Assembly: GCF_036322705.1 (NCBI RefSeq)
Contig: NZ_AP027270.1
Location: forward strand, 1,613,501-1,677,500
Direction: 5' to 3'
DNA from: Maricaulis maris
GTDB taxonomy: Bacteria; Pseudomonadota; Alphaproteobacteria; Caulobacterales; Maricaulaceae
Length of the DNA stretch: 64,000 nucleotides
Made by a program: the position numbers and the translations under genes. This document shows, piece by piece, positions 1 through 64,000 of this stretch. Within the stretch, counting starts at the first letter, position 1; each line of letters starts with the position of its first letter. The notes beneath the pieces are model-generated. The model saw only the letters and a program-made list of their open reading frames with translations, ran no database searches and had not been told where the DNA came from.

Positions 1-109
1 ACCCCGACGCGCAGGAAGCCGGCGCCACGCTGCGCCATCAGCGCCTTGACGCGATCGGCAGCGGCTTCGGTCAGGGACACAGCCTTGGGACGTTCACGTA
101 CAGCCACAT
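1..109 (-). CDS. sufA: SufA-type Fe-S cluster assembly/carrier protein (N-terminal part only)
   Basis: Only the first 36 or so codons are inside the window; the gene runs off the left edge. The translation begins MAVRERPKAVSLTEAAADR and continues with a helix typical of the N-terminus of HesB/IscA/SufA A-type carriers; the cysteines that would bind the cluster lie outside. The start is supported by an AGGAGG ribosome-binding site that overlaps the TAG stop of the upstream sufT gene, so the two are translationally close. It is the last visible gene of the minus-strand suf operon, which fits an A-type scaffold or carrier that accepts clusters from SufBCD. Assignment rests on the N-terminus and context. 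Confidence 0.8.
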
Positions 110-116
110 TGGCCTC

Positions 117-545
117 CTAGAACATGTTGAGCGCGAGACGCGCTTCGTCGGACATCCGGTCGGGTGTCCAGGGGGGATCAAAGGTCAGATCAACCAGCGC
201 CTTCTCGACGCCATCGACCTTCTCGACAGCATCCTGAACCCAGCCGGGCATCTCGCCAGCCACCGGGCAACCCGGAGCGGTCAGCGACATCTGCACCTTC
301 AGGGTCCGATCGTCTTCCAGGTCGACCTTGTAGATCAGCCCGAGCTCATAGATGTCGACCGGAATTTCCGGATCGTAGACGCTCTTCAGCGCCGTCACGA
401 TATCATCCGTAATACGGGCAAGCTCGCCCGCCGGGATCGCGCCGGTTCCGTCGGCGGGCTTGGCCACAGGCTCCTCGGTAACCGGTGCCGCTGGCGCAGC
501 CGGGGCAGACAGGTCGATCACATCGCGGTCGGTTCGGTCAGTCAT
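117..545 (-). CDS. sufT: SufT, MIP18/DUF59-family Fe-S assembly factor
   Basis: A 142-residue protein with an Ala/Pro-rich N-terminal extension of about 40 residues followed by a full DUF59 domain. Visible family motifs are DPEIPVDIYELGLIY near residue 58 and TAPGCPVA near residue 88, containing the conserved cysteine, with the typical TFDPPWTPD near the end. In this family SufT helps Fe-S protein maturation under high cluster demand. It sits between sufS (8 nt gap) and sufA in the suf operon, which is the usual alphaproteobacterial position. Well supported as a family member; its exact biochemical step is not settled in general. Confidence 0.92.
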   Translation of the reverse strand: MTDRTDRDVIDLSAPAAPAAPVTEEPVAKPADGTGAIPAGELARITDDIVTALKSVYDPEIPVDIYELGLIYKVDLEDDRTLKVQMSLTAPGCPVAGEMPGWVQDAVEKVDGVEKALVDLTFDPPWTPDRMSDEARLALNMF

Positions 546-553
546 GATAGATC

Positions 554-1795
554 CTAGATGAGGAAGTCACGGGCCTTTTTCAATGCGTCGACAAACGCAT
601 CGGCCTCTTCGATCGTGTTGTAGATGGCAAAACTGGCGCGGGCGGTCGATCCGACCCCCAATCGCCGCATGAGCGGTTGTGCGCAATGATGGCCGGCTCG
701 CACGGCAACGCCGTACTTGTCGAGGATTTGTGCGACATCGTGGGGGTGGGCCCCCTCCAGCGCAAAGCTGATGATAGCCCCCTTCTCCTGGGCCGTCCCG
801 AAGACGCGCAGACCGTCAATCTCTGCCAGGCCGGTCATCGCCCGATCAAGCAGGGTGCGCTCATGCTCCAGGATCGCCATGCGGTCGTGGCGCTCCAGCC
901 AGCGAATGGCGGCACCAAGCCCGATGGCGTCGGCAATCGCCGGCGTGCCGGCCTCGAACTTGTTCGGGGCATCGGCAAAGGTGACATGGTCTTCAAAGAC
1001 ATCGGCGATCATCTCGCCGCCGCCCATGTAAGGCGGCAGGCGGTCGAGCCAGTCGCCCTTGGCATAGAGCGCGCCAATGCCTGACGGTCCGTAGAGCTTG
1101 TGCCCGGTAAAGACAAAGAAGTCGCATTCCAGCGCCTGAACGTCGACCGGCAGGTGGACGGCGGACTGGGAACCATCCAGCAGAACGGGGACGTCCTGCG
1201 TCTTGGCAATCGCATTGATGCGGGCCACCTCGTTCACCGTGCCGAGCACGTTTGACATGTGGGTGATGGCGATCAGCCTGGTCTTCTCGTTAACCATGCC
1301 TGCCAGCTGTGGATAATCGAGCTCACCCGATTCCGTAACCGGCGCCCAGCGCAGCTTTAATCCTTTGGAATCAGCCAGCAGTCGCCAGGGCACGATATTG
1401 GAGTGATGCTCCATCTGCGAGATAATGATCTCGTCGCCCGCGTTCAGAAGCTGGCCGAAAGAGTGGGCGACCAGATTGATGGCCTCGGTCGATCCGCGGG
1501 TAAACACGATCTCCTCGGTGCGCGCTGCGTTGAGGAAACGTCGGACGTCCTCGCGCGCGCCCTCGAAGGCCTCGGTCGTCTCATTGGCCAGCGTATGCAG
1601 GCCGCGGTGCACATTGGCGTAATGCGCCCGGTAGACGCCGGCGATGCTCTCGATCACGAATTCCGGCTTCTGGGCCGAGGCGGCATTGTCCAGATAGCGC
1701 AGCGGATAGCCGTTGATCTCGCGTTGCAGGATCGGAAATTCGGCGCGGATGGCGTCGACATTCAACGGCGCCTTGATCTGGCTCTGGACGGTCAT
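554..1795 (-). CDS. sufS: Cysteine desulfurase SufS (class II)
   Basis: A 413-residue PLP-dependent enzyme that takes sulfur from L-cysteine, giving alanine and a persulfide for Fe-S cluster building. The PLP lysine is in FTGHKLYGP (K233), and the catalytic cysteine is C371 in RAGHHCAQPL, which is the class II SufS context. Length matches the family. The ATG overlaps the sufD stop in an ATGA arrangement, so the two are translationally coupled. No sufE is visible in this window. A second, class I desulfurase is encoded at the promoter-proximal end of the same operon. Confidence 0.96.
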   Translation of the reverse strand: MTVQSQIKAPLNVDAIRAEFPILQREINGYPLRYLDNAASAQKPEFVIESIAGVYRAHYANVHRGLHTLANETTEAFEGAREDVRRFLNAARTEEIVFTRGSTEAINLVAHSFGQLLNAGDEIIISQMEHHSNIVPWRLLADSKGLKLRWAPVTESGELDYPQLAGMVNEKTRLIAITHMSNVLGTVNEVARINAIAKTQDVPVLLDGSQSAVHLPVDVQALECDFFVFTGHKLYGPSGIGALYAKGDWLDRLPPYMGGGEMIADVFEDHVTFADAPNKFEAGTPAIADAIGLGAAIRWLERHDRMAILEHERTLLDRAMTGLAEIDGLRVFGTAQEKGAIISFALEGAHPHDVAQILDKYGVAVRAGHHCAQPLMRRLGVGSTARASFAIYNTIEEADAFVDALKKARDFLI

Positions 1796-2820
1796 GCGAG
1801 CGCCTCCAGCCTGGTCCGCAGGACGGATTTCAGGGTCTCGCGCAAGGTCTCGTCGCGGACCATGTCGAGCGGCTCGGCGAGATAGCTTTCAATCAGCAGC
1901 GCCCGCGCCTTGGCTTCGGGCAGGCCGCGCTGACGCATGTAGAAGAGCGCGGTTTCGTCCAGCGTTCCCAAGGCATTCCCATGCGCACACTGGACATCGT
2001 CGGCATAGATTTCCAGCTCCGGCTTGGCATCAATCTCGGCCTTCTCACCGAGCATCAGGGCCCGGTGGGTCATGCGCGCATCGGTTTGCTGGGCGGCGCG
2101 GTCAACGATGAACTTGCCCTGGAAGACGCCATGACCGCCGGAGGCCACGGCCCCCTTGACCAATTGCCGCGTCTGGCACCCGGGGCCGGTGTGATGCACG
2201 ACAGTGGTACTGTCGGCATGGCGACCCGCGCCGAGAATATAGGCACCACCCAAAGCCACCGAAGCGCCCTGCCCCGGATGGTGAATATGGGTCTCGTTGC
2301 GTGACAGCCTGGCGCCGTTGTCGAACATCGTCTGATTCAGGCTGGCATCTTCGTGCAAGTTGATCTCGGCTGAGCCGACAAAGACAGCGTCTTCATGATG
2401 GTCGGCGACCACGATCCGGTCGAGGCGGGCCCCGGCCTCAATGGTGATGTCGAGATGCCAGTTGCCCAAGGCACCGGCCTCTCCGCAAAGCCGCTCAACG
2501 AGGGTCACGCTGGCGCCCGCCGGAATGACCAGCGCGGCATCACCGGCACTGGCGCCCGGCGAAGCCGTCACCGTCAGCTCGATCCGGTCGCCATCAACGG
2601 CCGAAGCCAGTCCGGCCAGTCCGGAGACCGACAGCTCACCCGGCGCGCTGACATCATTGGCGGCGCGGCGCAGGTCGGACCATTTCCAAAGTTCGTGGCG
2701 GCGGGTCGGCAGCCCGTCCTTGCGGGTCGCCTCGCGCAATTGCGCGCGCCAGCCGGTCGCGCCCTCGAGGGCTTCGATCAGGGCCGTTTCGGCCGGGGTA
2801 TGGGTCAGGATTGCGGTCAT
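1792..2820 (-). CDS. sufD: SufD, Fe-S scaffold subunit
   Basis: A 342-residue protein of the SufB/SufD family. The C-terminal beta-helix core is recognisable from DARMTHRALMLGEKAEIDAK, followed by the family hallmark CAHGNALGTLDE and FYMRQRGLPEAKARALLI. It would assemble with SufB and the ATPase SufC into the SufBC2D scaffold in the cytoplasm. It lies 3 nt after sufC and overlaps sufS by 4 nt. It is shorter than E. coli SufD (about 420 residues), mainly in the N-terminal helical part, as is common in alphaproteobacteria. Confidence 0.93.
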   Translation of the reverse strand: MTAILTHTPAETALIEALEGATGWRAQLREATRKDGLPTRRHELWKWSDLRRAANDVSAPGELSVSGLAGLASAVDGDRIELTVTASPGASAGDAALVIPAGASVTLVERLCGEAGALGNWHLDITIEAGARLDRIVVADHHEDAVFVGSAEINLHEDASLNQTMFDNGARLSRNETHIHHPGQGASVALGGAYILGAGRHADSTTVVHHTGPGCQTRQLVKGAVASGGHGVFQGKFIVDRAAQQTDARMTHRALMLGEKAEIDAKPELEIYADDVQCAHGNALGTLDETALFYMRQRGLPEAKARALLIESYLAEPLDMVRDETLRETLKSVLRTRLEALA

Positions 2821-2823
2821 GCC

Positions 2824-3594
2824 TCAGGCCGCCTCGCCGAGATACTTGTCATAGCCCTCAGCCTCGAGCTCATGCGCCAGCTCCGGGCCGCCAGACTTGA
2901 CGATGCGGCCATCGGCCATGACATGGACGACGTCCGGGGTGATGTGATCGAGCAGGCGCTGGTAGTGAGTGATCACCAGCATCCCGCGCTCCGGCGAACG
3001 CAGCGCATTGACGCCGTCGGACACGACTTTGAGGGCATCAATGTCCAGGCCGCTATCGGTCTCGTCGAGGATGAGGAATTTCGGCTCGAGGACCAGCGCC
3101 TGGAGGATCTCCATGCGTTTCTTCTCACCGCCGGAGAAGCCGACATTGACCGGGCGCTTGAGCATGTCCATCGAGACGTTGAGCTGCTTCGCCTTCTCGC
3201 GGATCAGCTTCATGAAGTCCGGCGCCGACACGGCCTCTTCACCGCGCGTGGCGCGCTGGGCATTGAGCGCTTCCTTGAGGAAGGTGATGGTTGGAACGCC
3301 CGGGATTTCAACGGGATACTGGAAGGACAGATAGAGACCCAGCGCGGCGCGCTCTTCCGGTGCCAGCTCGGCCAGGTCCTCGTCGGCAAACATCATTGAT
3401 CCGCCGGTGACTTCATAGCCGTCACGTCCGGTCAGGACATAGGACAGGGTCGACTTGCCCGAGCCGTTCGGACCCATGATGGCATGGACCTCGCCGGCGG
3501 GAACCTCAAGCGAGAGACCTTTCAGGATCGGCTTTTCCTCGCCGTCCTGGGTTTCGACTTTGCAGCGCAGGTCCTGGATTTTCAGCATGGTCAT
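2824..3594 (-). CDS. sufC: SufC, ABC-type ATPase of the SUF scaffold
   Basis: A 256-residue soluble ABC ATPase. Walker A is GPNGSGKST (residues about 41-49), the signature is FSGGEKKR and Walker B is FLILDETDSGLD, the form characteristic of SufC, followed by the H-loop ITHYQRLL. It powers conformational change in the SufBC2D complex during cluster assembly. The gene is directly followed by sufD. It is separated from sufB, its usual neighbour, by three non-SUF coding units; see the entries at 3628-4906. Confidence 0.96.
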   Translation of the reverse strand: MTMLKIQDLRCKVETQDGEEKPILKGLSLEVPAGEVHAIMGPNGSGKSTLSYVLTGRDGYEVTGGSMMFADEDLAELAPEERAALGLYLSFQYPVEIPGVPTITFLKEALNAQRATRGEEAVSAPDFMKLIREKAKQLNVSMDMLKRPVNVGFSGGEKKRMEILQALVLEPKFLILDETDSGLDIDALKVVSDGVNALRSPERGMLVITHYQRLLDHITPDVVHVMADGRIVKSGGPELAHELEAEGYDKYLGEAA

Positions 3595-3627
3595 GTCCGT
3601 CTTTTCTCGTGGATTATCGCGCCCGAC

Positions 3628-4311
3628 CTAGTCGGCGAGCGAGGCCTGGCAAGCGGCAAGGATGGCGTCGGCGTCAAGACCACGGGCCACAATGCCCGAG
3701 CCATCTGTCAGGGTGCATTGCCCGGCGGCTGCGTCGATGCGGAGTTCGTAAATGTGGACGAAGCCATCCACATCAAGCCGTTGCGCGGTTTCATGATAGG
3801 TCGCGGCATTGTCCCGCGTGGTCGTGATCACCATGCCGTCGCGGATCTCGAACGCGTCAACGCCGAACCCGCCGAGCTCGCCGGACGGGTAGTAGATCCC
3901 GTCCTCATCGGCCTGCCAGACATAGTAATAGGTGTTCACATTGCCGGTGATGTAGGGGATGAACAGCTCCGGCGTGCCGTCCTCATTGATATCGCGCAAG
4001 GACGGTGCCGAGACGACGCTTTCAATGGTCAGCGGATCGGAGGCGTCGAGCAGTTCGCCGGTCATCGGATTGTGCTGGGTGAAGCTGAGGACCGCGTCCC
4101 ACTCGCTTGATTCATAAGCGAAATTGAGCAGGACATCGCCAGGCATCAGGGCACAGTCGACGGCGCCGGCGGACCCGATCTCCAGCGTGTCACACCAGGG
4201 CATGTCGGCTTCATCGTGGGTGAAGTCCGGCTGCGAGAAATCCTGCGCCGAGGCGGTCCCGACGAGCGCGCCAACAACGACGCTGCCCAGCAGCATCTTC
4301 GTCCGGGTCAT
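3628..4311 (-). CDS. Predicted secreted protein of unknown function in the suf operon
   Basis: Reading from ATG 4311 gives 227 residues beginning MTRTKMLLGSVVVGALVGTASAQ, a clear Sec signal peptide with predicted cleavage after ASA. An in-frame run of upstream ATG codons reaches 4347; I prefer 4311 because an AGGAAG lies at suitable spacing and the n-region is basic. The mature part has a few cysteines and an acidic stretch DINEDGTPELF that resembles the calcium-binding-like loop of FG-GAP/VCBS or XAC2610-type proteins; this similarity is from memory and weak. It lies 33 nt upstream of sufC on the same strand and is probably co-transcribed. There is no known reason for an exported protein in a cytoplasmic Fe-S pathway. 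Confidence 0.72.
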   Translation of the reverse strand: MTRTKMLLGSVVVGALVGTASAQDFSQPDFTHDEADMPWCDTLEIGSAGAVDCALMPGDVLLNFAYESSEWDAVLSFTQHNPMTGELLDASDPLTIESVVSAPSLRDINEDGTPELFIPYITGNVNTYYYVWQADEDGIYYPSGELGGFGVDAFEIRDGMVITTTRDNAATYHETAQRLDVDGFVHIYELRIDAAAGQCTLTDGSGIVARGLDADAILAACQASLAD

Positions 4312-4380
4312 CGTGGTGGTCTTCCTGGTGGTCATCGTCATCATCATCTTGCCCCCGTCATGGAAAGGCTGGCGCGCGCA

Positions 4381-4562
4381 TCAGTCCTCGCTCTTCCAGT
4401 AGTCGACCGGCTCGGCGGTATAGGCGCGATGGTCAGGCAACAGCCGAGCTGCTCCAGCCCGATCAACGGACCGAGGCGCGCGAGATCGGCCGAGAAGATC
4501 TCGCCATGGCCGATGTGTTCCAGGGCGACATCGTCGATATGGGTGATGGGGGAGCGAGTCAT
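4381..4562 (-). pseudogene. Cupin-family gene remnant with a large internal deletion
   Basis: From ATG 4562 the first ~40 residues (starting [20 protein letters not shown] and reaching LGCCLTIAP) look like the start of a small cupin protein, where one would next expect the metal-binding PGxxxxxFHxHxxxEE segment. That segment is missing. Instead a different reading frame picks up RAYTAEPVDYWKSED followed by TGA at 4381-4383, which resembles the extreme C-terminus of the same family. The simplest reading is a deletion of roughly 100 codons plus a frame change, leaving a fused head and tail. The original frame runs on to 4344 as low-complexity sequence. The ATG overlaps the upstream gene's stop by 4 nt, so it once was part of the operon. 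Confidence 0.6.
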
Positions 4563-4906
4563 GGAGTCGACACCTTTTCTTCAGCCGTCAATTCACGACC
4601 GAGGTCCCAATCATAATTTTCGAGGAAGGCCGCTGCGCGCGCCTCGTCATAGCCCGCTTGCCGAGCGCGCCGTAGAAAACGAGCGGTGTGCATGCGGCTC
4701 GCCACAACTCGAATGCCAAAACTCACAACGAGAAGCCCGGCGATCGCGAGTACAGCCCACCACTCCACCGACTCAGGCAGGAATGCGAACACAAATCCGC
4801 CCGCCAGCAAGAACAGTCCAGGAAGGAAGGTGACCCCGAACAGGGTCTCCAGGCCAGCCGGAACAGTTTCGTGATGGATCTCGCTGAGCGGAGCCTTTTC
4901 CATCAC
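4559..4906 (-). CDS. Small two-helix membrane protein, function unknown
   Basis: A 115-residue protein with two hydrophobic segments (about residues 22-41 and 49-66) separated by a short ESVEWW loop, then a basic-to-acidic soluble tail rich in Arg/Ala and ending in a Glu-rich stretch. The arrangement suggests an inner-membrane hairpin with a cytoplasmic tail. I do not recognise a named domain. Its ATG overlaps the sufB stop by 4 nt and its own stop overlaps the cupin remnant by 4 nt, so it is translationally linked to sufB. Codon use is not obviously foreign. Real gene likely, function unknown. Confidence 0.7.
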
Positions 4907-6378
4907 CCCACACTCCCCTCAAGCGAGACCTTCAGCAGCGCCTGCGCTTCCACCGCGAACTCCATCGGAAGCTGCTGCAGGACGTCCCGAACGAAACCAT
5001 TAACCAGCAGCGCCGTCGCTGCCTCTTCACTGAGGCCGCGCTGGCGGGCGTAGAAGAGCTGGTCTTCGGACAGTTTGGTGGTGGTGGCCTCGTGTTCGAG
5101 GACGGCCTTGGGCGTCTTGCACTCGACATAGGGCACGGTGTGGGCGCCGCACTGATCACCGATCAAGAGGCTGTCGCACTGGGTGAAGTTGCGCGCACCC
5201 TCGGCTTTCGCGTGCACAGAAACGAGGCCGCGATAGGTCTGGTCTGAGCGGCCCGCCGAGATACCTTTGGAGATGATCCGGCTGGTCGTGCCCTTGCCGA
5301 GATGGATCATCTTGGTGCCGGTATCGGCCTGCTGGCGGCCATTGGTCACCGCGATCGAATAGAACTCGCCGCGCGAATTCTCGCCGCGCAGGATGCAGGA
5401 CGGATATTTCCAGGTGATGGCGGAGCCGGTCTCGACCTGGGTCCAGGAAATCTTCGAGTTCTTGCCGCGGCAATCGCCGCGCTTGGTAACGAAGTTATAG
5501 ACCCCGCCCTTGCCGTTCTCGTCCCCAGGCCACCAGTTCTGGACGGTGGAATACTTGATCTCGGCATCGTCCAGCGCGACCAGTTCGACGACGGCGGCAT
5601 GGAGCTGGTTCTCGTCGCGCATCGGCGCCGTGCAGCCTTCCAGATAGGAGACGTAAGCGCCCTTGTCGGCGATGATCAGGGTGCGTTCGAACTGTCCGGT
5701 GCCTTGGGCATTCATCCGGAAATAGGTCGACAGCTCCATCGGGCAGCGCACGCCCGGCGGGACATAGACGAAAGACCCGTCCGAAAAGACGGCCGTGTTC
5801 AGCGTGGCGAAGAAATTGTCCGAAGCCGGCACGACCGAGCCGAGGTATTTCTTCACCAGCTCGGGATGCTCGCGCAGCGCTTCGGAGATCGAGCAGAAGA
5901 TCACCCCGGCCTTGGCCAGCTCGGCCTTGAAGGTTGTGACCACCGAGACCGAGTCGAAGACGGCATCGACGGCCACGCGGTTTTCCGAACCTTTGACGCC
6001 AAGCAGGACTTCCTGCTCCTTCAGCGAAATACCGAGCTTGGCGAAGTCGGCGAGGATTTCCTCGGGGACATCGTCAATGCTGTCATACTTCGCGCCGTCC
6101 TTGGGCTCGGCATAATAGTGGATGTCCTGATAGTCGATCTTGGGATAATCGACATTCGCCCACTCAGGCTCCTTCATGGCCGAGAAGCGCTCGAGTGCAT
6201 CCAGACGCCAATCCAGCATCCATTGGGGCTCGCCCTTCTTGGCCGAGATGAGACGCACGGTCTCCTCGTTCAGCCCCTTGGGTGCGAGATCCTGTTCGAT
6301 ATCCGTGGTGAAGCCGTACTTGTACTTGTCGGCTTCCAGATTGCGAACGTCTTCGATGGTTTCCTTGACCGCAGCCAT
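4903..6378 (-). CDS. sufB: SufB, Fe-S scaffold subunit
   Basis: A 491-residue protein, full length for SufB. Hallmarks include [19 protein letters not shown] (residues about 206-224), the [20 protein letters not shown] segment, the [28 protein letters not shown] region, and the C-terminal [21 protein letters not shown]. SufB is the main scaffold on which the nascent cluster forms, in complex with SufC and SufD. It begins 1 nt after the stop of the upstream desulfurase gene. Three other coding units separate it from sufC, an uncommon break between sufB and sufC. Confidence 0.96.
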
Positions 6379-6379
6379 A

Positions 6380-7543
6380 CTATCCTACCGCCTCTTCAGG
6401 CACTGGTGTGAGTGTCGGGGAAATGCGCGCCAGCGCCGTCGACCAAGCGTCGATGAAGGCGTCTGCATCATCCGGCTTTGAATTCCAACCGAGGCTGACA
6501 CGGATAAAGCCCTGTGATGCAGCCTCGGATAGTCCGAGCGCCGTGCCGATCTTCGAGCCCTTGGAGGTGCCCGAGGAACAAGCTGATCCGGCACTGATTG
6601 CCACACCGGCCAGATCAAGCGCCATGACCTGGGTCGCGCCGGGCCAGCCCGGCTGGCACAGGCCGAGCGTATTGGGCAGGCGCGGCGCGCCGGCGCCGAT
6701 CTCGATCAGCTCCGGCGATAACGTCTTCAGCTTCGCCGCCATGCGATCCCGGTGGGGGGCCAGTGCCGCGAACGCATCGAGGGTGGCCACGGCTTCATCA
6801 AGCGCCGTCGCCAGACCGACAATACCGGCAACATTGTGGGTACCGGCACGACGCCCCTTCTCCTGCCCGCCACCGTGATGGTGTCGCGCCATCGGCGCAT
6901 CGCAGCTCGCCAGCAGCGCGCCCACGCCCTGGGGCCCACCGAACTTGTGCGCCGAGATCGCCATGTAGTCGCAACCAATGCCCGCGAAATCGACGGCGAT
7001 CTTGCCGACCGCCTGGATGGCGTCGACAACGCTCAACCCACCGGCCTCCCGGACCAGGGCGGTTGCCTCGGCGACCGGCTGGAGGGTGCCGATCTCGTTA
7101 TTGGCCAGCATCATGGCCAGCAGCGGCCTACCATCCCGATCCGACCAGCGCGAAAGCCGCTCGGCCAGCCAGGCAATTTCGACCACGCCCTGGTCATTGA
7201 TCGGCCAGACGTCGACGGGCAGCCCGCTTGCCGCGGCAGTCGCGGCAACCGCTTCGTGCTCGATAGCCGTCACAATGATGCGCCCAACCATGCCGGCACT
7301 GATCGCCGCGTGGAGGGCGAGGTTGAGAGCCTCGGTGCCGCCCGAGGTGAAAACGATATCCTCCGGACGGGCACACAGCGCCTTGCCGACCTGGCGACGG
7401 GCGGTCTCGACACGTGCCATCGCGCCTTGGCCGTCAGCATGGACGGAGGACGGATTGCCGGTCTGCGCCATGACAGCCGACATGGCCTCAATCACACTCG
7501 GCCGGACCGAGGTGGTCGCATTGTGGTCGAGATAGGTGCGCAT
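6380..7543 (-). CDS. Cysteine desulfurase, class I (IscS/NifS-like)
   Basis: A 387-residue PLP enzyme starting [15 protein letters not shown], the N-terminal signature of IscS/NifS class I desulfurases. The PLP lysine is K200 in [11 protein letters not shown] and the catalytic cysteine C322 lies in [14 protein letters not shown], on the long flexible loop typical of class I. It lies 5 nt after the stop of iscR and 1 nt before sufB, so it is the first enzyme of the operon. No iscU is present nearby. Having class I and class II desulfurases in one suf operon is seen in other alphaproteobacteria; which one feeds SufB here cannot be told from sequence. Confidence 0.94.
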
Positions 7544-7548
7544 GGTTT

Positions 7549-8049
7549 CTATTCAGCAGCGTGAATTTCAGTGGCGCCCGGCTTGCCGAGGCCGCGCGGC
7601 ACCGGACGTTCCAGGCGTCCTGTCGCCCCTGCTGCCGAGCCGAACAACCGGCGCTCCAGCACGTCTTCAAGCGTGACGGAGGACAGATAGAGGTAGATGT
7701 GACGGCCGAGCTCGTCCCACAGATCGTGGGTTATGCAGCGCCGTCCATCGCTGAGGCAGCCCTTGGCCTCCGAGCACCGGGTCGCCCGCAGCGGCTCGTC
7801 GACAGCCAGGATGATATCCGAGATCCGGATCTGGGTCGGGGTGCGGCTGAGCTTGTAGCCACCGCCCGGCCCGCGCACGGACGACACGATATCGGCCCGG
7901 CGCAGCTTGGCGAAAAGCTGCTCGAGATAAGAGAGGGAGATGGACTGGCGCGACGCGATATCGCTCAGGGTGACCGGACCGGATTCGGCGGCATCCGCCA
8001 GGTCGGCCATGGCCATCACGGCATAGCGCCCTTTTGTGCTCAGCTTCAT
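7549..8049 (-). CDS. iscR: Rrf2-family regulator IscR
   Basis: A 166-residue Rrf2 winged-helix regulator. The N-terminal MKLSTKGRYAVMAMADLA and the wing GPGGGYKLSR are typical. Three cysteines at 92, 98 and 105 (RCSEAKGC then X6 then C) match the [2Fe-2S] ligand set of IscR, with one extra residue in the second spacer compared with the E. coli arrangement. In this family the cluster-bound form represses the isc/suf operon, giving feedback on Fe-S status. A strong AAGGAGGT ribosome-binding site precedes the start. A palindrome resembling an IscR type 1 site is found about 100 nt upstream, supporting autoregulation. The C-terminal ~40 residues are Ala/Gly/Arg rich and poorly conserved. Confidence 0.94.
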   Translation of the reverse strand: MKLSTKGRYAVMAMADLADAAESGPVTLSDIASRQSISLSYLEQLFAKLRRADIVSSVRGPGGGYKLSRTPTQIRISDIILAVDEPLRATRCSEAKGCLSDGRRCITHDLWDELGRHIYLYLSSVTLEDVLERRLFGSAAGATGRLERPVPRGLGKPGATEIHAAE

Positions 8050-8147
8050 GCGTTTACCTCCTTAAATACTCGCATCGGGCGGGCCGATCATGCTAAGACC
8101 CGCCTTTCCGGAGGGGGGCCGACCTTGTTGCGAGGGACGCTCGTCCA

Positions 8148-8174
8148 ATATCCGAGTGAATTAGTCAAGAATAT
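8148..8174 (-). promoter_or_regulatory. Predicted IscR-binding palindrome upstream of the iscR-suf operon
   Basis: Read on the minus strand the 27-bp element starts ATATTCTTGACTAATT and continues CACTCGGATAT. It matches the E. coli type 1 IscR consensus (ATA-SYY-GACT-RWWWY-AGTC-RRS-TAT) at nearly all defined positions: CTT, GACT and AATTC match, ACTC differs by one base from AGTC, and both ends are AT-rich ATAT. It also contains TTGACT, a good -35 hexamer, so binding would block the promoter. It lies 99 nt upstream of the iscR start codon. Consensus from established knowledge; regulation is inferred. Confidence 0.72.
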
Positions 8175-8258
8175 GCGCGCGCTTCTGTGCACTTTCAATG
8201 GGCGAAATGCCGCATATTCACGGGACCCAGACAGAACGACCCAAAAAGGCGAGACTGA

Positions 8259-8942
8259 ATGCCTGATGTGATCATCCCCGGCCCGGCCGGACGGCTTGAA
8301 GGGCGCTATAGCCCGAGCGAAGACCCGACTGCTCCGATTGCCCTTATCCTGCATGCCCATCCGCTCGGCGGCGGGCATATGGAAAACCCCTCCGCGGAGA
8401 TGATGTATGACGTCTTCCGCAAGCGGGGCTTTGCCACCTTGCGGTTCAATTTCCGTGGCGTGGGCCGGTCCCAGGGCAGCTATGACCAGGGGCTCGGCGA
8501 GCTCTCCGATGCAGCCACCGTCCTCGACTGGGTCCAGGGCTATAACCAAGGTGCGCGCTTTTGTTGGGTGGCCGGTCACTCTTTCGGCGCCTGGGTCGGC
8601 ATGCAGCTTTTGATGCGTCGTCCGGAGATTGCCGGGTTCGTTTCGGTCGCTCCGCCGACCAACATGTATGACTTCACCTTCCTCGCGCCCTGCCCGGCCT
8701 CGGGCATCATTGTCCACGGCGCCGCCGACAAGATCGTGCCGCCGGATGATGTCGAGCGCGTGATGTCAAAAGTCCGCGTCCAGAAGGGCATCGAGATCAC
8801 GACCGAAGTCGTGCCCGACGCCAATCACCTCTTCTCCGATCATCTCGACGTGCTGGAAAAGCACATCGAGACCTATCTCGATGCCCACCTTCCGATGGTC
8901 GAGAAAGAACGCTCGGAACGCACGATCACCGGCAAGCGCTAG
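8259..8942 (+). CDS. Alpha/beta hydrolase family protein
   Basis: A 227-residue hydrolase of the small dienelactone-hydrolase/COG2945-like type. The nucleophile elbow is AGHSFGAW with S108; an HGAADKIVPP segment supplies the probable acid residue and DANHLFSDH the histidine. The region LHAHPLGGGHMENP after the first beta strands and NFRGVGRSQGSYDQG are characteristic of this group. No signal peptide, so cytoplasmic. It is divergent from iscR and followed by a strong terminator at 8967-8994, so it is probably a single-gene unit. Substrate unknown. The start is chosen because MPDVIIPGPAGRLEG matches the usual N-terminus of the family. Confidence 0.85.
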   Translation: MPDVIIPGPAGRLEGRYSPSEDPTAPIALILHAHPLGGGHMENPSAEMMYDVFRKRGFATLRFNFRGVGRSQGSYDQGLGELSDAATVLDWVQGYNQGARFCWVAGHSFGAWVGMQLLMRRPEIAGFVSVAPPTNMYDFTFLAPCPASGIIVHGAADKIVPPDDVERVMSKVRVQKGIEITTEVVPDANHLFSDHLDVLEKHIETYLDAHLPMVEKERSERTITGKR

Positions 8943-8966
8943 TCGCACCGCTTCATGCCGACAGCC

Positions 8967-8994
8967 AAAGCCCCGACCTGCAGGTCGGGGCTTT
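8967..8994 (+). terminator. Rho-independent terminator, bidirectional
   Basis: A perfect 28-nt palindrome: AAAGCCCCGACCTG followed directly by its reverse complement, then TTC. The stem can pair 12 bp or more. It lies 24 nt after the hydrolase stop and 25 nt beyond the anmK stop on the other strand, so it can serve both converging genes. Confidence 0.85.
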
Positions 8995-9019
8995 TTCTTG
9001 TCAGCGTGGCAGCAGGTAT

Positions 9020-10126
9020 TCAGTCCGGCCTGGAGATCCGCCCGCCCGATACCGGTGCGGATGCGCCGGTGGTCGAGGGCAGGCTGGTCGGCAGACCGGC
9101 CTCGACCCGGGCCGCGAGCCAGGCGAAGGCCTCAGCCTCCAGCAAGTCACCCCGCCAGCCGACCGACTCGACCGGCTCGGGGGTCACACCGCAGGCCTCG
9201 CCAAGCGCGCGCATCAGGGTCGGGTTGTGACGTCCACCGCCGGTCACCAGCAGCCGCAGGGGCTGACCGAGCGCCGCGAGGGCATCGGCAACGGTTCGGG
9301 CGGTAAAAGCCGTCAGCGTCGCCGCCCCATCCTCGGGCGACAGGCCCGCAACGGGATCGAGGGTAAAGTCCCAGCGGTCCAACGACTTGGGGGGCACCAG
9401 CGCGAAGAAGGAGTGCGCCAACAACTGGTCGAGCGCAGCCGGGGCGACCTGCCCGCGCGCCGCCAGCTGGCCGTCGCGATCGAATGCCTCACCGACCTCA
9501 CGCGTGCACCAGGCGTCGATCAACCCGTTGGCCGGTCCCGTATCGAATGCCACCGGGTCCGCGGTCGCACTCAGCCAGGTCACATTGGCGACCCCGCCCA
9601 GATTGAGGACCGCCAGCGGCCGATCGATATCTGACTGACGCGCCAGCGCGTCATGATAGAGCGTTGCCAGGGGGGCGCCCTGCCCGCCCTTTTCCATATC
9701 CGCAGAGCGGAAATCATGGACAACCGCGATACCGGTGGCTGCGGCCAGCGCCGGGCCGTCGCCGATCTGCAGCGTCTCCCCGACATGACCACCGGACGGC
9801 GCCTTGTGGAGAACGGTTTGACCGTGAAAGCCGACCAGGTCGATATCCGATGCCGCCAGCCCTGCCGCGTCCAGAACACGCTGGACCGCGAGTGAATGGC
9901 GCAGTGTCAGGACCCGCTCCGCCGCATCAAAACAGGGGCGATCACCGTCAAACCCCCAGGCCAGTGCGCGATCGACGGCGTCCTGAAGCGTGGCACGGTC
10001 ACTGTCTGAATAGGATTGGGTCTCACCCGGGCCGAAACGGGCAATGCGCTCCCCGTCGGTCTCGATCAGGGCGGCATCAATGCCGTCCAGCGATGTGCCG
10101 CTCATCAAGCCGATGATCCGTTTCAT
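9020..10126 (-). CDS. anmK: Anhydro-N-acetylmuramic acid kinase
   Basis: A 368-residue sugar kinase. It starts [20 protein letters not shown], the signature of AnmK, and contains the later motifs [47 protein letters not shown] and [14 protein letters not shown]. The enzyme phosphorylates 1,6-anhydro-MurNAc and opens the anhydro ring to give MurNAc-6-phosphate during peptidoglycan recycling. It is convergent with the hydrolase and divergent from tyrS with 63 nt between, an arrangement common in alphaproteobacteria. The C-terminal ~20 residues are Ser/Thr/Pro rich and look unstructured. Confidence 0.93.
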
Positions 10127-10189
10127 GCAAGGCCCCTCTTTTCCCGGCGCGCCAGTCGACCTAGAAGCGTCTTATCAGGAGACATCTTC

Positions 10190-11437
10190 ATGAGCGATTA
10201 CAAGTCCGAACTCGTGCGCACACTGGTGGAGCGCGGCTACCACTTCCAGGCCACAGACCTGGACGGGCTGGATGCCCGCGCGAGCACCGGCATTGTCACC
10301 GGCTATATCGGCTTCGACGCCACCGCGCCGAGCCTGCATGTCGGTTCCCTGGTCCAGATCATGATGCTCCGCCGCATGCAGCAAGCCGGTCACAAACCCA
10401 TCATCCTGATGGGCGGCGGCACCTCGAAAATCGGCGACCCCTCCGGCAAGGACAAGTCGCGCTCGATGATGACCGACGACACCATCGACGCCAACAAGGC
10501 CTCGATCCTGACCGCGTTCGGAAAGCTGGTACAGATCGGCGACGGCCCGACCGACGCCCTCGTCGTGGACAATGACGACTGGCTCTCGACCTTCGGCTAT
10601 CTCGACTTCCTGCGCCGTTTCGGACCGCACTTCACCATCAATCGCATGATGACCTTCGACTCGGTCAAGCTGCGCCTCGAGCGCGAACAGCCTCTGACCT
10701 TTCTCGAGTTCAATTACATGCTGCTCCAGGCCGTCGATTTCCTCGAACTGAACCGGCGCCATGGCTGCACGCTGCAGCTCGGTGGCGGCGACCAGTGGGG
10801 CAATATCATCAATGGCGTGGAACTGTGCCGCCGGGTCGACCAGGCCGAGGTCTTCGGCTTCACCACGCCGCTGATCACCACGGCCTCCGGTGCCAAGATG
10901 GGCAAGACCGCCGACGGCGCGGTCTGGCTCAATGCCGACCAGCGCAGCCCGTATGAGTACTGGCAGTTCTGGCGCAATACCGAGGACGGCGATGTCGGTC
11001 GCTTCCTGCGCCTGTTTACCGATCTGCCGCTCGCCGAAATTGCCCAGCTTGAAGCGCTCGAGGGCGCCGGCATCAACGATGCGAAGGTCCGGCTCGCCAA
11101 TGAGGCCACCACCCTCTTGCACGGCGCCGATGCGGCCCGCGCGGCGGAAGAGACTGCGCGTCAGACCTTCGCACAGGGCGGCAGCGGGGCAGCCCTGCCG
11201 ACGGTCGAGTTCGAGGGACTGGCCGGAGGCGAGGTCACACTGGCGAGCCTGTTCGTGGCGGCCGGTCTGGCGGCCTCCAATGGCGAGATGAAACGGCATA
11301 TCAAGGCGGGCGCCGCGAAGGTCAACGACCAGACCCTCACCGACATCGCCGCCCTGGCCGGCGGCTCGGATATCGTTGACGGCGCCATCAAGCTGTCGAT
11401 TGGCAAGAAGCGCCACGCCCTCGCCAAACCGATCTGA
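10190..11437 (+). CDS. tyrS: Tyrosine--tRNA ligase
   Basis: A 415-residue class I aminoacyl-tRNA synthetase. The HIGH-like motif is LHVGS, the KMSKS-like motif is KMGKT, and [14 protein letters not shown] plus [12 protein letters not shown] are TyrRS signatures. The last ~70 residues form an S4 RNA-binding domain ([25 protein letters not shown]). The start at 10190 is chosen because AGGAGA lies just upstream and [16 protein letters not shown] is the usual N-terminus; the open frame upstream carries no homology. Divergent from anmK, tail to tail with the next gene with only 16 nt between the stops and no clear terminator. Confidence 0.96.
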
Positions 11438-11453
11438 TCGCTAGCCTGGCCGG

Positions 11454-14400
11454 TCAGTCCGGCCCGCCATCCGGCACAGGTTCGGGTTCGGGCTCGGGCT
11501 CGGGCTCAGGCTCAGGATCGGGTTCTGACCCCGGCGTCGCAGCGCCGGACGCGTCAGAAGCGTCGCCCGCATCGCCCGCGTCAGGGAAAACCGCGCCTTC
11601 CTCGGACGACACGGTGTCGCCGGTCGCGGGTTCCGGCGGGCTTGTCTCATCGGCTCGATCCCGGGCCGCGCGCTCGGCAGCTGTGCCCTCGAACATGCGC
11701 CGGAAGACGCCGGGCGCGAGCGCTGCGAGAGGATTGGCAAACACCGTCAGGCTGTCGAACGGACCCTCCACCGAGTAGGTGATCCCGATCACCCCCTCGC
11801 CGGGCCGGGACACCAGCACCTCGCCAATGACGGGCAGCCCGCCAAACAGGGAATTGATGACATAGGACGGCGCCAGATTGCCATCGATGGCGGCATGGCG
11901 CTGGACGAAGTCGACTGTGCCCGATGCGGTCACACCAAGGGCACTGCCGCGGGCGCGCGCATCCTCGATCGTCAGCAGGCCGTCCTGATAGGCAATATCG
12001 GCATCGACCGCGTCGAAACTGATACCGTCCCCGTTCAGCAGCGCGCCCAGCCCCTGAAAGGAACCGGCGGCGAGGATCCGCGCCAGAACCGGCACCTGGA
12101 CTAGCGTGAGATCACGAACCTCGACCCGCGCAGTCAGCGGCCCCTCGGCACCAAGCGGCGGAGCACTGCCGAGGACAGAAACCAGGCCACCGCGGGCATA
12201 GCCCTCGATCCCGACGAGGGCGGAGACCCGCTCAAGCGACTGCGCATCAATCCTGAATTGGCGCTCCCCGCCAGCCTCACTCGCGCCGAACGATGCCTGG
12301 AACGGGCCCTCAGCGGCATTGCCCGACAGCGAAACCGCGCGAATGCCGGCCTCTTCGCTACGCCAGATCAGATTGAACTGATCAAGCACGCTCTGCTCGG
12401 ACAGGACCAGACGACCGACCGTGACCTGAAGGGAGAGTGGAAAGGATATCCCGCCCTGCCCGCCAAGCGAGGTTACCGAGGGCATCAGCGAGCTGATGTC
12501 TGCATACTGTCCCGTCAGCCGAACCCGCAGCGGGTCGCCCGGATCGAGCGGCGGGGTGACGTCGCCGGATACGTCGACCAGGCCCTCGACGAAGAGGCGG
12601 TCGACGGTGATATCGCGCAGGCTGCCATCGGCTCCCAGCACGGCGCCGGCCTCAAGTTGGGCGCCCTCGGCGTCCAGTCGGAGCGCGTTCAGATCATAGC
12701 CGCCATCATCACGCCGGGCGAGACCGAGAGAGGCCCGGCCCGCTTGCCCGGCCTCCTTGCTCCACACCCCGCCGGGCGCCTCGATCAGGGCATTGAGGAG
12801 GTCCGCCTCAATCTGCACCGAGCGAAAGTCGAGCCCGTTTGAAACCGCCTCCGCCGCGATCCGAATCGTACCGTCCAGATAGCGGCGGGCTGGCAGGTTG
12901 AAACGATCCAGCGTGCGCGCATTGATCTCGGTCTCCAGTCCGATCCGGGTGGAGGGACTGTCATCGCTCCGGCCGAATGTCTCGCGCCAGTCGATCCGGA
13001 CCGGCGCGTCAAAGAGACGAGCGGTTCCCTCTGCCTGCAGGCCTGCCTGGCTCGCACGAATGCTGACCTCACCCTCGGTGAGCGCGTAATCGGTGCCCGG
13101 AACATCAAGGGACGCATTCGAGAAGTGACCGTCGATGAAAAACGCGATCTCTTCGGGATCGACCTCGGTCAGCATGGCGCGGCGAATGTCGAAACGCATC
13201 TCGCCCTCGCCACCGATCAGGTCCGGGTCCAGGCCATAATCCGACACGAGAAAGAGCGGATCCTCATCTATCAGCGCAAGGATGTCAGAGGCCTGACCGC
13301 GCACCAGGCCACCATAGCGGGCCATGGCTCCCTTCGGATTGAGCCGGGGCAGATCGACGAACCCTTCGCTGACCTCAAGCTCACCCAGCCTGCCGCTATC
13401 CATCGTTACTTCAAACGCATTGCCGCGAAGGACAGCGGAGCCGCGGGCCTCCGTGATTGCCGTCATCGTGGAAATATAGCGCACATGAGCGTCTTCAAAG
13501 TCGAAGCTCAAACTCATGCGATCATTCTCGAGCACCCCGGCGTCAATCGCCGAGGCAGGCAGGTCGAGATCGAAGCGCGCATTGTAGAAGCGCCCCCCGA
13601 GAATGCCCTCGCTGACCCATTCACGACCGCCATCAGCAAGAACAACGGGCCAGTACGCCAGGACAGTCTCTGGCTGGACGTCACCGACGATCGGTCCGGT
13701 CAGCTGAAGATTGGGCAGCCAGGTACCGTCCGGGCGCTGCTCCAGTTGCACGCCGCCGGCCAGCTCCGCCCGGATCGTATCGATCTCGACATCGAGACGG
13801 TCGAGTGTCACGGCGAACTCGTCGAGCCGGATTTCACCCGAGGCCGCCAGCAACCCCCACTCCGGCGCCCGCTCGAAGATCGGGCCGATATCGACGAAGC
13901 CCTCGCCAATGGCGAGCTGGAAACGCGCCCGCGTCGGCAGAGCGCCTTGATAGGCCCCGATCTCGGTCAGTCGACCCTCAATGGACGCCGCGAACAGATC
14001 GGACGTCACCCGGCCTCCATGCAGCGTCAGGACCCGCTCGACGGGATCGAAACTGGCGTAAAGATTGGCTCCGGCGAAGTCATGCACGGCACCATCGACG
14101 AGGATGGTCCCGGCCCCCGCCTCGAGTTGCAGCGATGCCGTCCGGATACCGCTTTCACGGGTGGCGTCCACGACGAAATCGAGGCTGATCGGCGCATCCA
14201 GTGCACGCAGGGCAGAGGCCGGCCCGCTGTCCGGTATGATGCCGGCTGGTGAGAGCCCGTCGAAACTCATCTCCAGCAGCAGGCTTTCCAGATTGGCGCC
14301 CGCCCGCAATCGCAGCTCGACCGGTGCAAAACCAGACGGCGTTGCCAACCGGCCTTCAAGCTCGGCCAGGAGTCGCGTGTCGTCGCGGTCAAGGATGACG

Positions 14401-15020
14401 CCGGCGGAGTCGATGAACCAGGCCAGTCCGGCCACATCATCGACCAGGCGGACCGCAGCATTGGAAATGTTGAGGCGCCGCAGACGGCCGAGCGAGCCGG
14501 GCGCATCGGGTGAGGCCAGGATTTCAAACAGGGAGGCGCTGTCATCGCCGCCCCGGGCCGGCAGGCGCGCGGTCGAGGCCACCCGTTCGACACCGCCAAG
14601 GCCCGCGGCCACCGCACCATCGGCCCGACGCACGATCGAAACCGACCCGCCATCAATGGTCAGCGCGACCGGCTCGATCCGGCCGAAGATCAGCGCGTCG
14701 GCGGCCAGACCGGCTTCAATGCGCGGGGCCCGGGTGACCACTTCACCGGAGCGCTCGGCAATGGTGACATCCGTCGCGACCAGCACGATGGCGCGGCTCG
14801 CGGGATCAAACCGCGCCTGCAAACTGCCCAGCGCCACCACCTCGCCCTCGAAGGCTGATGCCAGCATGGACTGGGCATCCTCGCGCAGGAATTCGAGCTC
14901 GACAGGGCCTGAAGACAGCCGCCAAAGGACGAATCCCACGCCGAAGATCACCAGCGCCAGCAGGGCGGCGACGGCCTCGAGCAGGTAGATCAACGTCCAT
15001 TTGGCTGACTTGCGCAGCAT
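11454..15020 (-). CDS. Large AsmA/YhdP-like (DUF3971) envelope protein
   Basis: An 1188-residue protein with one N-terminal membrane anchor (about residues 10-33) followed by a very long, repetitive beta-rich periplasmic region. The N-terminal LSSGPVELEFLREDAQSMLAS and the C-terminal block SLFGGLPVIGEVLVSRPGEGV with GITYSVEGPFDSLTVFANPLAALAPG fit the AsmA-like/YhdP group with DUF3971. Related proteins form bridge-like structures implicated in phospholipid transport to the outer membrane. The last ~55 residues are low complexity, ending in an (Glu/Asp-Pro)n run encoded by eight hexamers. Convergent with tyrS and divergent from bcp (103 nt). Confidence 0.85.
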   Translation of the reverse strand: MLRKSAKWTLIYLLEAVAALLALVIFGVGFVLWRLSSGPVELEFLREDAQSMLASAFEGEVVALGSLQARFDPASRAIVLVATDVTIAERSGEVVTRAPRIEAGLAADALIFGRIEPVALTIDGGSVSIVRRADGAVAAGLGGVERVASTARLPARGGDDSASLFEILASPDAPGSLGRLRRLNISNAAVRLVDDVAGLAWFIDSAGVILDRDDTRLLAELEGRLATPSGFAPVELRLRAGANLESLLLEMSFDGLSPAGIIPDSGPASALRALDAPISLDFVVDATRESGIRTASLQLEAGAGTILVDGAVHDFAGANLYASFDPVERVLTLHGGRVTSDLFAASIEGRLTEIGAYQGALPTRARFQLAIGEGFVDIGPIFERAPEWGLLAASGEIRLDEFAVTLDRLDVEIDTIRAELAGGVQLEQRPDGTWLPNLQLTGPIVGDVQPETVLAYWPVVLADGGREWVSEGILGGRFYNARFDLDLPASAIDAGVLENDRMSLSFDFEDAHVRYISTMTAITEARGSAVLRGNAFEVTMDSGRLGELEVSEGFVDLPRLNPKGAMARYGGLVRGQASDILALIDEDPLFLVSDYGLDPDLIGGEGEMRFDIRRAMLTEVDPEEIAFFIDGHFSNASLDVPGTDYALTEGEVSIRASQAGLQAEGTARLFDAPVRIDWRETFGRSDDSPSTRIGLETEINARTLDRFNLPARRYLDGTIRIAAEAVSNGLDFRSVQIEADLLNALIEAPGGVWSKEAGQAGRASLGLARRDDGGYDLNALRLDAEGAQLEAGAVLGADGSLRDITVDRLFVEGLVDVSGDVTPPLDPGDPLRVRLTGQYADISSLMPSVTSLGGQGGISFPLSLQVTVGRLVLSEQSVLDQFNLIWRSEEAGIRAVSLSGNAAEGPFQASFGASEAGGERQFRIDAQSLERVSALVGIEGYARGGLVSVLGSAPPLGAEGPLTARVEVRDLTLVQVPVLARILAAGSFQGLGALLNGDGISFDAVDADIAYQDGLLTIEDARARGSALGVTASGTVDFVQRHAAIDGNLAPSYVINSLFGGLPVIGEVLVSRPGEGVIGITYSVEGPFDSLTVFANPLAALAPGVFRRMFEGTAAERAARDRADETSPPEPATGDTVSSEEGAVFPDAGDAGDASDASGAATPGSEPDPEPEPEPEPEPEPVPDGGPD
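11479..11526 (-). repeat. Hexanucleotide tandem repeat encoding (Glu/Asp-Pro)n
   Basis: Eight consecutive 6-bp units of the form GGNTCN on the plus strand (GGTTCG twice, GGCTCG twice, GGCTCA twice, GGATCG, GGTTCT). They encode the Pro-Glu tail near the C-terminus of the AsmA/YhdP-like protein. Because the unit is a multiple of three, changes in copy number would keep the frame and only lengthen or shorten the tail. Confidence 0.85.
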
Positions 15021-15123
15021 TCAGACCGCCCCTCCCGCAGTCCACACACTGGACGTGGCGGGCTGGAGACGCACATTACACGGCCAGGACGACCTTGCAG
15101 GCATAACCAGACAGGGGAATGAC

Positions 15124-15594
15124 ATGACTGAACTCAAAACCGGCGACCTTGCTCCGACGTTCAAACGACCCGCCGACGGCGGTGAAGAGATCGATCTTGC
15201 CGCTTTGCGTGGCCAGATCGTCGTCTTGTATCTTTACCCCAAGGACGACACACCCGGCTGCACCACCGAGGCGCTCGATTTCACGGCAGCCGCGCCCGCG
15301 TTTGGCGAAGCCGGCGCGATCGTCATCGGCATGTCCAAGGATAGCGTCAAAAAGCATGACAATTTCAAGGCCAAACATGGGTTGCAGGTGCGTCTCGTGT
15401 CGGATCCGGACGCGGAAGTGATCGACGCTTACGGCTCCTGGGTGCTCAAGAAACTCTATGGCCGGGAGTATATGGGCATCGATCGCTCGACCTTCCTGAT
15501 CGACCGCGAGGGTCGCATTGCGCGGATTTGGCACAAGGTGAAGGTCAAGGGCCATGTCGATGAAGTCCTCGCCGCCGTGCGCGACCTTGGCTGA
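15124..15594 (+). CDS. bcp: Thioredoxin-dependent peroxiredoxin, Bcp/PrxQ family
   Basis: A 156-residue peroxiredoxin. YPKDDTPGCTTEALDF carries the peroxidatic cysteine. The usual resolving Cys five residues on (CTTEAC in Bcp) is replaced by leucine here (CTTEAL), so this is the 1-Cys-like version or uses a different resolving partner. STFLIDREGRIARIWHKVKVKGH is typical of the C-terminal half. It reduces hydroperoxides in the cytoplasm. The start at 15124 follows AGGGGA and gives the usual N-terminus MTELKTGDLAPTF. The 3' end overlaps the probable start of the next gene, suggesting a two-gene unit. Confidence 0.93.
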   Translation: MTELKTGDLAPTFKRPADGGEEIDLAALRGQIVVLYLYPKDDTPGCTTEALDFTAAAPAFGEAGAIVIGMSKDSVKKHDNFKAKHGLQVRLVSDPDAEVIDAYGSWVLKKLYGREYMGIDRSTFLIDREGRIARIWHKVKVKGHVDEVLAAVRDLG

Positions 15595-16402
15595 TCCATC
15601 GGACATAACAGCGCTTGCGCGAAGTGTGCTGGCGACGGCAGATCCGGTTGCCAAGTCAGACCGGGCCCGGGAGGTCGCCGCGATCTGGCGCAGCGGGACG
15701 TGCGCCTTGCCGGCCCGCGCCGGGCGCCCGCCGGATCCGCCGGCACGGCCGGCCCGACCGGTTCTGGTTGCGCCCGGCGATGTCCCGCGTCGTCGCCTGA
15801 ACAGTCCGGACGGGCGCATCGCGCTGCTCCACGCGGTCGCTCATATCGAGTTCAATGCGATCGACCTCGCCTTCGACATGGTGGCCCGCTACGCCACCGA
15901 CGCGGCGCTCTGCGACGCGACCCGCAACGCTTTCGTCAGCGACTGGGTCGGCGTCGGCGATGACGAGGCCCGGCACTTCCGCCTTGTCACCACACGCCTC
16001 GCCGAGCTCGACGCCGCCTATGGTGATTTTCCGGCCCATAACGGCCTTTGGGACGCCGCCATGGCGACGCGCGACTCGCTGGCGGCGCGGCTGGCGGTCG
16101 CGCCGCTGGTCCTGGAAGCGCGCGGCCTTGACGTCACACCCGGCATGATCGACCGGCTCACCTCTGCCGGGGATGCCGAGAGTGCCGCCTGCCTGCGCAT
16201 TATCTATGCCGAGGAAATCGGGCATGTCGCAGCTGGCGCGCGCTGGTTCCGGCATGTCGCCGAGCGGGCCGGCGAAGACCCGGTTACCTTGTTCCAGACG
16301 CTTGTTCGCCAACAATTTCCCGGTGGCCTCAAGCCACCGTTCAACGCCGCGGCCCGGCTCCAGGCCGATCTGACGCCTGATTTCTACGAAAGCCTCGCCT
16401 GA
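15554..16402 (+). CDS. DUF455 ferritin-like protein
   Basis: Up to 282 residues. The core from VLATADPVAKSDRAREVAAIW onward matches the DUF455 family of ferritin-like helical proteins: HAVAHIEFNAIDLAFDM and DEARHF provide the carboxylate/histidine pairs expected for a di-metal site, and YAEEIGHVAAGARWF the second half. Function in bacteria is unknown; metal-dependent oxidase activity is plausible. The start is uncertain: ATG 15554 or 15560 overlap bcp by 35-41 nt, while a TTG at 15587 would overlap only by the stop region and give an N-terminus closer to the family. Likely co-transcribed with bcp. Confidence 0.85.
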   Translation: MSMKSSPPCATLADPSDITALARSVLATADPVAKSDRAREVAAIWRSGTCALPARAGRPPDPPARPARPVLVAPGDVPRRRLNSPDGRIALLHAVAHIEFNAIDLAFDMVARYATDAALCDATRNAFVSDWVGVGDDEARHFRLVTTRLAELDAAYGDFPAHNGLWDAAMATRDSLAARLAVAPLVLEARGLDVTPGMIDRLTSAGDAESAACLRIIYAEEIGHVAAGARWFRHVAERAGEDPVTLFQTLVRQQFPGGLKPPFNAAARLQADLTPDFYESLA

Positions 16403-16502
16403 TCCGGCGCATCTCTTGCATCGGCTTGTTGATATTCGGACCCGATTTGTGTCACATGCTCGCCTTGGGGTTCGGGGCAACCATAACTGAACGGCGTATT
16501 GG

Positions 16503-17747
16503 ATGTTCACACGAGTGAAAGAAGCTGTTTGGGGAACGGCTCAACGCTGGTTTCCGGACCGGCAGATCTACCATCGTTCCGATGGTCAGGTCCGCTACTT
16601 CGCGATCTCCACGACGGTTCAGATTTCAGCCCTCATGGGGGCGACTGTCCTGGCCGGCTGGCTTTGTTTCTCCACGGTCTCTGTGGCCTTCCATGGCCAG
16701 GCCATGGCCGCCAAGGAACATGAGATCGAACGCGAACGTCTTGAATCCCACCGTCTCGTCGCCGAAGCCCGTGCGACTGAAGCGACCGCCATCTCGCTGA
16801 TGGAATCGCGGATGGAGGAGTTCGACCGCACCGCCTACGAATTCCAGATGCGCCACGAGACCCTGCGTCAGCTCGTCGAATTTGCCGAGCAGTTGACGGG
16901 TCAGGAGATGGAGCCCTCTCCCGCGCTTGATGATGGTCGTGTCCTGATGGCGGCAACGCCGGCTGACCCGACCCCGCGCGAAGCCCGTGACCCGCTGATT
17001 GCGATTGCTGCCACGGCCTCCGGCGAGCCGGAAGACCAGGTGACCTATCTGATGGGCGAGCAGGACAGCGTCCTCGCCCAGGCCGAGGATGCAACGGAAG
17101 CCCGCCTGCAGAACCTGCGCGCTGTCCTGCGTCTGACCGGCCTCGATCTCGAAGCCGTGATCGCCGACAACCGGGACAGCACAGAGACCGGCGGCCCCTT
17201 CATTCCGCTCTCCGAGTCGGATGCCTTTGCCAACGCCTCTTCGGTCAATCTTGACCAGGCCTTCTCCAGCCGGATCACGCGGATTGCTTCGCGACTCCTC
17301 GAAGTCGAAGAACTGGAAGAGTTTGTCCAGGCGGGACCGCTGGGCGAGCCGGTCGGCGACACCTACCGGCAAACCAGTGATTTCGGCGTCCGCATTGATC
17401 CGTTCAACGGCCGGCCGACCTCCCACCGCGGCATGGACTTCGCGGCCTACCGCCGGGCACCGATCCAGGCGACCGGTCCCGGGCGGGTTGTTTACGCCGG
17501 CTGGCGTGGCGGCTATGGTCGTACTGTGGAAATCGATCATGGCTACGGGTTCCTGACCCGGTATGGACATCTCCACGAAATCGACGTGCGGCGTGGTGAT
17601 ACTGTGGAACGCGGACAGCGTATCGGGGGGATGGGGTCCACGGGTCGCAGTACGGCCACGCACCTGCACTATGAAATCTGGTATAACGGATCGGCAATCG
17701 ATCCTGAGCGTTTATTGAGAGCTGGCCAATATGTTCAACAAGGGTAA
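16503..17747 (+). CDS. M23-family (LytM) metallopeptidase, membrane anchored
   Basis: A 414-residue protein with a short cytoplasmic N-terminus, one membrane segment (about 36-60), a helical coiled-coil region (about 66-135 with Glu/Arg-rich heptads), a linker, and a C-terminal M23 domain. Zinc ligands are intact: H308 and D312 in SHRGMDFA, and H387/H389 in THLHYEIWYNG, so it should be an active peptidoglycan endopeptidase rather than an EnvC-like activator. Its end overlaps the bactofilin gene by 17 nt. In Caulobacter and Helicobacter, M23 enzymes encoded beside bactofilins act in local cell-wall growth and shape, which is the inferred role. Confidence 0.92.
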   Translation: MFTRVKEAVWGTAQRWFPDRQIYHRSDGQVRYFAISTTVQISALMGATVLAGWLCFSTVSVAFHGQAMAAKEHEIERERLESHRLVAEARATEATAISLMESRMEEFDRTAYEFQMRHETLRQLVEFAEQLTGQEMEPSPALDDGRVLMAATPADPTPREARDPLIAIAATASGEPEDQVTYLMGEQDSVLAQAEDATEARLQNLRAVLRLTGLDLEAVIADNRDSTETGGPFIPLSESDAFANASSVNLDQAFSSRITRIASRLLEVEELEEFVQAGPLGEPVGDTYRQTSDFGVRIDPFNGRPTSHRGMDFAAYRRAPIQATGPGRVVYAGWRGGYGRTVEIDHGYGFLTRYGHLHEIDVRRGDTVERGQRIGGMGSTGRSTATHLHYEIWYNGSAIDPERLLRAGQYVQQG

Positions 17748-18282
17748 CAACCACTCCTCTCCCGAGACCGGCGCCAACAGCGCCCCCCCGAAAAGGAACG
17801 CCATGAAATCGAAAGCCCCCTCTATCCTTTCCAGCGACCTCGTTTTGACGGGTACGATCGTTTCTGACGGTGAAATCCAGCTGGATGGCACGGTTGATGG
17901 CGATGTGCGCGCGGGCTCACTGATTATCGGCGAGGACGCCACCGTGTCCGGTGAAGTGCAGGCCGAGACCGTGGTCATTCGTGGCCGCGTCACGGGCAGC
18001 GTTCGCGCCCGTCAGGTCCAGCTGGCCTCTACGGCTCGTATCGAAGGCGATATTGTCCATGCCGCCCTGTCGGTCGAGAGTGGCGCATTCTTCGACGGCC
18101 ATTGCCGCCATTCCTCGGATCCGCTCAAGGATACCACACCGTCCCAGCCGGCGGTCGCCAAGGATACCGGCATGAAGGCCGAACCGATGGCGAAAGCTGA
18201 CAGCAAGCCGCCGGCGCCGGCCAAGGGGCAGGACCCGCTCGGTTCGCTTGAGCCGCCCGTTGCGAGCAAGTCCGGCTTCTAG
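17731..18282 (+). CDS. bacA: Bactofilin (BacA-like)
   Basis: A 183-residue protein with a central bactofilin beta-helix (about residues 34-125) visible as repeating Gly/Val/Asp rungs (DLVLTGTIVSDGEIQLDGTV, SLIIGEDATVSGEV, TVVIRGRVTGSV). Short disordered N-terminus and a longer Pro/Lys/Ala-rich C-terminal tail. Bactofilins self-assemble into membrane-associated filaments without nucleotides and recruit cell-wall enzymes. The start at 17731 lies inside the M23 gene; an alternative at 17803 (MKSKAPSIL) has a better AAAGGAA ribosome-binding site, so two forms are possible. A strong terminator follows. Confidence 0.93.
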   Translation: MFNKGNNHSSPETGANSAPPKRNAMKSKAPSILSSDLVLTGTIVSDGEIQLDGTVDGDVRAGSLIIGEDATVSGEVQAETVVIRGRVTGSVRARQVQLASTARIEGDIVHAALSVESGAFFDGHCRHSSDPLKDTTPSQPAVAKDTGMKAEPMAKADSKPPAPAKGQDPLGSLEPPVASKSGF

Positions 18283-18304
18283 AGCCAACACACGCAGACA
18301 CAAG

Positions 18305-18338
18305 AAAGCCGGCCCTCCTCGGAGCGCCGGCTTTTTTT
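18305..18338 (+). terminator. Rho-independent terminator after bacA
   Basis: The stem arms AAAGCCGGC and GCCGGCTTT are separated by a 12-nt loop and followed by seven T residues in all. It lies 23 nt after the bactofilin stop. The A-rich left flank means it could also stop transcription of prfB from the other strand, whose stop codon is 26 nt away. Confidence 0.9.
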
Positions 18339-18363
18339 GTGGCCCGATCAGAGCGTGTCCCGA

Positions 18364-19492
18364 TCAGGCGTCGTCCTCGTCGCCACCGACGCGCGCCGCC
18401 AGGGCCGCCGCCATGAAGGCATCGAGATCACCATCAAGAACGCCGCCGGTATTCGACGTCTCCACATTGGTCCGCAGATCCTTGACCATCTGATAGGGCT
18501 GCAGGACGTAGGAGCGGATCTGGTGACCCCAGCCAATTTCGCTCTTGCTGTCCGCCTCGGCCTGCGCTGCGGCCTCGCGGCGTTGCAGCTCGACCTCGTA
18601 GACACGCGCCCGCAGCATCTCCCACGCGGTTGACCGGTTCTTGTGCTGGGACCGGTCATTCTGGCACTGGACCACGATCGGCTTTTCCTCGCCCGGCATG
18701 TCATAGGTCAGGCGGACGGCAGAATCGGTCTTGTTGATGTGCTGGCCACCGGCACCGGAGGCGCGATACGTGTCGGTACGCACCTTGGACACGTCGATGT
18801 CGACCTCGATCGCGTCATCGATCTGCGGGTAGACCCCGACCGAAGAGAAGCTGGTGTGGCGCCGCGCACTGGAGTCGAACGGCGAAATCCGGACCAGGCG
18901 GTGCACGCCCGCCTCGGTTTTCAACCAGCCATAGGCGTTCTCGCCCTTGACCAGGATGGTTGTTGATTTCAGCCCGGCTTCCTCGCCAGCCTGCTCTTCC
19001 ATGATCTCGGACTTGTAGCCATGGGCATTGGCCCAGCGGGTATACATGCGGGCCAGCATCGCTGCCCAGTCCTGGCTCTCGGTGCCACCAGCGCCGGAAT
19101 GGATCTCGACGAAGGCGTCATTGCCATCAGCCTCGCCCGAGAGCAGCGTCTCAAGCTGGGCGCGACGCATGCGCTCTGCCAGCCGTGTGAGACCGGCAAC
19201 CGCCTCCTCGACCATGTCGGCATCGTCTTCCATCTCGGCCAGCTCGATGATCTCGAGACTGTCGGACAATTCCTGCTCGGCCTCGATCACGGTCTTGATC
19301 GCGGCTTCCAGACGGTTGCGCTCGCGCATGAGCGCCTGGGCCTGCTGCGGCTGGTTCCAGAAATCAGGGGCTTCCGATTTCGCGTTCAGCTCGTCGAGAC
19401 GTTTCTGGGCTGTATCCCAGTCAAAGACGCCTCCTCAGCAGGCCAACTGCCTGCTGGATTTCGTCGGACAGGGTCTGGATGTCAGCACGCAT
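18364..19492 (-). CDS. prfB: Peptide chain release factor 2 (programmed +1 frameshift)
   Basis: RF2 terminates translation at UGA and UAA. The reading needs a +1 frameshift: complement of 19424-19492 encodes 23 residues ([19 protein letters not shown] then RRRL), then an in-frame TGA; skipping one T at 19423 joins it to complement of 18364-19422, beginning [15 protein letters not shown]. Total 375 residues. The downstream part has the SPF stop-codon recognition motif (VRISPFDSS) and the catalytic GGQ ([15 protein letters not shown]). A reading from the first in-frame ATG after the shift (19329) would lose the N-terminal ~54 residues. Frameshift control by UGA is the known autoregulation of prfB. 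Confidence 0.95.
19420..19435 (-). promoter_or_regulatory. prfB programmed +1 frameshift site
   Basis: On the minus strand AGGAGG is followed by a 3-nt spacer (CGT) and then CTTTGAC. This is the known RF2 recoding cassette: an internal Shine-Dalgarno sequence, slippery CUU codon, UGA stop and a following C that weakens termination. When RF2 is low the ribosome slips +1 and makes full-length RF2. The arrangement matches the E. coli site (AGGGGG, 3 nt, CTTTGAC). Confidence 0.95.
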
Positions 19493-19594
19493 GGGCGGTC
19501 AATCCTGCTGGTCTTCTAAATCATTCGGTCGCAAGGGATAATCAGCGCGGCTCGACGAAACAAGCCATGCCGTGCAGAGACGGGACCGGCCGGA

Positions 19595-22099
19595 TCAGTA
19601 GAGACCGCCCAGCTCGTCTTCTTCCTCATCCTCATCACCCTCTTCCTCTTCGGCAAGCAGGAAGGCGAGCGGATCATCACTGACCGAGGAACGGGCGAAG
19701 CTGAGACCGCTTTCCTCTTCATCGGTCTGGCGCGAGGGCTCTGTGCCCGGGCGGAAGGCTTCGAGAATCACGCCGGACTGGCCCAGCACGCCGGGCTCGC
19801 CATCGACGCGGTTGACCGGAACCAGACGCACACCCGGCGGAACGCGGAAGGGGGCAACCGGATAGCCTTCAAGGGCGACTTCGAGGAAGTCACGCGCGAT
19901 CGGCGCGGCGACGCGGCCCCCCGCCTCGCCCGCGCCCAGCTGATAGGGCGTGTCGAAGCCGACATAGACGCCGACAACCAGGTCGGGACCAAAGCCCATG
20001 AACCAGGCATCGCGGAAATCATTCGTGGTCCCGGTCTTGCCCGCCAGGGTCCAGGGCAATGAACGCAGCGCGGTCCCCGTACCGCTCTGCACAGCGCCTT
20101 CAAGCATGTGCACGACCTGGTAGGCGGTGACAGGATCGATCACCTCTTCACGGGTCTCCGGGAAACGCGGTTCGAGAACGGTCTGGCGGTCCCAATCAGC
20201 GGTATCGCATGTGTCACAGGGCAGGACTTCGTGGGCGAAGATGGTGGCGCCGGTTCGATCCTGGACACGGTCGATGATGGTCGGCTCGACGCGGCGGCCG
20301 CCATTGACCATCGTCGCATAGGCCGAAACGAGCCGGTAAAGCGTCGTTTCGCCAGCGCCGAGCGCCATCGCCAGAACCGGCTCCAGATCATCATAGATCC
20401 CGAAACGGACGCCGTAATCGACGATGGGGGCCATCCCCATTTCCTGGGCCAGGCGAACCGTCATCACGTTCCGCGACAGCTCCAGTCCGAGCCGAAGGGT
20501 CGACATGCCATAATAGCGCTCGGAATAGTTGGACGGCATGTAGAAACGCTCATCCGCACCCCCCGACGCGATGAAGGGGGCATCGAGGATCAGGCTGGCC
20601 GGGGTATAGCCATTGTCCAGCGCCGAGGCATAGACGAAGGGCTTGAACGCCGAGCCCGGTTGCCGGCGCGCCTGGGTGGCGCGGTTGAACTGGCTGTGCT
20701 GGAAGGAATAGCCACCGACCATCGCAAGCACGCGGCCGGTATGCGGATCCATCGCCATGATCCCGCCATTGATCGCCGGCACCTGACGCAAGCCATACTG
20801 GCCCTCGGAGAAGCCCTCCTGGTCAGCAATGCTGGCGACCAGGATGACATCACCGGCGGTCAGCACCTCGGACGGACGGCTGACGGCCGGGCCGATTTCG
20901 CCGTCGGGCAGGTTTTCCCGTGCCCATTCCAGCGCCGACATCGGGATCGAACCTTCCTCGCCATTGAGCAGGCCGATCCGGGCCGCATTGGCCGTTGTCT
21001 CGAGTACGACGGCCTGCAGCCAGCCCTCGTCCAGATCGCGCGGGATGTCCACTTCGGCGAGACGCTCGGTCCAGCCGTCGCCCAGCTCGATCGTCGACAG
21101 CGCGCCGCGATAGCCGTGGCGGCGATCATAGGCTTCAAGGCCGCCCCGCAATGCGCTGCGAGCGGCGAGCTGCATGCGCGTGTCGAGCGTGGTGCGGATT
21201 GACAGGCCGCCATCATAAAGCTCGTCCTCGCCGTAAAGCGAGAACACTTCGCGGCGAACATTTTCGACGAAATACTCGGCCGCGGTGTAGGTCGCACCGG
21301 ACAGGCGATCGACTGTTTCCAGCGGGCGGGCCATGGCCTCACGCGCGGCAGCCTCGGTCACATAGCCATTTTCAGCCATCCGCGAGAGCACCCAGTTGCG
21401 GCGCTCAAGGGCAGCCTCGTGATGGCGCTCAGGATGGTAATTCGCCGGCCCCTTGGGCAGCGCCGCCAGATAAGCGATCTCGTGAAGCTCGAGCTCGTCC
21501 AGCGAACGCCCGAAATAGTTCAGGGCCGCCGCAGCAACCCCATAGGCCCGGTTTCCGAGATAGATCTCGTTGAGATAGAGCTCGAGGATCTGGTCTTTGG
21601 TGAAGGCGCGCTCGATGCGGCGCGACAGGACCATTTCCTGGACCTTGCGCTCCAGGCGCTGCTCGCTCGACAGCAGGAAGTTCTTGGCCACCTGCTGCGT
21701 GATGGTCGAGGCCCCTTCGAGGCGGCGCCCCTGAAGGACATTGCTGATATTGGAGAGCCCGGCCCGGATAATGCCTCGGAAATCGAGGCCGCCATGTTCG
21801 TAGAAATTCTTGTCCTCGGCCGAAATAAAGGCGTGGACGACATTCTGCGGAATGTTGGCAATCGGCACAAAGACCCGGTGCTCACGCGCATACTCGGCGA
21901 TCAGCAGACCGTCGCCGGCATGCACCCGGCTCATGATCGGCGGCTCATACTCGGCCAGCTGCTGATAGTCGGGCAGATCATCGGTCACCCGAACGACGTA
22001 GACGGCAACGGCAATGAAGCCGATGACGGCAAGAACCGCAGCCGCGATCCCACCCCAAAGGGCTGTCCGCAAGACATTACGCAAGGTGAAGATCTTCAT
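19595..22099 (-). CDS. Penicillin-binding protein 1A (bifunctional glycosyltransferase/transpeptidase)
   Basis: An 834-residue class A PBP. N-terminal membrane anchor (about 12-35), GT51 domain with ISAEDKNFYEHGGLDFRGI (catalytic Glu), GASTITQQVAKN and KVQEMVLSRRIE, an OB-like insert, then the transpeptidase with the SxxK motif in QPGSAFKPF, SRN as the SxN motif and KTGTTNDFRDAWF. It polymerises and crosslinks peptidoglycan at the inner membrane. The C-terminus ends in a strongly acidic tail (runs of Glu/Asp before LGGLY), not part of the catalytic fold. Downstream of the amidase gene on the same strand with 97 nt between; possibly co-transcribed. Confidence 0.95.
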   Translation of the reverse strand: MKIFTLRNVLRTALWGGIAAAVLAVIGFIAVAVYVVRVTDDLPDYQQLAEYEPPIMSRVHAGDGLLIAEYAREHRVFVPIANIPQNVVHAFISAEDKNFYEHGGLDFRGIIRAGLSNISNVLQGRRLEGASTITQQVAKNFLLSSEQRLERKVQEMVLSRRIERAFTKDQILELYLNEIYLGNRAYGVAAAALNYFGRSLDELELHEIAYLAALPKGPANYHPERHHEAALERRNWVLSRMAENGYVTEAAAREAMARPLETVDRLSGATYTAAEYFVENVRREVFSLYGEDELYDGGLSIRTTLDTRMQLAARSALRGGLEAYDRRHGYRGALSTIELGDGWTERLAEVDIPRDLDEGWLQAVVLETTANAARIGLLNGEEGSIPMSALEWARENLPDGEIGPAVSRPSEVLTAGDVILVASIADQEGFSEGQYGLRQVPAINGGIMAMDPHTGRVLAMVGGYSFQHSQFNRATQARRQPGSAFKPFVYASALDNGYTPASLILDAPFIASGGADERFYMPSNYSERYYGMSTLRLGLELSRNVMTVRLAQEMGMAPIVDYGVRFGIYDDLEPVLAMALGAGETTLYRLVSAYATMVNGGRRVEPTIIDRVQDRTGATIFAHEVLPCDTCDTADWDRQTVLEPRFPETREEVIDPVTAYQVVHMLEGAVQSGTGTALRSLPWTLAGKTGTTNDFRDAWFMGFGPDLVVGVYVGFDTPYQLGAGEAGGRVAAPIARDFLEVALEGYPVAPFRVPPGVRLVPVNRVDGEPGVLGQSGVILEAFRPGTEPSRQTDEEESGLSFARSSVSDDPLAFLLAEEEEGDEDEEEDELGGLY

Positions 22100-22196
22100 T
22101 TTGCCCTCTGGCCACTCTATCCGCCGGTCAGCCTGTGCGATTGAGCATGACTCCGCGGCGGCATTATGGCCGCGCTCGCCGCGAGATTAAAGGGAG

Positions 22197-23411
22197 TCAG
22201 CGGGCTGGAAGTGCAATCGCCGTCTCGTCCAGCAACTCGCCATCATCACCACGCCGCGCGAAATAGCTGTCGATCCCGCGCGCAACCGCTTCCATCTGCC
22301 GACGACGCGCGGCCGGCGAGTTCAGATTGCTCTCGTCGGTACGGTTGGTGACAAAGCCCATCTCGAGCAGGACAGCGGGCACCCGGGGGTCCAGCAACAC
22401 GAAGAGATTGGCCTGGCGATGCGGATTGGCGAGGAGCGGTCCGGCGTCGTCGAGATGCTCCAGCAGGACTTCCGCGAAGGCCGAGGACTGGTTGCGCTTC
22501 TCGCGCAGCTCAAGCTCGACCAGAATATTATTCACATCGGCTTGCTGGGTATGGTTCGAATCTTCCCGGGCCCGGGCGCGCGCCCGGTTCTCGGCGCGAT
22601 CGTTCAGTGTATAGACGGCCGCGCCCCGGACATCCGGATTGCTGGAGCTGTCGGCATGGATCGACAGGAACAGGTCGGCGCGGGCGTCTTCCATCACGCC
22701 CACCCGCTCTTCCCAGGACGGGTAAACGTCGCGGTCGCGTGTCATCAGGACCTCATAGCGTCCGGTCGCCTGAAGCTGACGGCGCAGCTCGCGGGCAGCC
22801 TCCAGCGTGACCTGGCTTTCATGGGTACCACTGCGACCGATCGAACCGGGATCGCGGCCGCCATGCCCGGCATCGATAACGATGACGCGGCGCTCGCGCT
22901 GCGGCGGCACGTAAACGGCCTCGACGCGTTCGGCGATCAGCGAATCAAGTGAGTCAGCGCGGGTATGATTGAACCCCGACGCGTTCTGGAAACTGTCCGC
23001 AGTGGACCGTTCCATATCGATGACCAGGCGATGATTGCCGCCCGGCGTCGCCGGATCGAGGGCGAACTGGCTGACGATAACGGCAGGATGTTCGAGTTCG
23101 AACACCACGCGGGAGCTCGACGCGGAATTGTCGAAGAAGCGAAAACCGTCGACGAGGCCGTGTCCGACCCCCTCACCCGATGCGAGATTGGCCACCGACC
23201 AGCGCGCCTGCGGCAGGTCAACGACCAGACGGTCGGACAGGCCGTCCAGGGTAAAGGCCCGGAATTCGGCCGGCTCGGATGTTTCAATGACGACGCGCGT
23301 CGTCGCGGCTTCCACGCCAAAGCGAACATCACGGACCTCCTGGTCCGCGAAGCCCGTTCCGGCGGCCGCCAGAACGGCTGACACCGCCATGAAAAACTGT
23401 TGAACCCGCAT
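22197..23411 (-). CDS. amiC: N-acetylmuramoyl-L-alanine amidase, AMIN + Amidase_3
   Basis: A 404-residue exported amidase. Signal peptide MRVQQFFMAVSAVLAAAGTGFA, then an AMIN domain (about 25-130, DVRFGVEAATTRVVIETSEP) that targets the septum in related proteins, and a C-terminal Amidase_3 domain. Zinc-site residues appear in IDAGHGGRDPGSIG, the Glu of THESQVTLE, SIHAD and LLEMGFVTNRTDE. It removes stem peptides from glycan strands during cell separation. I chose ATG 23411 because it gives a clean signal peptide; the open frame continues upstream without homology. Divergent from rne. Confidence 0.92.
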   Translation of the reverse strand: MRVQQFFMAVSAVLAAAGTGFADQEVRDVRFGVEAATTRVVIETSEPAEFRAFTLDGLSDRLVVDLPQARWSVANLASGEGVGHGLVDGFRFFDNSASSSRVVFELEHPAVIVSQFALDPATPGGNHRLVIDMERSTADSFQNASGFNHTRADSLDSLIAERVEAVYVPPQRERRVIVIDAGHGGRDPGSIGRSGTHESQVTLEAARELRRQLQATGRYEVLMTRDRDVYPSWEERVGVMEDARADLFLSIHADSSSNPDVRGAAVYTLNDRAENRARARAREDSNHTQQADVNNILVELELREKRNQSSAFAEVLLEHLDDAGPLLANPHRQANLFVLLDPRVPAVLLEMGFVTNRTDESNLNSPAARRRQMEAVARGIDSYFARRGDDGELLDETAIALPAR

Positions 23412-23886
23412 TGTTACACCATCGCACACACCGTGATTCTGTCCACGGCTTTTGCGGAACGCTAACGCACGGAACTTGACGTTTGGTTGATGCCGGGACG
23501 GTTTTTCCAGCGGGCGTTCGCCTACGGCGGGAAAGCCTTTTCTTCCGCATTCGAATGTTGCATGTTGCCAAGGCCTTGGCGACGCACCGCCGGATAAGCC
23601 GGTCGAGTGCATGCGCCGGGCGCGAAGCGGCTGGGCCTCACAGGCCTGCCAACACGCTAATCGTCGCCCCGGTCCGACCGAAGAATAATCCGGGGCCCCG
23701 ACCGCCGCGTCCACCCAAACGGTGCTGGACGCTTATGGTAACTGCCGATGCGCGGGGAGCGCCTGATGCCTAGAGCAATGAAAACAGGCCGCACCCCGTC
23801 CATCTCGCCCCCGCCGCCACGCTTGTCCCTGTCTCGCCATTTGATGGCTCACAGGCGATCGTGCGCGCGCGCAGGAGACGACTTTA
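23412..23886. other. 475-nt intergenic region between amiC and rne
   Basis: No convincing gene. Short open frames on the plus strand here are Arg/Pro-rich and lack ribosome-binding sites. The region must hold the divergent promoters for the amidase and for rne. A perfect 14-bp palindrome (GCCAAGGCCTTGGC) lies at 23567-23580. The length would allow a long rne 5' leader; rne leaders mediate autoregulation in other bacteria, but I cannot identify a conserved structure by eye. Confidence 0.5.
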
Positions 23887-26583
23887 ATGTCCAAGAAAAT
23901 GTTGATCGATGCGGGTCATCCGGAAGAGACCCGCGTCGTCGTGCTCGACGGTTCGAAAGTTGAGGATTTTGACTTCGAAGCGGCCGCTCGCCGCCCCATT
24001 CGCGGAAATATCTATCTCGCCAAGGTAACGCGTGTAGAGCCCTCGCTTCAGGCGGCGTTTGTGGAGTATGGCGGCAATCGCCACGGCTTCCTCGCCTTCA
24101 ATGAAATCCACCCGGATTACTATCAGATCCCTTACGAGGACCGCATGGCCCTCGCCGAGGAAGAAGCCTCTGCGGCGCATGACGATGAAGACGAGGCTGA
24201 CGACGCCAAGTCCGAAACCGTCGCCGCCGGCAATGGCGACGACGCTGACAGCGATAGCGAGAGTGAAGCCCCTGAAACCATCGGGGACGACAGCGAGGAA
24301 GACGATATCAGCGACCAGCAGGCCGCCCGTCGCCGTCGCCAGATGTTCCGCAAGTACAAGATCCAGGAAGTCATCAAGCGCCGCCAGATCCTGCTGGTGC
24401 AGGTGGCCAAGGAAGAGCGTGGCAACAAGGGGGCCGCGCTGACGACCTATCTGTCACTGGCTGGCCGCTATTGCGTGCTGATGCCGAACACGCCGCGGGG
24501 CGGCGGGATCTCCCGCAAGATCGCCAATGCGTCGGATCGCAAGCGCCTGAAGTCGGTCGTGTCCGAGCTCGATCTGCCCAAGGGTGTCGGCCTGATCATC
24601 CGCACAGCGGGGGCGTCCCGGACCAAGACCGAGATCAAGCGCGATGCCGACTACCTTTTGCGTCTGTGGACCAATATCCGCGAACTGACCCTGAATTCGG
24701 TCGCTCCGGCGCTGATTTACGAGGAAGGCAATCTGGTCAAGCGGGTGATCCGCGATCTCTACGACAAGGAGATCGACGCCGTGCTTGTGGAGGGTGAAGA
24801 AGCCTACAAGGAGGCGAAAGCCTTCATGAAGATGCTGATGCCCAGCCATGCCAAGAAGGTGCAGCACTACAAGGAAACCGTGCCGCTTTTCCTGCGCCAC
24901 CAGTGTGAGGCCCAGCTCGAGGCGATCTATTCGGCCGTCGCGCCGCTCAAGTCCGGTGGCTATCTCGTGATCAACCCGACCGAGGCGCTGGTCTCGATCG
25001 ACGTGAACTCGGGCAAGTCGACCCGCGAGCGCAATATCGAGGCGACCGCCCTCAAGACGAACATGGAAGCGGCGGCCGAGGCCGCCCGCCAGATGCGACT
25101 GCGTGACCTGGCCGGCCTGATCGTCATCGACTTCATCGACATGGACGAGAACAAGAATAATCGTGCCGTCGAGAAGAAGATGAAGGACATGCTGAAGCGT
25201 GACCGCGCCCGCCTGCAGGTTGGCCGCATCTCGCAATTCGGCCTGATGGAAATCTCGCGCCAGCGACGCCGCTCCAGCCTGCTGGAAGGCTCCACCACGA
25301 CTTGCCCGACCTGTAAGGGCACCGGCCATCTGCGCTCGACCGAATCGAGTGCCCTCGTCGCCCTGCGCGGCCTGGAAAAGGAAGGCACGCGCGGTCGCGC
25401 CAAGCGGGTTCGCATTTCCGTTCCGACCTCGGTGGCCATCTACCTGCTCAACGAAAAGCGCGATCATCTCCTGATGATCGAACAGCGCTTCGCAATGAGC
25501 ATCTCGGTGACCGCCGATGACAGCATCCTGGCACCGGAATTCTCGATCGAGGCCCTGGAGAACCGCGAGCCGGGTGAAGAACTCCCGATCGCGCCGCTGT
25601 CGGTCGAATCGATCGAGGCGATCGAGATCGATGACACCTCCGATGAGGATGACGACGAGGATGAGGCGGAAGCCCGGGGCGAGGGTCGCGATGAGCCGCG
25701 CGACGCGTCCGGTGGCCGTCGCCGCCGTCGCCGCCGTCGTCGCAAGCCGTCGTCGGACGATACGGCTGCCGCCATGGAAGTCGTCAATGTCGAGGCCGAT
25801 GGCCAGGACGATGATGATGAGGGTGACGAACCGAAGGCTGCCCGCAGCGCCAGCGATGAGGATGGTGATGACCAGCCGCGCCGCCGCCGCCGTCGTGGTC
25901 GCCGCGGTGGTCGCGGACGCCGTCGCACCGAGGATGAGGTCAATGCGGACGAAGCCGGTACCGAATCCGGTGACGCCACTGACGCGGCCGCACCGGCAGC
26001 CGACGAAGGCACGGAAACCGGGGTCCCGGCGGAGACCGCGGTTGCGGATTCGGCGTCCGGGGATGCCCCGTCCGACAGCGCCGAGGCCAGCGAAGAGAAG
26101 CCGAAGCGCAAGCGGACTCCGCGTCGCCGCTCGACCAAATCCGAACCGGTAGCCGAAGCTCCGGCTGAGACCGACGTGACCGCTGAACCGGCGGCCGAAG
26201 CCGAGGCTCCGGTCGCGGAGGAGGCTCCGAAGAAGCGCACCCGTCGCCCCCGCAAGAAAGCGGCGGACGTTGAGGCCGAGGCCGCTGCCGCGGCAACGCA
26301 AACGGACACCGCCGAGGCCGCACCAGCCGCCGAGGACGAGGCGCCGAAGCCGAAGCGTCGCGCCCCGCGTCGCAAGAAGGCCGAGGAACCGGTCGCAGAG
26401 ACGGCTCCGGCGAAGCCAGTTGAACCGGCTGCAGAGCCGGCGGCCGAAACGCAGCCGGAGGCGACGGAATCCGAGCCGGAAGCCAGTGAGACTGAAACCG
26501 CTGCGGCCGAGAAGCCTGCCAAGGATGATGGCAAGCCGAAGCGTCGCGGCTGGTGGAACCGGACAGGCTTGTTCGGCAACTGA
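23887..26583 (+). CDS. rne: Ribonuclease E
   Basis: An 898-residue endoribonuclease and degradosome scaffold. The N-terminal S1 domain (about 36-170) carries a ~55-residue highly acidic insertion, as in other alphaproteobacteria. Catalytic aspartates are D372 (SIDVNSGK) and D415 (VIDFIDM), with the Zn-link cysteines C473/C476 in CPTCKGTGH. The C-terminal half is disordered: alternating Arg-rich blocks (RRRRRRRRK; RRRRRRGRRGGRGRRR) that should bind RNA, acidic stretches, and Ala/Glu/Pro repeats with KPKRK boxes. The protein ends RRGWWNRTGLFGN; a terminal GWW motif anchors PNPase in Caulobacter. AGGAGA precedes the start. Monocistronic, with a hairpin after the stop. Confidence 0.96.
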   Translation: MSKKMLIDAGHPEETRVVVLDGSKVEDFDFEAAARRPIRGNIYLAKVTRVEPSLQAAFVEYGGNRHGFLAFNEIHPDYYQIPYEDRMALAEEEASAAHDDEDEADDAKSETVAAGNGDDADSDSESEAPETIGDDSEEDDISDQQAARRRRQMFRKYKIQEVIKRRQILLVQVAKEERGNKGAALTTYLSLAGRYCVLMPNTPRGGGISRKIANASDRKRLKSVVSELDLPKGVGLIIRTAGASRTKTEIKRDADYLLRLWTNIRELTLNSVAPALIYEEGNLVKRVIRDLYDKEIDAVLVEGEEAYKEAKAFMKMLMPSHAKKVQHYKETVPLFLRHQCEAQLEAIYSAVAPLKSGGYLVINPTEALVSIDVNSGKSTRERNIEATALKTNMEAAAEAARQMRLRDLAGLIVIDFIDMDENKNNRAVEKKMKDMLKRDRARLQVGRISQFGLMEISRQRRRSSLLEGSTTTCPTCKGTGHLRSTESSALVALRGLEKEGTRGRAKRVRISVPTSVAIYLLNEKRDHLLMIEQRFAMSISVTADDSILAPEFSIEALENREPGEELPIAPLSVESIEAIEIDDTSDEDDDEDEAEARGEGRDEPRDASGGRRRRRRRRRKPSSDDTAAAMEVVNVEADGQDDDDEGDEPKAARSASDEDGDDQPRRRRRRGRRGGRGRRRTEDEVNADEAGTESGDATDAAAPAADEGTETGVPAETAVADSASGDAPSDSAEASEEKPKRKRTPRRRSTKSEPVAEAPAETDVTAEPAAEAEAPVAEEAPKKRTRRPRKKAADVEAEAAAAATQTDTAEAAPAAEDEAPKPKRRAPRRKKAEEPVAETAPAKPVEPAAEPAAETQPEATESEPEASETETAAAEKPAKDDGKPKRRGWWNRTGLFGN

Positions 26584-26592
26584 TCAGGATCA

Positions 26593-26619
26593 GGGTTGCC
26601 CGGCGGTGCCGGGCAACCC
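26593..26619 (+). terminator. Stable hairpin after rne (terminator-like, weak U-tract)
   Basis: A perfect 12-bp inverted repeat (GGGTTGCCCGGC / GCCGGGCAACCC) with a 3-nt GGT loop, 9 nt after the rne stop. It is followed by ATCTTGATAG, which has few T residues, so it may act as a 3'-end stabilising structure or a weak terminator. Confidence 0.6.
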
Positions 26620-26695
26620 ATCTTGATAGAGGACGTGGCGTCCTGGGGTGATGCTGCTATCATGGGCCGAGCGGGGGCCGATCAGTGGAGGCAGG

Positions 26696-28057
26696 ATGTC
26701 CATCCTGAAAACCGTCGCTACAGCCTGCGTTCTTGCTGTGGCCACACATGCGTCAAGCCTGGCTCAATCCTTGATCCGGGACACGGAAATCGAGCACATG
26801 CTGCGCGATTATTCCGACCCCATTCTCGAAGCCGCCGGCCTGCGCCCCGCTGATGTCGATCTCTACATCGTCGCTGATCCCACGCTGAACGCCTTCGTCA
26901 CCGGTGGCCAGAACATCTTCCTGCACACCGGAATCATCCTGGAATCAGAAACCCCCAATCAGCTCAAGGGCGTGATTGCGCACGAAGCCGGCCATATCTC
27001 CGGCGCGCACCTGGCCCGCGTGGGCGATGGTGTATCCGCCGCCCAAGCGCCGATGTTCGTCAGCCTCGGGCTCGGCGTCCTTGCAGCCCTGGCCGGGGAA
27101 GGCGGAGCCGCCGGGGCCCTGCTCGCCTCATCGCAGCAATTCGGTGCGCTCTCCTTCATGACCTATAGCCGCGCCCAGGAGGCCTCCGCCGATCAGGCCG
27201 GGCTGCAATTCCTTGAGGCGAGCGGCCAGTCCGCCGAAGGGCTGGTGCAATTCTTCGAGCGTTTCCGCTACCAGGAAGTGATGTCGAACGCGCGGCGTTA
27301 TCCGTATTTCCGCTCGCACCCGCTCTCCTCGGAGCGGATTTCCAATCTGCGCGGCGGGGCAACCGAGTCGCCCTATTACGAGACCGTCGACAGTCCCGAG
27401 GAAATCGCCCGTCTGCAGCGGATCCAGGGCAAGATTTACGGCTTTCTGGCTGAACCGGAATTTGTCTTCTATCGCTATCCCGAGAGCGATCAGAGCCTGC
27501 CCGCGCGTTACGCCCGGGCCGTGGCCTATTATCATGACGCCCGCCTTGACCGGGCGCTCGAGGAAATCGAGAGCCTGCTCGAGGAAGAGCCGGACAACCC
27601 CTATTTCCATGAGCTCCATGGCCAGATGCTGTTTGAAAGCGGGCATGCCGAAGATGCGATCGAGCCGAACCGCCGTTCGGTCGAGCTGGAACCCACCGCT
27701 CCGTTGCTTCGGGTCAACCTCGCCAACGCAATGATCGCGACCGATAATCCGGACTATCTGGAAGAAGCCGCCCAGCATTTGCGGGTGGCGCTGGATATCG
27801 AGCCCGACAATGGTTTCGCCTGGTATCAGCTCTCCATCGTGCATGAGCGCAATGGCGATACGGCGCTGGCCCAGCTGGCGATTGCCGAGCAATCCTACGC
27901 CGCCGGCAACCGCCAGCGCGCTCATCAATTTGCCTCGCGCGCGCGGACAGCGCTGGAAATCGGAACGCCGGCCTGGGTGCGCGCGACAGAGATCGAGGCC
28001 GTGTCCATTCCGACCGAGGCAGAGATGCGGCAGATGCGTCGCCAGCAGCGCAACTGA
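26696..28057 (+). CDS. Periplasmic M48 metalloprotease with TPR repeats (BepA/YfgC-like)
   Basis: A 453-residue exported protein. Signal peptide MSILKTVATACVLAVATHASSLA; an M48 peptidase domain with the zinc motif HEAGH (H96-H100) followed by ISGAHLARVGDG and a downstream EASADQAGL helix supplying the third ligand; then a C-terminal TPR region (about 270-430, for example ARYARAVAYYHDARLDRALEEIESLL). This is the BepA architecture: a protease/chaperone for outer-membrane proteins. ATG 26696 is chosen because GGAGG lies 4 nt upstream and it yields the signal peptide; an in-frame ATG at 26648 would add a non-signal extension. First gene of a three-gene run. Confidence 0.92.
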   Translation: MSILKTVATACVLAVATHASSLAQSLIRDTEIEHMLRDYSDPILEAAGLRPADVDLYIVADPTLNAFVTGGQNIFLHTGIILESETPNQLKGVIAHEAGHISGAHLARVGDGVSAAQAPMFVSLGLGVLAALAGEGGAAGALLASSQQFGALSFMTYSRAQEASADQAGLQFLEASGQSAEGLVQFFERFRYQEVMSNARRYPYFRSHPLSSERISNLRGGATESPYYETVDSPEEIARLQRIQGKIYGFLAEPEFVFYRYPESDQSLPARYARAVAYYHDARLDRALEEIESLLEEEPDNPYFHELHGQMLFESGHAEDAIEPNRRSVELEPTAPLLRVNLANAMIATDNPDYLEEAAQHLRVALDIEPDNGFAWYQLSIVHERNGDTALAQLAIAEQSYAAGNRQRAHQFASRARTALEIGTPAWVRATEIEAVSIPTEAEMRQMRRQQRN

Positions 28058-28068
28058 TCGGACCCTGC

Positions 28069-29253
28069 ATGGCACCGCCTCCGGCTGATGATGGCGAAAC
28101 CGCGCCGACCCTGACCGTGCAGCCGGTCGACGGCCTTACCGAGATCGCCCGCGAGGACTGGGACCGGCTGGCCAATCCACCCGATCTCGAGTTCGACCCC
28201 TTTCTGAGCTGGGACTTTCTGCAAGCGCTGGAAGCGAGCGGTTGCGTCGGCGAGGGAACCGGGTGGATGCAACGCCATCTGATCGCCCGCGATCGCGCCG
28301 GCCAGCTGGTCGGCGCCGTCCCGCTCTATGTCAAATCTCACTCGATGGGCGAATACGTGTTCGACCATGCCTGGGCCGACGCCTATGAGCGCGCCGGCGG
28401 GCAGTATTACCCCAAGCTCCTGACCGCTGTGCCCTTCTCGCCGGTCACCGGTCGCCGCATCCTGGCTGACAGTGCCGAGCTGCGCCGCGCCCTCGCCCTC
28501 GCCGCGTGCGATATCACCACGCGTTGGGGGGCCTCAGGCTGGCATGTGAACTTCCCGGACGCCGCCGGGCTGGCCGAGCTGCACGAGATCGGGCTGCTGC
28601 CCCGCGCCGACCGGCAATATATCTGGTCCAACCGGAATTATGGCAGCTATGACGACTTTCTTGCCGACCTCGCCTCACGCAAGCGCAAGGCCCTGCGCAA
28701 GGAGCGGGCGGCGGCCCGGGACGGGATCGAGATCGAACACCTCACCGGTGATCAATTGCGACCGGAGCACTGGGACGTCTTCTATGCCTGCTACCAGGAG
28801 ACCGGCTCGCGCAAATGGGGCTATCCTTACCTCAACCGTGCCTTCTTCGACCTGCTCCATCAGCGACTGGCTGACCGGGTTCTTCTGGTCATGGCCAAGA
28901 AGGACGGGCGCTATATCGCGGCCGCGCTTAACCTGATCGGCTCCCACGCGCTCTACGGTCGCTATTGGGGCAAGCTGACGGACCACCCCTTCCTGCATTT
29001 CGAGCTCTGCTACCACCAGGCCATCGATGCCGCGATCGCCCTCGGACTGGAGCGGGTCGAGGCCGGCGCCCAGGGCGAGCACAAGCTGGCCCGTGGCTAT
29101 CGGCCAAGCCAGGTCCACTCCGCCCATTTCATCACCAATGAGGGTTTCCGGCAGGCCGTCGATCAGTATCTTGATCAGGAGCGTGCTGCCGTCCGGACCG
29201 AGATCCGCCTGCAGGATGAAGAGAGCCCGTTTCGAAAGGACCTGACCCCATGA
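28069..29253 (+). CDS. COG3146/DUF482-family acyltransferase-like protein
   Basis: A 394-residue protein related to GNAT/FemAB-like proteins of the COG3146 group, sometimes labelled peptidogalycan biosynthesis protein. Recognisable stretches are FLSWDFLQALEASG, AVPLYVKSHSMGEYVFDHAWADAYERAGG, YYPKLLTAVPFSPVTGRR, and near the end VEAGAQGEHKLARGYRP. No signal peptide. The substrate is not established for the family; membership of the N-acyltransferase superfamily is known, activity is inference. Located 11 nt after the M48 gene and overlapping the HIT gene by 4 nt (ATGA), so the three are likely one operon. Confidence 0.88.
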   Translation: MAPPPADDGETAPTLTVQPVDGLTEIAREDWDRLANPPDLEFDPFLSWDFLQALEASGCVGEGTGWMQRHLIARDRAGQLVGAVPLYVKSHSMGEYVFDHAWADAYERAGGQYYPKLLTAVPFSPVTGRRILADSAELRRALALAACDITTRWGASGWHVNFPDAAGLAELHEIGLLPRADRQYIWSNRNYGSYDDFLADLASRKRKALRKERAAARDGIEIEHLTGDQLRPEHWDVFYACYQETGSRKWGYPYLNRAFFDLLHQRLADRVLLVMAKKDGRYIAAALNLIGSHALYGRYWGKLTDHPFLHFELCYHQAIDAAIALGLERVEAGAQGEHKLARGYRPSQVHSAHFITNEGFRQAVDQYLDQERAAVRTEIRLQDEESPFRKDLTP

Positions 29254-29687
29254 GCCTCGACGGCCAATACGATCCCGAAAACATCTTCGCGAAAATCCTG
29301 CGCGGCGACCTGCCCTGCGTGAAGGTCTATGAGGACGAGCACGTCCTCTCCTTCATGGACCTGTTTCCGCAGGCACCCGGTCATGTCCTGGTGGTTCCGC
29401 GTGAACCGGCACGCAATGCGCTCGAATTGACTGACGGCGCGCTCCAGGCGGCCATTGTGCGCGTGAAGCGGATTGCCAATGCGGTCAGGACGGCGCTGGC
29501 ACCGGATGGGATTGTCTTGACCCAGTTCAACGGCGCACCGGCCGGTCAGACCGTCTTCCACGTCCATTTCCACATCATCCCCCGCCGCGAGGGTGAAGCC
29601 CTCGGCGCCCATGGTGGTGGTCAGGCGGACATGGACGTTCTCAAGGTCCAGGCGGCGCGGATTGCGGCCGCCATCGAGATGCCCTGA
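29250..29687 (+). CDS. HIT-family nucleotide hydrolase/transferase
   Basis: A 145-residue histidine-triad protein. The catalytic triad motif is TVFHVHFHIIPR, and the N-terminal NIFAKILRGDLPCVKVYEDEHVLSFMD is typical of the HINT branch. Such proteins hydrolyse AMP-lysine-type phosphoramidates or nucleotide conjugates; the physiological substrate here is unknown. The ATG overlaps the stop of the COG3146 gene by 4 nt. Convergent with the following small membrane-protein gene (21 nt between). Confidence 0.93.
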   Translation: MSLDGQYDPENIFAKILRGDLPCVKVYEDEHVLSFMDLFPQAPGHVLVVPREPARNALELTDGALQAAIVRVKRIANAVRTALAPDGIVLTQFNGAPAGQTVFHVHFHIIPRREGEALGAHGGGQADMDVLKVQAARIAAAIEMP

Positions 29688-29708
29688 CCATGATACCGGG
29701 ACCGGCGC

Positions 29709-30122
29709 TCAGCGCAGCCGACCCTCGAAGGTCAGATAGACAAGCAGCGCAATGATCGTGCCCTGGAGGGTAAAGGAGAACAGCGCCCAGGCGTCCGCAT
29801 TCACCATCGTCGAGAAGAGATTATTGCTGCCCATGATCACCCAGTCAGCCCGATCAAGGACGAAGGACAGGATGAATGCCGGCAAGGCGAGGCGACGCCC
29901 GGCAAGCACCAGTCCAAGGGCGACGAAGTTCATGGCCACGTGCGAGAAGAAAAAGACTTCCTGCATGACGGTGAGGCTCTGGACGAAAGCCGCGGCCAGC
30001 ACCGGGTCCGGCCACAGGTCGAGCCGGGCGGTCAGGTCGTTCACGGCCCAATAGGCACCGTAAGCGACCTGGAGAGATAGAAAGCCGACCAACATGAAAA
30101 ATGGCGTGTCGCGACGAGTCAT
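29709..30122 (-). CDS. Small four-helix membrane protein, function unknown
   Basis: A 137-residue protein with about four hydrophobic segments (PFFMLVGFLSLQVAYGAYW; an AAFVQSLTVMQEVFFFSHVAMNFVALGLVLAG pair; LPAFILSFVLDR; AWALFSFTLQGTIIALLVYL). I do not recognise a named family with certainty. The start at 30122 is chosen because GGGAG lies six nt upstream; upstream in-frame ATGs at 30212 and nearby give an unlikely hydrophilic leader. Located between the HIT gene (convergent) and recQ (same strand, 90 nt upstream). Confidence 0.72.
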   Translation of the reverse strand: MTRRDTPFFMLVGFLSLQVAYGAYWAVNDLTARLDLWPDPVLAAAFVQSLTVMQEVFFFSHVAMNFVALGLVLAGRRLALPAFILSFVLDRADWVIMGSNNLFSTMVNADAWALFSFTLQGTIIALLVYLTFEGRLR

Positions 30123-30212
30123 GCGGCTCCCATAAACCTTCATGGATAGGTTGGTGCGCATAACTCCATGAATTGACGCGCCTGTCATCCCCGCGCGGCA
30201 CAATTCCATCAA

Positions 30213-32015
30213 TCAGGCATGGGTTTTCAGAACATCAAGAAAGATCGTTCCGAAGGTCTCCAGCTTCTTGGGTCCCACGCCGTTGACCGAGGCCATCTGC
30301 TCCAGATTGGACGGACGAAGATGGGCCATGTCGATCAGGGTGGCATCGGAAAAAACGACATAGGCCGGCACATTGCGCTGCGCAGCCAGCTCACGGCGCG
30401 CGGCCTTGAGCGCTCCGAGCAAGGTCGCGTCGACTCCGGCAGCCTCCGCCTCGATGGCCTTGCGCGGGCGTTTGGCTTTGGCTTCCCGCGCCGTGATCTC
30501 CCGAATCTCGACCGTCCGCTCGCCCTTGAGTACCGCGCGCGCGTCTGATGTCAGCTTGAGCGCGCCAAATCCCTGGATATCAATCTCGATCAGACCGGCA
30601 GCCACACACTGACGGACCAGACCCTGCCAGAAGGGCTTGGGACGATCCGCGCCGACGCCGTGGGTCGGCAGCGCATCATGACCGCGGGCGCGGATCTTCT
30701 CGGTATCGGCCCCGCGCAGGACATCGATCACGTGCGCTGTACCGAACATTTCGCCCGTGCGCACGATCGCCGAGAACAGCATTTGCACCTCGCGCGTGCC
30801 ATCAATCAGGGTTGGCGGATCCAGGCAGAGATCGCAATTGCCGCACGGCTCGCCGCCGGTTTCACCGAAATAGGCGAGCAGCGACAAGCGCCGGCATCGG
30901 GTCGCTTCGCAATAGGCCAGCAAGGTATCGAGGCGCTTGTGCTCACGTCGGATATGCTCGCCATCCTCGCCATCCTGATCAATGAACTGACGCCGCATGC
31001 GGGCATCGGCGAGGCCGAACAGCATCATCGCTTCAGCCGGAAGTCCATCGCGGCCGGCGCGGCCGATCTCCTGGTAATAGGCTTCCATGGAGCCCGGCAT
31101 GTGGAGATGGAAGACATACCGGATATCCGGCTTGTCGATCCCCATGCCGAAAGCGATGGTCGCCACCATCACCACCGCCTCCTCGGCCATGAAGCGTTCC
31201 TGGTTCTCACGTCTGACTTCGGGGGCCAGCCCGGCATGGTAGGGCAAGGCGTGGTAGCCCTCCGCCCGTAGCAGCGCTGCGACCTCCTCGGTCGACTTGC
31301 GCGACAGGCAGTAGATAATCCCCGACACGCCGCGCCGCCCATCGAGAAAGTCCAGCAATTGCGGCTTCCAGCTGGCTTTCGGCGCGACAGACAGGGTGAG
31401 ATTGGGCCGGTCAAACCCGTGCACGACGATCTCGCCGCCCTGACCGAACAGCTTGCCGGCAATATCCGCCCGGGTGGCCTCATCCGCCGTCGCCGTGAAA
31501 GCCGCCAGCCGCGCCTTCGGGAAGCGCTCCCGCAGCCGGCCAAGATCCTCATACTCCGGGCGGAAACTGGCGCCCCATTTGGAGATGCAGTGCGCCTCAT
31601 CAACCACGAACATCGCCGGACCGACCGTGTCGAGCGCCGCCAGCATGCGGCCGGTCATCAATCGCTCGGGCGACAGGTAAAGCAGGCGTATCTCGCCCGA
31701 CTGCACCCTGCGCCAGTCCTCGACATTGTCATTGCGGTCGCGGCCGGAATGGATCGCAGCCGCCGCGACGCCATTCGCCTGCAGGGCCGCAACCTGGTCG
31801 TCCATCAAGGCGGTCAGCGGTGAAATGACCACCGTCAGCCCGTCCAGCAGCAGCGCCGGCACCTGATAGCAGATCGACTTGCCGGCCCCGGTCGGCATGA
31901 CGCACAGCGTCGGGCGCCCGGCCAGGATATGGTCGACAATATCGGCCTGCCCAGGCCGGAAACCGGGGAAGCCAAAGGTCGAGCGAAGCAAGGCTTCGGG
32001 AGTGGGCTGCGGCAT
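30213..32015 (-). CDS. recQ: ATP-dependent DNA helicase RecQ
   Basis: A 600-residue superfamily 2 helicase. N-terminal STFGFPGFRPGQADIVDH, Walker A MPTGAGKSICYQVP, DEAH box in VVDEAHCISKWGASFRPEY, and motif VI QEIGRAGRDGLPAEAM. The RQC zinc site is visible as RCRRLSLLAYFGE followed by CGNCDLC, then the winged helix, a basic linker, and a C-terminal HRDC domain (DATLIDMAHLRPSNLEQMASV). It unwinds DNA during recombination and fork repair. Full length for the family. The coding unit ends one base beyond the longest open reading of the downstream membrane gene, with no terminator visible. Confidence 0.96.
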   Translation of the reverse strand: MPQPTPEALLRSTFGFPGFRPGQADIVDHILAGRPTLCVMPTGAGKSICYQVPALLLDGLTVVISPLTALMDDQVAALQANGVAAAAIHSGRDRNDNVEDWRRVQSGEIRLLYLSPERLMTGRMLAALDTVGPAMFVVDEAHCISKWGASFRPEYEDLGRLRERFPKARLAAFTATADEATRADIAGKLFGQGGEIVVHGFDRPNLTLSVAPKASWKPQLLDFLDGRRGVSGIIYCLSRKSTEEVAALLRAEGYHALPYHAGLAPEVRRENQERFMAEEAVVMVATIAFGMGIDKPDIRYVFHLHMPGSMEAYYQEIGRAGRDGLPAEAMMLFGLADARMRRQFIDQDGEDGEHIRREHKRLDTLLAYCEATRCRRLSLLAYFGETGGEPCGNCDLCLDPPTLIDGTREVQMLFSAIVRTGEMFGTAHVIDVLRGADTEKIRARGHDALPTHGVGADRPKPFWQGLVRQCVAAGLIEIDIQGFGALKLTSDARAVLKGERTVEIREITAREAKAKRPRKAIEAEAAGVDATLLGALKAARRELAAQRNVPAYVVFSDATLIDMAHLRPSNLEQMASVNGVGPKKLETFGTIFLDVLKTHA

Positions 32016-32095
32016 GGATCAGTTCTCGGTGACGGCCCCCCTCTTCTGCGGGACTTCGCGGATCGCTTCAATGCGCAGCACACACGCGAGGCCCG

Positions 32096-32923
32096 TCAGA
32101 ATGCGATATTGGGCGACCACATCATCATCCACGCCCCGAATACGCCGAGCGCGGTGACCCCGGCACCGGCCGTAATCACTCCTGCGAGGACAAGCTTGAA
32201 GGCGCTGGACCGGCTGTCCCGCGCGCGCTGGTAGAGTTCCAGCAAGGTCAGCGGGATAAGGAAGGCGGCATAGGGGATGAGAATATCGGCCGGCCCGCTC
32301 AGGCTCCGGCTCATTCCGGCGCCACCGCTGGCGATGGCCCACGCCATGTAGGCAACCCGGACAAACCAGACACCATTGACGACCAGGAAGAGGCGCATGG
32401 CCCAGCGACGGTGCTTGTCGATCTGGCGGGCGATCGCGAAGCGCAGCGTGAATGCGGCGGTGATCAGGATGAGAAGACCATCAATTGTGGTGCCCAACGC
32501 CGCCCAGTCATTCATCCGCGTGCCGCGGACCCAGATCAGGATAATCCCGCCGACGGCCAGAAACACGGCGACCGACATGTAGGCCCGGCCGGTCCAGCGG
32601 TGGAAAGCGGGAAGGCGCCGCCTGATGACGGGCAGGAGTTGCAGCACGCCGGCGAGGCTGACAAAGGCCGCCAGCAGGACATGGGAGATAAAGCCCAGAT
32701 TGCCCAGCCAGTCGCCCTGGACATAGCCGTCGATCAGACCGGTCTCGTTCCAGCGTTCATAGGCCCCCGAAGCGGTGCGCGGGATGTAGGCGCCCAGGAT
32801 GTAGTAAGTGAAGAGCCATTGACCGGCAGCAGCGATGGCAAACCAGAGCACGCCGCTTCCGGCGAGCAGAGCCTGCGGGGTCAGGCGACGACTCAGCGCC
32901 TGCCCGGAAATTCTGTCAGACAT
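32096..32923 (-). CDS. DUF2306 polytopic membrane protein
   Basis: From ATG 32923 the product is 275 residues with seven or so membrane segments. Features matching DUF2306 are HVLLAAFVSLAGVLQLLPVIRRRLPAFHRWTGRAYM and the later QIDKHRRWAMRLFLVVNGVWFVRV, with conserved histidines that resemble those of cytochrome b561-like or YozB-like membrane proteins. Function unknown. ATG 32935 (MGSSMSDRI) is an alternative start; longer readings up to 33178 lack membrane or family sequence. Divergent from the AraC-type regulator (200 nt), so it is a candidate target of that regulator. Confidence 0.85.
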   Translation of the reverse strand: MSDRISGQALSRRLTPQALLAGSGVLWFAIAAAGQWLFTYYILGAYIPRTASGAYERWNETGLIDGYVQGDWLGNLGFISHVLLAAFVSLAGVLQLLPVIRRRLPAFHRWTGRAYMSVAVFLAVGGIILIWVRGTRMNDWAALGTTIDGLLILITAAFTLRFAIARQIDKHRRWAMRLFLVVNGVWFVRVAYMAWAIASGGAGMSRSLSGPADILIPYAAFLIPLTLLELYQRARDSRSSAFKLVLAGVITAGAGVTALGVFGAWMMMWSPNIAF

Positions 32924-33076
32924 AGATGATCCCATTGTCAGAATGTGCGATTTCGCGCCCAGCGGGGGCAACGGGATCGCTTCACCATGGCCAGCCAGAG
33001 GCGTCTCGCCGATTTGGAAATCGGCCAAACTTTCCCAACAGCCCGGCGTCGCGGTATGATAATGCCCTGAAGTGTG

Positions 33077-33110
33077 CGACACGGTGCACCGCTTTGGGGG
33101 CACCGTGTCG
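33077..33110 (+). promoter_or_regulatory. Perfect inverted repeat abutting the ribosome-binding site of the AraC-type gene
   Basis: CGACACGGTGC at 33077-33087 and its exact complement GCACCGTGTCG at 33100-33110 are separated by 12 nt. The right arm ends on the first G of the GGGAG ribosome-binding site (33110-33114) of the downstream gene, whose ATG is at 33124. It could be a protein operator or an mRNA hairpin that affects translation. No T-run follows, so not a terminator. Confidence 0.6.
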
Positions 33111-33123
33111 GGAGATGTGGCCA

Positions 33124-34236
33124 ATGTCTGAAATCGCAGTCGCCTTAAAGCTGGTGGTCTCGGCGGCAGCCGTCGCATCGATCCTCGTCATTCTCGGGCG
33201 CCGCCAATTCAGCGGTCTCCTGCTCGCCTGGGCGATTTTCAGCGCCGGACTCGCGGCGACCATGTTGAGCGACGTTATCGGCGGCATACCCGCCCCCCTG
33301 GCCGCCTCTCTGGCGATAGCAGCCTGCGCCAGCTGCAGCTGCTTCTGGCTGGTGTCCCGCGGCCTGTTCCGCGTTGATGTCGGATTTGGCTGGCCCCAAG
33401 CCATCCTGGTCGGCGGGATCTTCGCGCCGTCAATCATCAAGCAAGCCCTGATCGCCCTGCCGGCGGATCAACTGCTCGGCGAAGCCAGCCTGTCCGGGAT
33501 TATCGCGGCCTTGCTCGGCTTCCAGACCATGCTCAGCTCGACCGTCCTCGTCCTCGCCTTCTGGGAAGGCGTGCGCGGCTGGTCGGCCAAACAATCACGA
33601 CCGGAGCGTCGCTTCCGGATCGGCTATCTCGCGACTTTCGGCTGCGGCGTTGCGATCTGTGTCATGTTGCTGGACCACGGCAACTCAACCCGCATCGACC
33701 CGGCGCTGATGTCCCTGCTCCAGGCATCGTGTGCCGCCGCAATCTTCCTGGTGGCCGGTCTTGGCGTGATCTGGCGGACGCGAACGCCACTGATCGAGGA
33801 GGCGCCGGTCGAACCGGCACTGTCGGCCCCGGCAACCACAGAGGAACGGGCCATGGGCCGGTGGTTGCGCCAACGCGTGGAGACGGAGCAGCTCTATCTT
33901 GATCCCGAGCTGAAAGTCGCGAGCCTCGCCCGCCGTCTGCGCGAGCCGGACTATCGGATCAGCCGCGCCATCACCGCCGGCCTTGGTGAGCGCAACTTCA
34001 ACCGCTTCATCAACCGCTACCGGATCGGACACGCCAAGACCCTGCTGCGCGACCGCACGCGCCGTGAGAGCAGCATCCTCGATATTGCCCTGGACAGTGG
34101 CTTTGCCTCGATCGGCCCGTTCAACCGGGCCTTCAAGGACAGCGAGGGGGTCACCCCGCGCGTCTATCGCGGCAGCCCCTCACCTGCCGGCGCCCGTAAC
34201 ACCGGCCAAACGGCTCCGGATGTCCTGACCCACTAA
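33124..34236 (+). CDS. Membrane-anchored AraC-family transcriptional regulator
   Basis: A 370-residue protein. The N-terminal ~235 residues contain about seven hydrophobic segments (for example VALKLVVSAAAVASILVIL; LLLAWAIFSAGLAATML; LIGVIWR near the end), and the C-terminal ~105 residues form an AraC-type double helix-turn-helix (EERAMGRWLRQRVETEQLYLDPELKVASLARRL; DIALDSGFASIGPFNRAFKDSEGVTPRVYR). So it is an integral-membrane sensor fused to a DNA-binding domain. The start is set at 33124 by GGGAG nine nt upstream; ATG 33115 is possible. A perfect inverted repeat lies immediately upstream. Signal and targets are unknown; the divergent DUF2306 gene is the first candidate. Confidence 0.88.
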   Translation: MSEIAVALKLVVSAAAVASILVILGRRQFSGLLLAWAIFSAGLAATMLSDVIGGIPAPLAASLAIAACASCSCFWLVSRGLFRVDVGFGWPQAILVGGIFAPSIIKQALIALPADQLLGEASLSGIIAALLGFQTMLSSTVLVLAFWEGVRGWSAKQSRPERRFRIGYLATFGCGVAICVMLLDHGNSTRIDPALMSLLQASCAAAIFLVAGLGVIWRTRTPLIEEAPVEPALSAPATTEERAMGRWLRQRVETEQLYLDPELKVASLARRLREPDYRISRAITAGLGERNFNRFINRYRIGHAKTLLRDRTRRESSILDIALDSGFASIGPFNRAFKDSEGVTPRVYRGSPSPAGARNTGQTAPDVLTH

Positions 34237-34263
34237 CGAAAAACGGCGCCCCTTGGGGCGCCG
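34237..34263 (-). terminator. Rho-independent terminator of clpA
   Basis: The palindrome CGGCGCCCCTTGGGGCGCCG (34244-34263) is preceded on the plus strand by CGAAAAA, which on the minus strand is the T-run after the stem. It is 27 nt beyond the clpA stop and starts directly after the AraC-type stop, so it probably ends both transcripts. Confidence 0.88.
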
Positions 34264-34289
34264 CTGATCTGTGACAGTCGGAAAGAAGA

Positions 34290-36602
34290 TCAGACCTCTT
34301 CCTTCTTGTCCTTTTTCTTCGCATTGCGCGGCAGGAGCCGGTCACCCGGCGTGATGTGGAAATCGAGGCGTTCGCTGTCGGCCGCGTCGACATCGACCTT
34401 CACCAGTCCGCCCTTCTTCAGCTCACCGAACAGGATCTGGTCCGCCAGCGGCTTCTTGATGTGCTCCTGGATCACCCGAGCGAGCGGACGGGCCCCGAAG
34501 CGGCTGTCATAGCCACGCTCGGCGAGCCAGGCCGTGGCATCCGGGGTCAGCTCGAACGTCACACCGCGATCGATGAGCTGGGCTTCCAGCTGCAGGACGA
34601 ATTTCTCGACCACGCGGCCGATTGAATCCGGCGACAGCGGGGCGAAGGGAATGACCGCATCGAGACGGTTGCGGAATTCCGGCGTGAACAGGCGTTCGAC
34701 CGCCTTGTCGGCCTCATCCGTCTTCTTGCCGCGACCAAAGCCGATCGATTCCTTCTGCGCGTCGGAGGCGCCCGCATTGGTCGTCATCACCAGGATGACA
34801 TTGCGGAAGTCGACCTTCTTGCCATTGCTGTCTGTCAGCGTGCCATTGTCCATCACCTGCAGGAGGATGTTGAACAGGTCCGGGTGGGCTTTCTCGATCT
34901 CGTCGAGCAGCAGCACCGAGTGCGGATGCTGGTCGACGCCATCGGTCAGCAAACCGCCCTGGTCGAAGCCGACATAGCCCGGAGGCGCGCCGATCAGACG
35001 GGAGACGGCATGGCGTTCCATGTACTCCGACATATCGAAACGCTGAAGCTCGATGCCGAGCGTCTCGGCCAGCTGTTTGGTCACCTCGGTCTTGCCGACG
35101 CCGGTAGGCCCCGAGAAGAGGTAGCAGCCGATCGGCTTGTTGGGCTCGCGCAGTCCGGCCCGTGACAGCTTGATTGCCGTCGAGAGCTGGTCGATGGCCG
35201 ACTCCTGGCCAAACACGACGCGCTTCAGATCCGCCTCGAGCGATTTGAGCGATTGCTCGTCATCCTTCGACACCGACTTCGGCGGGATGCGGGCCATCGT
35301 CGCGACAATACCCTCGACCTCTTTCACGCCGATGGTCTTCTTGCGCTTGGACACCGGCTGCAGACGCATCTGGGCGCCGGCCTCGTCGATCACGTCGATC
35401 GCCTTGTCCGGCAATTTGCGGTCGCCCATGTAGCGTGCCGACAGCTCGACGGCCGATTTCAGCGCGTCATTGGTGAAGCGGACATCGTGGAAGTCCTCGA
35501 AATAGGTCTTCAAACCTTGCAGGATCTTGATCGCATCGGGCACGGACGGCTCGGCGACATCAATCTTCTGGAAGCGCCGGACCAAGGCCCGGTCCTTCTC
35601 GAAATGCTGACGGTATTCCTTGTAGGTGGTCGATCCCATGCAGCGCAGGCTACCCGATTGCAGGGCCGGCTTGAGCAGGTTCGAGGCATCCATGGCGCCG
35701 CCCGACGTGGCGCCGGCACCGATGACGGTGTGGATCTCGTCGATGAAGAGAACGGCGTCGTCCTTTTCCTCGAGCTCCTTGACCACCTGCTTCACACGCT
35801 CCTCGAAATCACCGCGATAGCGGGTTCCGGCGAGCAGCGAACCCATGTCCAGCGAGTAGATGGTAGCCCCCGCCAGAACATCGGGAACCTGATGCTCGAC
35901 AATCTTGCGCGCGATACCTTCCGCGATTGCGGTCTTGCCAACGCCCGGATCACCCACCAGCAGCGGGTTGTTCTTGCGCCGGCGGCAGAGCACCTGAACG
36001 CAGCGCTCGACTTCGGCGTCGCGACCGATCAGCGGATCAACGCCGCCCTTGCGGGCCTTTTCATTGAGATTGACCGTATAGGCCGTGAGAGCATCGCCGT
36101 CCTTCGGCGTTTCCTCGGCCTCTTCTGTGCCGCGAACGGCGCGCTCTTCCGAGGCGCCCGGCTTGCGGCCGATCCCGTGCGAGATGAAGTTCACCGCGTC
36201 GTAACGGGTCATGTCACGCTCGGCGAGGAAGTAGGCCGCGTGGCTCTCGCGTTCGGCGAACAGGGCCACCAGCACATTCGCGCCCGTGACTTCCTCGCGT
36301 CCGGCATTCTGGACGTGGATGACGGCGCGCTGGATCACCCGCTGGAAGCCGGCGGTCGGCTTGGCGTCTTCCTCATCATCGACTGCGAGCTCGGTGAGCT
36401 CGTTGTCGACATATTCGGTCAGGGTTGCGCGCAGCTCGTCGAGATCGACGTCGCAGGCTTTCATGACCGCCGCGCCGTCCTGGTCGTCAACCAGAGCAAG
36501 AAGGAGATGCTCCAGGGTGGCGAATTCATGCCCACGCTCATTGGCGTAGCCCAGAGCGCGGTGCAGGCTGTCTTCGAGATCTGAAGAGAATGAAGGCACC
36601 AC
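34290..36602 (-). CDS. clpA: ATP-dependent Clp protease ATP-binding subunit ClpA
   Basis: A 770-residue AAA+ unfoldase. N-domain at 1-145 ([29 protein letters not shown]), first nucleotide domain with Walker [14 protein letters not shown] and Walker [14 protein letters not shown], second with [15 protein letters not shown] and [15 protein letters not shown]. The ClpP-binding loop IGFGRG is present in [14 protein letters not shown]. It unfolds substrates for ClpP; clpP itself is not in the window. The basic tail KKDKKEEV is short. Encoded directly after clpS (1 nt gap), so adaptor and unfoldase are co-expressed. Confidence 0.97.
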
Positions 36603-36603
36603 T

Positions 36604-36933
36604 CTATTCCTTTTCCATTGTGCACTGCAGCGGGTGTTGGGCCCGCCGTGCGGCGTCCATGACCTGGGCTACCTTTGTCTCGGCAACCTCGTACGTATAC
36701 ACGCCGCACATACCGACACCGTTCTGATGAACATGCAGCATGATTCGGGCTGCATCCTCGGGCGACTTCCGGAAAATCTGGACGAGAACCTCGACCACGA
36801 ATTCCATCGGCGTGTAGTCATCATTGAGTAGCAAGACACGGTAAAGCGAAGGTTTCTTGGTCGCCGGACGGGTCTTCGTAGCGAGGCCGTTTTCTTCCTC
36901 TACGCCCGCATCATCTTGTTTTCGTTCAGTCAT
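36604..36933 (-). CDS. clpS: ClpS, N-end-rule adaptor for ClpAP
   Basis: A 109-residue protein with an unstructured N-terminal ~30 residues and a full ClpS core: [20 protein letters not shown], then [24 protein letters not shown]. The NDDYTPM and HxxG residues bind hydrophobic N-terminal residues of substrates and deliver them to ClpA, encoded just downstream. The aat gene at 58429, also in this window, makes N-degrons by adding Leu/Phe, so both ends of the pathway are present. The ribosome-binding site is weak; the AT-rich TTTAAAAT lies directly before the ATG. Confidence 0.96.
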
Positions 36934-37299
36934 ATTTTAAACGTGCTCGAATATTACTGCGCTACTCACAGGTACAGATAGGAATCCGGACCGCGCTTGA
37001 AAAGAGACGGCCCGCAGCGCCGTCGCACCGCAATAATAACACGCCGCACAAATTCTTGCTTCCCGTTTCACTGAGAAACGCCTAAACAGACGCTCCCTGC
37101 ACATCTGGGGAGCCGCCGGTTCTATCACGGGCCCGGTCGGGGAGGACACCAGCGTTTCGTCAGCAGCCGGAAAATCGGCGCCGGAGCGCACAGGATCTGA
37201 CAGCCGCGACAGCGGATGCGGGTCCCGAACGGTCAAAAGGCCACGCCGCCTCACGGTCCCAAGACCAGCAAGAGGCGATATCGCAACAGACCAACCGAC
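36934..37299. other. Intergenic region upstream of clpS
   Basis: About 366 nt between the clpS start and the phasin terminator. It should hold the clpSA promoter on the minus strand. A frame covering 36937-37353 runs through the downstream terminator and is Ser/Pro/Arg-rich, so I do not call it. A short inverted repeat CGTTTC-ACTGA-GAAACG is at 37064-37080. I see no convincing RNA gene. Confidence 0.5.
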
Positions 37300-37332
37300 A
37301 AAAAAAGGGCCCGGTGAGAAATCACCGGGCCC
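37300..37332 (-). terminator. Rho-independent terminator of the phasin gene
   Basis: GGGCCCGGTGA (37307-37317) and TCACCGGGCCC (37322-37332) form a perfect 11-bp stem around a 4-nt loop. On the minus strand it is followed by six or seven T residues. It lies 41 nt beyond the phasin stop. Confidence 0.93.
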
Positions 37333-37373
37333 AGTCGGGGAGGAAAACTCCAAAACTCGATAGTCGGCCAGGC

Positions 37374-38081
37374 TCAGCGCTGCGTTTGCGCGAATTCCAT
37401 GGCGGCCGAAACGCGATCATTGATCGGCTTCACCGAGTTTTTGAACAGGTCGGAGAAGAGCTCGGAGGTCTTGTTGACCTCGGCGAGGTAATTTTCCATC
37501 GCCGTTTTTGTGAACTCGGACTGGATCTCGAACATCTCCTGGACCGATTTGGCCGAGGCAAACTTCTTGGTCGCAGCGACGCTGTCTTCCATCGCCGACT
37601 TGGCGTAGGTGACGGCGTTGGCGTTCGCGGTTTCGAAGCCCTTGCCGGCGAGGGTCGCGGAAGCGATCATCGCATCGACCGTTTCCTTCTGGAAGTTGCT
37701 GGCCTCGGTGACCGATTTCAGCGTCTTCTCGAAACCTTCCTTGAGCGCTTCGTTGCTCGCGGCGGTCATGCTCTCAATGGTGTCATTCATGGCAAAGCTC
37801 TTTACGTTACGGGCGGCCGGTTTGGCTTTCGGGGCCGGCTTGGCAGCCTTGGGGGCGGTTTTGGACGGCGCGGATTTCGCAGTCACCGTCGACTTTTTCG
37901 GCGCGGCCTTTTTGGCTTTGACCGGCTTGGCCTTGGCAGGCTTCCTCGGTTTGGCCGGGCTCGCCTTCGCTGTCGTCTTCACGGACTTCGCAGTCGCCGG
38001 CGCGGACTTTGGTGCGCTCGGGGCAACCGCTTGAACAGCAGTCGCTTGCGTTTCGGTGGAAGGTGTATCGACGTCGCTCAT
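37374..38081 (-). CDS. Phasin-family protein with an Ala/Lys/Pro-rich N-terminal arm
   Basis: From ATG 38081 (MSDVDTPSTETQATAV) 235 residues. Residues ~20-100 are an unusual Ala/Lys/Pro/Thr-rich, histone H1-like arm (KASPAKPRKPAKAKPVKAKK). The C-terminal ~135 residues form a helical phasin domain (SFAMNDTIESMTAASNEALKEG; VQEMFEIQSEFTKTAMENYLAEV). Phasins coat polyhydroxyalkanoate granules; PhaF/PhaM-type members use a basic Lys/Ala/Pro arm to bind DNA and segregate granules, which this resembles. An in-frame ATG at 38186 is less likely. No PHA synthase gene is in the window. Single gene with its own terminator. Confidence 0.85.
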   Translation of the reverse strand: MSDVDTPSTETQATAVQAVAPSAPKSAPATAKSVKTTAKASPAKPRKPAKAKPVKAKKAAPKKSTVTAKSAPSKTAPKAAKPAPKAKPAARNVKSFAMNDTIESMTAASNEALKEGFEKTLKSVTEASNFQKETVDAMIASATLAGKGFETANANAVTYAKSAMEDSVAATKKFASAKSVQEMFEIQSEFTKTAMENYLAEVNKTSELFSDLFKNSVKPINDRVSAAMEFAQTQR

Positions 38082-38229
38082 CGCGGGTTGGGTCTCTTTG
38101 TTAAACTTGCTGCGAATGCTCTTCGCAGTCGCAACATTAATACGAATACAGACGGCTCCGGTCAAGCCATTTATTGTGCGCTGCACAAAATATATCTGAT
38201 GACGGCTCCCACGCCTTAACCGACTGGCA

Positions 38230-39558
38230 ATGCGCGACGGTCAGGCTGCCAGGATGATCAAAGCCGCCCGCCTCCTCATCCTCTCGGCCAGCCTTGCTCT
38301 GGCGGGACTGTCCACGCCAGCACTGGCAGACAATTCGCGCTATGCCGCCTTTGTCGTCGAGGAGAATACCGGCGTCGTCCTGCACTCGCGCCGGTCGGAA
38401 GCTGAACGCTACCCCGCATCGCTGACCAAGATGATGACCCTCTACATGCTGTTCTCGGCGCTCGAGGCTGGCGATATCGGGCTGAACGACCAGATCCGCG
38501 TTTCCGCCAATGCGGCAAATGCCAGCCCGTCACGACTGGGTCTGCGCGCCGGCGACACGATCACTGCCGAAAACGCCATTCGCGCGCTTGTGGTCAAGAG
38601 CGCGAATGATGTCGCGATCGCGGTCGGTGAACGCCTCGGCGGTGGTGAAAGCCGCTTTGGCGAACTGATGACCACCCGCGCGGCGGAACTCGGCCTGACC
38701 AGCACGCAATTCCGCAATGCCTCGGGCCTGCCCAATTCGCGCCAGACCACGACGGCGCGCGACATGGCTCGTCTCGCGATCGCCCTGCACAGGGATTTTC
38801 CGCAGTATTTCGACTATTTCAACGAAACCAGCTTCACCTGGGACGGTCGCACCTACCGCAATCACAACACGCTCGTCGGACGCGTCCCCGGCGTCGACGG
38901 GTTGAAAACCGGCTATATCCGGGCATCCGGCTTCAACGTCGTTGTCTCGGCAGAACGCGGCGATCACCGCCTCGTCACCGTCATCATGGGCGGTCCGAGC
39001 GCTGCGGCTCGCGATGCCCACGCCGAGGAGCTGATCGAGGCTGCCTTCGCCACCCTTGAGCAGCGCGAGGACACGCGCCTCTTTGCCGCCCTCTCCTCGC
39101 CGCGCATCAACCCGGTGCGGCAGCAGGACCTGATCGCCCGCGACGTGGCCGCCCTGCACCTCAACGAGCCAACGGAAATGGGGTCTGCCAATCAGCCGCC
39201 GCCGCTCCAGGTCGTCCTCGCCGACGAGGACGATATGCGGGTCGCCCCGCTCGCGCCCGCTCGCGACCCGATTGCTGCCACGCAATCAAGGTCCGAGCCA
39301 AGCCTGATCCATGGCGCCTGGGCCGTGCAGGTTGGCGCCTACAACACCGCCGATGCGGCTCATGACCGTCTCGCCGAAGTCGCCATTTTCTCCGGCGCCC
39401 TGCTTGAAGCCCAGCCCGCTGCCCGCGCCGTCACCATCAGTGGTGACCGCCTGTGGCGGGCCCGCTTCGAGGCGCTGACCGAGGATCAGGCGCGGCTGGC
39501 CTGTCGTGATCTCTCGGCCCGCGACCACCCGTGTTTTGCGGTCGCACCGGGACGCTGA
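38230..39558 (+). CDS. D-alanyl-D-alanine carboxypeptidase (S11) with C-terminal SPOR-like domain
   Basis: A 442-residue exported penicillin-binding protein of the PBP5/6 type. Signal peptide within the first ~33 residues (AARLLILSASLALAGLSTPALA). Active-site motifs: SLTK (S64-K67), SAN (S124-N126) and KTG (K226-G228). The C-terminal ~80 residues (GAWAVQVGAYNTADAAHDRLAEVAIF ending RDLSARDHPCFAV) resemble a SPOR domain that binds denuded septal glycan, so the enzyme is probably recruited to division sites. The start could be 38230 or 38254; the latter gives the more compact signal peptide. Divergent from the phasin gene. Confidence 0.93.
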   Translation: MRDGQAARMIKAARLLILSASLALAGLSTPALADNSRYAAFVVEENTGVVLHSRRSEAERYPASLTKMMTLYMLFSALEAGDIGLNDQIRVSANAANASPSRLGLRAGDTITAENAIRALVVKSANDVAIAVGERLGGGESRFGELMTTRAAELGLTSTQFRNASGLPNSRQTTTARDMARLAIALHRDFPQYFDYFNETSFTWDGRTYRNHNTLVGRVPGVDGLKTGYIRASGFNVVVSAERGDHRLVTVIMGGPSAAARDAHAEELIEAAFATLEQREDTRLFAALSSPRINPVRQQDLIARDVAALHLNEPTEMGSANQPPPLQVVLADEDDMRVAPLAPARDPIAATQSRSEPSLIHGAWAVQVGAYNTADAAHDRLAEVAIFSGALLEAQPAARAVTISGDRLWRARFEALTEDQARLACRDLSARDHPCFAVAPGR

Positions 39559-39717
39559 CCGTCCCCTCATCTCTGGCTTTTTGGTTCGGTTCGTCGCAGC
39601 GTATGCGTGTTGGGCTGGAATCCCCGGCTCGGTTGACACAACCTTGTCGCTCGAACACTTTCGCGCGCCTTGGCCGCCGCCTGGCGGTCCCTGCCTCATG
39701 TCTGGAACCAAGCACCG

Positions 39718-42351
39718 ATGAATGTTGTCGTCGTAGAATCCCCGGCCAAAGCCAAAACCATCAACAAGTATCTCGGGTCCGACTACACGGTTCTGGCAAG
39801 CTTCGGGCATGTCCGCGACCTGCCCGCCAAGGACGGTTCGGTGAAACCGGACGAGGATTTCGCGATGGCCTGGGAGGTCGATACCGCCTCGGCCAAGCGG
39901 GTCAAGGCGATTGCCGACGCCCTGCGCGACTCGGACCGCCTCATCCTCGCGACTGACCCGGATCGCGAAGGCGAAGCCATTTCCTGGCACTTGCTGGAAG
40001 CGCTGCAAAAGCGCCGCGTGCTCAAGAATGTCACCGTCCAGCGGGTTGCCTTCAACGCCATTACAAAGCCGGCCATCCTGGAAGCCATGGCGCATCCGCG
40101 TGCCGTCGACATGGAGCTGGTCAACGCCTACCTGGCCCGCCGCGCGCTCGACTATCTGGTCGGCTTCACCCTGTCGCCGGTGCTGTGGCGCAAGCTGCCC
40201 GGATCGCGGTCCGCCGGACGGGTCCAGTCGGTTGCCCTGCGCCTGATCTGTGATCGCGAACTGGATATCGAAAAGTTTCGGTCGGAGGAATACTGGACAG
40301 TCGATGCCGATCTGACAGCCAATTCGGATACATTCCGGGCCAAGCTGGTCACGCTCGACGGCAAGAAGCTGCAGAAGCTCTCGATCAAGGACCGCGCAAG
40401 CGCCAACGCCGCTGTCGAGGCGATCAAGTCTGCCCATCTCACCATTACCGGCGTCGAAGCCAAGCCGGCCAAGCGCAACCCGCCGCCGCCCTTCACCACC
40501 TCGACCCTGCAGCAGGAAGCGGCGCGCAAGCTGGGCTTCTCGGCCACGCGCACCATGCAAACCGCGCAGAAGCTCTATGAAGGTGTCACTATTGGCGGCG
40601 AGACCACCGGTCTCATTACCTATATGCGAACCGACGGTGTCTCGATGGTTGGTGAGGCCATCAGCCAGGCTCGCGACGTGATCGCCAAGGAGCATGGCGC
40701 GCTCTACGTCCCGTCGGCACCGCGCATGTATTCGACCAAGGCCAAGAATGCCCAGGAAGCGCACGAGGCGATCCGCCCGACCAGCTTCTCGCGCCTGCCC
40801 GAGAAACTGTCACTCGACCAGGACATGGCCCGCCTCTACCAGCTGATCTGGCGCCGCGCCGTGGCCAGCCAGATGGAAAGTGCGCGCTTCGAGCGCACGA
40901 CGGTGGATATCGCCACACAGGACAACAAGACCGCCCTGCGCGCGGTCGGCACTGTCCAGCTGTTCGACGGCTTCCTGGCGCTCTACCAGGAAGGGCGTGA
41001 CGATGAAGAGGATGAAGGCGAGAACCGTCTGCCCAAGCTGAGCCAGGGCGCCGCGGCAAAGGTTGCCAAGACGCACGCCGACCAGCACTTCACCCAGCCG
41101 CCCCCGCGTTTCACCGAAGCCTCGCTGGTCAAACGCATGGAAGAGCTCGGCATCGGCCGCCCCTCGACGTACGCCTCGACCCTGCAGGTGTTGCGCGATC
41201 GCGACTATGTCCAGATGGACAAGAACCGTTTCCACCCGCTCGACAAGGGCCGCGTGGTAATCGCCTTCCTTGAGAACTTCTTTGCCCGCTATGTGGAGTA
41301 TGACTTCACGGCGGCCCTGGAAGGCCAGCTCGACAAGGTTTCAGCCGGCGAGCTCGACTGGAAACAGCTGCTGCGCGACTTCTGGACCGACTTCCGTGCC
41401 GCCGTCGATGATATTGGCGAGCTGCGCATTACCAACGTACTCGACGCGCTCAACGAAGCGCTCGCCCCGCACATCTTCCCGGACAAGGAAGACGGCACCG
41501 ATCCGCGGCTTTGCCCGTCTTGCGGCGAGGGCAAATTGAGCCTGCGCCTCGGCAAGTTCGGCGCTTTCCTGGGCTGCTCCAACCACCCGGATTGTTCCTT
41601 CACGCGGCAGATGAGCCCGCCGGGCGATGATGATGTCCAGGGCGATCGCGTGATCGTGGTGCACCCGGAGACCGGCAAGGATGTCGAGCTGAAGAATGGC
41701 CGCTTTGGCTGGTATCTGCAGATGCAGCTCGATGGCGAGGACAAGCCCAAGCGCTCGTCCATTCCCAAGGGCTGGGACGCGGCCACCCTGACGGAAGAGC
41801 AGGCGATTCAGCTGATCGACTTGCCCCGCACCGTCGGCGATCACCCGGATGACGGTCAGCCGATTACTGCCAATATCGGCCGCTACGGCCCCTATGTTCA
41901 TCACGACAAGACCTATGCCAATATTCCCAATGTCGAGGACGTTTTCGAGATTGGCGTCAATCGCGCGGTTGCGGTGATTGCTGACAAGCGCGCCAATGGC
42001 GGTCGCCGCGGCGGCACGGCAACGGCACTCAAGGAACTCGGCGAGCATGACGGCAAGCCGGTCCGGATCATGTCCGGTCGCTATGGCCCCTATGTGAAGT
42101 ACGAGAAGGTCAATGCGACCCTGCCCAAGGATACCGATCCGGAAAGCGTGACCCTGGAACAAGCGATGGAATGGGTCGAGGCCAAGGCGGCCAAGGGCGG
42201 CAAGAAGAAAGCCCCGGCCAAGAAGAAGCCGGCGGCGAAGAAGACAACGGCGGCCAAGAAGACAACGGCCAAAAAACCGGCAGCGAAAAAACCCGCGGCG
42301 AAGAAGACCGCCACGAAGAAACCGGCCGCAAGCGCCTCCGGATCGGAGTAG
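39718..42351 (+). CDS. topA: DNA topoisomerase I (type IA) with a histone H1-like tail
   Basis: An 877-residue enzyme that relaxes negative supercoils. N-terminal TOPRIM domain from MNVVVVESPAKAKTINKYLG and LATDPDREGEAISWHL; the catalytic tyrosine is Y302 in YMRTDGVSM; a C-terminal zinc ribbon CPSCGEGKLSLRLGKFG and CSNHPDC, then two Topo_C-like repeats (IGRYGPYVHHDKTYANI; SGRYGPYVKYEKVNATL). The final ~45 residues are almost only Lys/Ala/Pro/Thr. The start at 39718 gives the canonical N-terminus; a longer frame begins at 39670. Followed after 5 nt by rnr, as in related genomes. Confidence 0.96.
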   Translation: MNVVVVESPAKAKTINKYLGSDYTVLASFGHVRDLPAKDGSVKPDEDFAMAWEVDTASAKRVKAIADALRDSDRLILATDPDREGEAISWHLLEALQKRRVLKNVTVQRVAFNAITKPAILEAMAHPRAVDMELVNAYLARRALDYLVGFTLSPVLWRKLPGSRSAGRVQSVALRLICDRELDIEKFRSEEYWTVDADLTANSDTFRAKLVTLDGKKLQKLSIKDRASANAAVEAIKSAHLTITGVEAKPAKRNPPPPFTTSTLQQEAARKLGFSATRTMQTAQKLYEGVTIGGETTGLITYMRTDGVSMVGEAISQARDVIAKEHGALYVPSAPRMYSTKAKNAQEAHEAIRPTSFSRLPEKLSLDQDMARLYQLIWRRAVASQMESARFERTTVDIATQDNKTALRAVGTVQLFDGFLALYQEGRDDEEDEGENRLPKLSQGAAAKVAKTHADQHFTQPPPRFTEASLVKRMEELGIGRPSTYASTLQVLRDRDYVQMDKNRFHPLDKGRVVIAFLENFFARYVEYDFTAALEGQLDKVSAGELDWKQLLRDFWTDFRAAVDDIGELRITNVLDALNEALAPHIFPDKEDGTDPRLCPSCGEGKLSLRLGKFGAFLGCSNHPDCSFTRQMSPPGDDDVQGDRVIVVHPETGKDVELKNGRFGWYLQMQLDGEDKPKRSSIPKGWDAATLTEEQAIQLIDLPRTVGDHPDDGQPITANIGRYGPYVHHDKTYANIPNVEDVFEIGVNRAVAVIADKRANGGRRGGTATALKELGEHDGKPVRIMSGRYGPYVKYEKVNATLPKDTDPESVTLEQAMEWVEAKAAKGGKKKAPAKKKPAAKKTTAAKKTTAKKPAAKKPAAKKTATKKPAASASGSE

Positions 42352-42356
42352 GCGCG

Positions 42357-44621
42357 ATGGCCGGCGAGACAGAGTTTGATGCCGGCCTGACCCGCGAGGC
42401 AGTCATTGAGGCGGTCCGTGCGGGCGGCGGCGAGTATGGCAAGCGGGAGCTCGCCCGTGAGCTGGCGCTGAAGGGCAGCGATGCCAAGCGTGCCCTGAAG
42501 GACGCGTTGATCGCGCTGACCGAGGACGGCTCGATTACCCGCTCCAACGGCAAGACCTATGCCCTGCCCGGCGCCCTGCCGTCGGTTACCGTCGTCGAAA
42601 TCACCGGACGCGACAATGATGGCGAGCTGCTGGCCGAACCGGTCCGCCGTGACCGCCAGGCACCGCTGATCCGCCTCGCCCCCGGTGAAGGCGCCGGCGG
42701 CAAGGGCACACCGGCCATCGGTATCGGCGACAAGGCCCTCGTCCGGGTCGCCTTGCAGGAGGATGGCAGCTACGAGGCCCGCCTTATCAAGAAGCTGGGC
42801 CAAAGCGCCCACAAGCTGCTTTGCGTCCTGCGGAAGCCCCAATCCGGTCCCTTCCGCCTGCAGCCGGTCGACCGACGTACGCGCCACGAACTGGTCCCTG
42901 CCAAGGGCGAGGCCGAGAAGGCCCGCGATGGCGATCTTGTCCTGTGCCAGATCGCCAGCGAACGCCGTCACGGTCTGAAAACCGCCGAGATCATCGAGGT
43001 CATCGGCGACGCCAATGGTCCCGGTGCCGGCAGCATCATCGCGCTCTATTCCCACGGTGTTCCGCAAGGCTTTTCCGAAGCCGAACAGCGCGAGGCGGAC
43101 CAGGCCGCCCCCGCCACGCAAGGCAAGCGCGAAGACCTCCGTCCCCTGCCCCTGATTACCATCGACCCGGATGATGCCAAGGACCATGACGACGCCGTCT
43201 GGGCCGCGGCCGACGAGGATCCGAAAAACCCCGGCGGCTGGCAGGTCATCGTCGCGATTGCTGATGTCGCCGCCTATGTGACGCCCGGCGGGGCGCTGGA
43301 CCGCGGCGCGTTCAAGCGCGGCAATTCCGTTTATCTGCCTGATCGCGTCGTACCGATGCTGCCCGAGCGCTTGTCCAATGACCTGTGCTCCCTGCGCGAG
43401 AAGGAGGACCGCCCGTGCCTCGCCGTGCGCATGGTTTTCGACAAGTCCGGCAACAAGCGCTCGCACCGCTTCCTGCGGGGCTGGATGCGCTCGGCCGCAA
43501 AACTCTCCTACACCCAGGCCCAGGCGGCCATTGACGGGCAGGATGGCGGTCCCGCCAATGCCCTGCTCGAAACCGTCCTGAAACCCCTCTGGGGCGCCTA
43601 TTTTGCCGCCCGCGAGGCGCGCAATCGCCGCGAACCGCTGGAGATCGACGCGCCGGAGCGCCGGGTCCGTGTCGGCGCTGACGGCAAGGTGCTCGGAGTC
43701 GAGACCCGGCAGCGTTTCGATGCCCACAAGCTGATCGAAGAATTCATGATCCAGGCCAATGTCTGCGCCGCAGAGACCCTGGAAGACAAGCGCACCCCGC
43801 TTATCTATCGAGTCCACGAACAGCCCTCGCGCGAGAAAATCGATGCGCTGGCCGACTTCCTGCCTACCGTCGGCCTGAAATGGACCCGCGGCGACAAGGT
43901 CGAGACCGGTCGCTTCAACCAGCTCCTCAAGCAGGCGCAGACCTCCGAGCATTGTGCGACGATCAACGAGGTCGTGCTGCGCAGCCAATCCCAGGCGATC
44001 TACGACACCCAGAATCTGGGCCATTTCGGCCTCCACCTGCAGCGCTATGCGCACTTCACCTCGCCGATCCGCCGCTATGCCGACCTCACTGTCCACCGCG
44101 CCCTGATCCGCGCCCTCAACCTGGGCAATGACGGGCAAAGCGACGAGGAGCGCAGCCGGCTCAATGTCATCGCAGAGGACATCACCCATTCCGAACGCCG
44201 CGCCATGGCCGCCGAGCGCGACGCCGTTGATCGCTTCATTGCGGCCTATCTCGCCGACAAGGTTGGTGCCGAATTTGATGGCCGGATTACCGGGGTGACC
44301 CGTTTTGGCTGTTTCGTCCGCCTCAACGAGACCGGCGCGGACGGGCTGGTGCCGATCTCCCGCCTTGGCGAGGAACGTTTCGAGCATGACGAGCGCGCGC
44401 ATGCGCTGGTCGGCCTGCAGACCGGCTCGCGCTTCCGTCTCGGCATGGCGGTGAGCGTGCGGATCGACGAGGCCACGCCGGTTACCGGAGGGCTCTTGCT
44501 CGACATGCTGACCGAGCCGGAAAAGGGCGAGCGCCCCAATCGCCGCAATCGCGGCCGCACGGGCGGCCCGCCCAATGGCAAGCGCTCGGGACGTCCCTGG
44601 AAGAAGGGGCGGCGCGGGTGA
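42357..44621 (+). CDS. rnr: Ribonuclease R (RNB family exoribonuclease)
   Basis: A 754-residue 3'-5' exoribonuclease. It has an N-terminal winged-helix (LTREAVIEAVRAGGGEYGKRELA), cold-shock domains, the RNB catalytic core with ITIDPDDAKDHDDAVWAA carrying the metal-binding aspartates and SPIRRYADLTVHRALIR, and a C-terminal S1 domain (GRITGVTRFGCFVRLNETGADG) with a short basic tail (RRNRGRTGG). It degrades structured RNA. The ATG follows topA by 5 nt with GGAG overlapping the topA end, and the stop overlaps the Nudix start (GTGA), so topA-rnr-Nudix are translationally linked. Confidence 0.96.
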   Translation: MAGETEFDAGLTREAVIEAVRAGGGEYGKRELARELALKGSDAKRALKDALIALTEDGSITRSNGKTYALPGALPSVTVVEITGRDNDGELLAEPVRRDRQAPLIRLAPGEGAGGKGTPAIGIGDKALVRVALQEDGSYEARLIKKLGQSAHKLLCVLRKPQSGPFRLQPVDRRTRHELVPAKGEAEKARDGDLVLCQIASERRHGLKTAEIIEVIGDANGPGAGSIIALYSHGVPQGFSEAEQREADQAAPATQGKREDLRPLPLITIDPDDAKDHDDAVWAAADEDPKNPGGWQVIVAIADVAAYVTPGGALDRGAFKRGNSVYLPDRVVPMLPERLSNDLCSLREKEDRPCLAVRMVFDKSGNKRSHRFLRGWMRSAAKLSYTQAQAAIDGQDGGPANALLETVLKPLWGAYFAAREARNRREPLEIDAPERRVRVGADGKVLGVETRQRFDAHKLIEEFMIQANVCAAETLEDKRTPLIYRVHEQPSREKIDALADFLPTVGLKWTRGDKVETGRFNQLLKQAQTSEHCATINEVVLRSQSQAIYDTQNLGHFGLHLQRYAHFTSPIRRYADLTVHRALIRALNLGNDGQSDEERSRLNVIAEDITHSERRAMAAERDAVDRFIAAYLADKVGAEFDGRITGVTRFGCFVRLNETGADGLVPISRLGEERFEHDERAHALVGLQTGSRFRLGMAVSVRIDEATPVTGGLLLDMLTEPEKGERPNRRNRGRTGGPPNGKRSGRPWKKGRRG

Positions 44622-45298
44622 CAGACGAAAACTATCGCAAGGACCTGCAGCCGATGCGGCCGCGTCTCGCCGCATCGCTCATCCTGACCCGGCGCGAAGG
44701 CGATCGGGTCGACGTATTGATGGGACGACGCTCGTCCAAACACGTCTTCATGCCGAACAAATATGTCTTTCCCGGCGGACGGGTCGACCGCGCCGACAGC
44801 ACGGCCCCGCTGGCCCGCGATCTCGACGAGAGCGTGCTCGGCATCATGACCCGCTGCATGGCCACCAGCCGGGCCCGCGCGGCGGCGGCAGCCGCCGTCC
44901 GCGAAACGGCGGAGGAGACCGGCCTGCTGATCGCCCGCGAGGCTGCCGTGACGAGCCGTCACACCAACTGGACCCCTTTCCGGGAAGCTGGCGCCGCGCC
45001 CGATCTTGCGCCGCTCAAGCTGATCACCCGCGCCATCACCCCGCCCGGCCGCACGCGCCGCTTCGACACCTGGTTCTTCACCACCGACGCCTCCGCCCTG
45101 CTCGACGACCGCAAGCCGACCCCGAGCGACGAGCTCGAGGATGTGCAATGGGTCGCCCTCGCCGATGCGCGCGACCTGGACTTGCCCTTCGTGACCCATT
45201 TCGTGCTCGACGAACTCAAGCGCGTCCAGCCGCCAGCGCCGCAGCATCCGCGCTGCATGAGGGCGGTGCGCGGCAAGATGGTGGTCGAGGCGCTGTGA
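44618..45298 (+). CDS. Nudix hydrolase
   Basis: A 226-residue protein with a Nudix fold. The start is GTG (GTGACAGACGAAAAC) overlapping the rnr stop. FPGGRVDRADS is the first half of the Nudix box and RETAEETGLL the second; about 45 residues separate them, longer than the standard spacing, as in a subgroup of alphaproteobacterial Nudix proteins encoded after rnr. RFDTWFFTTDA and LEDVQWVALADARDL follow. Substrate cannot be assigned; CoA- or NDP-sugar-type substrates are possible. Cytoplasmic. Confidence 0.87.
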   Translation: MTDENYRKDLQPMRPRLAASLILTRREGDRVDVLMGRRSSKHVFMPNKYVFPGGRVDRADSTAPLARDLDESVLGIMTRCMATSRARAAAAAAVRETAEETGLLIAREAAVTSRHTNWTPFREAGAAPDLAPLKLITRAITPPGRTRRFDTWFFTTDASALLDDRKPTPSDELEDVQWVALADARDLDLPFVTHFVLDELKRVQPPAPQHPRCMRAVRGKMVVEAL

Positions 45299-45299
45299 G

Positions 45300-45488
45300 A
45301 TGGGGGGGGCCGGCTTCGACCTTTTGCGCGGAACCTTCTCGATTGTTTCCCTCATCCGCACAGCTATCACATTCGGGATCGGAGGCTTGGCTTTCGGCCT
45401 GCTCATGAAGGCGTGGATGATGCGCAAGCTCAAACAGGCGGCCTCCAGTGACGCCACAGATGACGACAGCCCGCCGCCTGCCACCTGA
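45300..45488 (+). CDS. Small single-helix membrane protein, hypothetical
   Basis: A 62-residue frame starting 1 nt after the Nudix stop, with one hydrophobic segment (LIRTAITFGIGGLAFGLLM, about residues 18-36) followed by KRKLKQ-like basic residues and an acidic Ser/Asp/Pro tail. The positive charges after the helix predict a cytoplasmic C-terminus. Tight spacing and a reasonable composition support it, but there is no recognisable family and the ribosome-binding site is weak. Confidence 0.45.
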   Translation: MGGAGFDLLRGTFSIVSLIRTAITFGIGGLAFGLLMKAWMMRKLKQAASSDATDDDSPPPAT

Positions 45489-45526
45489 ACAAGACGCCCG
45501 GTCCGGCCGACGCTATAGCTCGCAGC

Positions 45527-46687
45527 ATGACCAATCCGCTGACCGATCCCCGCCTCGCCAATAACCGCTCCCTGCTGGCGGCGATCTGCTGTGCAGCGGT
45601 GTGCGGGATCGTGTTCGGCCTGTCGATGCCACTGGTGTCCTTGCGTCTGGAGATGATGACCTCGTCCGGGCTGATTGTCGGGTTGAACGGAGCTGCAGCC
45701 GCTGTCTCCACCCTTGTGATGGCTCCGATTGTCCCTCGCCTGCTATCGCTGGTTCCGGGCCGCGTGCTGATCGTCATCAGCCTGATCCTGGCTGGTGCGC
45801 TGCACGCCCTCTTCCCGGTCTTCGAGAGCGTCCCGGCCTGGTTTGTCCTGCGCTTTGTGATGGGCTGCTTCATGACCGTGGTCTTCGTAGTTTCGGAAAC
45901 CTGGATCAACCAGATCGCCACCCCCCTGAGGCGCGCCACCATCCTCGGAATCTACGGCACCGTCCTGTCGGGCGGATTCGGAATCGGTGCCTTCCTGTTC
46001 GGACAGCTCGGCACAGGCGGCAATGCCGGCTTTTATGCCGGAGGCCTGATCTTCCTGATCGGCGCGATCCCGATCATCCTGCTGCAGGGCCCCGCAGCCC
46101 AGGCGCCCGGCAAGGACGAAGCGTCGCCGCGCGCCATCTGGGGCGCCGCAAGCCTTGCACCGGCTGCGATCGGCGCGGCGCTGGCCTTCGGGGCGCTGGA
46201 AACCGTTCTCTTCTCCCTGGCCCCGGTCTATGGCGACCGGCTCGCGCTCACCGATGGCGGCATCTCCCTGATCGCCATGGCCGCGGCAGCCGGCGCCCTG
46301 ACGTTCCAGATCCCGCTGGGCTGGATTGCCGACCGGACCGACCGCCGCGACGCGTTGAAATGGATCGCCACGATCGCGGCCGTTACGCCCCTCGCCATCT
46401 GGGCCGTCGGTGACTTCCTCCCGGGCATGATGATGCTGTTCTTCATCCAGGCCGGTGTGGCCAGTGGACTCTATACGGTCGGCCTCGCCCTGGTTGGCGA
46501 GCGATTTTCCGGCGGGGCGATCGCGGCGGCCAATGCGGCCTTTATCTTTGCCTACGGAACCGGCTCCCTGATCGGCCCACCAGCGTCGGGAACCGCGATG
46601 GATGTGGTCGGACCGCACGGGCTGATGATCGTCATGTCCGTGATCGCGGCGATCTATGCAGCGCTGGTCTGGAAACGTGCATCATAA
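45527..46687 (+). CDS. MFS transporter (YcaD-like)
   Basis: A 386-residue integral membrane protein with about twelve hydrophobic segments. The first loop carries LGLNGAAAAVSTLVM-like sequence, then FVLRFVMGCFMTVVFVVSETWIN and the second half LGWIADRTDRRDALK, matching the MFS loop 8-9 motif. The family resembles YcaD/COG0477 drug/metabolite exporters. Substrate unknown. Downstream of the Nudix and small ORF by 38 nt, upstream of rpmG by 108 nt; possibly part of the topA-rnr operon but could be separate. Confidence 0.88.
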   Translation: MTNPLTDPRLANNRSLLAAICCAAVCGIVFGLSMPLVSLRLEMMTSSGLIVGLNGAAAAVSTLVMAPIVPRLLSLVPGRVLIVISLILAGALHALFPVFESVPAWFVLRFVMGCFMTVVFVVSETWINQIATPLRRATILGIYGTVLSGGFGIGAFLFGQLGTGGNAGFYAGGLIFLIGAIPIILLQGPAAQAPGKDEASPRAIWGAASLAPAAIGAALAFGALETVLFSLAPVYGDRLALTDGGISLIAMAAAAGALTFQIPLGWIADRTDRRDALKWIATIAAVTPLAIWAVGDFLPGMMMLFFIQAGVASGLYTVGLALVGERFSGGAIAAANAAFIFAYGTGSLIGPPASGTAMDVVGPHGLMIVMSVIAAIYAALVWKRAS

Positions 46688-46795
46688 ACAGCCGGGGGCA
46701 GTTGACAGCGGCGCTGCCGTGCGTATGTTCGCGCGCTCTCGCGTCGGCATGGGGCCGAATGCGCGCACACTCAAAGCACCAGGACATTTAGAGCC

Positions 46796-46963
46796 ATGGC
46801 GAAGCCGACAACCATCAAAATCCGCCTGAACTCCACGGCTGGTACGGGTTACTTCTACGTCACGAAGAAGAATGCGCGCACCATGACCGAGAAGCTCGTG
46901 CTGAAGAAGTACGACCCGGTCGCCCGCAAGCACGTCGATTTCAAGGAAGCGAAAATCAAGTAG
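46796..46963 (+). CDS. rpmG: 50S ribosomal protein L33
   Basis: A 55-residue ribosomal protein too short for routine length filters: [18 protein letters not shown] followed by [12 protein letters not shown] and ending [10 protein letters not shown]. The sequence matches bacterial L33 and lacks the zinc cysteines, so it is the C- form. It binds near the E site of the large subunit. No strong AGGAGG is seen, but CAGGA lies upstream. Followed by pleD on the other strand. Confidence 0.96.
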
Positions 46964-47012
46964 GACGGTTTTCCCGTCTGAACGGTTTATTCCGCTCGAC
47001 CCAAGAGTTCTG

Positions 47013-48377
47013 TCAGGCCGCGGCGTTGTCCGCGGCCTGAACTTGATTCCGGCCGGCATTCTTGGCGGCATAGAGCGCCTCGTCGGCCCGCCGCAGCAGC
47101 CCGTCGAGGCTCTCGCCGCGACGCGCCTGGGCCACGCCGATGCTGACGGTCACCGGAACGCGTGACCCGTCCCGCAGCGCGAAACCGGAGCCGGCGACGC
47201 TGGACCGCAAGCGCTCGGCAGCGATCTGCGCTTCGGCCATGCCAGCGCCCGGCATCACCACGACAAATTCCTCGCCACCATATCGCGCTGCCAGATCGAG
47301 GGCCCGCAAACCGGTCAGGAGGCGGGCTGCAAAATCGCGCAGGACACTGTCACCGGCCTCATGGCCATGCGTGTCATTGATCGACTTGAAGTGATCGATA
47401 TCGGCCAGAAGCAGCGACACAGGCGCCCCGCCATTATTGGCGCTGTCGATCGCCTGGCGCAGGCGGGAGGAGATATAGCGACGATTGTGCAGGCCGGTCA
47501 GCGGATCCGTGACCGCCAGCTCCATTCCCTCGTCGAGATGCGAGCGCAGCCGGTCGGCATAGCGCTTGCGGCGCAGCTGGGTCCTCGACCGCGCGGCCAG
47601 CTCGCCGGCATCAACAGGACGGTGAATGATGTCGTTCACGCCCAGATCCAGCGCGCGGACCGCGTGCTGCACGTCATCGGGGCGGACAATGGCGAGGATC
47701 GGCAATTGCCGGGTCGCGGCATCCGAGCGAACACGGGCGCACAGGCGCAGCCCGTCATATTCCGCCGAGGTCAGATCAACAATCAGCAGGTCGGCCCTGT
47801 CACGGGCGGCAGCAATCGCCTCGCCCGGTTCATGCACTTCGCGAACCGTGACCCGGGCCGGCATGGCGCCCGCATAACGGGCCGTCGCGCGCGGATCAGC
47901 GCTGACAATGACCACGCGCGACGCGCTGTCGACATCATCCTGGATATCGCCGGACAAGCCCGACATGGCCGAGCTGGATTCGCGATAGCGCAACTCGTCG
48001 AGCACCGCCTTCAGGCGCAGCAGGCTGCGCACCCGGGCGAACATCGTGACGTCGTCGATCGGCTTGGTCAGGAAATCATCGGCACCGGCCTCGAGCCCGC
48101 GAATGCGGTCCTCGCGCTGATCGAGCGCGGTCACCATCACCACCGGAATATGCCGCGTCGCCGGATCATCCTTGAGCCGCGAACAGGTCTCATAGCCGTC
48201 CATGAGCGGCATCATCACGTCAAGCAGGATGAGATCGGGCTGTTCCGCCTTGGCCACCGTAATGGCCTCCTGGCCATTGGTCGCGGTGCAGACATCGAAA
48301 TACTCGGCCTGAAGACGTGCCTCAAGCAGCCGGACATTGGCGGCCTGGTCATCAACGACGAGAATACGCGCACTCAT
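47013..48377 (-). CDS. pleD: PleD-type diguanylate cyclase response regulator
   Basis: A 454-residue protein with REC-REC-GGDEF order. The first receiver has the phosphoacceptor D53 (DLILLDVMMPLMDG); the second (about 150-270) is degenerate. The GGDEF domain has GGEEF at 367-371 and an intact inhibitory I-site RALD at 358-361, five residues upstream, so it should make c-di-GMP and be feedback inhibited. In Caulobacter PleD acts in the swarmer-to-stalked transition at the pole. Encoded 12 nt after divK. Confidence 0.95.
   Translation of the reverse strand: MSARILVVDDQAANVRLLEARLQAEYFDVCTATNGQEAITVAKAEQPDLILLDVMMPLMDGYETCSRLKDDPATRHIPVVMVTALDQREDRIRGLEAGADDFLTKPIDDVTMFARVRSLLRLKAVLDELRYRESSSAMSGLSGDIQDDVDSASRVVIVSADPRATARYAGAMPARVTVREVHEPGEAIAAARDRADLLIVDLTSAEYDGLRLCARVRSDAATRQLPILAIVRPDDVQHAVRALDLGVNDIIHRPVDAGELAARSRTQLRRKRYADRLRSHLDEGMELAVTDPLTGLHNRRYISSRLRQAIDSANNGGAPVSLLLADIDHFKSINDTHGHEAGDSVLRDFAARLLTGLRALDLAARYGGEEFVVVMPGAGMAEAQIAAERLRSSVAGSGFALRDGSRVPVTVSIGVAQARRGESLDGLLRRADEALYAAKNAGRNQVQAADNAAA
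47014..47039. terminator. Inverted repeat at the pleD 3' end, shared with rpmG
   Basis: CAGGCCGCGG (47014-47023) and CCGCGGCCTG (47030-47039) pair perfectly over 10 bp around a 6-nt loop. It covers the last codons and stop of pleD and lies 50 nt after the rpmG stop. There is no T-run on either side, so it is at best a weak or Rho-assisted terminator. Confidence 0.35.
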
Positions 48378-48389
48378 CGGAGCCGTCCC

Positions 48390-48755
48390 CTAGTCGAGAA
48401 ACTGACGAACCGTCTCGATGAAGGTCGCGACCGTGATCGGCTTGGACAGATAGGCTTCGCAACCGCCTTCGCGAATGCGTTCCTCGTCGCCTTTCATGGC
48501 GAAGGCCGTGACGGCCACGACCGGGATGGCGGACAGGCTGTCATCATCCTTGAGCCACTTGGTGACCTCAAGCCCGGACACCTCGGGAAGCTGGATATCC
48601 ATGAGGATCAGGTCCGGCGTGTGTTCGCGGGCCATCTCGAGCGCCTTGAAACCGTCCTTGGTCTGCAAGGTCTCATAGCCATGAGCCTCGAGCAGATCAT
48701 TGAACAGCTTCATGTTCAGCTCGTTATCTTCGACAATCAGGACCTTTTTGGGCAT
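48390..48755 (-). CDS. divK: DivK, single-domain cell-cycle response regulator
   Basis: A 121-residue receiver. [20 protein letters not shown], phosphoacceptor D53 in [14 protein letters not shown], and [16 protein letters not shown] match Caulobacter DivK closely. DivK switches the kinase/phosphatase states of PleC and DivJ and relays polarity to the CckA-CtrA pathway. Start 48755 gives the canonical N-terminus; an in-frame ATG at 48767 or 48830 is possible. Upstream, a TTAACC half-site and a GAGTC lie at 48846-48862. Operon with pleD. Confidence 0.95.
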
Positions 48756-48886
48756 GACCTGCAGCATGTCGGTGACGCGCTTCCCGTTGTTTGCACGTAT
48801 TTTATCGTGCTTGTTGAACCCCGCTGACACTAAACCCGACTTTCCTTAACCAACCATGAGTCAGAGGCCACTTTTCGAGCCTCATG

Positions 48887-48901
48887 GAACAAGATAAGAA
48901 C
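48887..48901 (+). promoter_or_regulatory. LexA (SOS) box upstream of the ROK-dinB operon
   Basis: The 15-nt GAACAAGATAAGAAC is GAAC-N7-GAAC, i.e. GTTC-N7-GTTC on the other strand, the exact LexA operator form of Alphaproteobacteria. It ends 46 nt before the ROK ATG and so sits in promoter position; the second gene of that unit is dinB, a classic SOS gene. Both half-sites are perfect. Confidence 0.72.
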
Positions 48902-48947
48902 AAAAAGGGCCAAAAAAAGTATAGCCCGAACGGCAAGGGACAACAGG

Positions 48948-49868
48948 ATGAATCGAATTGGCATCGACCTCGGTGGCACCAAGATCGAAGCCAGGCTCTA
49001 TGCGCCCGATGGCGCGGAGCGCGCCCGTCAGCGCGTACCGACGCCGCGGAGCCTTGAGGGTACGATCAACGCGATCGCGCGTCTGGTCGAGGACCTTGAA
49101 GCTGCCCACGGTGCCTCCCGCGTCGGGCTCGCACACCCCGGTTCGATCAGCCCGGTGACCGGCCTGATGCGCAACGCCAATTCGGTCTGGCTCAATGATC
49201 GTCCCCTCCGCGATGATTTGTCGGCCCGCCTCGAGCGTCCGGTCCGCAGCGCCAATGACGCCAATTGTTTTGCTCTTTCAGAAGCCCGTGACGGCGCAGG
49301 CCGGGACGGTAATGTCGTATTCGGTGTCATTCTCGGCACCGGCGTCGGCGGCGGGCTGGTGGTCGGCGGCCGGCTTGTCGAGGGCTGTCAGGGCATTGCC
49401 GGTGAATGGGGGCACAACCCCCTGCCCTGGCCACAGGCGAACGAACTCGACCCGCCGGCCTGCTGGTGCGGCAAGCGCGGCTGCCTCGAAACCTGGCTGT
49501 CTGGCCCGGGGCTGGCGGCCTGTCACGCCCGGAGCCATGGCGGTGCGCTGAGCGGAGAAGCCATCTTCGCGGCGGCAGCGGCGGGGGACAAGGCGGCGCT
49601 GGACAGCGTCGCCCGTCACAGCGACCAGCTCGCCCGCGGCCTGGCGAGTGTCATCAACATCCTCGATCCGGACATCATTGTACTGGGCGGTGGCGTGTCC
49701 AACGCCGATGGCCTGCCAGAGCGGATCATGACGGCTCTGCCGGCTTATCTCTTCTCGGATGTCTGCCGCACCCGCATCGTGCGACATCAACATGGCGATG
49801 CCTCCGGTGTGAGGGGCGCGGCCTGGCTGTGGCCGGCCGACGAGACCGAGGATCAGGACCAGGCGTGA
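48948..49868 (+). CDS. ROK-family sugar kinase
   Basis: A 306-residue ROK protein. ATP-binding loop MNRIGIDLGGTKIEARL, catalytic aspartate D104 in SANDANCFAL, and the ROK zinc motif CWCGKRGC (C172, C174, C179) followed by LETWLSG with H156 in GEWGHNP. It is most like fructo/glucokinase-type (Mak) enzymes; no helix-turn-helix is present, so it is a kinase, not a NagC-like regulator. The stop overlaps the dinB GTG start. A LexA box lies upstream, so this kinase is probably damage-inducible along with dinB; a role in repair is not known for the family. Confidence 0.9.
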   Translation: MNRIGIDLGGTKIEARLYAPDGAERARQRVPTPRSLEGTINAIARLVEDLEAAHGASRVGLAHPGSISPVTGLMRNANSVWLNDRPLRDDLSARLERPVRSANDANCFALSEARDGAGRDGNVVFGVILGTGVGGGLVVGGRLVEGCQGIAGEWGHNPLPWPQANELDPPACWCGKRGCLETWLSGPGLAACHARSHGGALSGEAIFAAAAAGDKAALDSVARHSDQLARGLASVINILDPDIIVLGGGVSNADGLPERIMTALPAYLFSDVCRTRIVRHQHGDASGVRGAAWLWPADETEDQDQA

Positions 49869-51154
49869 GCGAACCGGGGTATTGCCGCGCCTGTCTGACA
49901 GCACTGCCCGAACAGGCCGATGCCTGCCCGGCCTGTGGCAGCCACCGCCTGCTGCGGCATGCCGAACTCAATACCCTGTCGATCGCCCATATCGATTGTG
50001 ACGCCTTCTTCGCGGCGGTCGAGAAGCGCGACAATCCCGGGCTTGAGGACAAGCCGGTCATCATTGGTGGCCGACAACGCGGTGTGGTCTCGACCTGCTG
50101 CTATATCGCCCGGCTCTACGGGGTCCACTCGGCGATGCCGATGTTCAAGGCGTTGCAGGCCTGTCCCGATGCCCTGGTGATCAGCCCCGACCATGGCAAG
50201 TATACCGCCGAGGGTTATCGCATCCGCGACATGATGAAGGACATCACGCCCCTGGTCGAACCGCTGTCGATCGATGAAGCCTTTCTCGACCTGACCGGTA
50301 CCGCCCGCCTTCATGGCGCCCCGCCTGCGCTGACCCTGCTGCGCCTGCAGCGGCGCATCGAGGACACGGTCGGGATCACCGTCTCGGTCGGCCTGTCCTT
50401 CAACAAATTTCTCGCCAAGACCGCCTCGGACCTCGACAAGCCGAACGGGTTTGCGGTGATCGGCGAAGCCGAAGCGCTCGATTTCCTGGCCCCGCGCCCC
50501 GTACGCTCGATCTATGGCGTCGGTCCGGCCTTTGCCGCCAGGCTGGAGCGCGATGGCATCCGCACCCTTTCTGATATCCGCCGGCAGGGCGACAAGCGCA
50601 TGGCCGATCGCTATGGCGATATGGGTTATCACCTGTCGCGCCTGTCGCGCGGCGAGGACCGGCGCAAGGTCTCTCCGGAACGCGAACGCAAGAGCGTGTC
50701 GGCCGAGACGACCTTCAATGCCGACCATGACGACCGCGAAACACTGGAAAAACACCTCTGGCGCCTGAGTGTCCGGGTCGCTGACCAGATGAAAGCCAAG
50801 GGCGTGTCCGGCCAGGTCGTGACGCTGAAGCTCAAGACCTCGGACTTTCGCGCCCGCACCCGGCGCCGCACCCTGAACGAACCCAGCCAGCTCGCCGACT
50901 CCCTGTTCCGGGTCGGCCAGCAGCTGCTGGCGCCGGAGGTCGACGGGACCCGCTTTCGCCTGCTCGGGATCGGGTTCTCCAGCCTGCGGGATGCGGTCGG
51001 CGATGCTGGCGACCTGTTGGACCCGCAAGCGATTCGCCGGGCCACGGCCGAGCGGGCGATGGACAAGGCCCGCCAGAAATTCGGCAGTGATGCGGTGGTC
51101 AAGGGCCGCGGCCTCAGCGCGAAGCCGAAGCCGAAACCTGATCAAACCAGTTGA
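49865..51154 (+). CDS. dinB: DNA polymerase IV (Y-family) with N-terminal zinc ribbon
   Basis: A 429-residue translesion polymerase. The GTG start at 49865 overlaps the ROK stop. The first ~30 residues form a zinc-ribbon-like knuckle (C7/C10 and C21/C24: YCRACLTALPEQADACPACG), then the polymerase core with IAHIDCDAFFAAVEK and EPLSIDEAFLDLTG carrying the catalytic acidic residues, and the C-terminal little finger. It bypasses DNA lesions with low fidelity. Located downstream of a LexA box through the ROK gene. The 3' end overlaps the convergent hydrolase gene by 41 nt. Confidence 0.94.
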   Translation: MSEPGYCRACLTALPEQADACPACGSHRLLRHAELNTLSIAHIDCDAFFAAVEKRDNPGLEDKPVIIGGRQRGVVSTCCYIARLYGVHSAMPMFKALQACPDALVISPDHGKYTAEGYRIRDMMKDITPLVEPLSIDEAFLDLTGTARLHGAPPALTLLRLQRRIEDTVGITVSVGLSFNKFLAKTASDLDKPNGFAVIGEAEALDFLAPRPVRSIYGVGPAFAARLERDGIRTLSDIRRQGDKRMADRYGDMGYHLSRLSRGEDRRKVSPERERKSVSAETTFNADHDDRETLEKHLWRLSVRVADQMKAKGVSGQVVTLKLKTSDFRARTRRRTLNEPSQLADSLFRVGQQLLAPEVDGTRFRLLGIGFSSLRDAVGDAGDLLDPQAIRRATAERAMDKARQKFGSDAVVKGRGLSAKPKPKPDQTS

Positions 51155-52019
51155 AGACCTGCGGCCAGAACGCGGCCGCCTGTTTCTTGAAAGCCCCGTG
51201 GTGCTCGACGCGCGTGGCACCGATCTCGGCTGGCGACAGACGGACGTGTTCGGACGGGGCATTGGGATAAAGCGTGAGCAGGTCCTCGGCAGAGCGCCGC
51301 GTACAGAGCCGGTCATCGCTGAAGCTCCAGGACCGGATCGGTGCGGTGATCGCGTCGAAATGATGGGGCTCGAGCTGATCGAGGTAATGCCCGAGATAGT
51401 CCGGTTTCGAGGCCCATTGGCGCCATTGCAGGAAGATGTCTCGGGGAAGCGCCGTACCACCCCAGAGACCACCCGCCGGGATATAACCTTTCAGGGCGAG
51501 GCAAGCGGGTCCGTACAGGAGCCAGAACAGGAGCGCCGACGGCTGGTAGCTCACTTCATGGGCGCGCCAGTAGCCGGTCCCGACCGTGATGAAGGCATGA
51601 GCCGCGACCGCTCCAGCATTGTCGGCAAAGCCGGGAAGATGTCCGCCAACCGAATGGCCGACGGCATAGAGTGGCTTGCCCGGCGCCAGCGCAGCCGCGC
51701 GGTCGAGCGCGGCGGCGTGATCGAGACGCCCCCAGTCCACGATATCCGCCTTGAACCCGCGCATGGCCCTGGGAGCCGACCCGCCGATCCCGCGATAATC
51801 ATAGATCAGGCAGGCATGGCCCGCCTCGGCCCCCGTCAGGGCGAGCCGGCGATAGAGTCCCATGGGAAAGCCGGTTCCCGACGAGATCAGCACCGCTGCG
51901 CGCGGGTTGTCCGGCGCAATGATCCGGCCACACAGGACACAACCGTCGCGGGCCTCGAATCGGATCTCGTCTTCATGGATCATCGTCATCATCAACGCAC
52001 CATGCCGGATGACGCGCAC
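51114..52019 (-). CDS. Alpha/beta-fold hydrolase (COG4757-like)
   Basis: Up to 301 residues. The nucleophile elbow is YAVGHSVGGHLPGF; CLIYDYRGIGGSAPRAMRGFKADIVDWGRLD precedes it as in COG4757 hydrolases, with WSFSDDRLCTRRSAEDLL as acid region and RVEHHGAFKK containing the likely histidine. No signal peptide. Several close start codons exist (52019, 51992, 51989, 51983). The coding end overlaps dinB tail to tail by 41 nt. Substrate unknown. Confidence 0.83.
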   Translation of the reverse strand: MRVIRHGALMMTMIHEDEIRFEARDGCVLCGRIIAPDNPRAAVLISSGTGFPMGLYRRLALTGAEAGHACLIYDYRGIGGSAPRAMRGFKADIVDWGRLDHAAALDRAAALAPGKPLYAVGHSVGGHLPGFADNAGAVAAHAFITVGTGYWRAHEVSYQPSALLFWLLYGPACLALKGYIPAGGLWGGTALPRDIFLQWRQWASKPDYLGHYLDQLEPHHFDAITAPIRSWSFSDDRLCTRRSAEDLLTLYPNAPSEHVRLSPAEIGATRVEHHGAFKKQAAAFWPQVFNWFDQVSASASR

Positions 52020-52096
52020 GTCAAGTCAAGCGCGCAGATTGCATGCGGCCGATACGCCGCTAATCTCCGCGCCAGCATCACAGACTGGAGCCTGAC

Positions 52097-52558
52097 ATGT
52101 CCGCCATCGACACCCGCCTCGCCGAGCTTGGAATCACCCTGCCGGAACCGGTTGCCCCGGTCGCCAATTACGTGCCCTTCGTGCAGAGCGGCAACCAGGT
52201 CTTCATCTCCGGCCAGGTCTCGATCGGAGCGGACGGGCTGGTCTCGGGAACGCTCGGCCGGGATATGGATATCGAGGCCGGACAGGCCGCTGCACGCCTG
52301 TGTGCCATCAACCTGATCGCCCAGCTGCGAGTCGCCTGCGGCGGTGACCTGTCGCGGCTCAAACGCGTGGTCAAGCTCGGCGGCTTCGTGGCCGCGGTGC
52401 CGGGCTTCACCGACATTCCCAAGGTGATCAATGGCTGTTCCGACCTGATGGTCGAGGTGTTCGGCGACGCCGGACGTCATGCCCGCTCGGCCGTGTCCTG
52501 CCCGGTGCTGCCGCTCGGGGCGGCAGTCGAGGTCGACGGCGTCTTCGAGATCGCCTGA
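52097..52558 (+). CDS. RidA/YjgF family protein
   Basis: A 153-residue RidA-fold protein. Signature stretches are FVQSGNQVFISGQVSIGADG, DLSRLKRVVKLGGFVAAVPGFTDIPKVINGCSDL and HARSAVSCPVLPLGAAVEVDGVFEIA, with the arginine of ARSAV and the glutamate of AAVEVDG as the substrate-binding pair. Canonical RidA deaminates reactive enamine/imine intermediates; this form is longer than the ~128-residue archetype, matching the COG0251 subgroup with a DxRxAELG-type N-terminus. Convergent with mntP (10 nt). Confidence 0.92.
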   Translation: MSAIDTRLAELGITLPEPVAPVANYVPFVQSGNQVFISGQVSIGADGLVSGTLGRDMDIEAGQAAARLCAINLIAQLRVACGGDLSRLKRVVKLGGFVAAVPGFTDIPKVINGCSDLMVEVFGDAGRHARSAVSCPVLPLGAAVEVDGVFEIA

Positions 52559-52568
52559 GGCGGCGACC

Positions 52569-53138
52569 TCAGCCGGCCATTGTGTGGCTGACAAAGATCG
52601 ACACGCCCAGCGCGATCAGAACAAGCCCCCCGGCAATCTCGGCATAGCCGCCGAAGCGGGCACCAAGTCGCGGGCCGATCAGATAGCCGAGCGCTGACAG
52701 GACGAAGGAGGTCACGCCGATCAGCAGGGCGGACCAGGCCGGTCCTCCTGCCAGCGCGATTGCGACACCGACGGCCGCCGAGTCGATACTGGTTCCGATC
52801 GCCGTGATGACCGTCGACAGTACGGAGCGGCGGGCGCCCTCACCGTCCGTCTCCTCCTCGCCATCCTCGCGCCAGCCATTCAACACCATGCGGCCGCCGA
52901 TAAAGCCCAGCAGCACAAGGGCGATCCAGTGATCAACGGCGATGATGAGGCTGGCCATGACCAGGGCCAGCGTCCAGCCGGCCAGGCACATCAGGCCCTC
53001 GGCAAGGCCGAACACCGCGCCGACCCGGAGGGCCGTCGCAAGATGCGGCTGACGCTCGGCGCTGCCGCGGGCCAGGGCCGCCGCAAAGGCGTCCGTCGAT
53101 AGCGACAGGCTGGTCAGGAAGAGCGCGATTGGTGACAT
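52569..53138 (-). CDS. mntP: Putative manganese efflux pump MntP
   Basis: A 189-residue membrane protein with six hydrophobic segments. The conserved acidic residues in SLSLSTDAFAAALARG and GTSIDSAAVGVAIAL are the MntP signatures. It exports Mn2+ from the cytoplasm. Start at 53138 (MSPIALFLTSLSLS) matches the family; a longer frame from 53192 is likely non-coding. I looked for a yybP-ykoY (Mn2+) riboswitch upstream and did not see its conserved elements. Confidence 0.9.
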   Translation of the reverse strand: MSPIALFLTSLSLSTDAFAAALARGSAERQPHLATALRVGAVFGLAEGLMCLAGWTLALVMASLIIAVDHWIALVLLGFIGGRMVLNGWREDGEEETDGEGARRSVLSTVITAIGTSIDSAAVGVAIALAGGPAWSALLIGVTSFVLSALGYLIGPRLGARFGGYAEIAGGLVLIALGVSIFVSHTMAG

Positions 53139-53289
53139 CGGCGCTGGATAAACAGACAGCCCCGATATCACAAGCCACCATTCCGGTGTCACGGATCGAC
53201 CCCGAACACGCGGATTTTACAGCCGTCGGTCTCGCAACCCTTTCGGGGCTGGGCTAGACAGGTCCTCAAACATGGGAGGGGTCACCCTG

Positions 53290-54033
53290 ATGCATCGCTT
53301 TTTCGCCATTCTCGCGGCTTCTGTCGTGCTTCTCGGCTGCCAGCAGCCGGCTGCTTCGGCTCAGCTTTCGCAAGCGGACCAGGACGAAGTCCGTCAGATC
53401 GTGCGCGATTATATTCTCGAGAATCCCGAGATCATCGAGGAGGCCCTGATCGAGCTGCAGCGCCGGGCCCGGGCCCGCGAGATGCAGTCGGTCTACGACG
53501 CCCTGGCGGCCAATAGTGATGCCATCTTCAACGACCCGCGCGATCCGCGCATCGGTCCGGACAATCCGGACGTCGTGATCGTCGAGTTCATGGACTACAA
53601 GTGCTCCTACTGCCGGGTGGCAGCGGCCTGGGTCGAAGGCGTTCAGGAGGAATACGGCGACCGCGTCCAGATCCTCTACAAGGAGTATCCGATCCTCGGC
53701 GATGATTCGACGGAAGCCGCCGTTGCCGCGCTCGCCGCGCTGCGCCAGGGCGAAGACATCTATGCCGCCTTCCACCTCGCCATGATCCGCTCATCGGGTC
53801 CGCTGCCCTCTGCCCGCATCGACCAGCTGGCGACCGTCTCCGGCGTCGATGTCGCGCGCATGCGCGCCGATATGGAAGATCCGGAAATAATGGCCCACAT
53901 CAACCAGGTCCGCTCGCTCGGCCGGGCGCTGAACGTGACCGGCACGCCCTTCTTCATCGTCGATGGCGTGGTTATCCCCGGAGCCAACGAGATGGCGCTC
54001 GACCAGGCTCTCGCCGAAGCCCTGCGCGACTGA
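53290..54033 (+). CDS. DsbA-family thiol oxidoreductase, predicted lipoprotein
   Basis: A 247-residue exported thioredoxin-fold protein. MHRFFAILAASVVLLGC has a lipobox with C17, so it is probably lipid-anchored. Active site C105-S-Y-C108 in FMDYKCSYCRVAA, and cis-proline region GTPFFIVDGVVIPGA. It is the Com1/DsbA-like group common in alphaproteobacteria, which oxidises or isomerises periplasmic disulfides. ATG 53290 is used because GGAGGGG is at suitable spacing; an ATG at 53272 precedes the ribosome-binding site. The N-terminal ~70 residues after the signal form a helical extension (EVRQIVRDYILENPEII). Confidence 0.9.
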   Translation: MHRFFAILAASVVLLGCQQPAASAQLSQADQDEVRQIVRDYILENPEIIEEALIELQRRARAREMQSVYDALAANSDAIFNDPRDPRIGPDNPDVVIVEFMDYKCSYCRVAAAWVEGVQEEYGDRVQILYKEYPILGDDSTEAAVAALAALRQGEDIYAAFHLAMIRSSGPLPSARIDQLATVSGVDVARMRADMEDPEIMAHINQVRSLGRALNVTGTPFFIVDGVVIPGANEMALDQALAEALRD

Positions 54034-54185
54034 TCAACAGCGCGCAGCCCGGAGCCCTTGGACAAGACCTGACAGACAAGCGTCGTGACGGCCACCGGTT
54101 TCGTGCCGCCTGATCCGCCATAACCGTGGCCATGGCTCGCCACTTGAGCGCCATGGCCTACTTCGCCGAAAGGGGAGGCCAATCC

Positions 54186-54947
54186 GTGCTGTCCAGGATC
54201 AAAGACCTCTACGAAGCCGAGACCACTGCTGCCCACCGCTTCCGCTACGGGCTGCTGGCCTTCGATATCGCCGCCACGCTCTATGTTGTGGCGACGTCTT
54301 TCTTCACCCGGTCGGAGACGATCGAGATCACGGACATGGTGCTCGGCACGGTGATCCTCGCGGACTTCATCGCCCGACTGGCGATCGAGACCGAGCGCCG
54401 CAGGCATTTCCTGCGCCTGGCGACCTGGGCCGACATCATTGCCATCATCTCCTTCCTCGCCCCGATTGCCGGGGAAGGTCTCGGCTTCCTGCGCATCCTG
54501 CGAACCTTGCGCCTTCTTCACAGCTATCAATTGCTGAAGCGCCTGCGCACAGACCTGTCCTATTTCCGCCGCCATGAGGAAGTCCTGCTGGCGGCGCTCA
54601 ACCTGATGGTCTTCCTGTTCGTCACCACCGGCCTGATCTACGCGCTGCAATACGGCCGGAATGACGACATCCGAAATTATGCCGACGCCTTCTATTTCAC
54701 GGTCACCACACTGACGACGACCGGCTTTGGCGACATCACGCTGGAAGGCACGAGCGGCCGCCTGCTTTCGGTCGGGGTGATGATTGTCGGGGTGACACTG
54801 TTCCTGCGCTTGGCCCAGGTCCTGTTTCGGCCGTCCAAGGTGAGGCAAGAGTGCCAGAGCTGCGGGCTTCTGCTGCACGATGCCGACGCCGTGCACTGCA
54901 AGCACTGCGGCGAGATCATCCGCATCAAGACCGAGGGCAGCGCCTGA
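54186..54947 (+). CDS. Voltage-gated-type potassium channel with C-terminal zinc ribbon
   Basis: From GTG 54186 (AGGGGAGG 7 nt upstream) 253 residues. Segments S1-S4 resemble VIC channels, with a short S4 (RILRTLRLLHSYQLLKRLR) bearing regularly spaced arginines, then S5, the pore helix and selectivity filter TTTGFGD (177-183), and S6. The end is unusual: a CxxC...CxxC ribbon (C223, C226, C238, C241: CQSCGLLLHDADAVHCKHCG). K+ selectivity is strongly suggested by TGFGD. The zinc ribbon could be a cytoplasmic sensor or assembly module. Longer in-frame ATG starts at 54126 lack a good ribosome-binding site. Confidence 0.88.
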   Translation: MLSRIKDLYEAETTAAHRFRYGLLAFDIAATLYVVATSFFTRSETIEITDMVLGTVILADFIARLAIETERRRHFLRLATWADIIAIISFLAPIAGEGLGFLRILRTLRLLHSYQLLKRLRTDLSYFRRHEEVLLAALNLMVFLFVTTGLIYALQYGRNDDIRNYADAFYFTVTTLTTTGFGDITLEGTSGRLLSVGVMIVGVTLFLRLAQVLFRPSKVRQECQSCGLLLHDADAVHCKHCGEIIRIKTEGSA

Positions 54948-54980
54948 CGCCGCCGCCCCCGCACGCGCCCGCACGAGGGC

Positions 54981-55010
54981 TCAGGTCAGGTCAGATCAGA
55001 TCAGATCAGA
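54981..55010. repeat. Pentanucleotide tandem repeat over the thiG stop codon
   Basis: Six 5-bp units (TCAGG twice, then TCAGA four times). The thiG stop codon (complement of 55001-55003) lies within it. As the unit is not a multiple of three, slippage would shift the frame, but the unit contains TGA or TCA so a stop soon recurs; effects on the protein would be small. Confidence 0.8.
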
Positions 55011-55804
55011 CCCGATAACGGGCTGGACGGGTCCGCATAGCGCTTCTTGGGCATGCGCCCGGCGAGATAGCTCTCACGGCCGGCAATGACCGCATGACGC
55101 ATCGCCCGGGCCATGCGGATCGGGTCCTTGGCCTCGGCAATGGCGGTATTCATCAGCACACCGTCACAGCCCAGCTCCATTGCCACAGTGGCGTCCGAGG
55201 CCGTGCCGACGCCGGCATCGACGATGACCGGCACCTTGGTCTGCTCGATGATGAGACGGATATTGACCGGATTCTGGATCCCGAGGCCGGAGCCGATCGG
55301 GGCGCCCAGCGGCATGATCGCGCAACAGCCCATATCCTCGAGCTTGCGGGCGAAGACCGGATCGTCCGAGCAATAGACCATGACATCAAAGCCGTCCTTG
55401 ATCAGCATCTCGGCGGCACGGAGCGTCTCGGTCATGTCCGGATAGAGATGTTTGGGGTCGGACAGGACTTCCAGCTTCACCAGGTTCCAACCGCCCGCTT
55501 CACGGGCCAGGCGCAGCGTGCGCACCGCGTCTTCACCGGTGAAGCAGCCCGCCGTGTTGGGCAGGAAGGTGTGGTCGTCCGGCGAGATGAAATCGACCAG
55601 ACGGGGCTCATCCGGATTGGACAGGTTCACCCGGCGAATCGCCACGGTGATCATCTCGGCTCCCGAAGCCACCAGCGCCTCGGCGTTCTGCGCATAGGTC
55701 GCGTACTTGCCCGTGCCGATGATCAGGCGCGAGTTGAAGGTGCGGCCGGCGACGACAAGCGGCTTGTCCTCGACCATAGCCTTTGCGGTCATTGCATCAT
55801 CCAT
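55001..55804 (-). CDS. thiG: Thiazole synthase ThiG
   Basis: A 267-residue TIM-barrel enzyme. Motifs: [48 protein letters not shown] with the Schiff-base lysine, and [31 protein letters not shown]. It forms the thiazole ring from deoxyxylulose-5-phosphate, dehydroglycine/glycine-imine and ThiS thiocarboxylate. The ATG at 55804 lies a GGAGGT (overlapping the thiS stop) plus 6 nt downstream, so translation is coupled to thiS. Other thi genes are not in the window. Confidence 0.95.
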
Positions 55805-55805
55805 C

Positions 55806-56009
55806 TCATCCACCTCCGACAAACGCGACAATCTCGATCCGGTCGCCATCGGCGAGCGCGGTCTGGGCATAACCAGAACGCGGCACGATGGCCAGATTGC
55901 GCTCGACCGCAATCTTGCGACCGTCGAGGCCGAGGATCGTGACCAGGTCACTCACACATGTTCCGGGCTCGACCTGTCGGCCTTCCCCATTGACTGTCAG
56001 CTGCAGCAT
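55806..56009 (-). CDS. thiS: Sulfur-carrier protein ThiS
   Basis: A 67-residue ubiquitin-like protein: [20 protein letters not shown], then [33 protein letters not shown]. The C-terminal Gly-Gly is adenylated and thiocarboxylated to donate sulfur to ThiG. I set the start at 56009 because upstream ATG codons (to 56096) give unrelated sequence overlapping aroQ. No TPP riboswitch fits the 73-nt divergent gap to aroQ. Confidence 0.92.
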
Positions 56010-56082
56010 GGTCTTCGCTGGCCTTTCGTTGAGTCCCTCGTTAGACCCGTGGTAAATCCCGTTACGGATGCAAAGCAAGGCC

Positions 56083-56523
56083 ATGACCCGACCCATTCAC
56101 ATCCTCAATGGTCCGAACCTCAATCTTCTGGGCGCGCGCGAGCCGGAAATCTACGGCGCACTCACCCTGGGCGAGATTGAACAGGCTTGCGCGGCACATG
56201 CGCGTGACTTGGGGTTCGACATCGTCTTTCGGCAGTCCAATCATGAAGGCGAGCTGATTGACTGGCTGCATGACGCAAACGTCAATGCGAGTGCAGTTGT
56301 TTTCAACCCGGCTGCATTTACCCATACATCGGTCGCTTTGCATGACGCCGTTCGCGCTATAGAACCTCCCGTCATCGAAGTTCACTTGAGTCAGACTGCA
56401 GCACGCGAAGCCTTCCGGCATCATTCTTACATCGCCCCTGCGGCGCGTGGATCGATTACCGGTCTCGGGCTGCAGAGTTATCTTCTGGGCATCACCGCCG
56501 CTGTCTCCTGTCTCGGCAACTGA
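56083..56523 (+). CDS. aroQ: 3-dehydroquinate dehydratase, type II
   Basis: A 146-residue enzyme of the shikimate pathway. Motifs: HILNGPNLNLLGAREPEIYG (catalytic Tyr), FRQSNHEGELIDWLHDA, VFNPAAFTHTSVALHDAV and PVIEVHLSQTAAREAFRHHSY, all intact. It converts 3-dehydroquinate to 3-dehydroshikimate. ATG 56083 fits the family N-terminus MTRPIHILNGPN; ATG 56068 adds five residues. Forms a conserved unit with accB and accC downstream, a frequent alphaproteobacterial order. Confidence 0.95.
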   Translation: MTRPIHILNGPNLNLLGAREPEIYGALTLGEIEQACAAHARDLGFDIVFRQSNHEGELIDWLHDANVNASAVVFNPAAFTHTSVALHDAVRAIEPPVIEVHLSQTAAREAFRHHSYIAPAARGSITGLGLQSYLLGITAAVSCLGN

Positions 56524-56544
56524 CGGAACCAAAGGTCTTACATC

Positions 56545-57021
56545 ATGAGTTCTGATTCCCGATCCAGCTCCCCGATCAGCGCCGATCTCGTTCGCGAGCT
56601 CGCCGACATCCTTCGTGACACCGACCTGTCGGAAATCGAAGTCGAACGCGGTGACTTGCGTCTGAAGATTGCGCGTCAGGTCACGGCAGCGCCGGTCGTG
56701 CATGCGGTCGCCGCTCCGGCCCCGGCTGCAGCCCCGGCCGCTGCGCCGGCTGTGACGGCTGCGGCGCCGGCCGCGCCGGCCGACAATCCGGACGCCGTCA
56801 AATCGCCGATGGTGGGCACGGCCTACCTGAAGCCGAACCCGGATGCGTCTGACTTCGTGAAGGTCGGCGATCAGGTGAAGAAGGGCGATACCATCCTGCT
56901 GATCGAAGCGATGAAAACCTTCAACCCGATTACCGCGGAGAAATCCGGGACGGTGACGGAAGTCCTCGTCGCGGATGGCCAGCCGGTGGAATACGGCGAA
57001 CCCCTCTTCGTCCTGTCCTGA
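56545..57021 (+). CDS. accB: Biotin carboxyl carrier protein of acetyl-CoA carboxylase
   Basis: A 158-residue protein. An N-terminal region, an Ala/Pro linker (about 53-85), and a C-terminal biotinyl domain with K124 in [11 protein letters not shown]. The biotinylated lysine carries CO2 between AccC and the carboxyltransferase in the first step of fatty-acid synthesis. 21 nt after aroQ and 25 nt before accC. Confidence 0.96.
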
Positions 57022-57046
57022 CGCGACCAGCAAGGCGAGCGACGAC

Positions 57047-58393
57047 ATGTTCGACAAGATCCTGATCGCCAATCGCGGCGAAATTGCCCTTCGCGTTCAC
57101 CGCGCCTGCCGGGAGATGGGCATCCGCACGGTTGCGGTGCATTCCGAGGCCGACGCCAACGCCATGCATGTGCGCCTGGCCGATGAGAGCGTCTGTATCG
57201 GACCACCGCCGGCCAACAAGTCCTACCTCAACATCCCGGCCATCATCACGGCTGCCGAAGTGACCGGCGCCCAGGCGATCCACCCAGGTTATGGCTTCCT
57301 GTCGGAAAATGCCCGTTTCGCCGAGATCGTCGAAGCGCACGGCCTCGCCTTCATTGGCCCGACGCCGGCGCACATCCGCATGATGGGCGACAAGATCACC
57401 GCCAAACAGGCGGTCATGGATGCCGGCATTCCGGTCGTTCCGGGCTCCGAGGGCGGCGTCGAGACCTACGAGGACGCGGTCCCGATTGCCGAGTCCATTG
57501 GCTACCCGGTTCTGATCAAGGCGGCCTCGGGCGGCGGTGGTCGCGGCATGAAGGTTGCCGAGACAGCCGAAAAGCTCAAGGAAGCCATGGAAACGGCCTC
57601 GGCCGAAGCATTGGCGGCCTTCGGTGACGGCACCGTCTATATCGAGAAATATCTCGGTCGGCCGCGCCATATCGAGATCCAGATACTCGCCGACACGCAT
57701 GGCAATGTGGTGCATCTGGGTGAGCGCGATTGCTCCCTGCAACGGCGCCACCAGAAGATCCTCGAGGAAGCCCCTTCACCGGCCCTCAATGACGAAGACC
57801 GCAAGAAGATCGGTGAGGTTGTCCGCAAGGCGATCGAGGCGATCGGCTATCGCGGCGTCGGGACCATCGAATTCCTGTGGGAGAACGGGGAATTCTATTT
57901 CATCGAGATGAATACCCGCCTGCAGGTCGAACACCCGGTCACCGAAATGATCACCGGCATCGACCTGGTGCGCGAGCAGATCCGCGTCGCCGACGGTCAG
58001 CCGCTCGATATCAAGCAGAGCGACGTCAAGTTTGACGGCTGGGCGATCGAGTGCCGGATCAATGCCGAGAACGCCCGGACATTTGCGCCGTCACCCGGCC
58101 TGGTCACGGACTTTCACGCGCCCGGCGGCCTTGGTGTCCGCCTCGATTCCGCCCTTTATGCCGGCTATGCCATCCCGCCTTACTATGACAGCTTGATCGG
58201 CAAGCTGATCGTCCACGGTCGGACCCGTCACGAGGCGCTTCTGCGCCTGCGCCGGGCCCTGGAGGAAATGGTGGTTGGCGGTGTGCAGACCACGATCCCG
58301 ATCTTCCTCGAATTGCTTGAGGAACCGGATTTCGTGAGCGGCAATTATCACATCCGCTGGCTGGAAGACTGGTTGGCAAGCCGCGAGGACTGA
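57047..58393 (+). CDS. accC: Biotin carboxylase subunit of acetyl-CoA carboxylase
   Basis: A 448-residue ATP-grasp enzyme. [24 protein letters not shown]-binding glycine loop [32 protein letters not shown], and [24 protein letters not shown] are all present. It carboxylates biotin on AccB with ATP and bicarbonate. The start at 57047 gives the exact family N-terminus; there is an open frame from 56975 that overlaps accB and is not coding. Operon with aroQ and accB, followed by aat at 35 nt. Confidence 0.97.
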
Positions 58394-58428
58394 TCCCGCC
58401 CGCCAGCCAGCCGGAAGCAGGAGTTGGC

Positions 58429-59079
58429 ATGCGCGGCTTCGGCCCACAGGAATTGCTCAACTGCTATGCGCGCGGTGTCTTCCCGATGGCGGAAGGCCGT
58501 GACGATCCGCGCATATACCTGCTCGATCCGGACGAGCGCGGCATCATCCCGCTCGATGATTTCCATGCCTCACGCAGTCTGCGCAAAGCCGTGCGTCAGG
58601 ACCTGTACCGGGTCACCGTGAACCAGGCGTTTGAGGCCGTGGTCGAGGGCTGCGCAAAGCCCGCTCCGGGCCGCGAGGAGACCTGGATCAATGAGGCGAT
58701 CATCCGCCTTTATTCAAGCCTGCACGAGGCTGGCTACGCCCATTCGGTGGAGTGCTGGTCCGGCGCCGATCTCGTCGGCGGCCTGTATGGGGTATCACTC
58801 GGGGCGGCGTTCTTCGGCGAGAGCATGTTTTCGCGTCGCCGCGATGCCTCCAAGATCGCGCTGGTCCATTTGATCGCGCGGCTGCGGGCCGGCGGCTACA
58901 GTCTGCTGGATACGCAATTCACCACCGAACACTTGGAAAGCCTCGGGGCCATCACGATCCCGCGCAGCGCCTATCGCGAGCGCCTCGCCGATGCCCTGAT
59001 TTTCGAGGCCGACTTCGATGCCCTGCCGGAAAACGTCTCCGGCCGTCAGGCCCTGCAGTCGATCACCCAGACATCATAG
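58429..59079 (+). CDS. aat: Leucyl/phenylalanyl-tRNA--protein transferase
   Basis: A 216-residue transferase. Family motifs: [95 protein letters not shown] and [16 protein letters not shown]. It adds Leu or Phe to proteins with N-terminal Lys or Arg, making them ClpS-ClpAP substrates; clpS and clpA lie elsewhere in this window. Its last 34 nt overlap the convergent DUF2155 gene. Confidence 0.95.
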
Positions 59080-59525
59080 ACCGCATGTTCGAGCGGGTTC
59101 TGGGCCGGGCGCGATGCGAACATCCAGCCTGAAAAGATCTGCTCACCCTCGACATCGACACCAAAGCCGTCGGTCCGGCGATCATTGATCTGCAGGAAAG
59201 CATAGGTTTCCGGCGTCTCTTCCGGCGGGCGCTTGCGGCAGTATTGCGCGGTGATCGACAGCGCGCCGAACTGCACCGTGTCGCCGATGGCGACCTCGAA
59301 GTCGCGCGTGCGGGCGGTCACCTTGTCGAGCCCGCGCAGCACGACGATGCTGCCCGGCTGCGAGGACAGCGGACCGCGCTCTGCCGTGTTGTCGGGATCA
59401 TCCCGGCGCAGGAGATCAGAAGTCTCGTCCGCAGACACAGACGAGCCGGAACCCGTGCTGTCCTGCGCCCAAACGGGGGCAGCCAGACCGAGCGCAACAA
59501 TCAAGGCAAGTATGGAAGTTTTCAT
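59046..59525 (-). CDS. DUF2155 exported protein
   Basis: A 159-residue protein with a Sec signal peptide ([21 protein letters not shown]) and a C-terminal domain of the DUF2155 family: [53 protein letters not shown] and [31 protein letters not shown]. These proteins lie next to aat and NDUFA12 across alphaproteobacteria. Function unknown; the position beside a complex I subunit is conserved context only. Start 59525 is the ATG giving the signal peptide; a GTG 9 nt upstream is in frame. Confidence 0.92.
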
Positions 59526-59567
59526 GGCAGCCACCCTGTCGCGGGATTGTGACGCGGTAAAGGCGAA

Positions 59568-59984
59568 TTATGCCTCGTCCGGAGACCAGGCCTCGTAATC
59601 GCCCGTTGTCGACTGGCGACGGTCGCTGACGGCAAGCGAGCCGGTCGGGCGATAGGCGTGGACGGTGCCGGTGAGATTGGGATGGTGATCCTTCTCCCAG
59701 GACTGGCGGAAGAGCGGCGCGTCTGTGGGCACCTCGTCAAAGGTGTGGTGCAGCCAGCCATGCCAGTCGGACGGGACCCGCGAGGCGTCGGCATAGCCCT
59801 TGTAGATAACCCAACGGCGCTTCTGGCCCTGGCCATCCGGTCCGGTCTCGCCGGCTTCCTCGAAATAGCGATTGCCATATTCGTCCGAGCCAACCTGCTT
59901 GGCGCCGCGCATGCGCAGCGTCAGGAAGGTTCCCGGCGTGGCGTCTTTCCACCACACAAACAGCTTTGAGATCAGTCCGAACAT
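59568..59984 (-). CDS. NADH:ubiquinone oxidoreductase subunit NDUFA12 family protein
   Basis: A 138-residue homologue of mitochondrial complex I subunit NDUFA12/B17.2: FVWWKDATPGTFLTLRMRGAK, VGSDEYGNRYFEE, RRWVIYKGYADASRVPSDWHGWLHHTFDEVP and WEKDHHPNLTGTVHAYRP. Such supernumerary subunits are found in alphaproteobacteria. It packs on the matrix/cytoplasmic arm of complex I. Upstream of DUF2155 on the same strand with 42 nt between, probably one transcript. The nuo operon is not in the window. Confidence 0.95.
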   Translation of the reverse strand: MFGLISKLFVWWKDATPGTFLTLRMRGAKQVGSDEYGNRYFEEAGETGPDGQGQKRRWVIYKGYADASRVPSDWHGWLHHTFDEVPTDAPLFRQSWEKDHHPNLTGTVHAYRPTGSLAVSDRRQSTTGDYEAWSPDEA

Positions 59985-60139
59985 TGTCAGCGGCTCCGAG
60001 TCGGTCGAGGCAGGCTTGGCCTATATGCCCCCGCGCGGCGGGCGGGTCCAGTGTTGAACGCGGCGGGTTTCAGGTCGCCGGGTCGGCGCGGTACACTTTG
60101 TGTTCGCCCGAGCGATTCGGGACATGAGAGGACAGTCGC

Positions 60140-63085
60140 ATGCAGGTCTTCGGTCGCATTGCTGATTTCATCGCCGAGACAGCGTCCGCGGGCGCGACGG
60201 ATACCCACGAGCTTGCCGAGTTTGACGGCGATCGCGATGCGGCGATGCCCGGGGAGCGCGACGTTACGACGCCGGCCGGGTGGAGCCTGACCGCCGCCCA
60301 GGGCCTTGCTGACCTGCTCACCACACCGCGGCCGCTGGCCACCAGCCCGCGCAAGGGCGCCAAGAGCTTCAGCAAGCTGACCCCGTCATGCGCCGACGGC
60401 GAGGAACGGGTATGCGAATCCGATTTCGCGACGGTTGTGCAGCGCCTGTCGGGTTCGCTGGCCTGGTCGGCGGCACGACAAGGGGCCTTCGCGAGCGATG
60501 CAGACGCCGATCTGTTTGCGGGTGAGCTCGCGGCCAGCCTCACCGGGCGTCTCGTCATGCCCGACGCCAATCTCATTCGCGAAGGCGGTGTCGATTGGGC
60601 CTATGGCGACCCGGTTGCCGACACGCCGGCGACGCCTTCACCGCTGACAATTCGCATCAACTCGCGCCAGGCGCCTGGCCAGTTGCGCCGGGTTGCTGAA
60701 ACAGCCCTGCGCGCCTCGGTGCTGGACGTCGGTGCGCGGGTGACCCGCGACCGCCTCGAGGCCATTGGTGAGGCCGTGCGGCGCTGCTCCGGCGATATCG
60801 ACGACTGTTTCGATCCGCGCCGCAACGCGGCCCTCGCCCGCGCCATGCGCCGGGCCCTCAAGGACGGGGTTCCCGAGGAAGCCGTGGAGCGTGCCCTCGC
60901 CCTCGCTCGCCAGGGTACCGATGATGACGCCCTGGCCGCGTTGATACCCGACGCCTTGGAAACACGCCCCGCCGTGCTGCACGTGCCCCGGGCCTTCAGC
61001 CAGGCCGTCGCCATGGGTGAGGACTGGACGTTCGAGCAGGACGGCGGGGCTGTTCCGGCCCGCGACCTCCGGACCGGGATTGCCCGCACCGTGTGGAGCT
61101 TCGGCACGCCATCGCTCGCCTTTCACGCCAGCCCTGACGAAACCGGCCCGACGATCCACATCAATCTGCCGGCCTTTCTCGATCGCCGGGACGGCTTCCA
61201 GGCCGAACTGCTGACCGACACGATCCGCTACTGGGCGATTGCGCTCACCCTGAGTGCGCCCAAGGGCGCCAGCTCGGCCGGGTCGATCGCGCTGAGCGGT
61301 GTCGGCGCGCTGCTGATGGCGGCGGGTCTGGCCTATGGCAGTGAGGGCGCGCGCGACACCATGGCCGCGATCACCCATCTGGCGACGCGCACCCTGCGTG
61401 AGGTGGCGATGGAGACGGGGGCCGCAGCGCCCGGGCTCGGTCCCGCCGTGCCGCTGGATGGGCTTCCCGGTCCCTTCAGGCTCGTCGGCGCCGCCCTGCG
61501 CACCGACGCGTCCCCCTTCCTGCCGAAGGCCGCCCTCGCCCGGCCTGGCCCGACCCTGACCTGCCGCGAGCCCGACGGCGATATCGCCAACCTGCTGGAT
61601 GCGGACAGTTTTGGCGCAAGGCCGGTCAACGGTGTCATCACGGCCGATGCCGAGATGACCGGTGGCCAGCGGCTTCGGGACTGCGCTCGCGCCGGCCTGC
61701 TCGCACGGGGCCGCAGCGTCACCGAAGTCGAACGCGCCGAGGACCATGCGGCTGGCCATGGCAGCCTCCGAGGCGCCCCAGGTATCTCACTGGAAAACCT
61801 CATGGAACGCGGTGTCCCGGCGGACGCGCTCGAGCGCCTGGAAGACTCCATTGCCGAAGGCGCCTCGGTCCGCCACGCCCTCAATCGCTGGACGCTGGGC
61901 GACCGGACCTGCCGCGATGCCCTCGGCCTCACGGCTGACCAGATCGAGCGCGAAGGAAACGCCCTGTGCCATGCCATCGGCTACGACGAAGCCGCCATCC
62001 GCGCCGCCGATGCCCATGCGCATGGCACCGGCGACCTGGCCAATGCGCCAGACCTGTCGGCCGCCATCCGCGCCGTCTTCGATACACCGTCCGTACAGGA
62101 CCAGATGTTGATGGCCGCCGCCATCGAAGCCCAGATCGGCGGAAGCTGTCAGACCAGCTTGGCCCTCGAGGGCGAGGCCACAATCGATGATGTGGCCGCC
62201 CTGATTGACCTCGGCGGAGAGCTCGGCCTTCGCGCGCTCAGCATTCGGCGCACGGCATCGGGTCTGTTCGATCTCCTGCCGGCGATTGACTTCGACAAGG
62301 GCGATTATGCCGCCGAAGCCCCGCCGACCGAACGCATTGTGGAGCGGACGGTCGAACGGATCGTCGAAAAGCCGGCCGCCCGACGCAAACTGCCTGATCG
62401 GCGAAAGGGCTATATCCAGAAAGCCAAGGTGGGAGGCCACAAGGTCTACCTCCACACTGGTGAGTTCGACGACGGGGAGCTCGGCGAGATTTTCATCGAC
62501 ATGCACAAGGAGGGGGCCGCCTTCCGCTCGCTGATGAACAATTTTGCCATCGCGATCTCCATCGGCCTGCAATACGGCGTGCCCCTTGAGGAGTTCGTCG
62601 ACGCCTTCGTATACACACGGTTTGAGCCGGCCGGCGCCGTCGAGGGCAATGACTCGATCCAGCATGCGACCTCGATCCTGGACTATCTCTTCCGCGAGCT
62701 TGGCGTGTCCTATCTCGGCCGCGACGACCTCGCCGAACTGTCCCCCGATCGCGCCGACCCGGGCGGGCTGGGACGCGGTGTCGAGGAGGAGAAGCTTGCA
62801 CAGGAAGATGCCGCAAAATTCATCTCTCGCGGCTTCTCACGCGGTCAGGTGCCGGACAATATCCTGATGTTCGCCAACGCGCCCAAACGGGCAGCCAGCG
62901 GTGGCGATGGCCAGGACAGCCAGGCCGGTCACTACGAGATCGAGGACCGGACCGTGAGCCGGCCGGTCTCCCGCGATATCTCGGTCTATAGCGGTGACCC
63001 ATGCGCGGAATGCGGGCATTTTACTGTCGTCACAGACGATGTCGCCGGGCAGAAATGCGATGCCTGCGGCTGGACCGGAAGCTGA
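60140..63085 (+). CDS. Degenerate class II (B12-dependent) ribonucleotide reductase-like protein, TSCPD domain
   Basis: A 981-residue protein. Its C-terminal part is plainly NrdJ-like: [62 protein letters not shown] and [18 protein letters not shown], then a terminal zinc ribbon ([10 protein letters not shown] ... KCDACGW). Upstream blocks align with NrdJ too: the N-terminal [11 protein letters not shown] / [19 protein letters not shown] region, [18 protein letters not shown] in the place of the CNLASLNLxKFL segment, [33 protein letters not shown] and FALNxW-like ALNRWTLGD. About 200 residues shorter than NrdJ, with the catalytic-core cysteines not found. Probably not an active reductase; role unknown. 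Confidence 0.8.
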
Positions 63086-63137
63086 GACGGCGCAAGCCTT
63101 GCAGGTCTGGACGCACCCTCTTTCGGAGTGCTCCACA

Positions 63138-63626
63138 ATGGTACGGATTCTTCTCGCCCTGGCCGCCCTGCTCGCAACATCCGGCCTCGCACAGGCCCAG
63201 GATGCCGGACAGATCGCGCGGGTCCAGGCGGGTCAGTCCTGCCCCGGCTGCAACCTCTTCCAGGCTGAACTGGGTTATCTGGACCTGCCCGGCATCGATG
63301 TCTCCGGCGCCCGTCTGCGGCAAGCAAACCTGGCGCTTGTGACGATGAACCGCGCCCGGTTTGACGGTACCAACCTGTCGATCGCCAACCTGTTCGGCGG
63401 CCGCTTCACCGGAGCATCCTTCCGCAATGCGGATCTGACCCGCGCCAATCTGGTGGGAGCCTATTTCGGCGGTGCGGATTTCGGCGGTGCCAATCTCTCC
63501 GGCGCCACCCTCTCCGGAGCGGAAATGGCCAGCGCACGCGGCCTCACCCAGGCCCAGCTTTCCAGTGCCTGCGGCGATGCCTCGACCCAATTGCCGGCCG
63601 GGCTGACGATCCCCCCCTGCCAATAG
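63138..63626 (+). CDS. Secreted pentapeptide-repeat protein (first of two)
   Basis: A 162-residue exported protein. Signal peptide MVRILLALAALLATSGLAQA, then AGQSCPGCNLFQAELGYLDLPG with a CPGC motif, followed by about ten A(D/N)LxX pentapeptide repeats (ANLALVTMN, ADLTRANLVGAYFGGADF, ANLSGATLSGAEMASA) that should form a right-handed quadrilateral beta-helix. A second Cys pair is near the end (SACGDA ... PPCQ). The start follows GGAGTG. No function is known for this exported type. A second protein of the same design follows at 63747. Confidence 0.85.
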   Translation: MVRILLALAALLATSGLAQAQDAGQIARVQAGQSCPGCNLFQAELGYLDLPGIDVSGARLRQANLALVTMNRARFDGTNLSIANLFGGRFTGASFRNADLTRANLVGAYFGGADFGGANLSGATLSGAEMASARGLTQAQLSSACGDASTQLPAGLTIPPCQ

Positions 63627-63746
63627 GCTGACCCGCCAACTGACACCGTCAGGACTGGTCAGAAGCGCCGCCCCCTCATAGGATATACCTCAGGGTTACC
63701 GTGATTTAAGTCGCTTTGAGCAAGCCTCTGTCCTATCCGTGAGCAT

Positions 63747-64000
63747 ATGCGGACCAGTTTGAAGACATTGTCCTGTACGGTTGCGCTCCTCGCCTTGGCG
63801 GTCTCCCCCGCCCTTGCCGGGGGCGACGATCATCCGCGCCGCGGTCTGGCGATCGGTGGCGAGTGCGAGGCTTGCGACTTCTCCGACAAGAACATGGCCA
63901 ACGCCGTCTTCATCGGCGCCAATTTCGAAGGCACGACATTCGCAAATTCGGAACTGCCGTCGGTGACGATGATCGAGAGCCGGTTCAACGATGCCGACTT
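63747..64000 (+). CDS. Secreted pentapeptide-repeat protein (second of two, truncated by window end)
   Basis: Runs off the right edge. Signal peptide MRTSLKTLSCTVALLALAVSPALA, then GECEACDFSDKNMANAVFIGANFEG, i.e. a C-X-X-C just before the first repeats, as in the upstream gene. The visible part continues as repeats (ANFEGTTFANSELPSVTM). It lies 120 nt after the preceding gene on the same strand and looks like a tandem duplicate that has diverged. Confidence 0.8.
   Translation, partial: MRTSLKTLSCTVALLALAVSPALAGGDDHPRRGLAIGGECEACDFSDKNMANAVFIGANFEGTTFANSELPSVTMIESRFNDAD

Follow-up and report, generated by a model that had tools for sequence, protein, structure and literature searches.

A degenerate class II ribonucleotide reductase homologue with a conserved C-terminal module in Maricaulis maris

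The window analyzed here is a stretch of 64,000 nucleotides from the genome of Maricaulis maris (contig NZ_AP027270.1), in which an open reading frame on the forward strand (60140–63085, +) encodes a protein of 981 amino acids with an ATG start and no internal stop codon. Matches to an NCBIfam model, to solved chains and to proteins of relatives identify the product as a degenerate homologue of class II ribonucleotide reductase (RNR), referred to below as pseudo-NrdJ. It is preceded by genes that we take to be accC (+), aat (+) and that of a DUF2155 protein (−), which together occupy 56975–59534, and by an NDUFA12-like gene (59568–59984, −) that is transcribed divergently and belongs to the conserved order accC–aat–DUF2155–NDUFA12–nrdJ. 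Directly downstream lies what we take to be a pentapeptide-repeat-like gene (63138–63626, +), relatives of which occur downstream of both degenerate and active nrdJ genes and form a single-linkage cluster that touches 24 of 31 loci. No B12 riboswitch or other Rfam element was found in the window at the gathering score.

The protein matches the NCBIfam model PRK07562 (B12-dependent ribonucleotide reductase, 1222 positions) with 453.7 bits and an E value of 1.2e-135, below the cut-off of 1737, and the match is strongest over the C-terminal half. Such a match alone is uninformative, because PRK07562 also matches below its cut-off in, for example, Escherichia coli. Among the Pfam domains, TSCPD (PF12637) is recognized with 45.9 bits against a cut-off of 22.8, while a remnant of the class II N-terminal domain, Ribonuc_red_2_N (PF08471; residues 40–134, 60257–60541, +), scores 20.3 bits, under the cut-off of 27, and the RNR barrel (PF02867) scores 16.5 bits, under that of 23.9; none of the curated-family cut-offs for active NrdJ (PRK07562, PF08471 and PF02867) is therefore reached. 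A YebC-N-like segment (residues 225–255, 60812–60904, +) also lies under its Pfam cut-off and has a counterpart in an active NrdJ (L036). The original prediction described an NrdJ layout running from segments adjacent to an ATP-cone to a TSCPD-like region; the TSCPD part of this description holds, but the ATP-cone part does not, as the window protein has no Pfam match to that domain.

The only solved chains with a sequence match to the window protein are 7b9p and 7b9q, both of class II RNR from Rhodobacter sphaeroides. An AlphaFold2 model based on a 50-row alignment has a mean pLDDT of 80.2 and a pTM of 0.72; it is poor beyond residue 872, the zinc ribbon and the linker mostly having pLDDT values below 60. 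Its top Foldseek match is again 7b9p (E = 6e-34, TM scores of 0.52 and 0.56, 921 columns, r.m.s.d. of 8.0, 21% identity), which is also the top match of a model of L130, a degenerate copy in a different family (pLDDT of 75.3, E = 4e-21, TM scores of 0.47 and 0.45). The alpha/beta-barrel architecture of RNRs is thus found in the predicted, not solved, structure of the window protein. Since the family, solved-chain and Foldseek matches are all to class II RNR, both its ancestry and its predicted fold are those of an RNR.

The catalytic core had been proposed to be missing from this homologue, and the alignment used to examine its cysteines bears this out. The alignment comprised 12 hand-picked active rows and 43 degenerate rows; the latter omit the window protein itself (L001), L125 and L141 (a fragment from genome G008), and include two named records, L033 and L034, that apparently repeat L002 and L012. 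Two deletions separate the degenerate from the active rows. The first (site at residues 157–168, 60608–60643, +) is an 82-column gap after window residue 166, where about 80 residues of active NrdJ, including the PHACFI cysteine, are gone. The second (site at residues 331–346, 61130–61177, +) is a 25-column gap after window residue 334 at the place of the finger loop, so that the stretch NPCSEY…C(NLAS) is gone; after this gap, [15 protein letters not shown] stands at the position of the CNLASLNL-type segment, which had been noted from the window alone. The absence of the NPCSEY-type and CFI-type cysteine segments, likewise noted, corresponds to the finger-loop gap and the 82-column gap, respectively. 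We take the cysteines of the PHACFI, NPCSE and CNLAS columns to be catalytic, that of NPCSE in the finger loop being the radical cysteine and those of PHACFI and CNLAS the active-site redox pair. No catalytic cysteine is present at these columns in any of the 43 degenerate rows or in the window protein. Furthermore, in the fetched loci NPCxE and CNLAS occur together in all long frames of full length, and both are missing from all short frames of the degenerate kind.

The cysteines of the tail follow a different pattern. According to the available part of PMC5704485, the NrdJ tail of Stackebrandtia nassauensis contains six cysteines, four of which are proposed zinc ligands, while C933 and C945 carry electrons to the active site. 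Equivalents of this redox pair are found in none of the 43 degenerate rows, whereas the four zinc cysteines are kept in all 43; the 12 active rows have every catalytic, redox and zinc cysteine. The zinc ribbon of the window protein (residues 949–981, 62984–63082, +) correspondingly keeps C955, C958, C973 and C976 and lacks both redox cysteines. The C-terminus had been called nearly canonical, which is correct for the four zinc ligands but not for the ribbon as a whole. As judged from these alignments, the loss is selective, the parts that would serve reduction being gone and those that would fold the tail being kept.

An artefact of sequencing, which had been named as a possible source of the missing core, can be dismissed. 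The window protein is matched in all 19 genomes of the genus (its own included); 18 of the copies are full length and free of stop codons, and the 19th, in a genome that is 69% complete (G008), reaches the end of a contig. Because all 19 genomes agree, the loss of the core is not a sequencing error. Over its whole length, the window protein is 56–83% identical to the full-length Maricaulis copies.

What has been retained is concentrated in the tail. In a conservation alignment of 50 rows (38 degenerate, including the window protein, and 12 active), 74 columns are invariant, of which 65 fall within the TSCPD (IscU-like) module (residues 745–865, 62372–62734, +; among them H789, K790, E791, Q811 and Y812), three within an SxGFxRG motif (SRGFSRG in the window protein, residues 896–902, 62825–62845, +, with S896, G898 and R901 invariant), four are the zinc cysteines and two lie elsewhere. 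Among 24 degenerate rows (the window protein and 23 from outside Maricaulis), the mean identity is 21–30% in the N-terminal and barrel segments, 86% over residues 745–862 and 46% in the zinc ribbon; among the 12 active rows it is 83% in the module and 56–62% in the N-terminal and barrel segments. The module averages 97% identity among 18 Maricaulis proteins. For nine Maricaulis pairs (Nei–Gojobori), dN/dS is 0.07–0.15 for the whole protein and 0–0.027 for the module, with no segment above 1, although single ratios are rough because dS exceeds 1 in many segments and one value is saturated. These sequence comparisons agree with the earlier suggestion that the protein is inactive and has been kept by selection rather than left to decay. 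The tail module probably has a job of its own; the barrel remnant is also constrained in Maricaulis, since the whole protein is conserved there.

The gene had been supposed to be a paralogue, and the gene order argues otherwise. Homology of the accC, aat, DUF2155 and NDUFA12 neighbours was tested by BLAST. Matches to NDUFA12, aat and DUF2155 were found beside the degenerate gene at all 16 non-Maricaulis loci with long flanks (L035, L115, L117, L118, L125, L127–L136 and L138); at eight degenerate loci with short flanks (L019–L023, L025, L027 and L030), NDUFA12 was found in two and no neighbour match in six. An NDUFA12 match was also present at 28 of 94 active nrdJ loci, for example in Robiginitomaculum, Kordiimonas, Iodidimonas and Devosia, but not in Ruegeria or Bradyrhizobium. 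Because this ancestral gene order is shared, the window gene is the positional orthologue of nrdJ and not an extra copy. Consistent with this, a search of the window genome for a further NrdJ gave none, the only other frame recovered being that of NrdA. The check for further RNRs that had been advised thus gave class I NrdA and NrdB and no second intact nrdJ.

In the window genome, NrdB lies approximately 1.5 kb downstream of NrdA. No ATP-cone was found in the NrdA region, and the sole ATP-cone found in the genome belongs to a 164-residue frame of the size of NrdR. Class I NrdB exceeds the Pfam cut-off in all 61 relatives checked and is at full strength in 60 of them, the exception being G044, in which NrdJ is intact. 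The window protein itself was matched in 59 of 61 genomes (its own and those of relatives). In a wider survey of 150 genomes of the order with PRK07562, the degenerate form, defined as a partial match of no more than 406 bits (an assignment made by score and coverage, with residues checked in the fetched loci only), is carried by 106, an intact form by 35 and neither by nine. The intact forms comprise 29 over the cut-off and six just below it that cover nearly the whole model with 1623–1728 bits; in the remaining nine genomes only weak matches (E = 1e-15 to 1e-32) and no form of the gene were found, which suggests that the gene is dispensable in places. With regard to the sampled families, f2, f3 and f4 have degenerate copies or none, f5 has only intact copies and f1, to which the window belongs, is mixed; f3 is probably Caulobacteraceae.

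Reduced forms were also sought in 143 genomes of the class, with lengths taken from open frames, and those fetched from outside the order all adjoin NDUFA12. L144 (301 residues) consists of little beyond the module and a four-cysteine zinc ribbon, and L145 (278 residues, from a genome of 1.2 Mb) of the module without the ribbon. L146 (667 residues), L147 (565) and L148 (530) combine a shortened N-terminal part with the module, and L151 (1229 residues) has lost the finger loop, as judged by eye, and retains a barrel recognized by Pfam and an intact module; the zinc ribbon is missing from the ends of L145–L148 and L151. A class I-sized barrel frame (624–652 residues) is present in all six genomes outside the order that carry the module. 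Of two further degenerate forms that keep a barrel remnant, L149 (731 residues) gives no match to TSCPD and L150 (967 residues) has a much eroded module, so in some lineages the module is not what selection has preserved.

The number of losses was estimated from two kinds of tree. In a tree of four neighbouring genes, from which L144 and L145, with their very long branches, were omitted and in which L147, L148, L070, L080 and L119 each fill less than half of the columns, the active and degenerate states require five changes, four of which are forced by well supported branches. This tree places the active genes of Robiginitomaculum and G023 beside Maricaulis (support 100/97) and rejects a single clade of degenerate bearers in the order (p-AU = 0.013). 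On this tree, the losses of the core in lineages that retain the module number three or more. The module gives another picture: a quick tree that included the zinc-ribbon columns (37 degenerate and 87 intact rows) united the degenerate sequences in one clade with an SH-aLRT of 95, and in a careful tree that excluded the ribbon, with a hand-picked set of 31 degenerate and 40 intact rows, two changes are needed and a single clade is not rejected (p-AU = 0.554). As catalysis, once lost, is not plausibly regained in place, the order would have seen either two losses or one loss followed by a regain through transfer.

A possible clue to function comes from the promoters. Before the dead gene, two 16-bp NrdR-like boxes 32 bp apart were found in all six fetched f3 loci. 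With the standard NrdR box consensus, used without tuning, no more than two of 200 shuffles matched the best pair at each of the six loci, the shuffles preserving base counts only and not dinucleotides. The wider scan used a consensus loosened after sites had been seen, and the f3 test was therefore repeated with two untuned strings; with the stricter of the NrdR strings, a spacing of 30 was picked at L131 and the pair at L129 was equalled in six of 200 shuffles. As these loci are relatives of one another, they do not count as six independent cases. A clear box pair was found at none of the 25 non-f3 degenerate loci tested, that of the window included, where the most that appeared were marginal pairs at L117 (p = 0.017) and L012 (p = 0.05). 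Box pairs also occur at several active nrdJ loci, and the nrdA gene of the window genome has one with few mismatches, as judged by mismatches alone. The f3 pairs hint at a link between the dead gene and the supply of dNTPs.

The sequence shows the state of the protein: it has lost the cysteines of catalysis and redox transfer and kept the module and the zinc ligands, and its gene is under purifying selection and stands in its ancestral place in a genome that has a class I RNR. The explanation that we slightly favour is that a class II RNR gene lost catalysis where it stood and that its protein was retained as a pseudoenzyme with a dNTP-linked role for the tail module. The barrel remnant would then act as a scaffold, and the TSCPD module, the SxGFxRG motif and a purely structural four-cysteine zinc ribbon would form the most strongly selected part, the module most likely binding a conserved partner. 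The function of the module would predate the loss, being independent of catalysis already in active NrdJ and linked with dNTP supply, and would have outlived reduction once NrdAB took that task over. The role is likely to be that of a non-catalytic partner or regulator, for instance of the class I RNR, whose NrdA here has no ATP-cone. Nucleotide sensing and service as a binding partner, the new jobs suggested earlier, are candidates only. The broader proposition has about an even chance of being correct: the alphaproteobacterial tail would have an ancient function in dNTP control, the core would have been lost several times, and the 'B12-dependent RNR' genes of Caulobacterales, very likely including that of Caulobacter, would mostly encode no reductase.

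The strongest competitor, which we consider possible but distinctly less probable, is that the dead protein has been retained for a task that has nothing to do with dNTP supply, nucleic acid or another component of the cell being bound by the module and by the basic leader of the module ([15 protein letters not shown]). The many invariant residues of the leader fit such a function, as does the lack of a clear box pair at the window gene and the 24 other non-f3 degenerate genes tested. However, the boxes are paired at every f3 locus, the module derives from an RNR and class I NrdB is kept in all 61 relatives checked. PADLOC gave no match to a known defence system for either L144 or the window protein.

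A narrower form of the favoured explanation, in which pseudo-NrdJ regulates the overall activity of NrdAB in trans, sensing dATP or dGTP in place of an ATP-cone, appears unlikely, although several observations make it attractive. NrdA in the window genome is without that domain. In the available portion of PMC5704485 the tail of the active S. nassauensis NrdJ drives oligomerization that depends on dATP/dGTP, and in that of PMC4520616 the homologous NrdJb of P. aeruginosa is bound in trans to its catalytic subunit, the binding being tighter with dATP. Beyond this narrower form, these two cases give a precedent for a structural or regulatory role of the tail besides electron transfer. The same part of PMC4520616, however, assigns effector binding to the catalytic subunit.

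Ongoing decay, in which the gene would be a pseudogene that by chance is still open, is very improbable. The barrel is very divergent (22–30%), nine of the 150 genomes of the order have no form of the gene, and the module is missing in L149 and eroding in L150; however, 106 of the 150 carry the degenerate form by score, and at least for Maricaulis decay is rejected by the low dN/dS and by the open full-length frame in 18 of the 19 genomes. A reductase still active through other residues is very improbable as well: the predicted structure does match a class II RNR (7b9p) best, but the barrel falls under the Pfam cut-off, catalytic and redox cysteines are absent from all 43 rows, and the deletion of the finger loop leads us to reject this reading. 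Equally remote is an iron–sulfur scaffold, which is suggested by the likening of the class II C-terminal domain to IscU in the available text of PMC9669993 and is rejected because residues 745–865 of the window protein hold no cysteine.

These results bear on how related genes are annotated. CCNA_01966 of Caulobacter is drawn as NrdJ in a figure of the B12 pathway in the accessible part of PMC6538847 and is listed as a vitamin B12-dependent ribonucleotide reductase in that of PMC5869019. In C. vibrioides, a named control, TSCPD was over its cut-off, as in six of 14 controls, and the PRK07562 match was not; PF08471 says little here, because it matched none of the 14 controls and so had no positive control. 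Given these matches, and as no intact copy turned up among the genomes sampled from f2, f3 and f4, the Caulobacter gene is likely, but not proven, to be of the dead form; six intact genes of the order also fall just below the PRK07562 cut-off. In this order, a gene annotated as a 'vitamin B12-dependent ribonucleotide reductase' should be taken as evidence of B12 use or of a second RNR only after its finger loop has been checked. Among the literature matches listed, which covered only a minority of subscription papers, no account of a catalytically dead NrdJ in these bacteria was found.

Compared with the alphaproteobacterial class II NrdJ (PRK07562, 7b9p), pseudo-NrdJ shares the locus, the layout, the predicted barrel fold and the four zinc cysteines, and its module is 81% identical on average to those of 12 active forms; it differs in having no finger loop and no catalytic or redox cysteines, in its length (981 residues against a model of 1222 positions) and in its score (454 bits against 1737). 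Some herpesviruses keep catalytically dead homologues of the RNR large subunit for another job; these parallel pseudo-NrdJ in the loss of catalysis and the retention of the protein, but they are of class I and viral, and their job is unrelated. In Pseudomonas aeruginosa the class II RNR is split (PMC4520616, in the part available), and its small subunit, NrdJb, is predicted in the corresponding part of PMC9669993 to carry an IscU-like and zinc-finger module as a chain of its own; L144 and L145 are of that kind. Unlike pseudo-NrdJ, which lacks the redox cysteines and for which no catalytic class II partner was found in the window genome, NrdJb performs dithiol exchange for NrdJa in the same cell (available part of PMC4520616). 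Stand-alone TSCPD proteins (PF12637) have the same domain over the cut-off, but in pseudo-NrdJ it is part of a fusion that also contains the dead RNR barrel and the zinc ribbon. For the IscU-like domain of class II RNRs, a 2022 analysis (PMC9669993, section 2.4, in the text available) states that no role has been reported; a protein such as pseudo-NrdJ, in which the domain is kept without catalysis, separates the two, so that the role of the domain becomes directly testable by deletion.

The gene directly 3' of the degenerate nrdJ (window 63138-63626, + strand) is one that we take to be pentapeptide-repeat-like, and a second pentapeptide-repeat-like gene follows downstream (window 63747-64000). 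Relatives of these genes are found downstream of degenerate as well as active nrdJ. In the window genome (L031, C1:465487-466908; L143), the sole ATP-cone found lies in an NrdR-sized frame, and the class I ribonucleotide reductase (RNR) subunit NrdA carries none.

Two lineages, represented by L149 and L150, display the reverse outcome, in which a dead barrel remnant has been retained and the C-terminal TSCPD module is gone or eroded. In three genomes (G174, G196 and G236) an additional gene matches the RNR barrel strongly, at 445-543 bits; G174 and G196 possess a reduced NrdJ form as well. The scan of the order found no NrdJ, active or dead, in genomes G026, G062, G063, G122, G131 and G140 of genus g9 and in G038, G065 and G081 of g21. 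The nrdJ of G028 (L137) is split into two frames of 1117 and 194 amino acids, so that the gene was broken recently or the assembly is at fault here. The NrdJ of a record titled Frankia sp. RB7 (L051) groups among Bradyrhizobium in the module tree that includes the zinc-ribbon columns, this record probably being mislabelled or contaminated.

Within the RNR barrel, one dead and one active NrdJ contain a segment similar to the N-terminal domain of YebC/TACO1 (PF20772), located at window 60812-60904 in the degenerate protein and at residues 296-367 in the active L036, with E-values of 8e-4 and 1.4e-3, respectively, both matches being below the cut-off.
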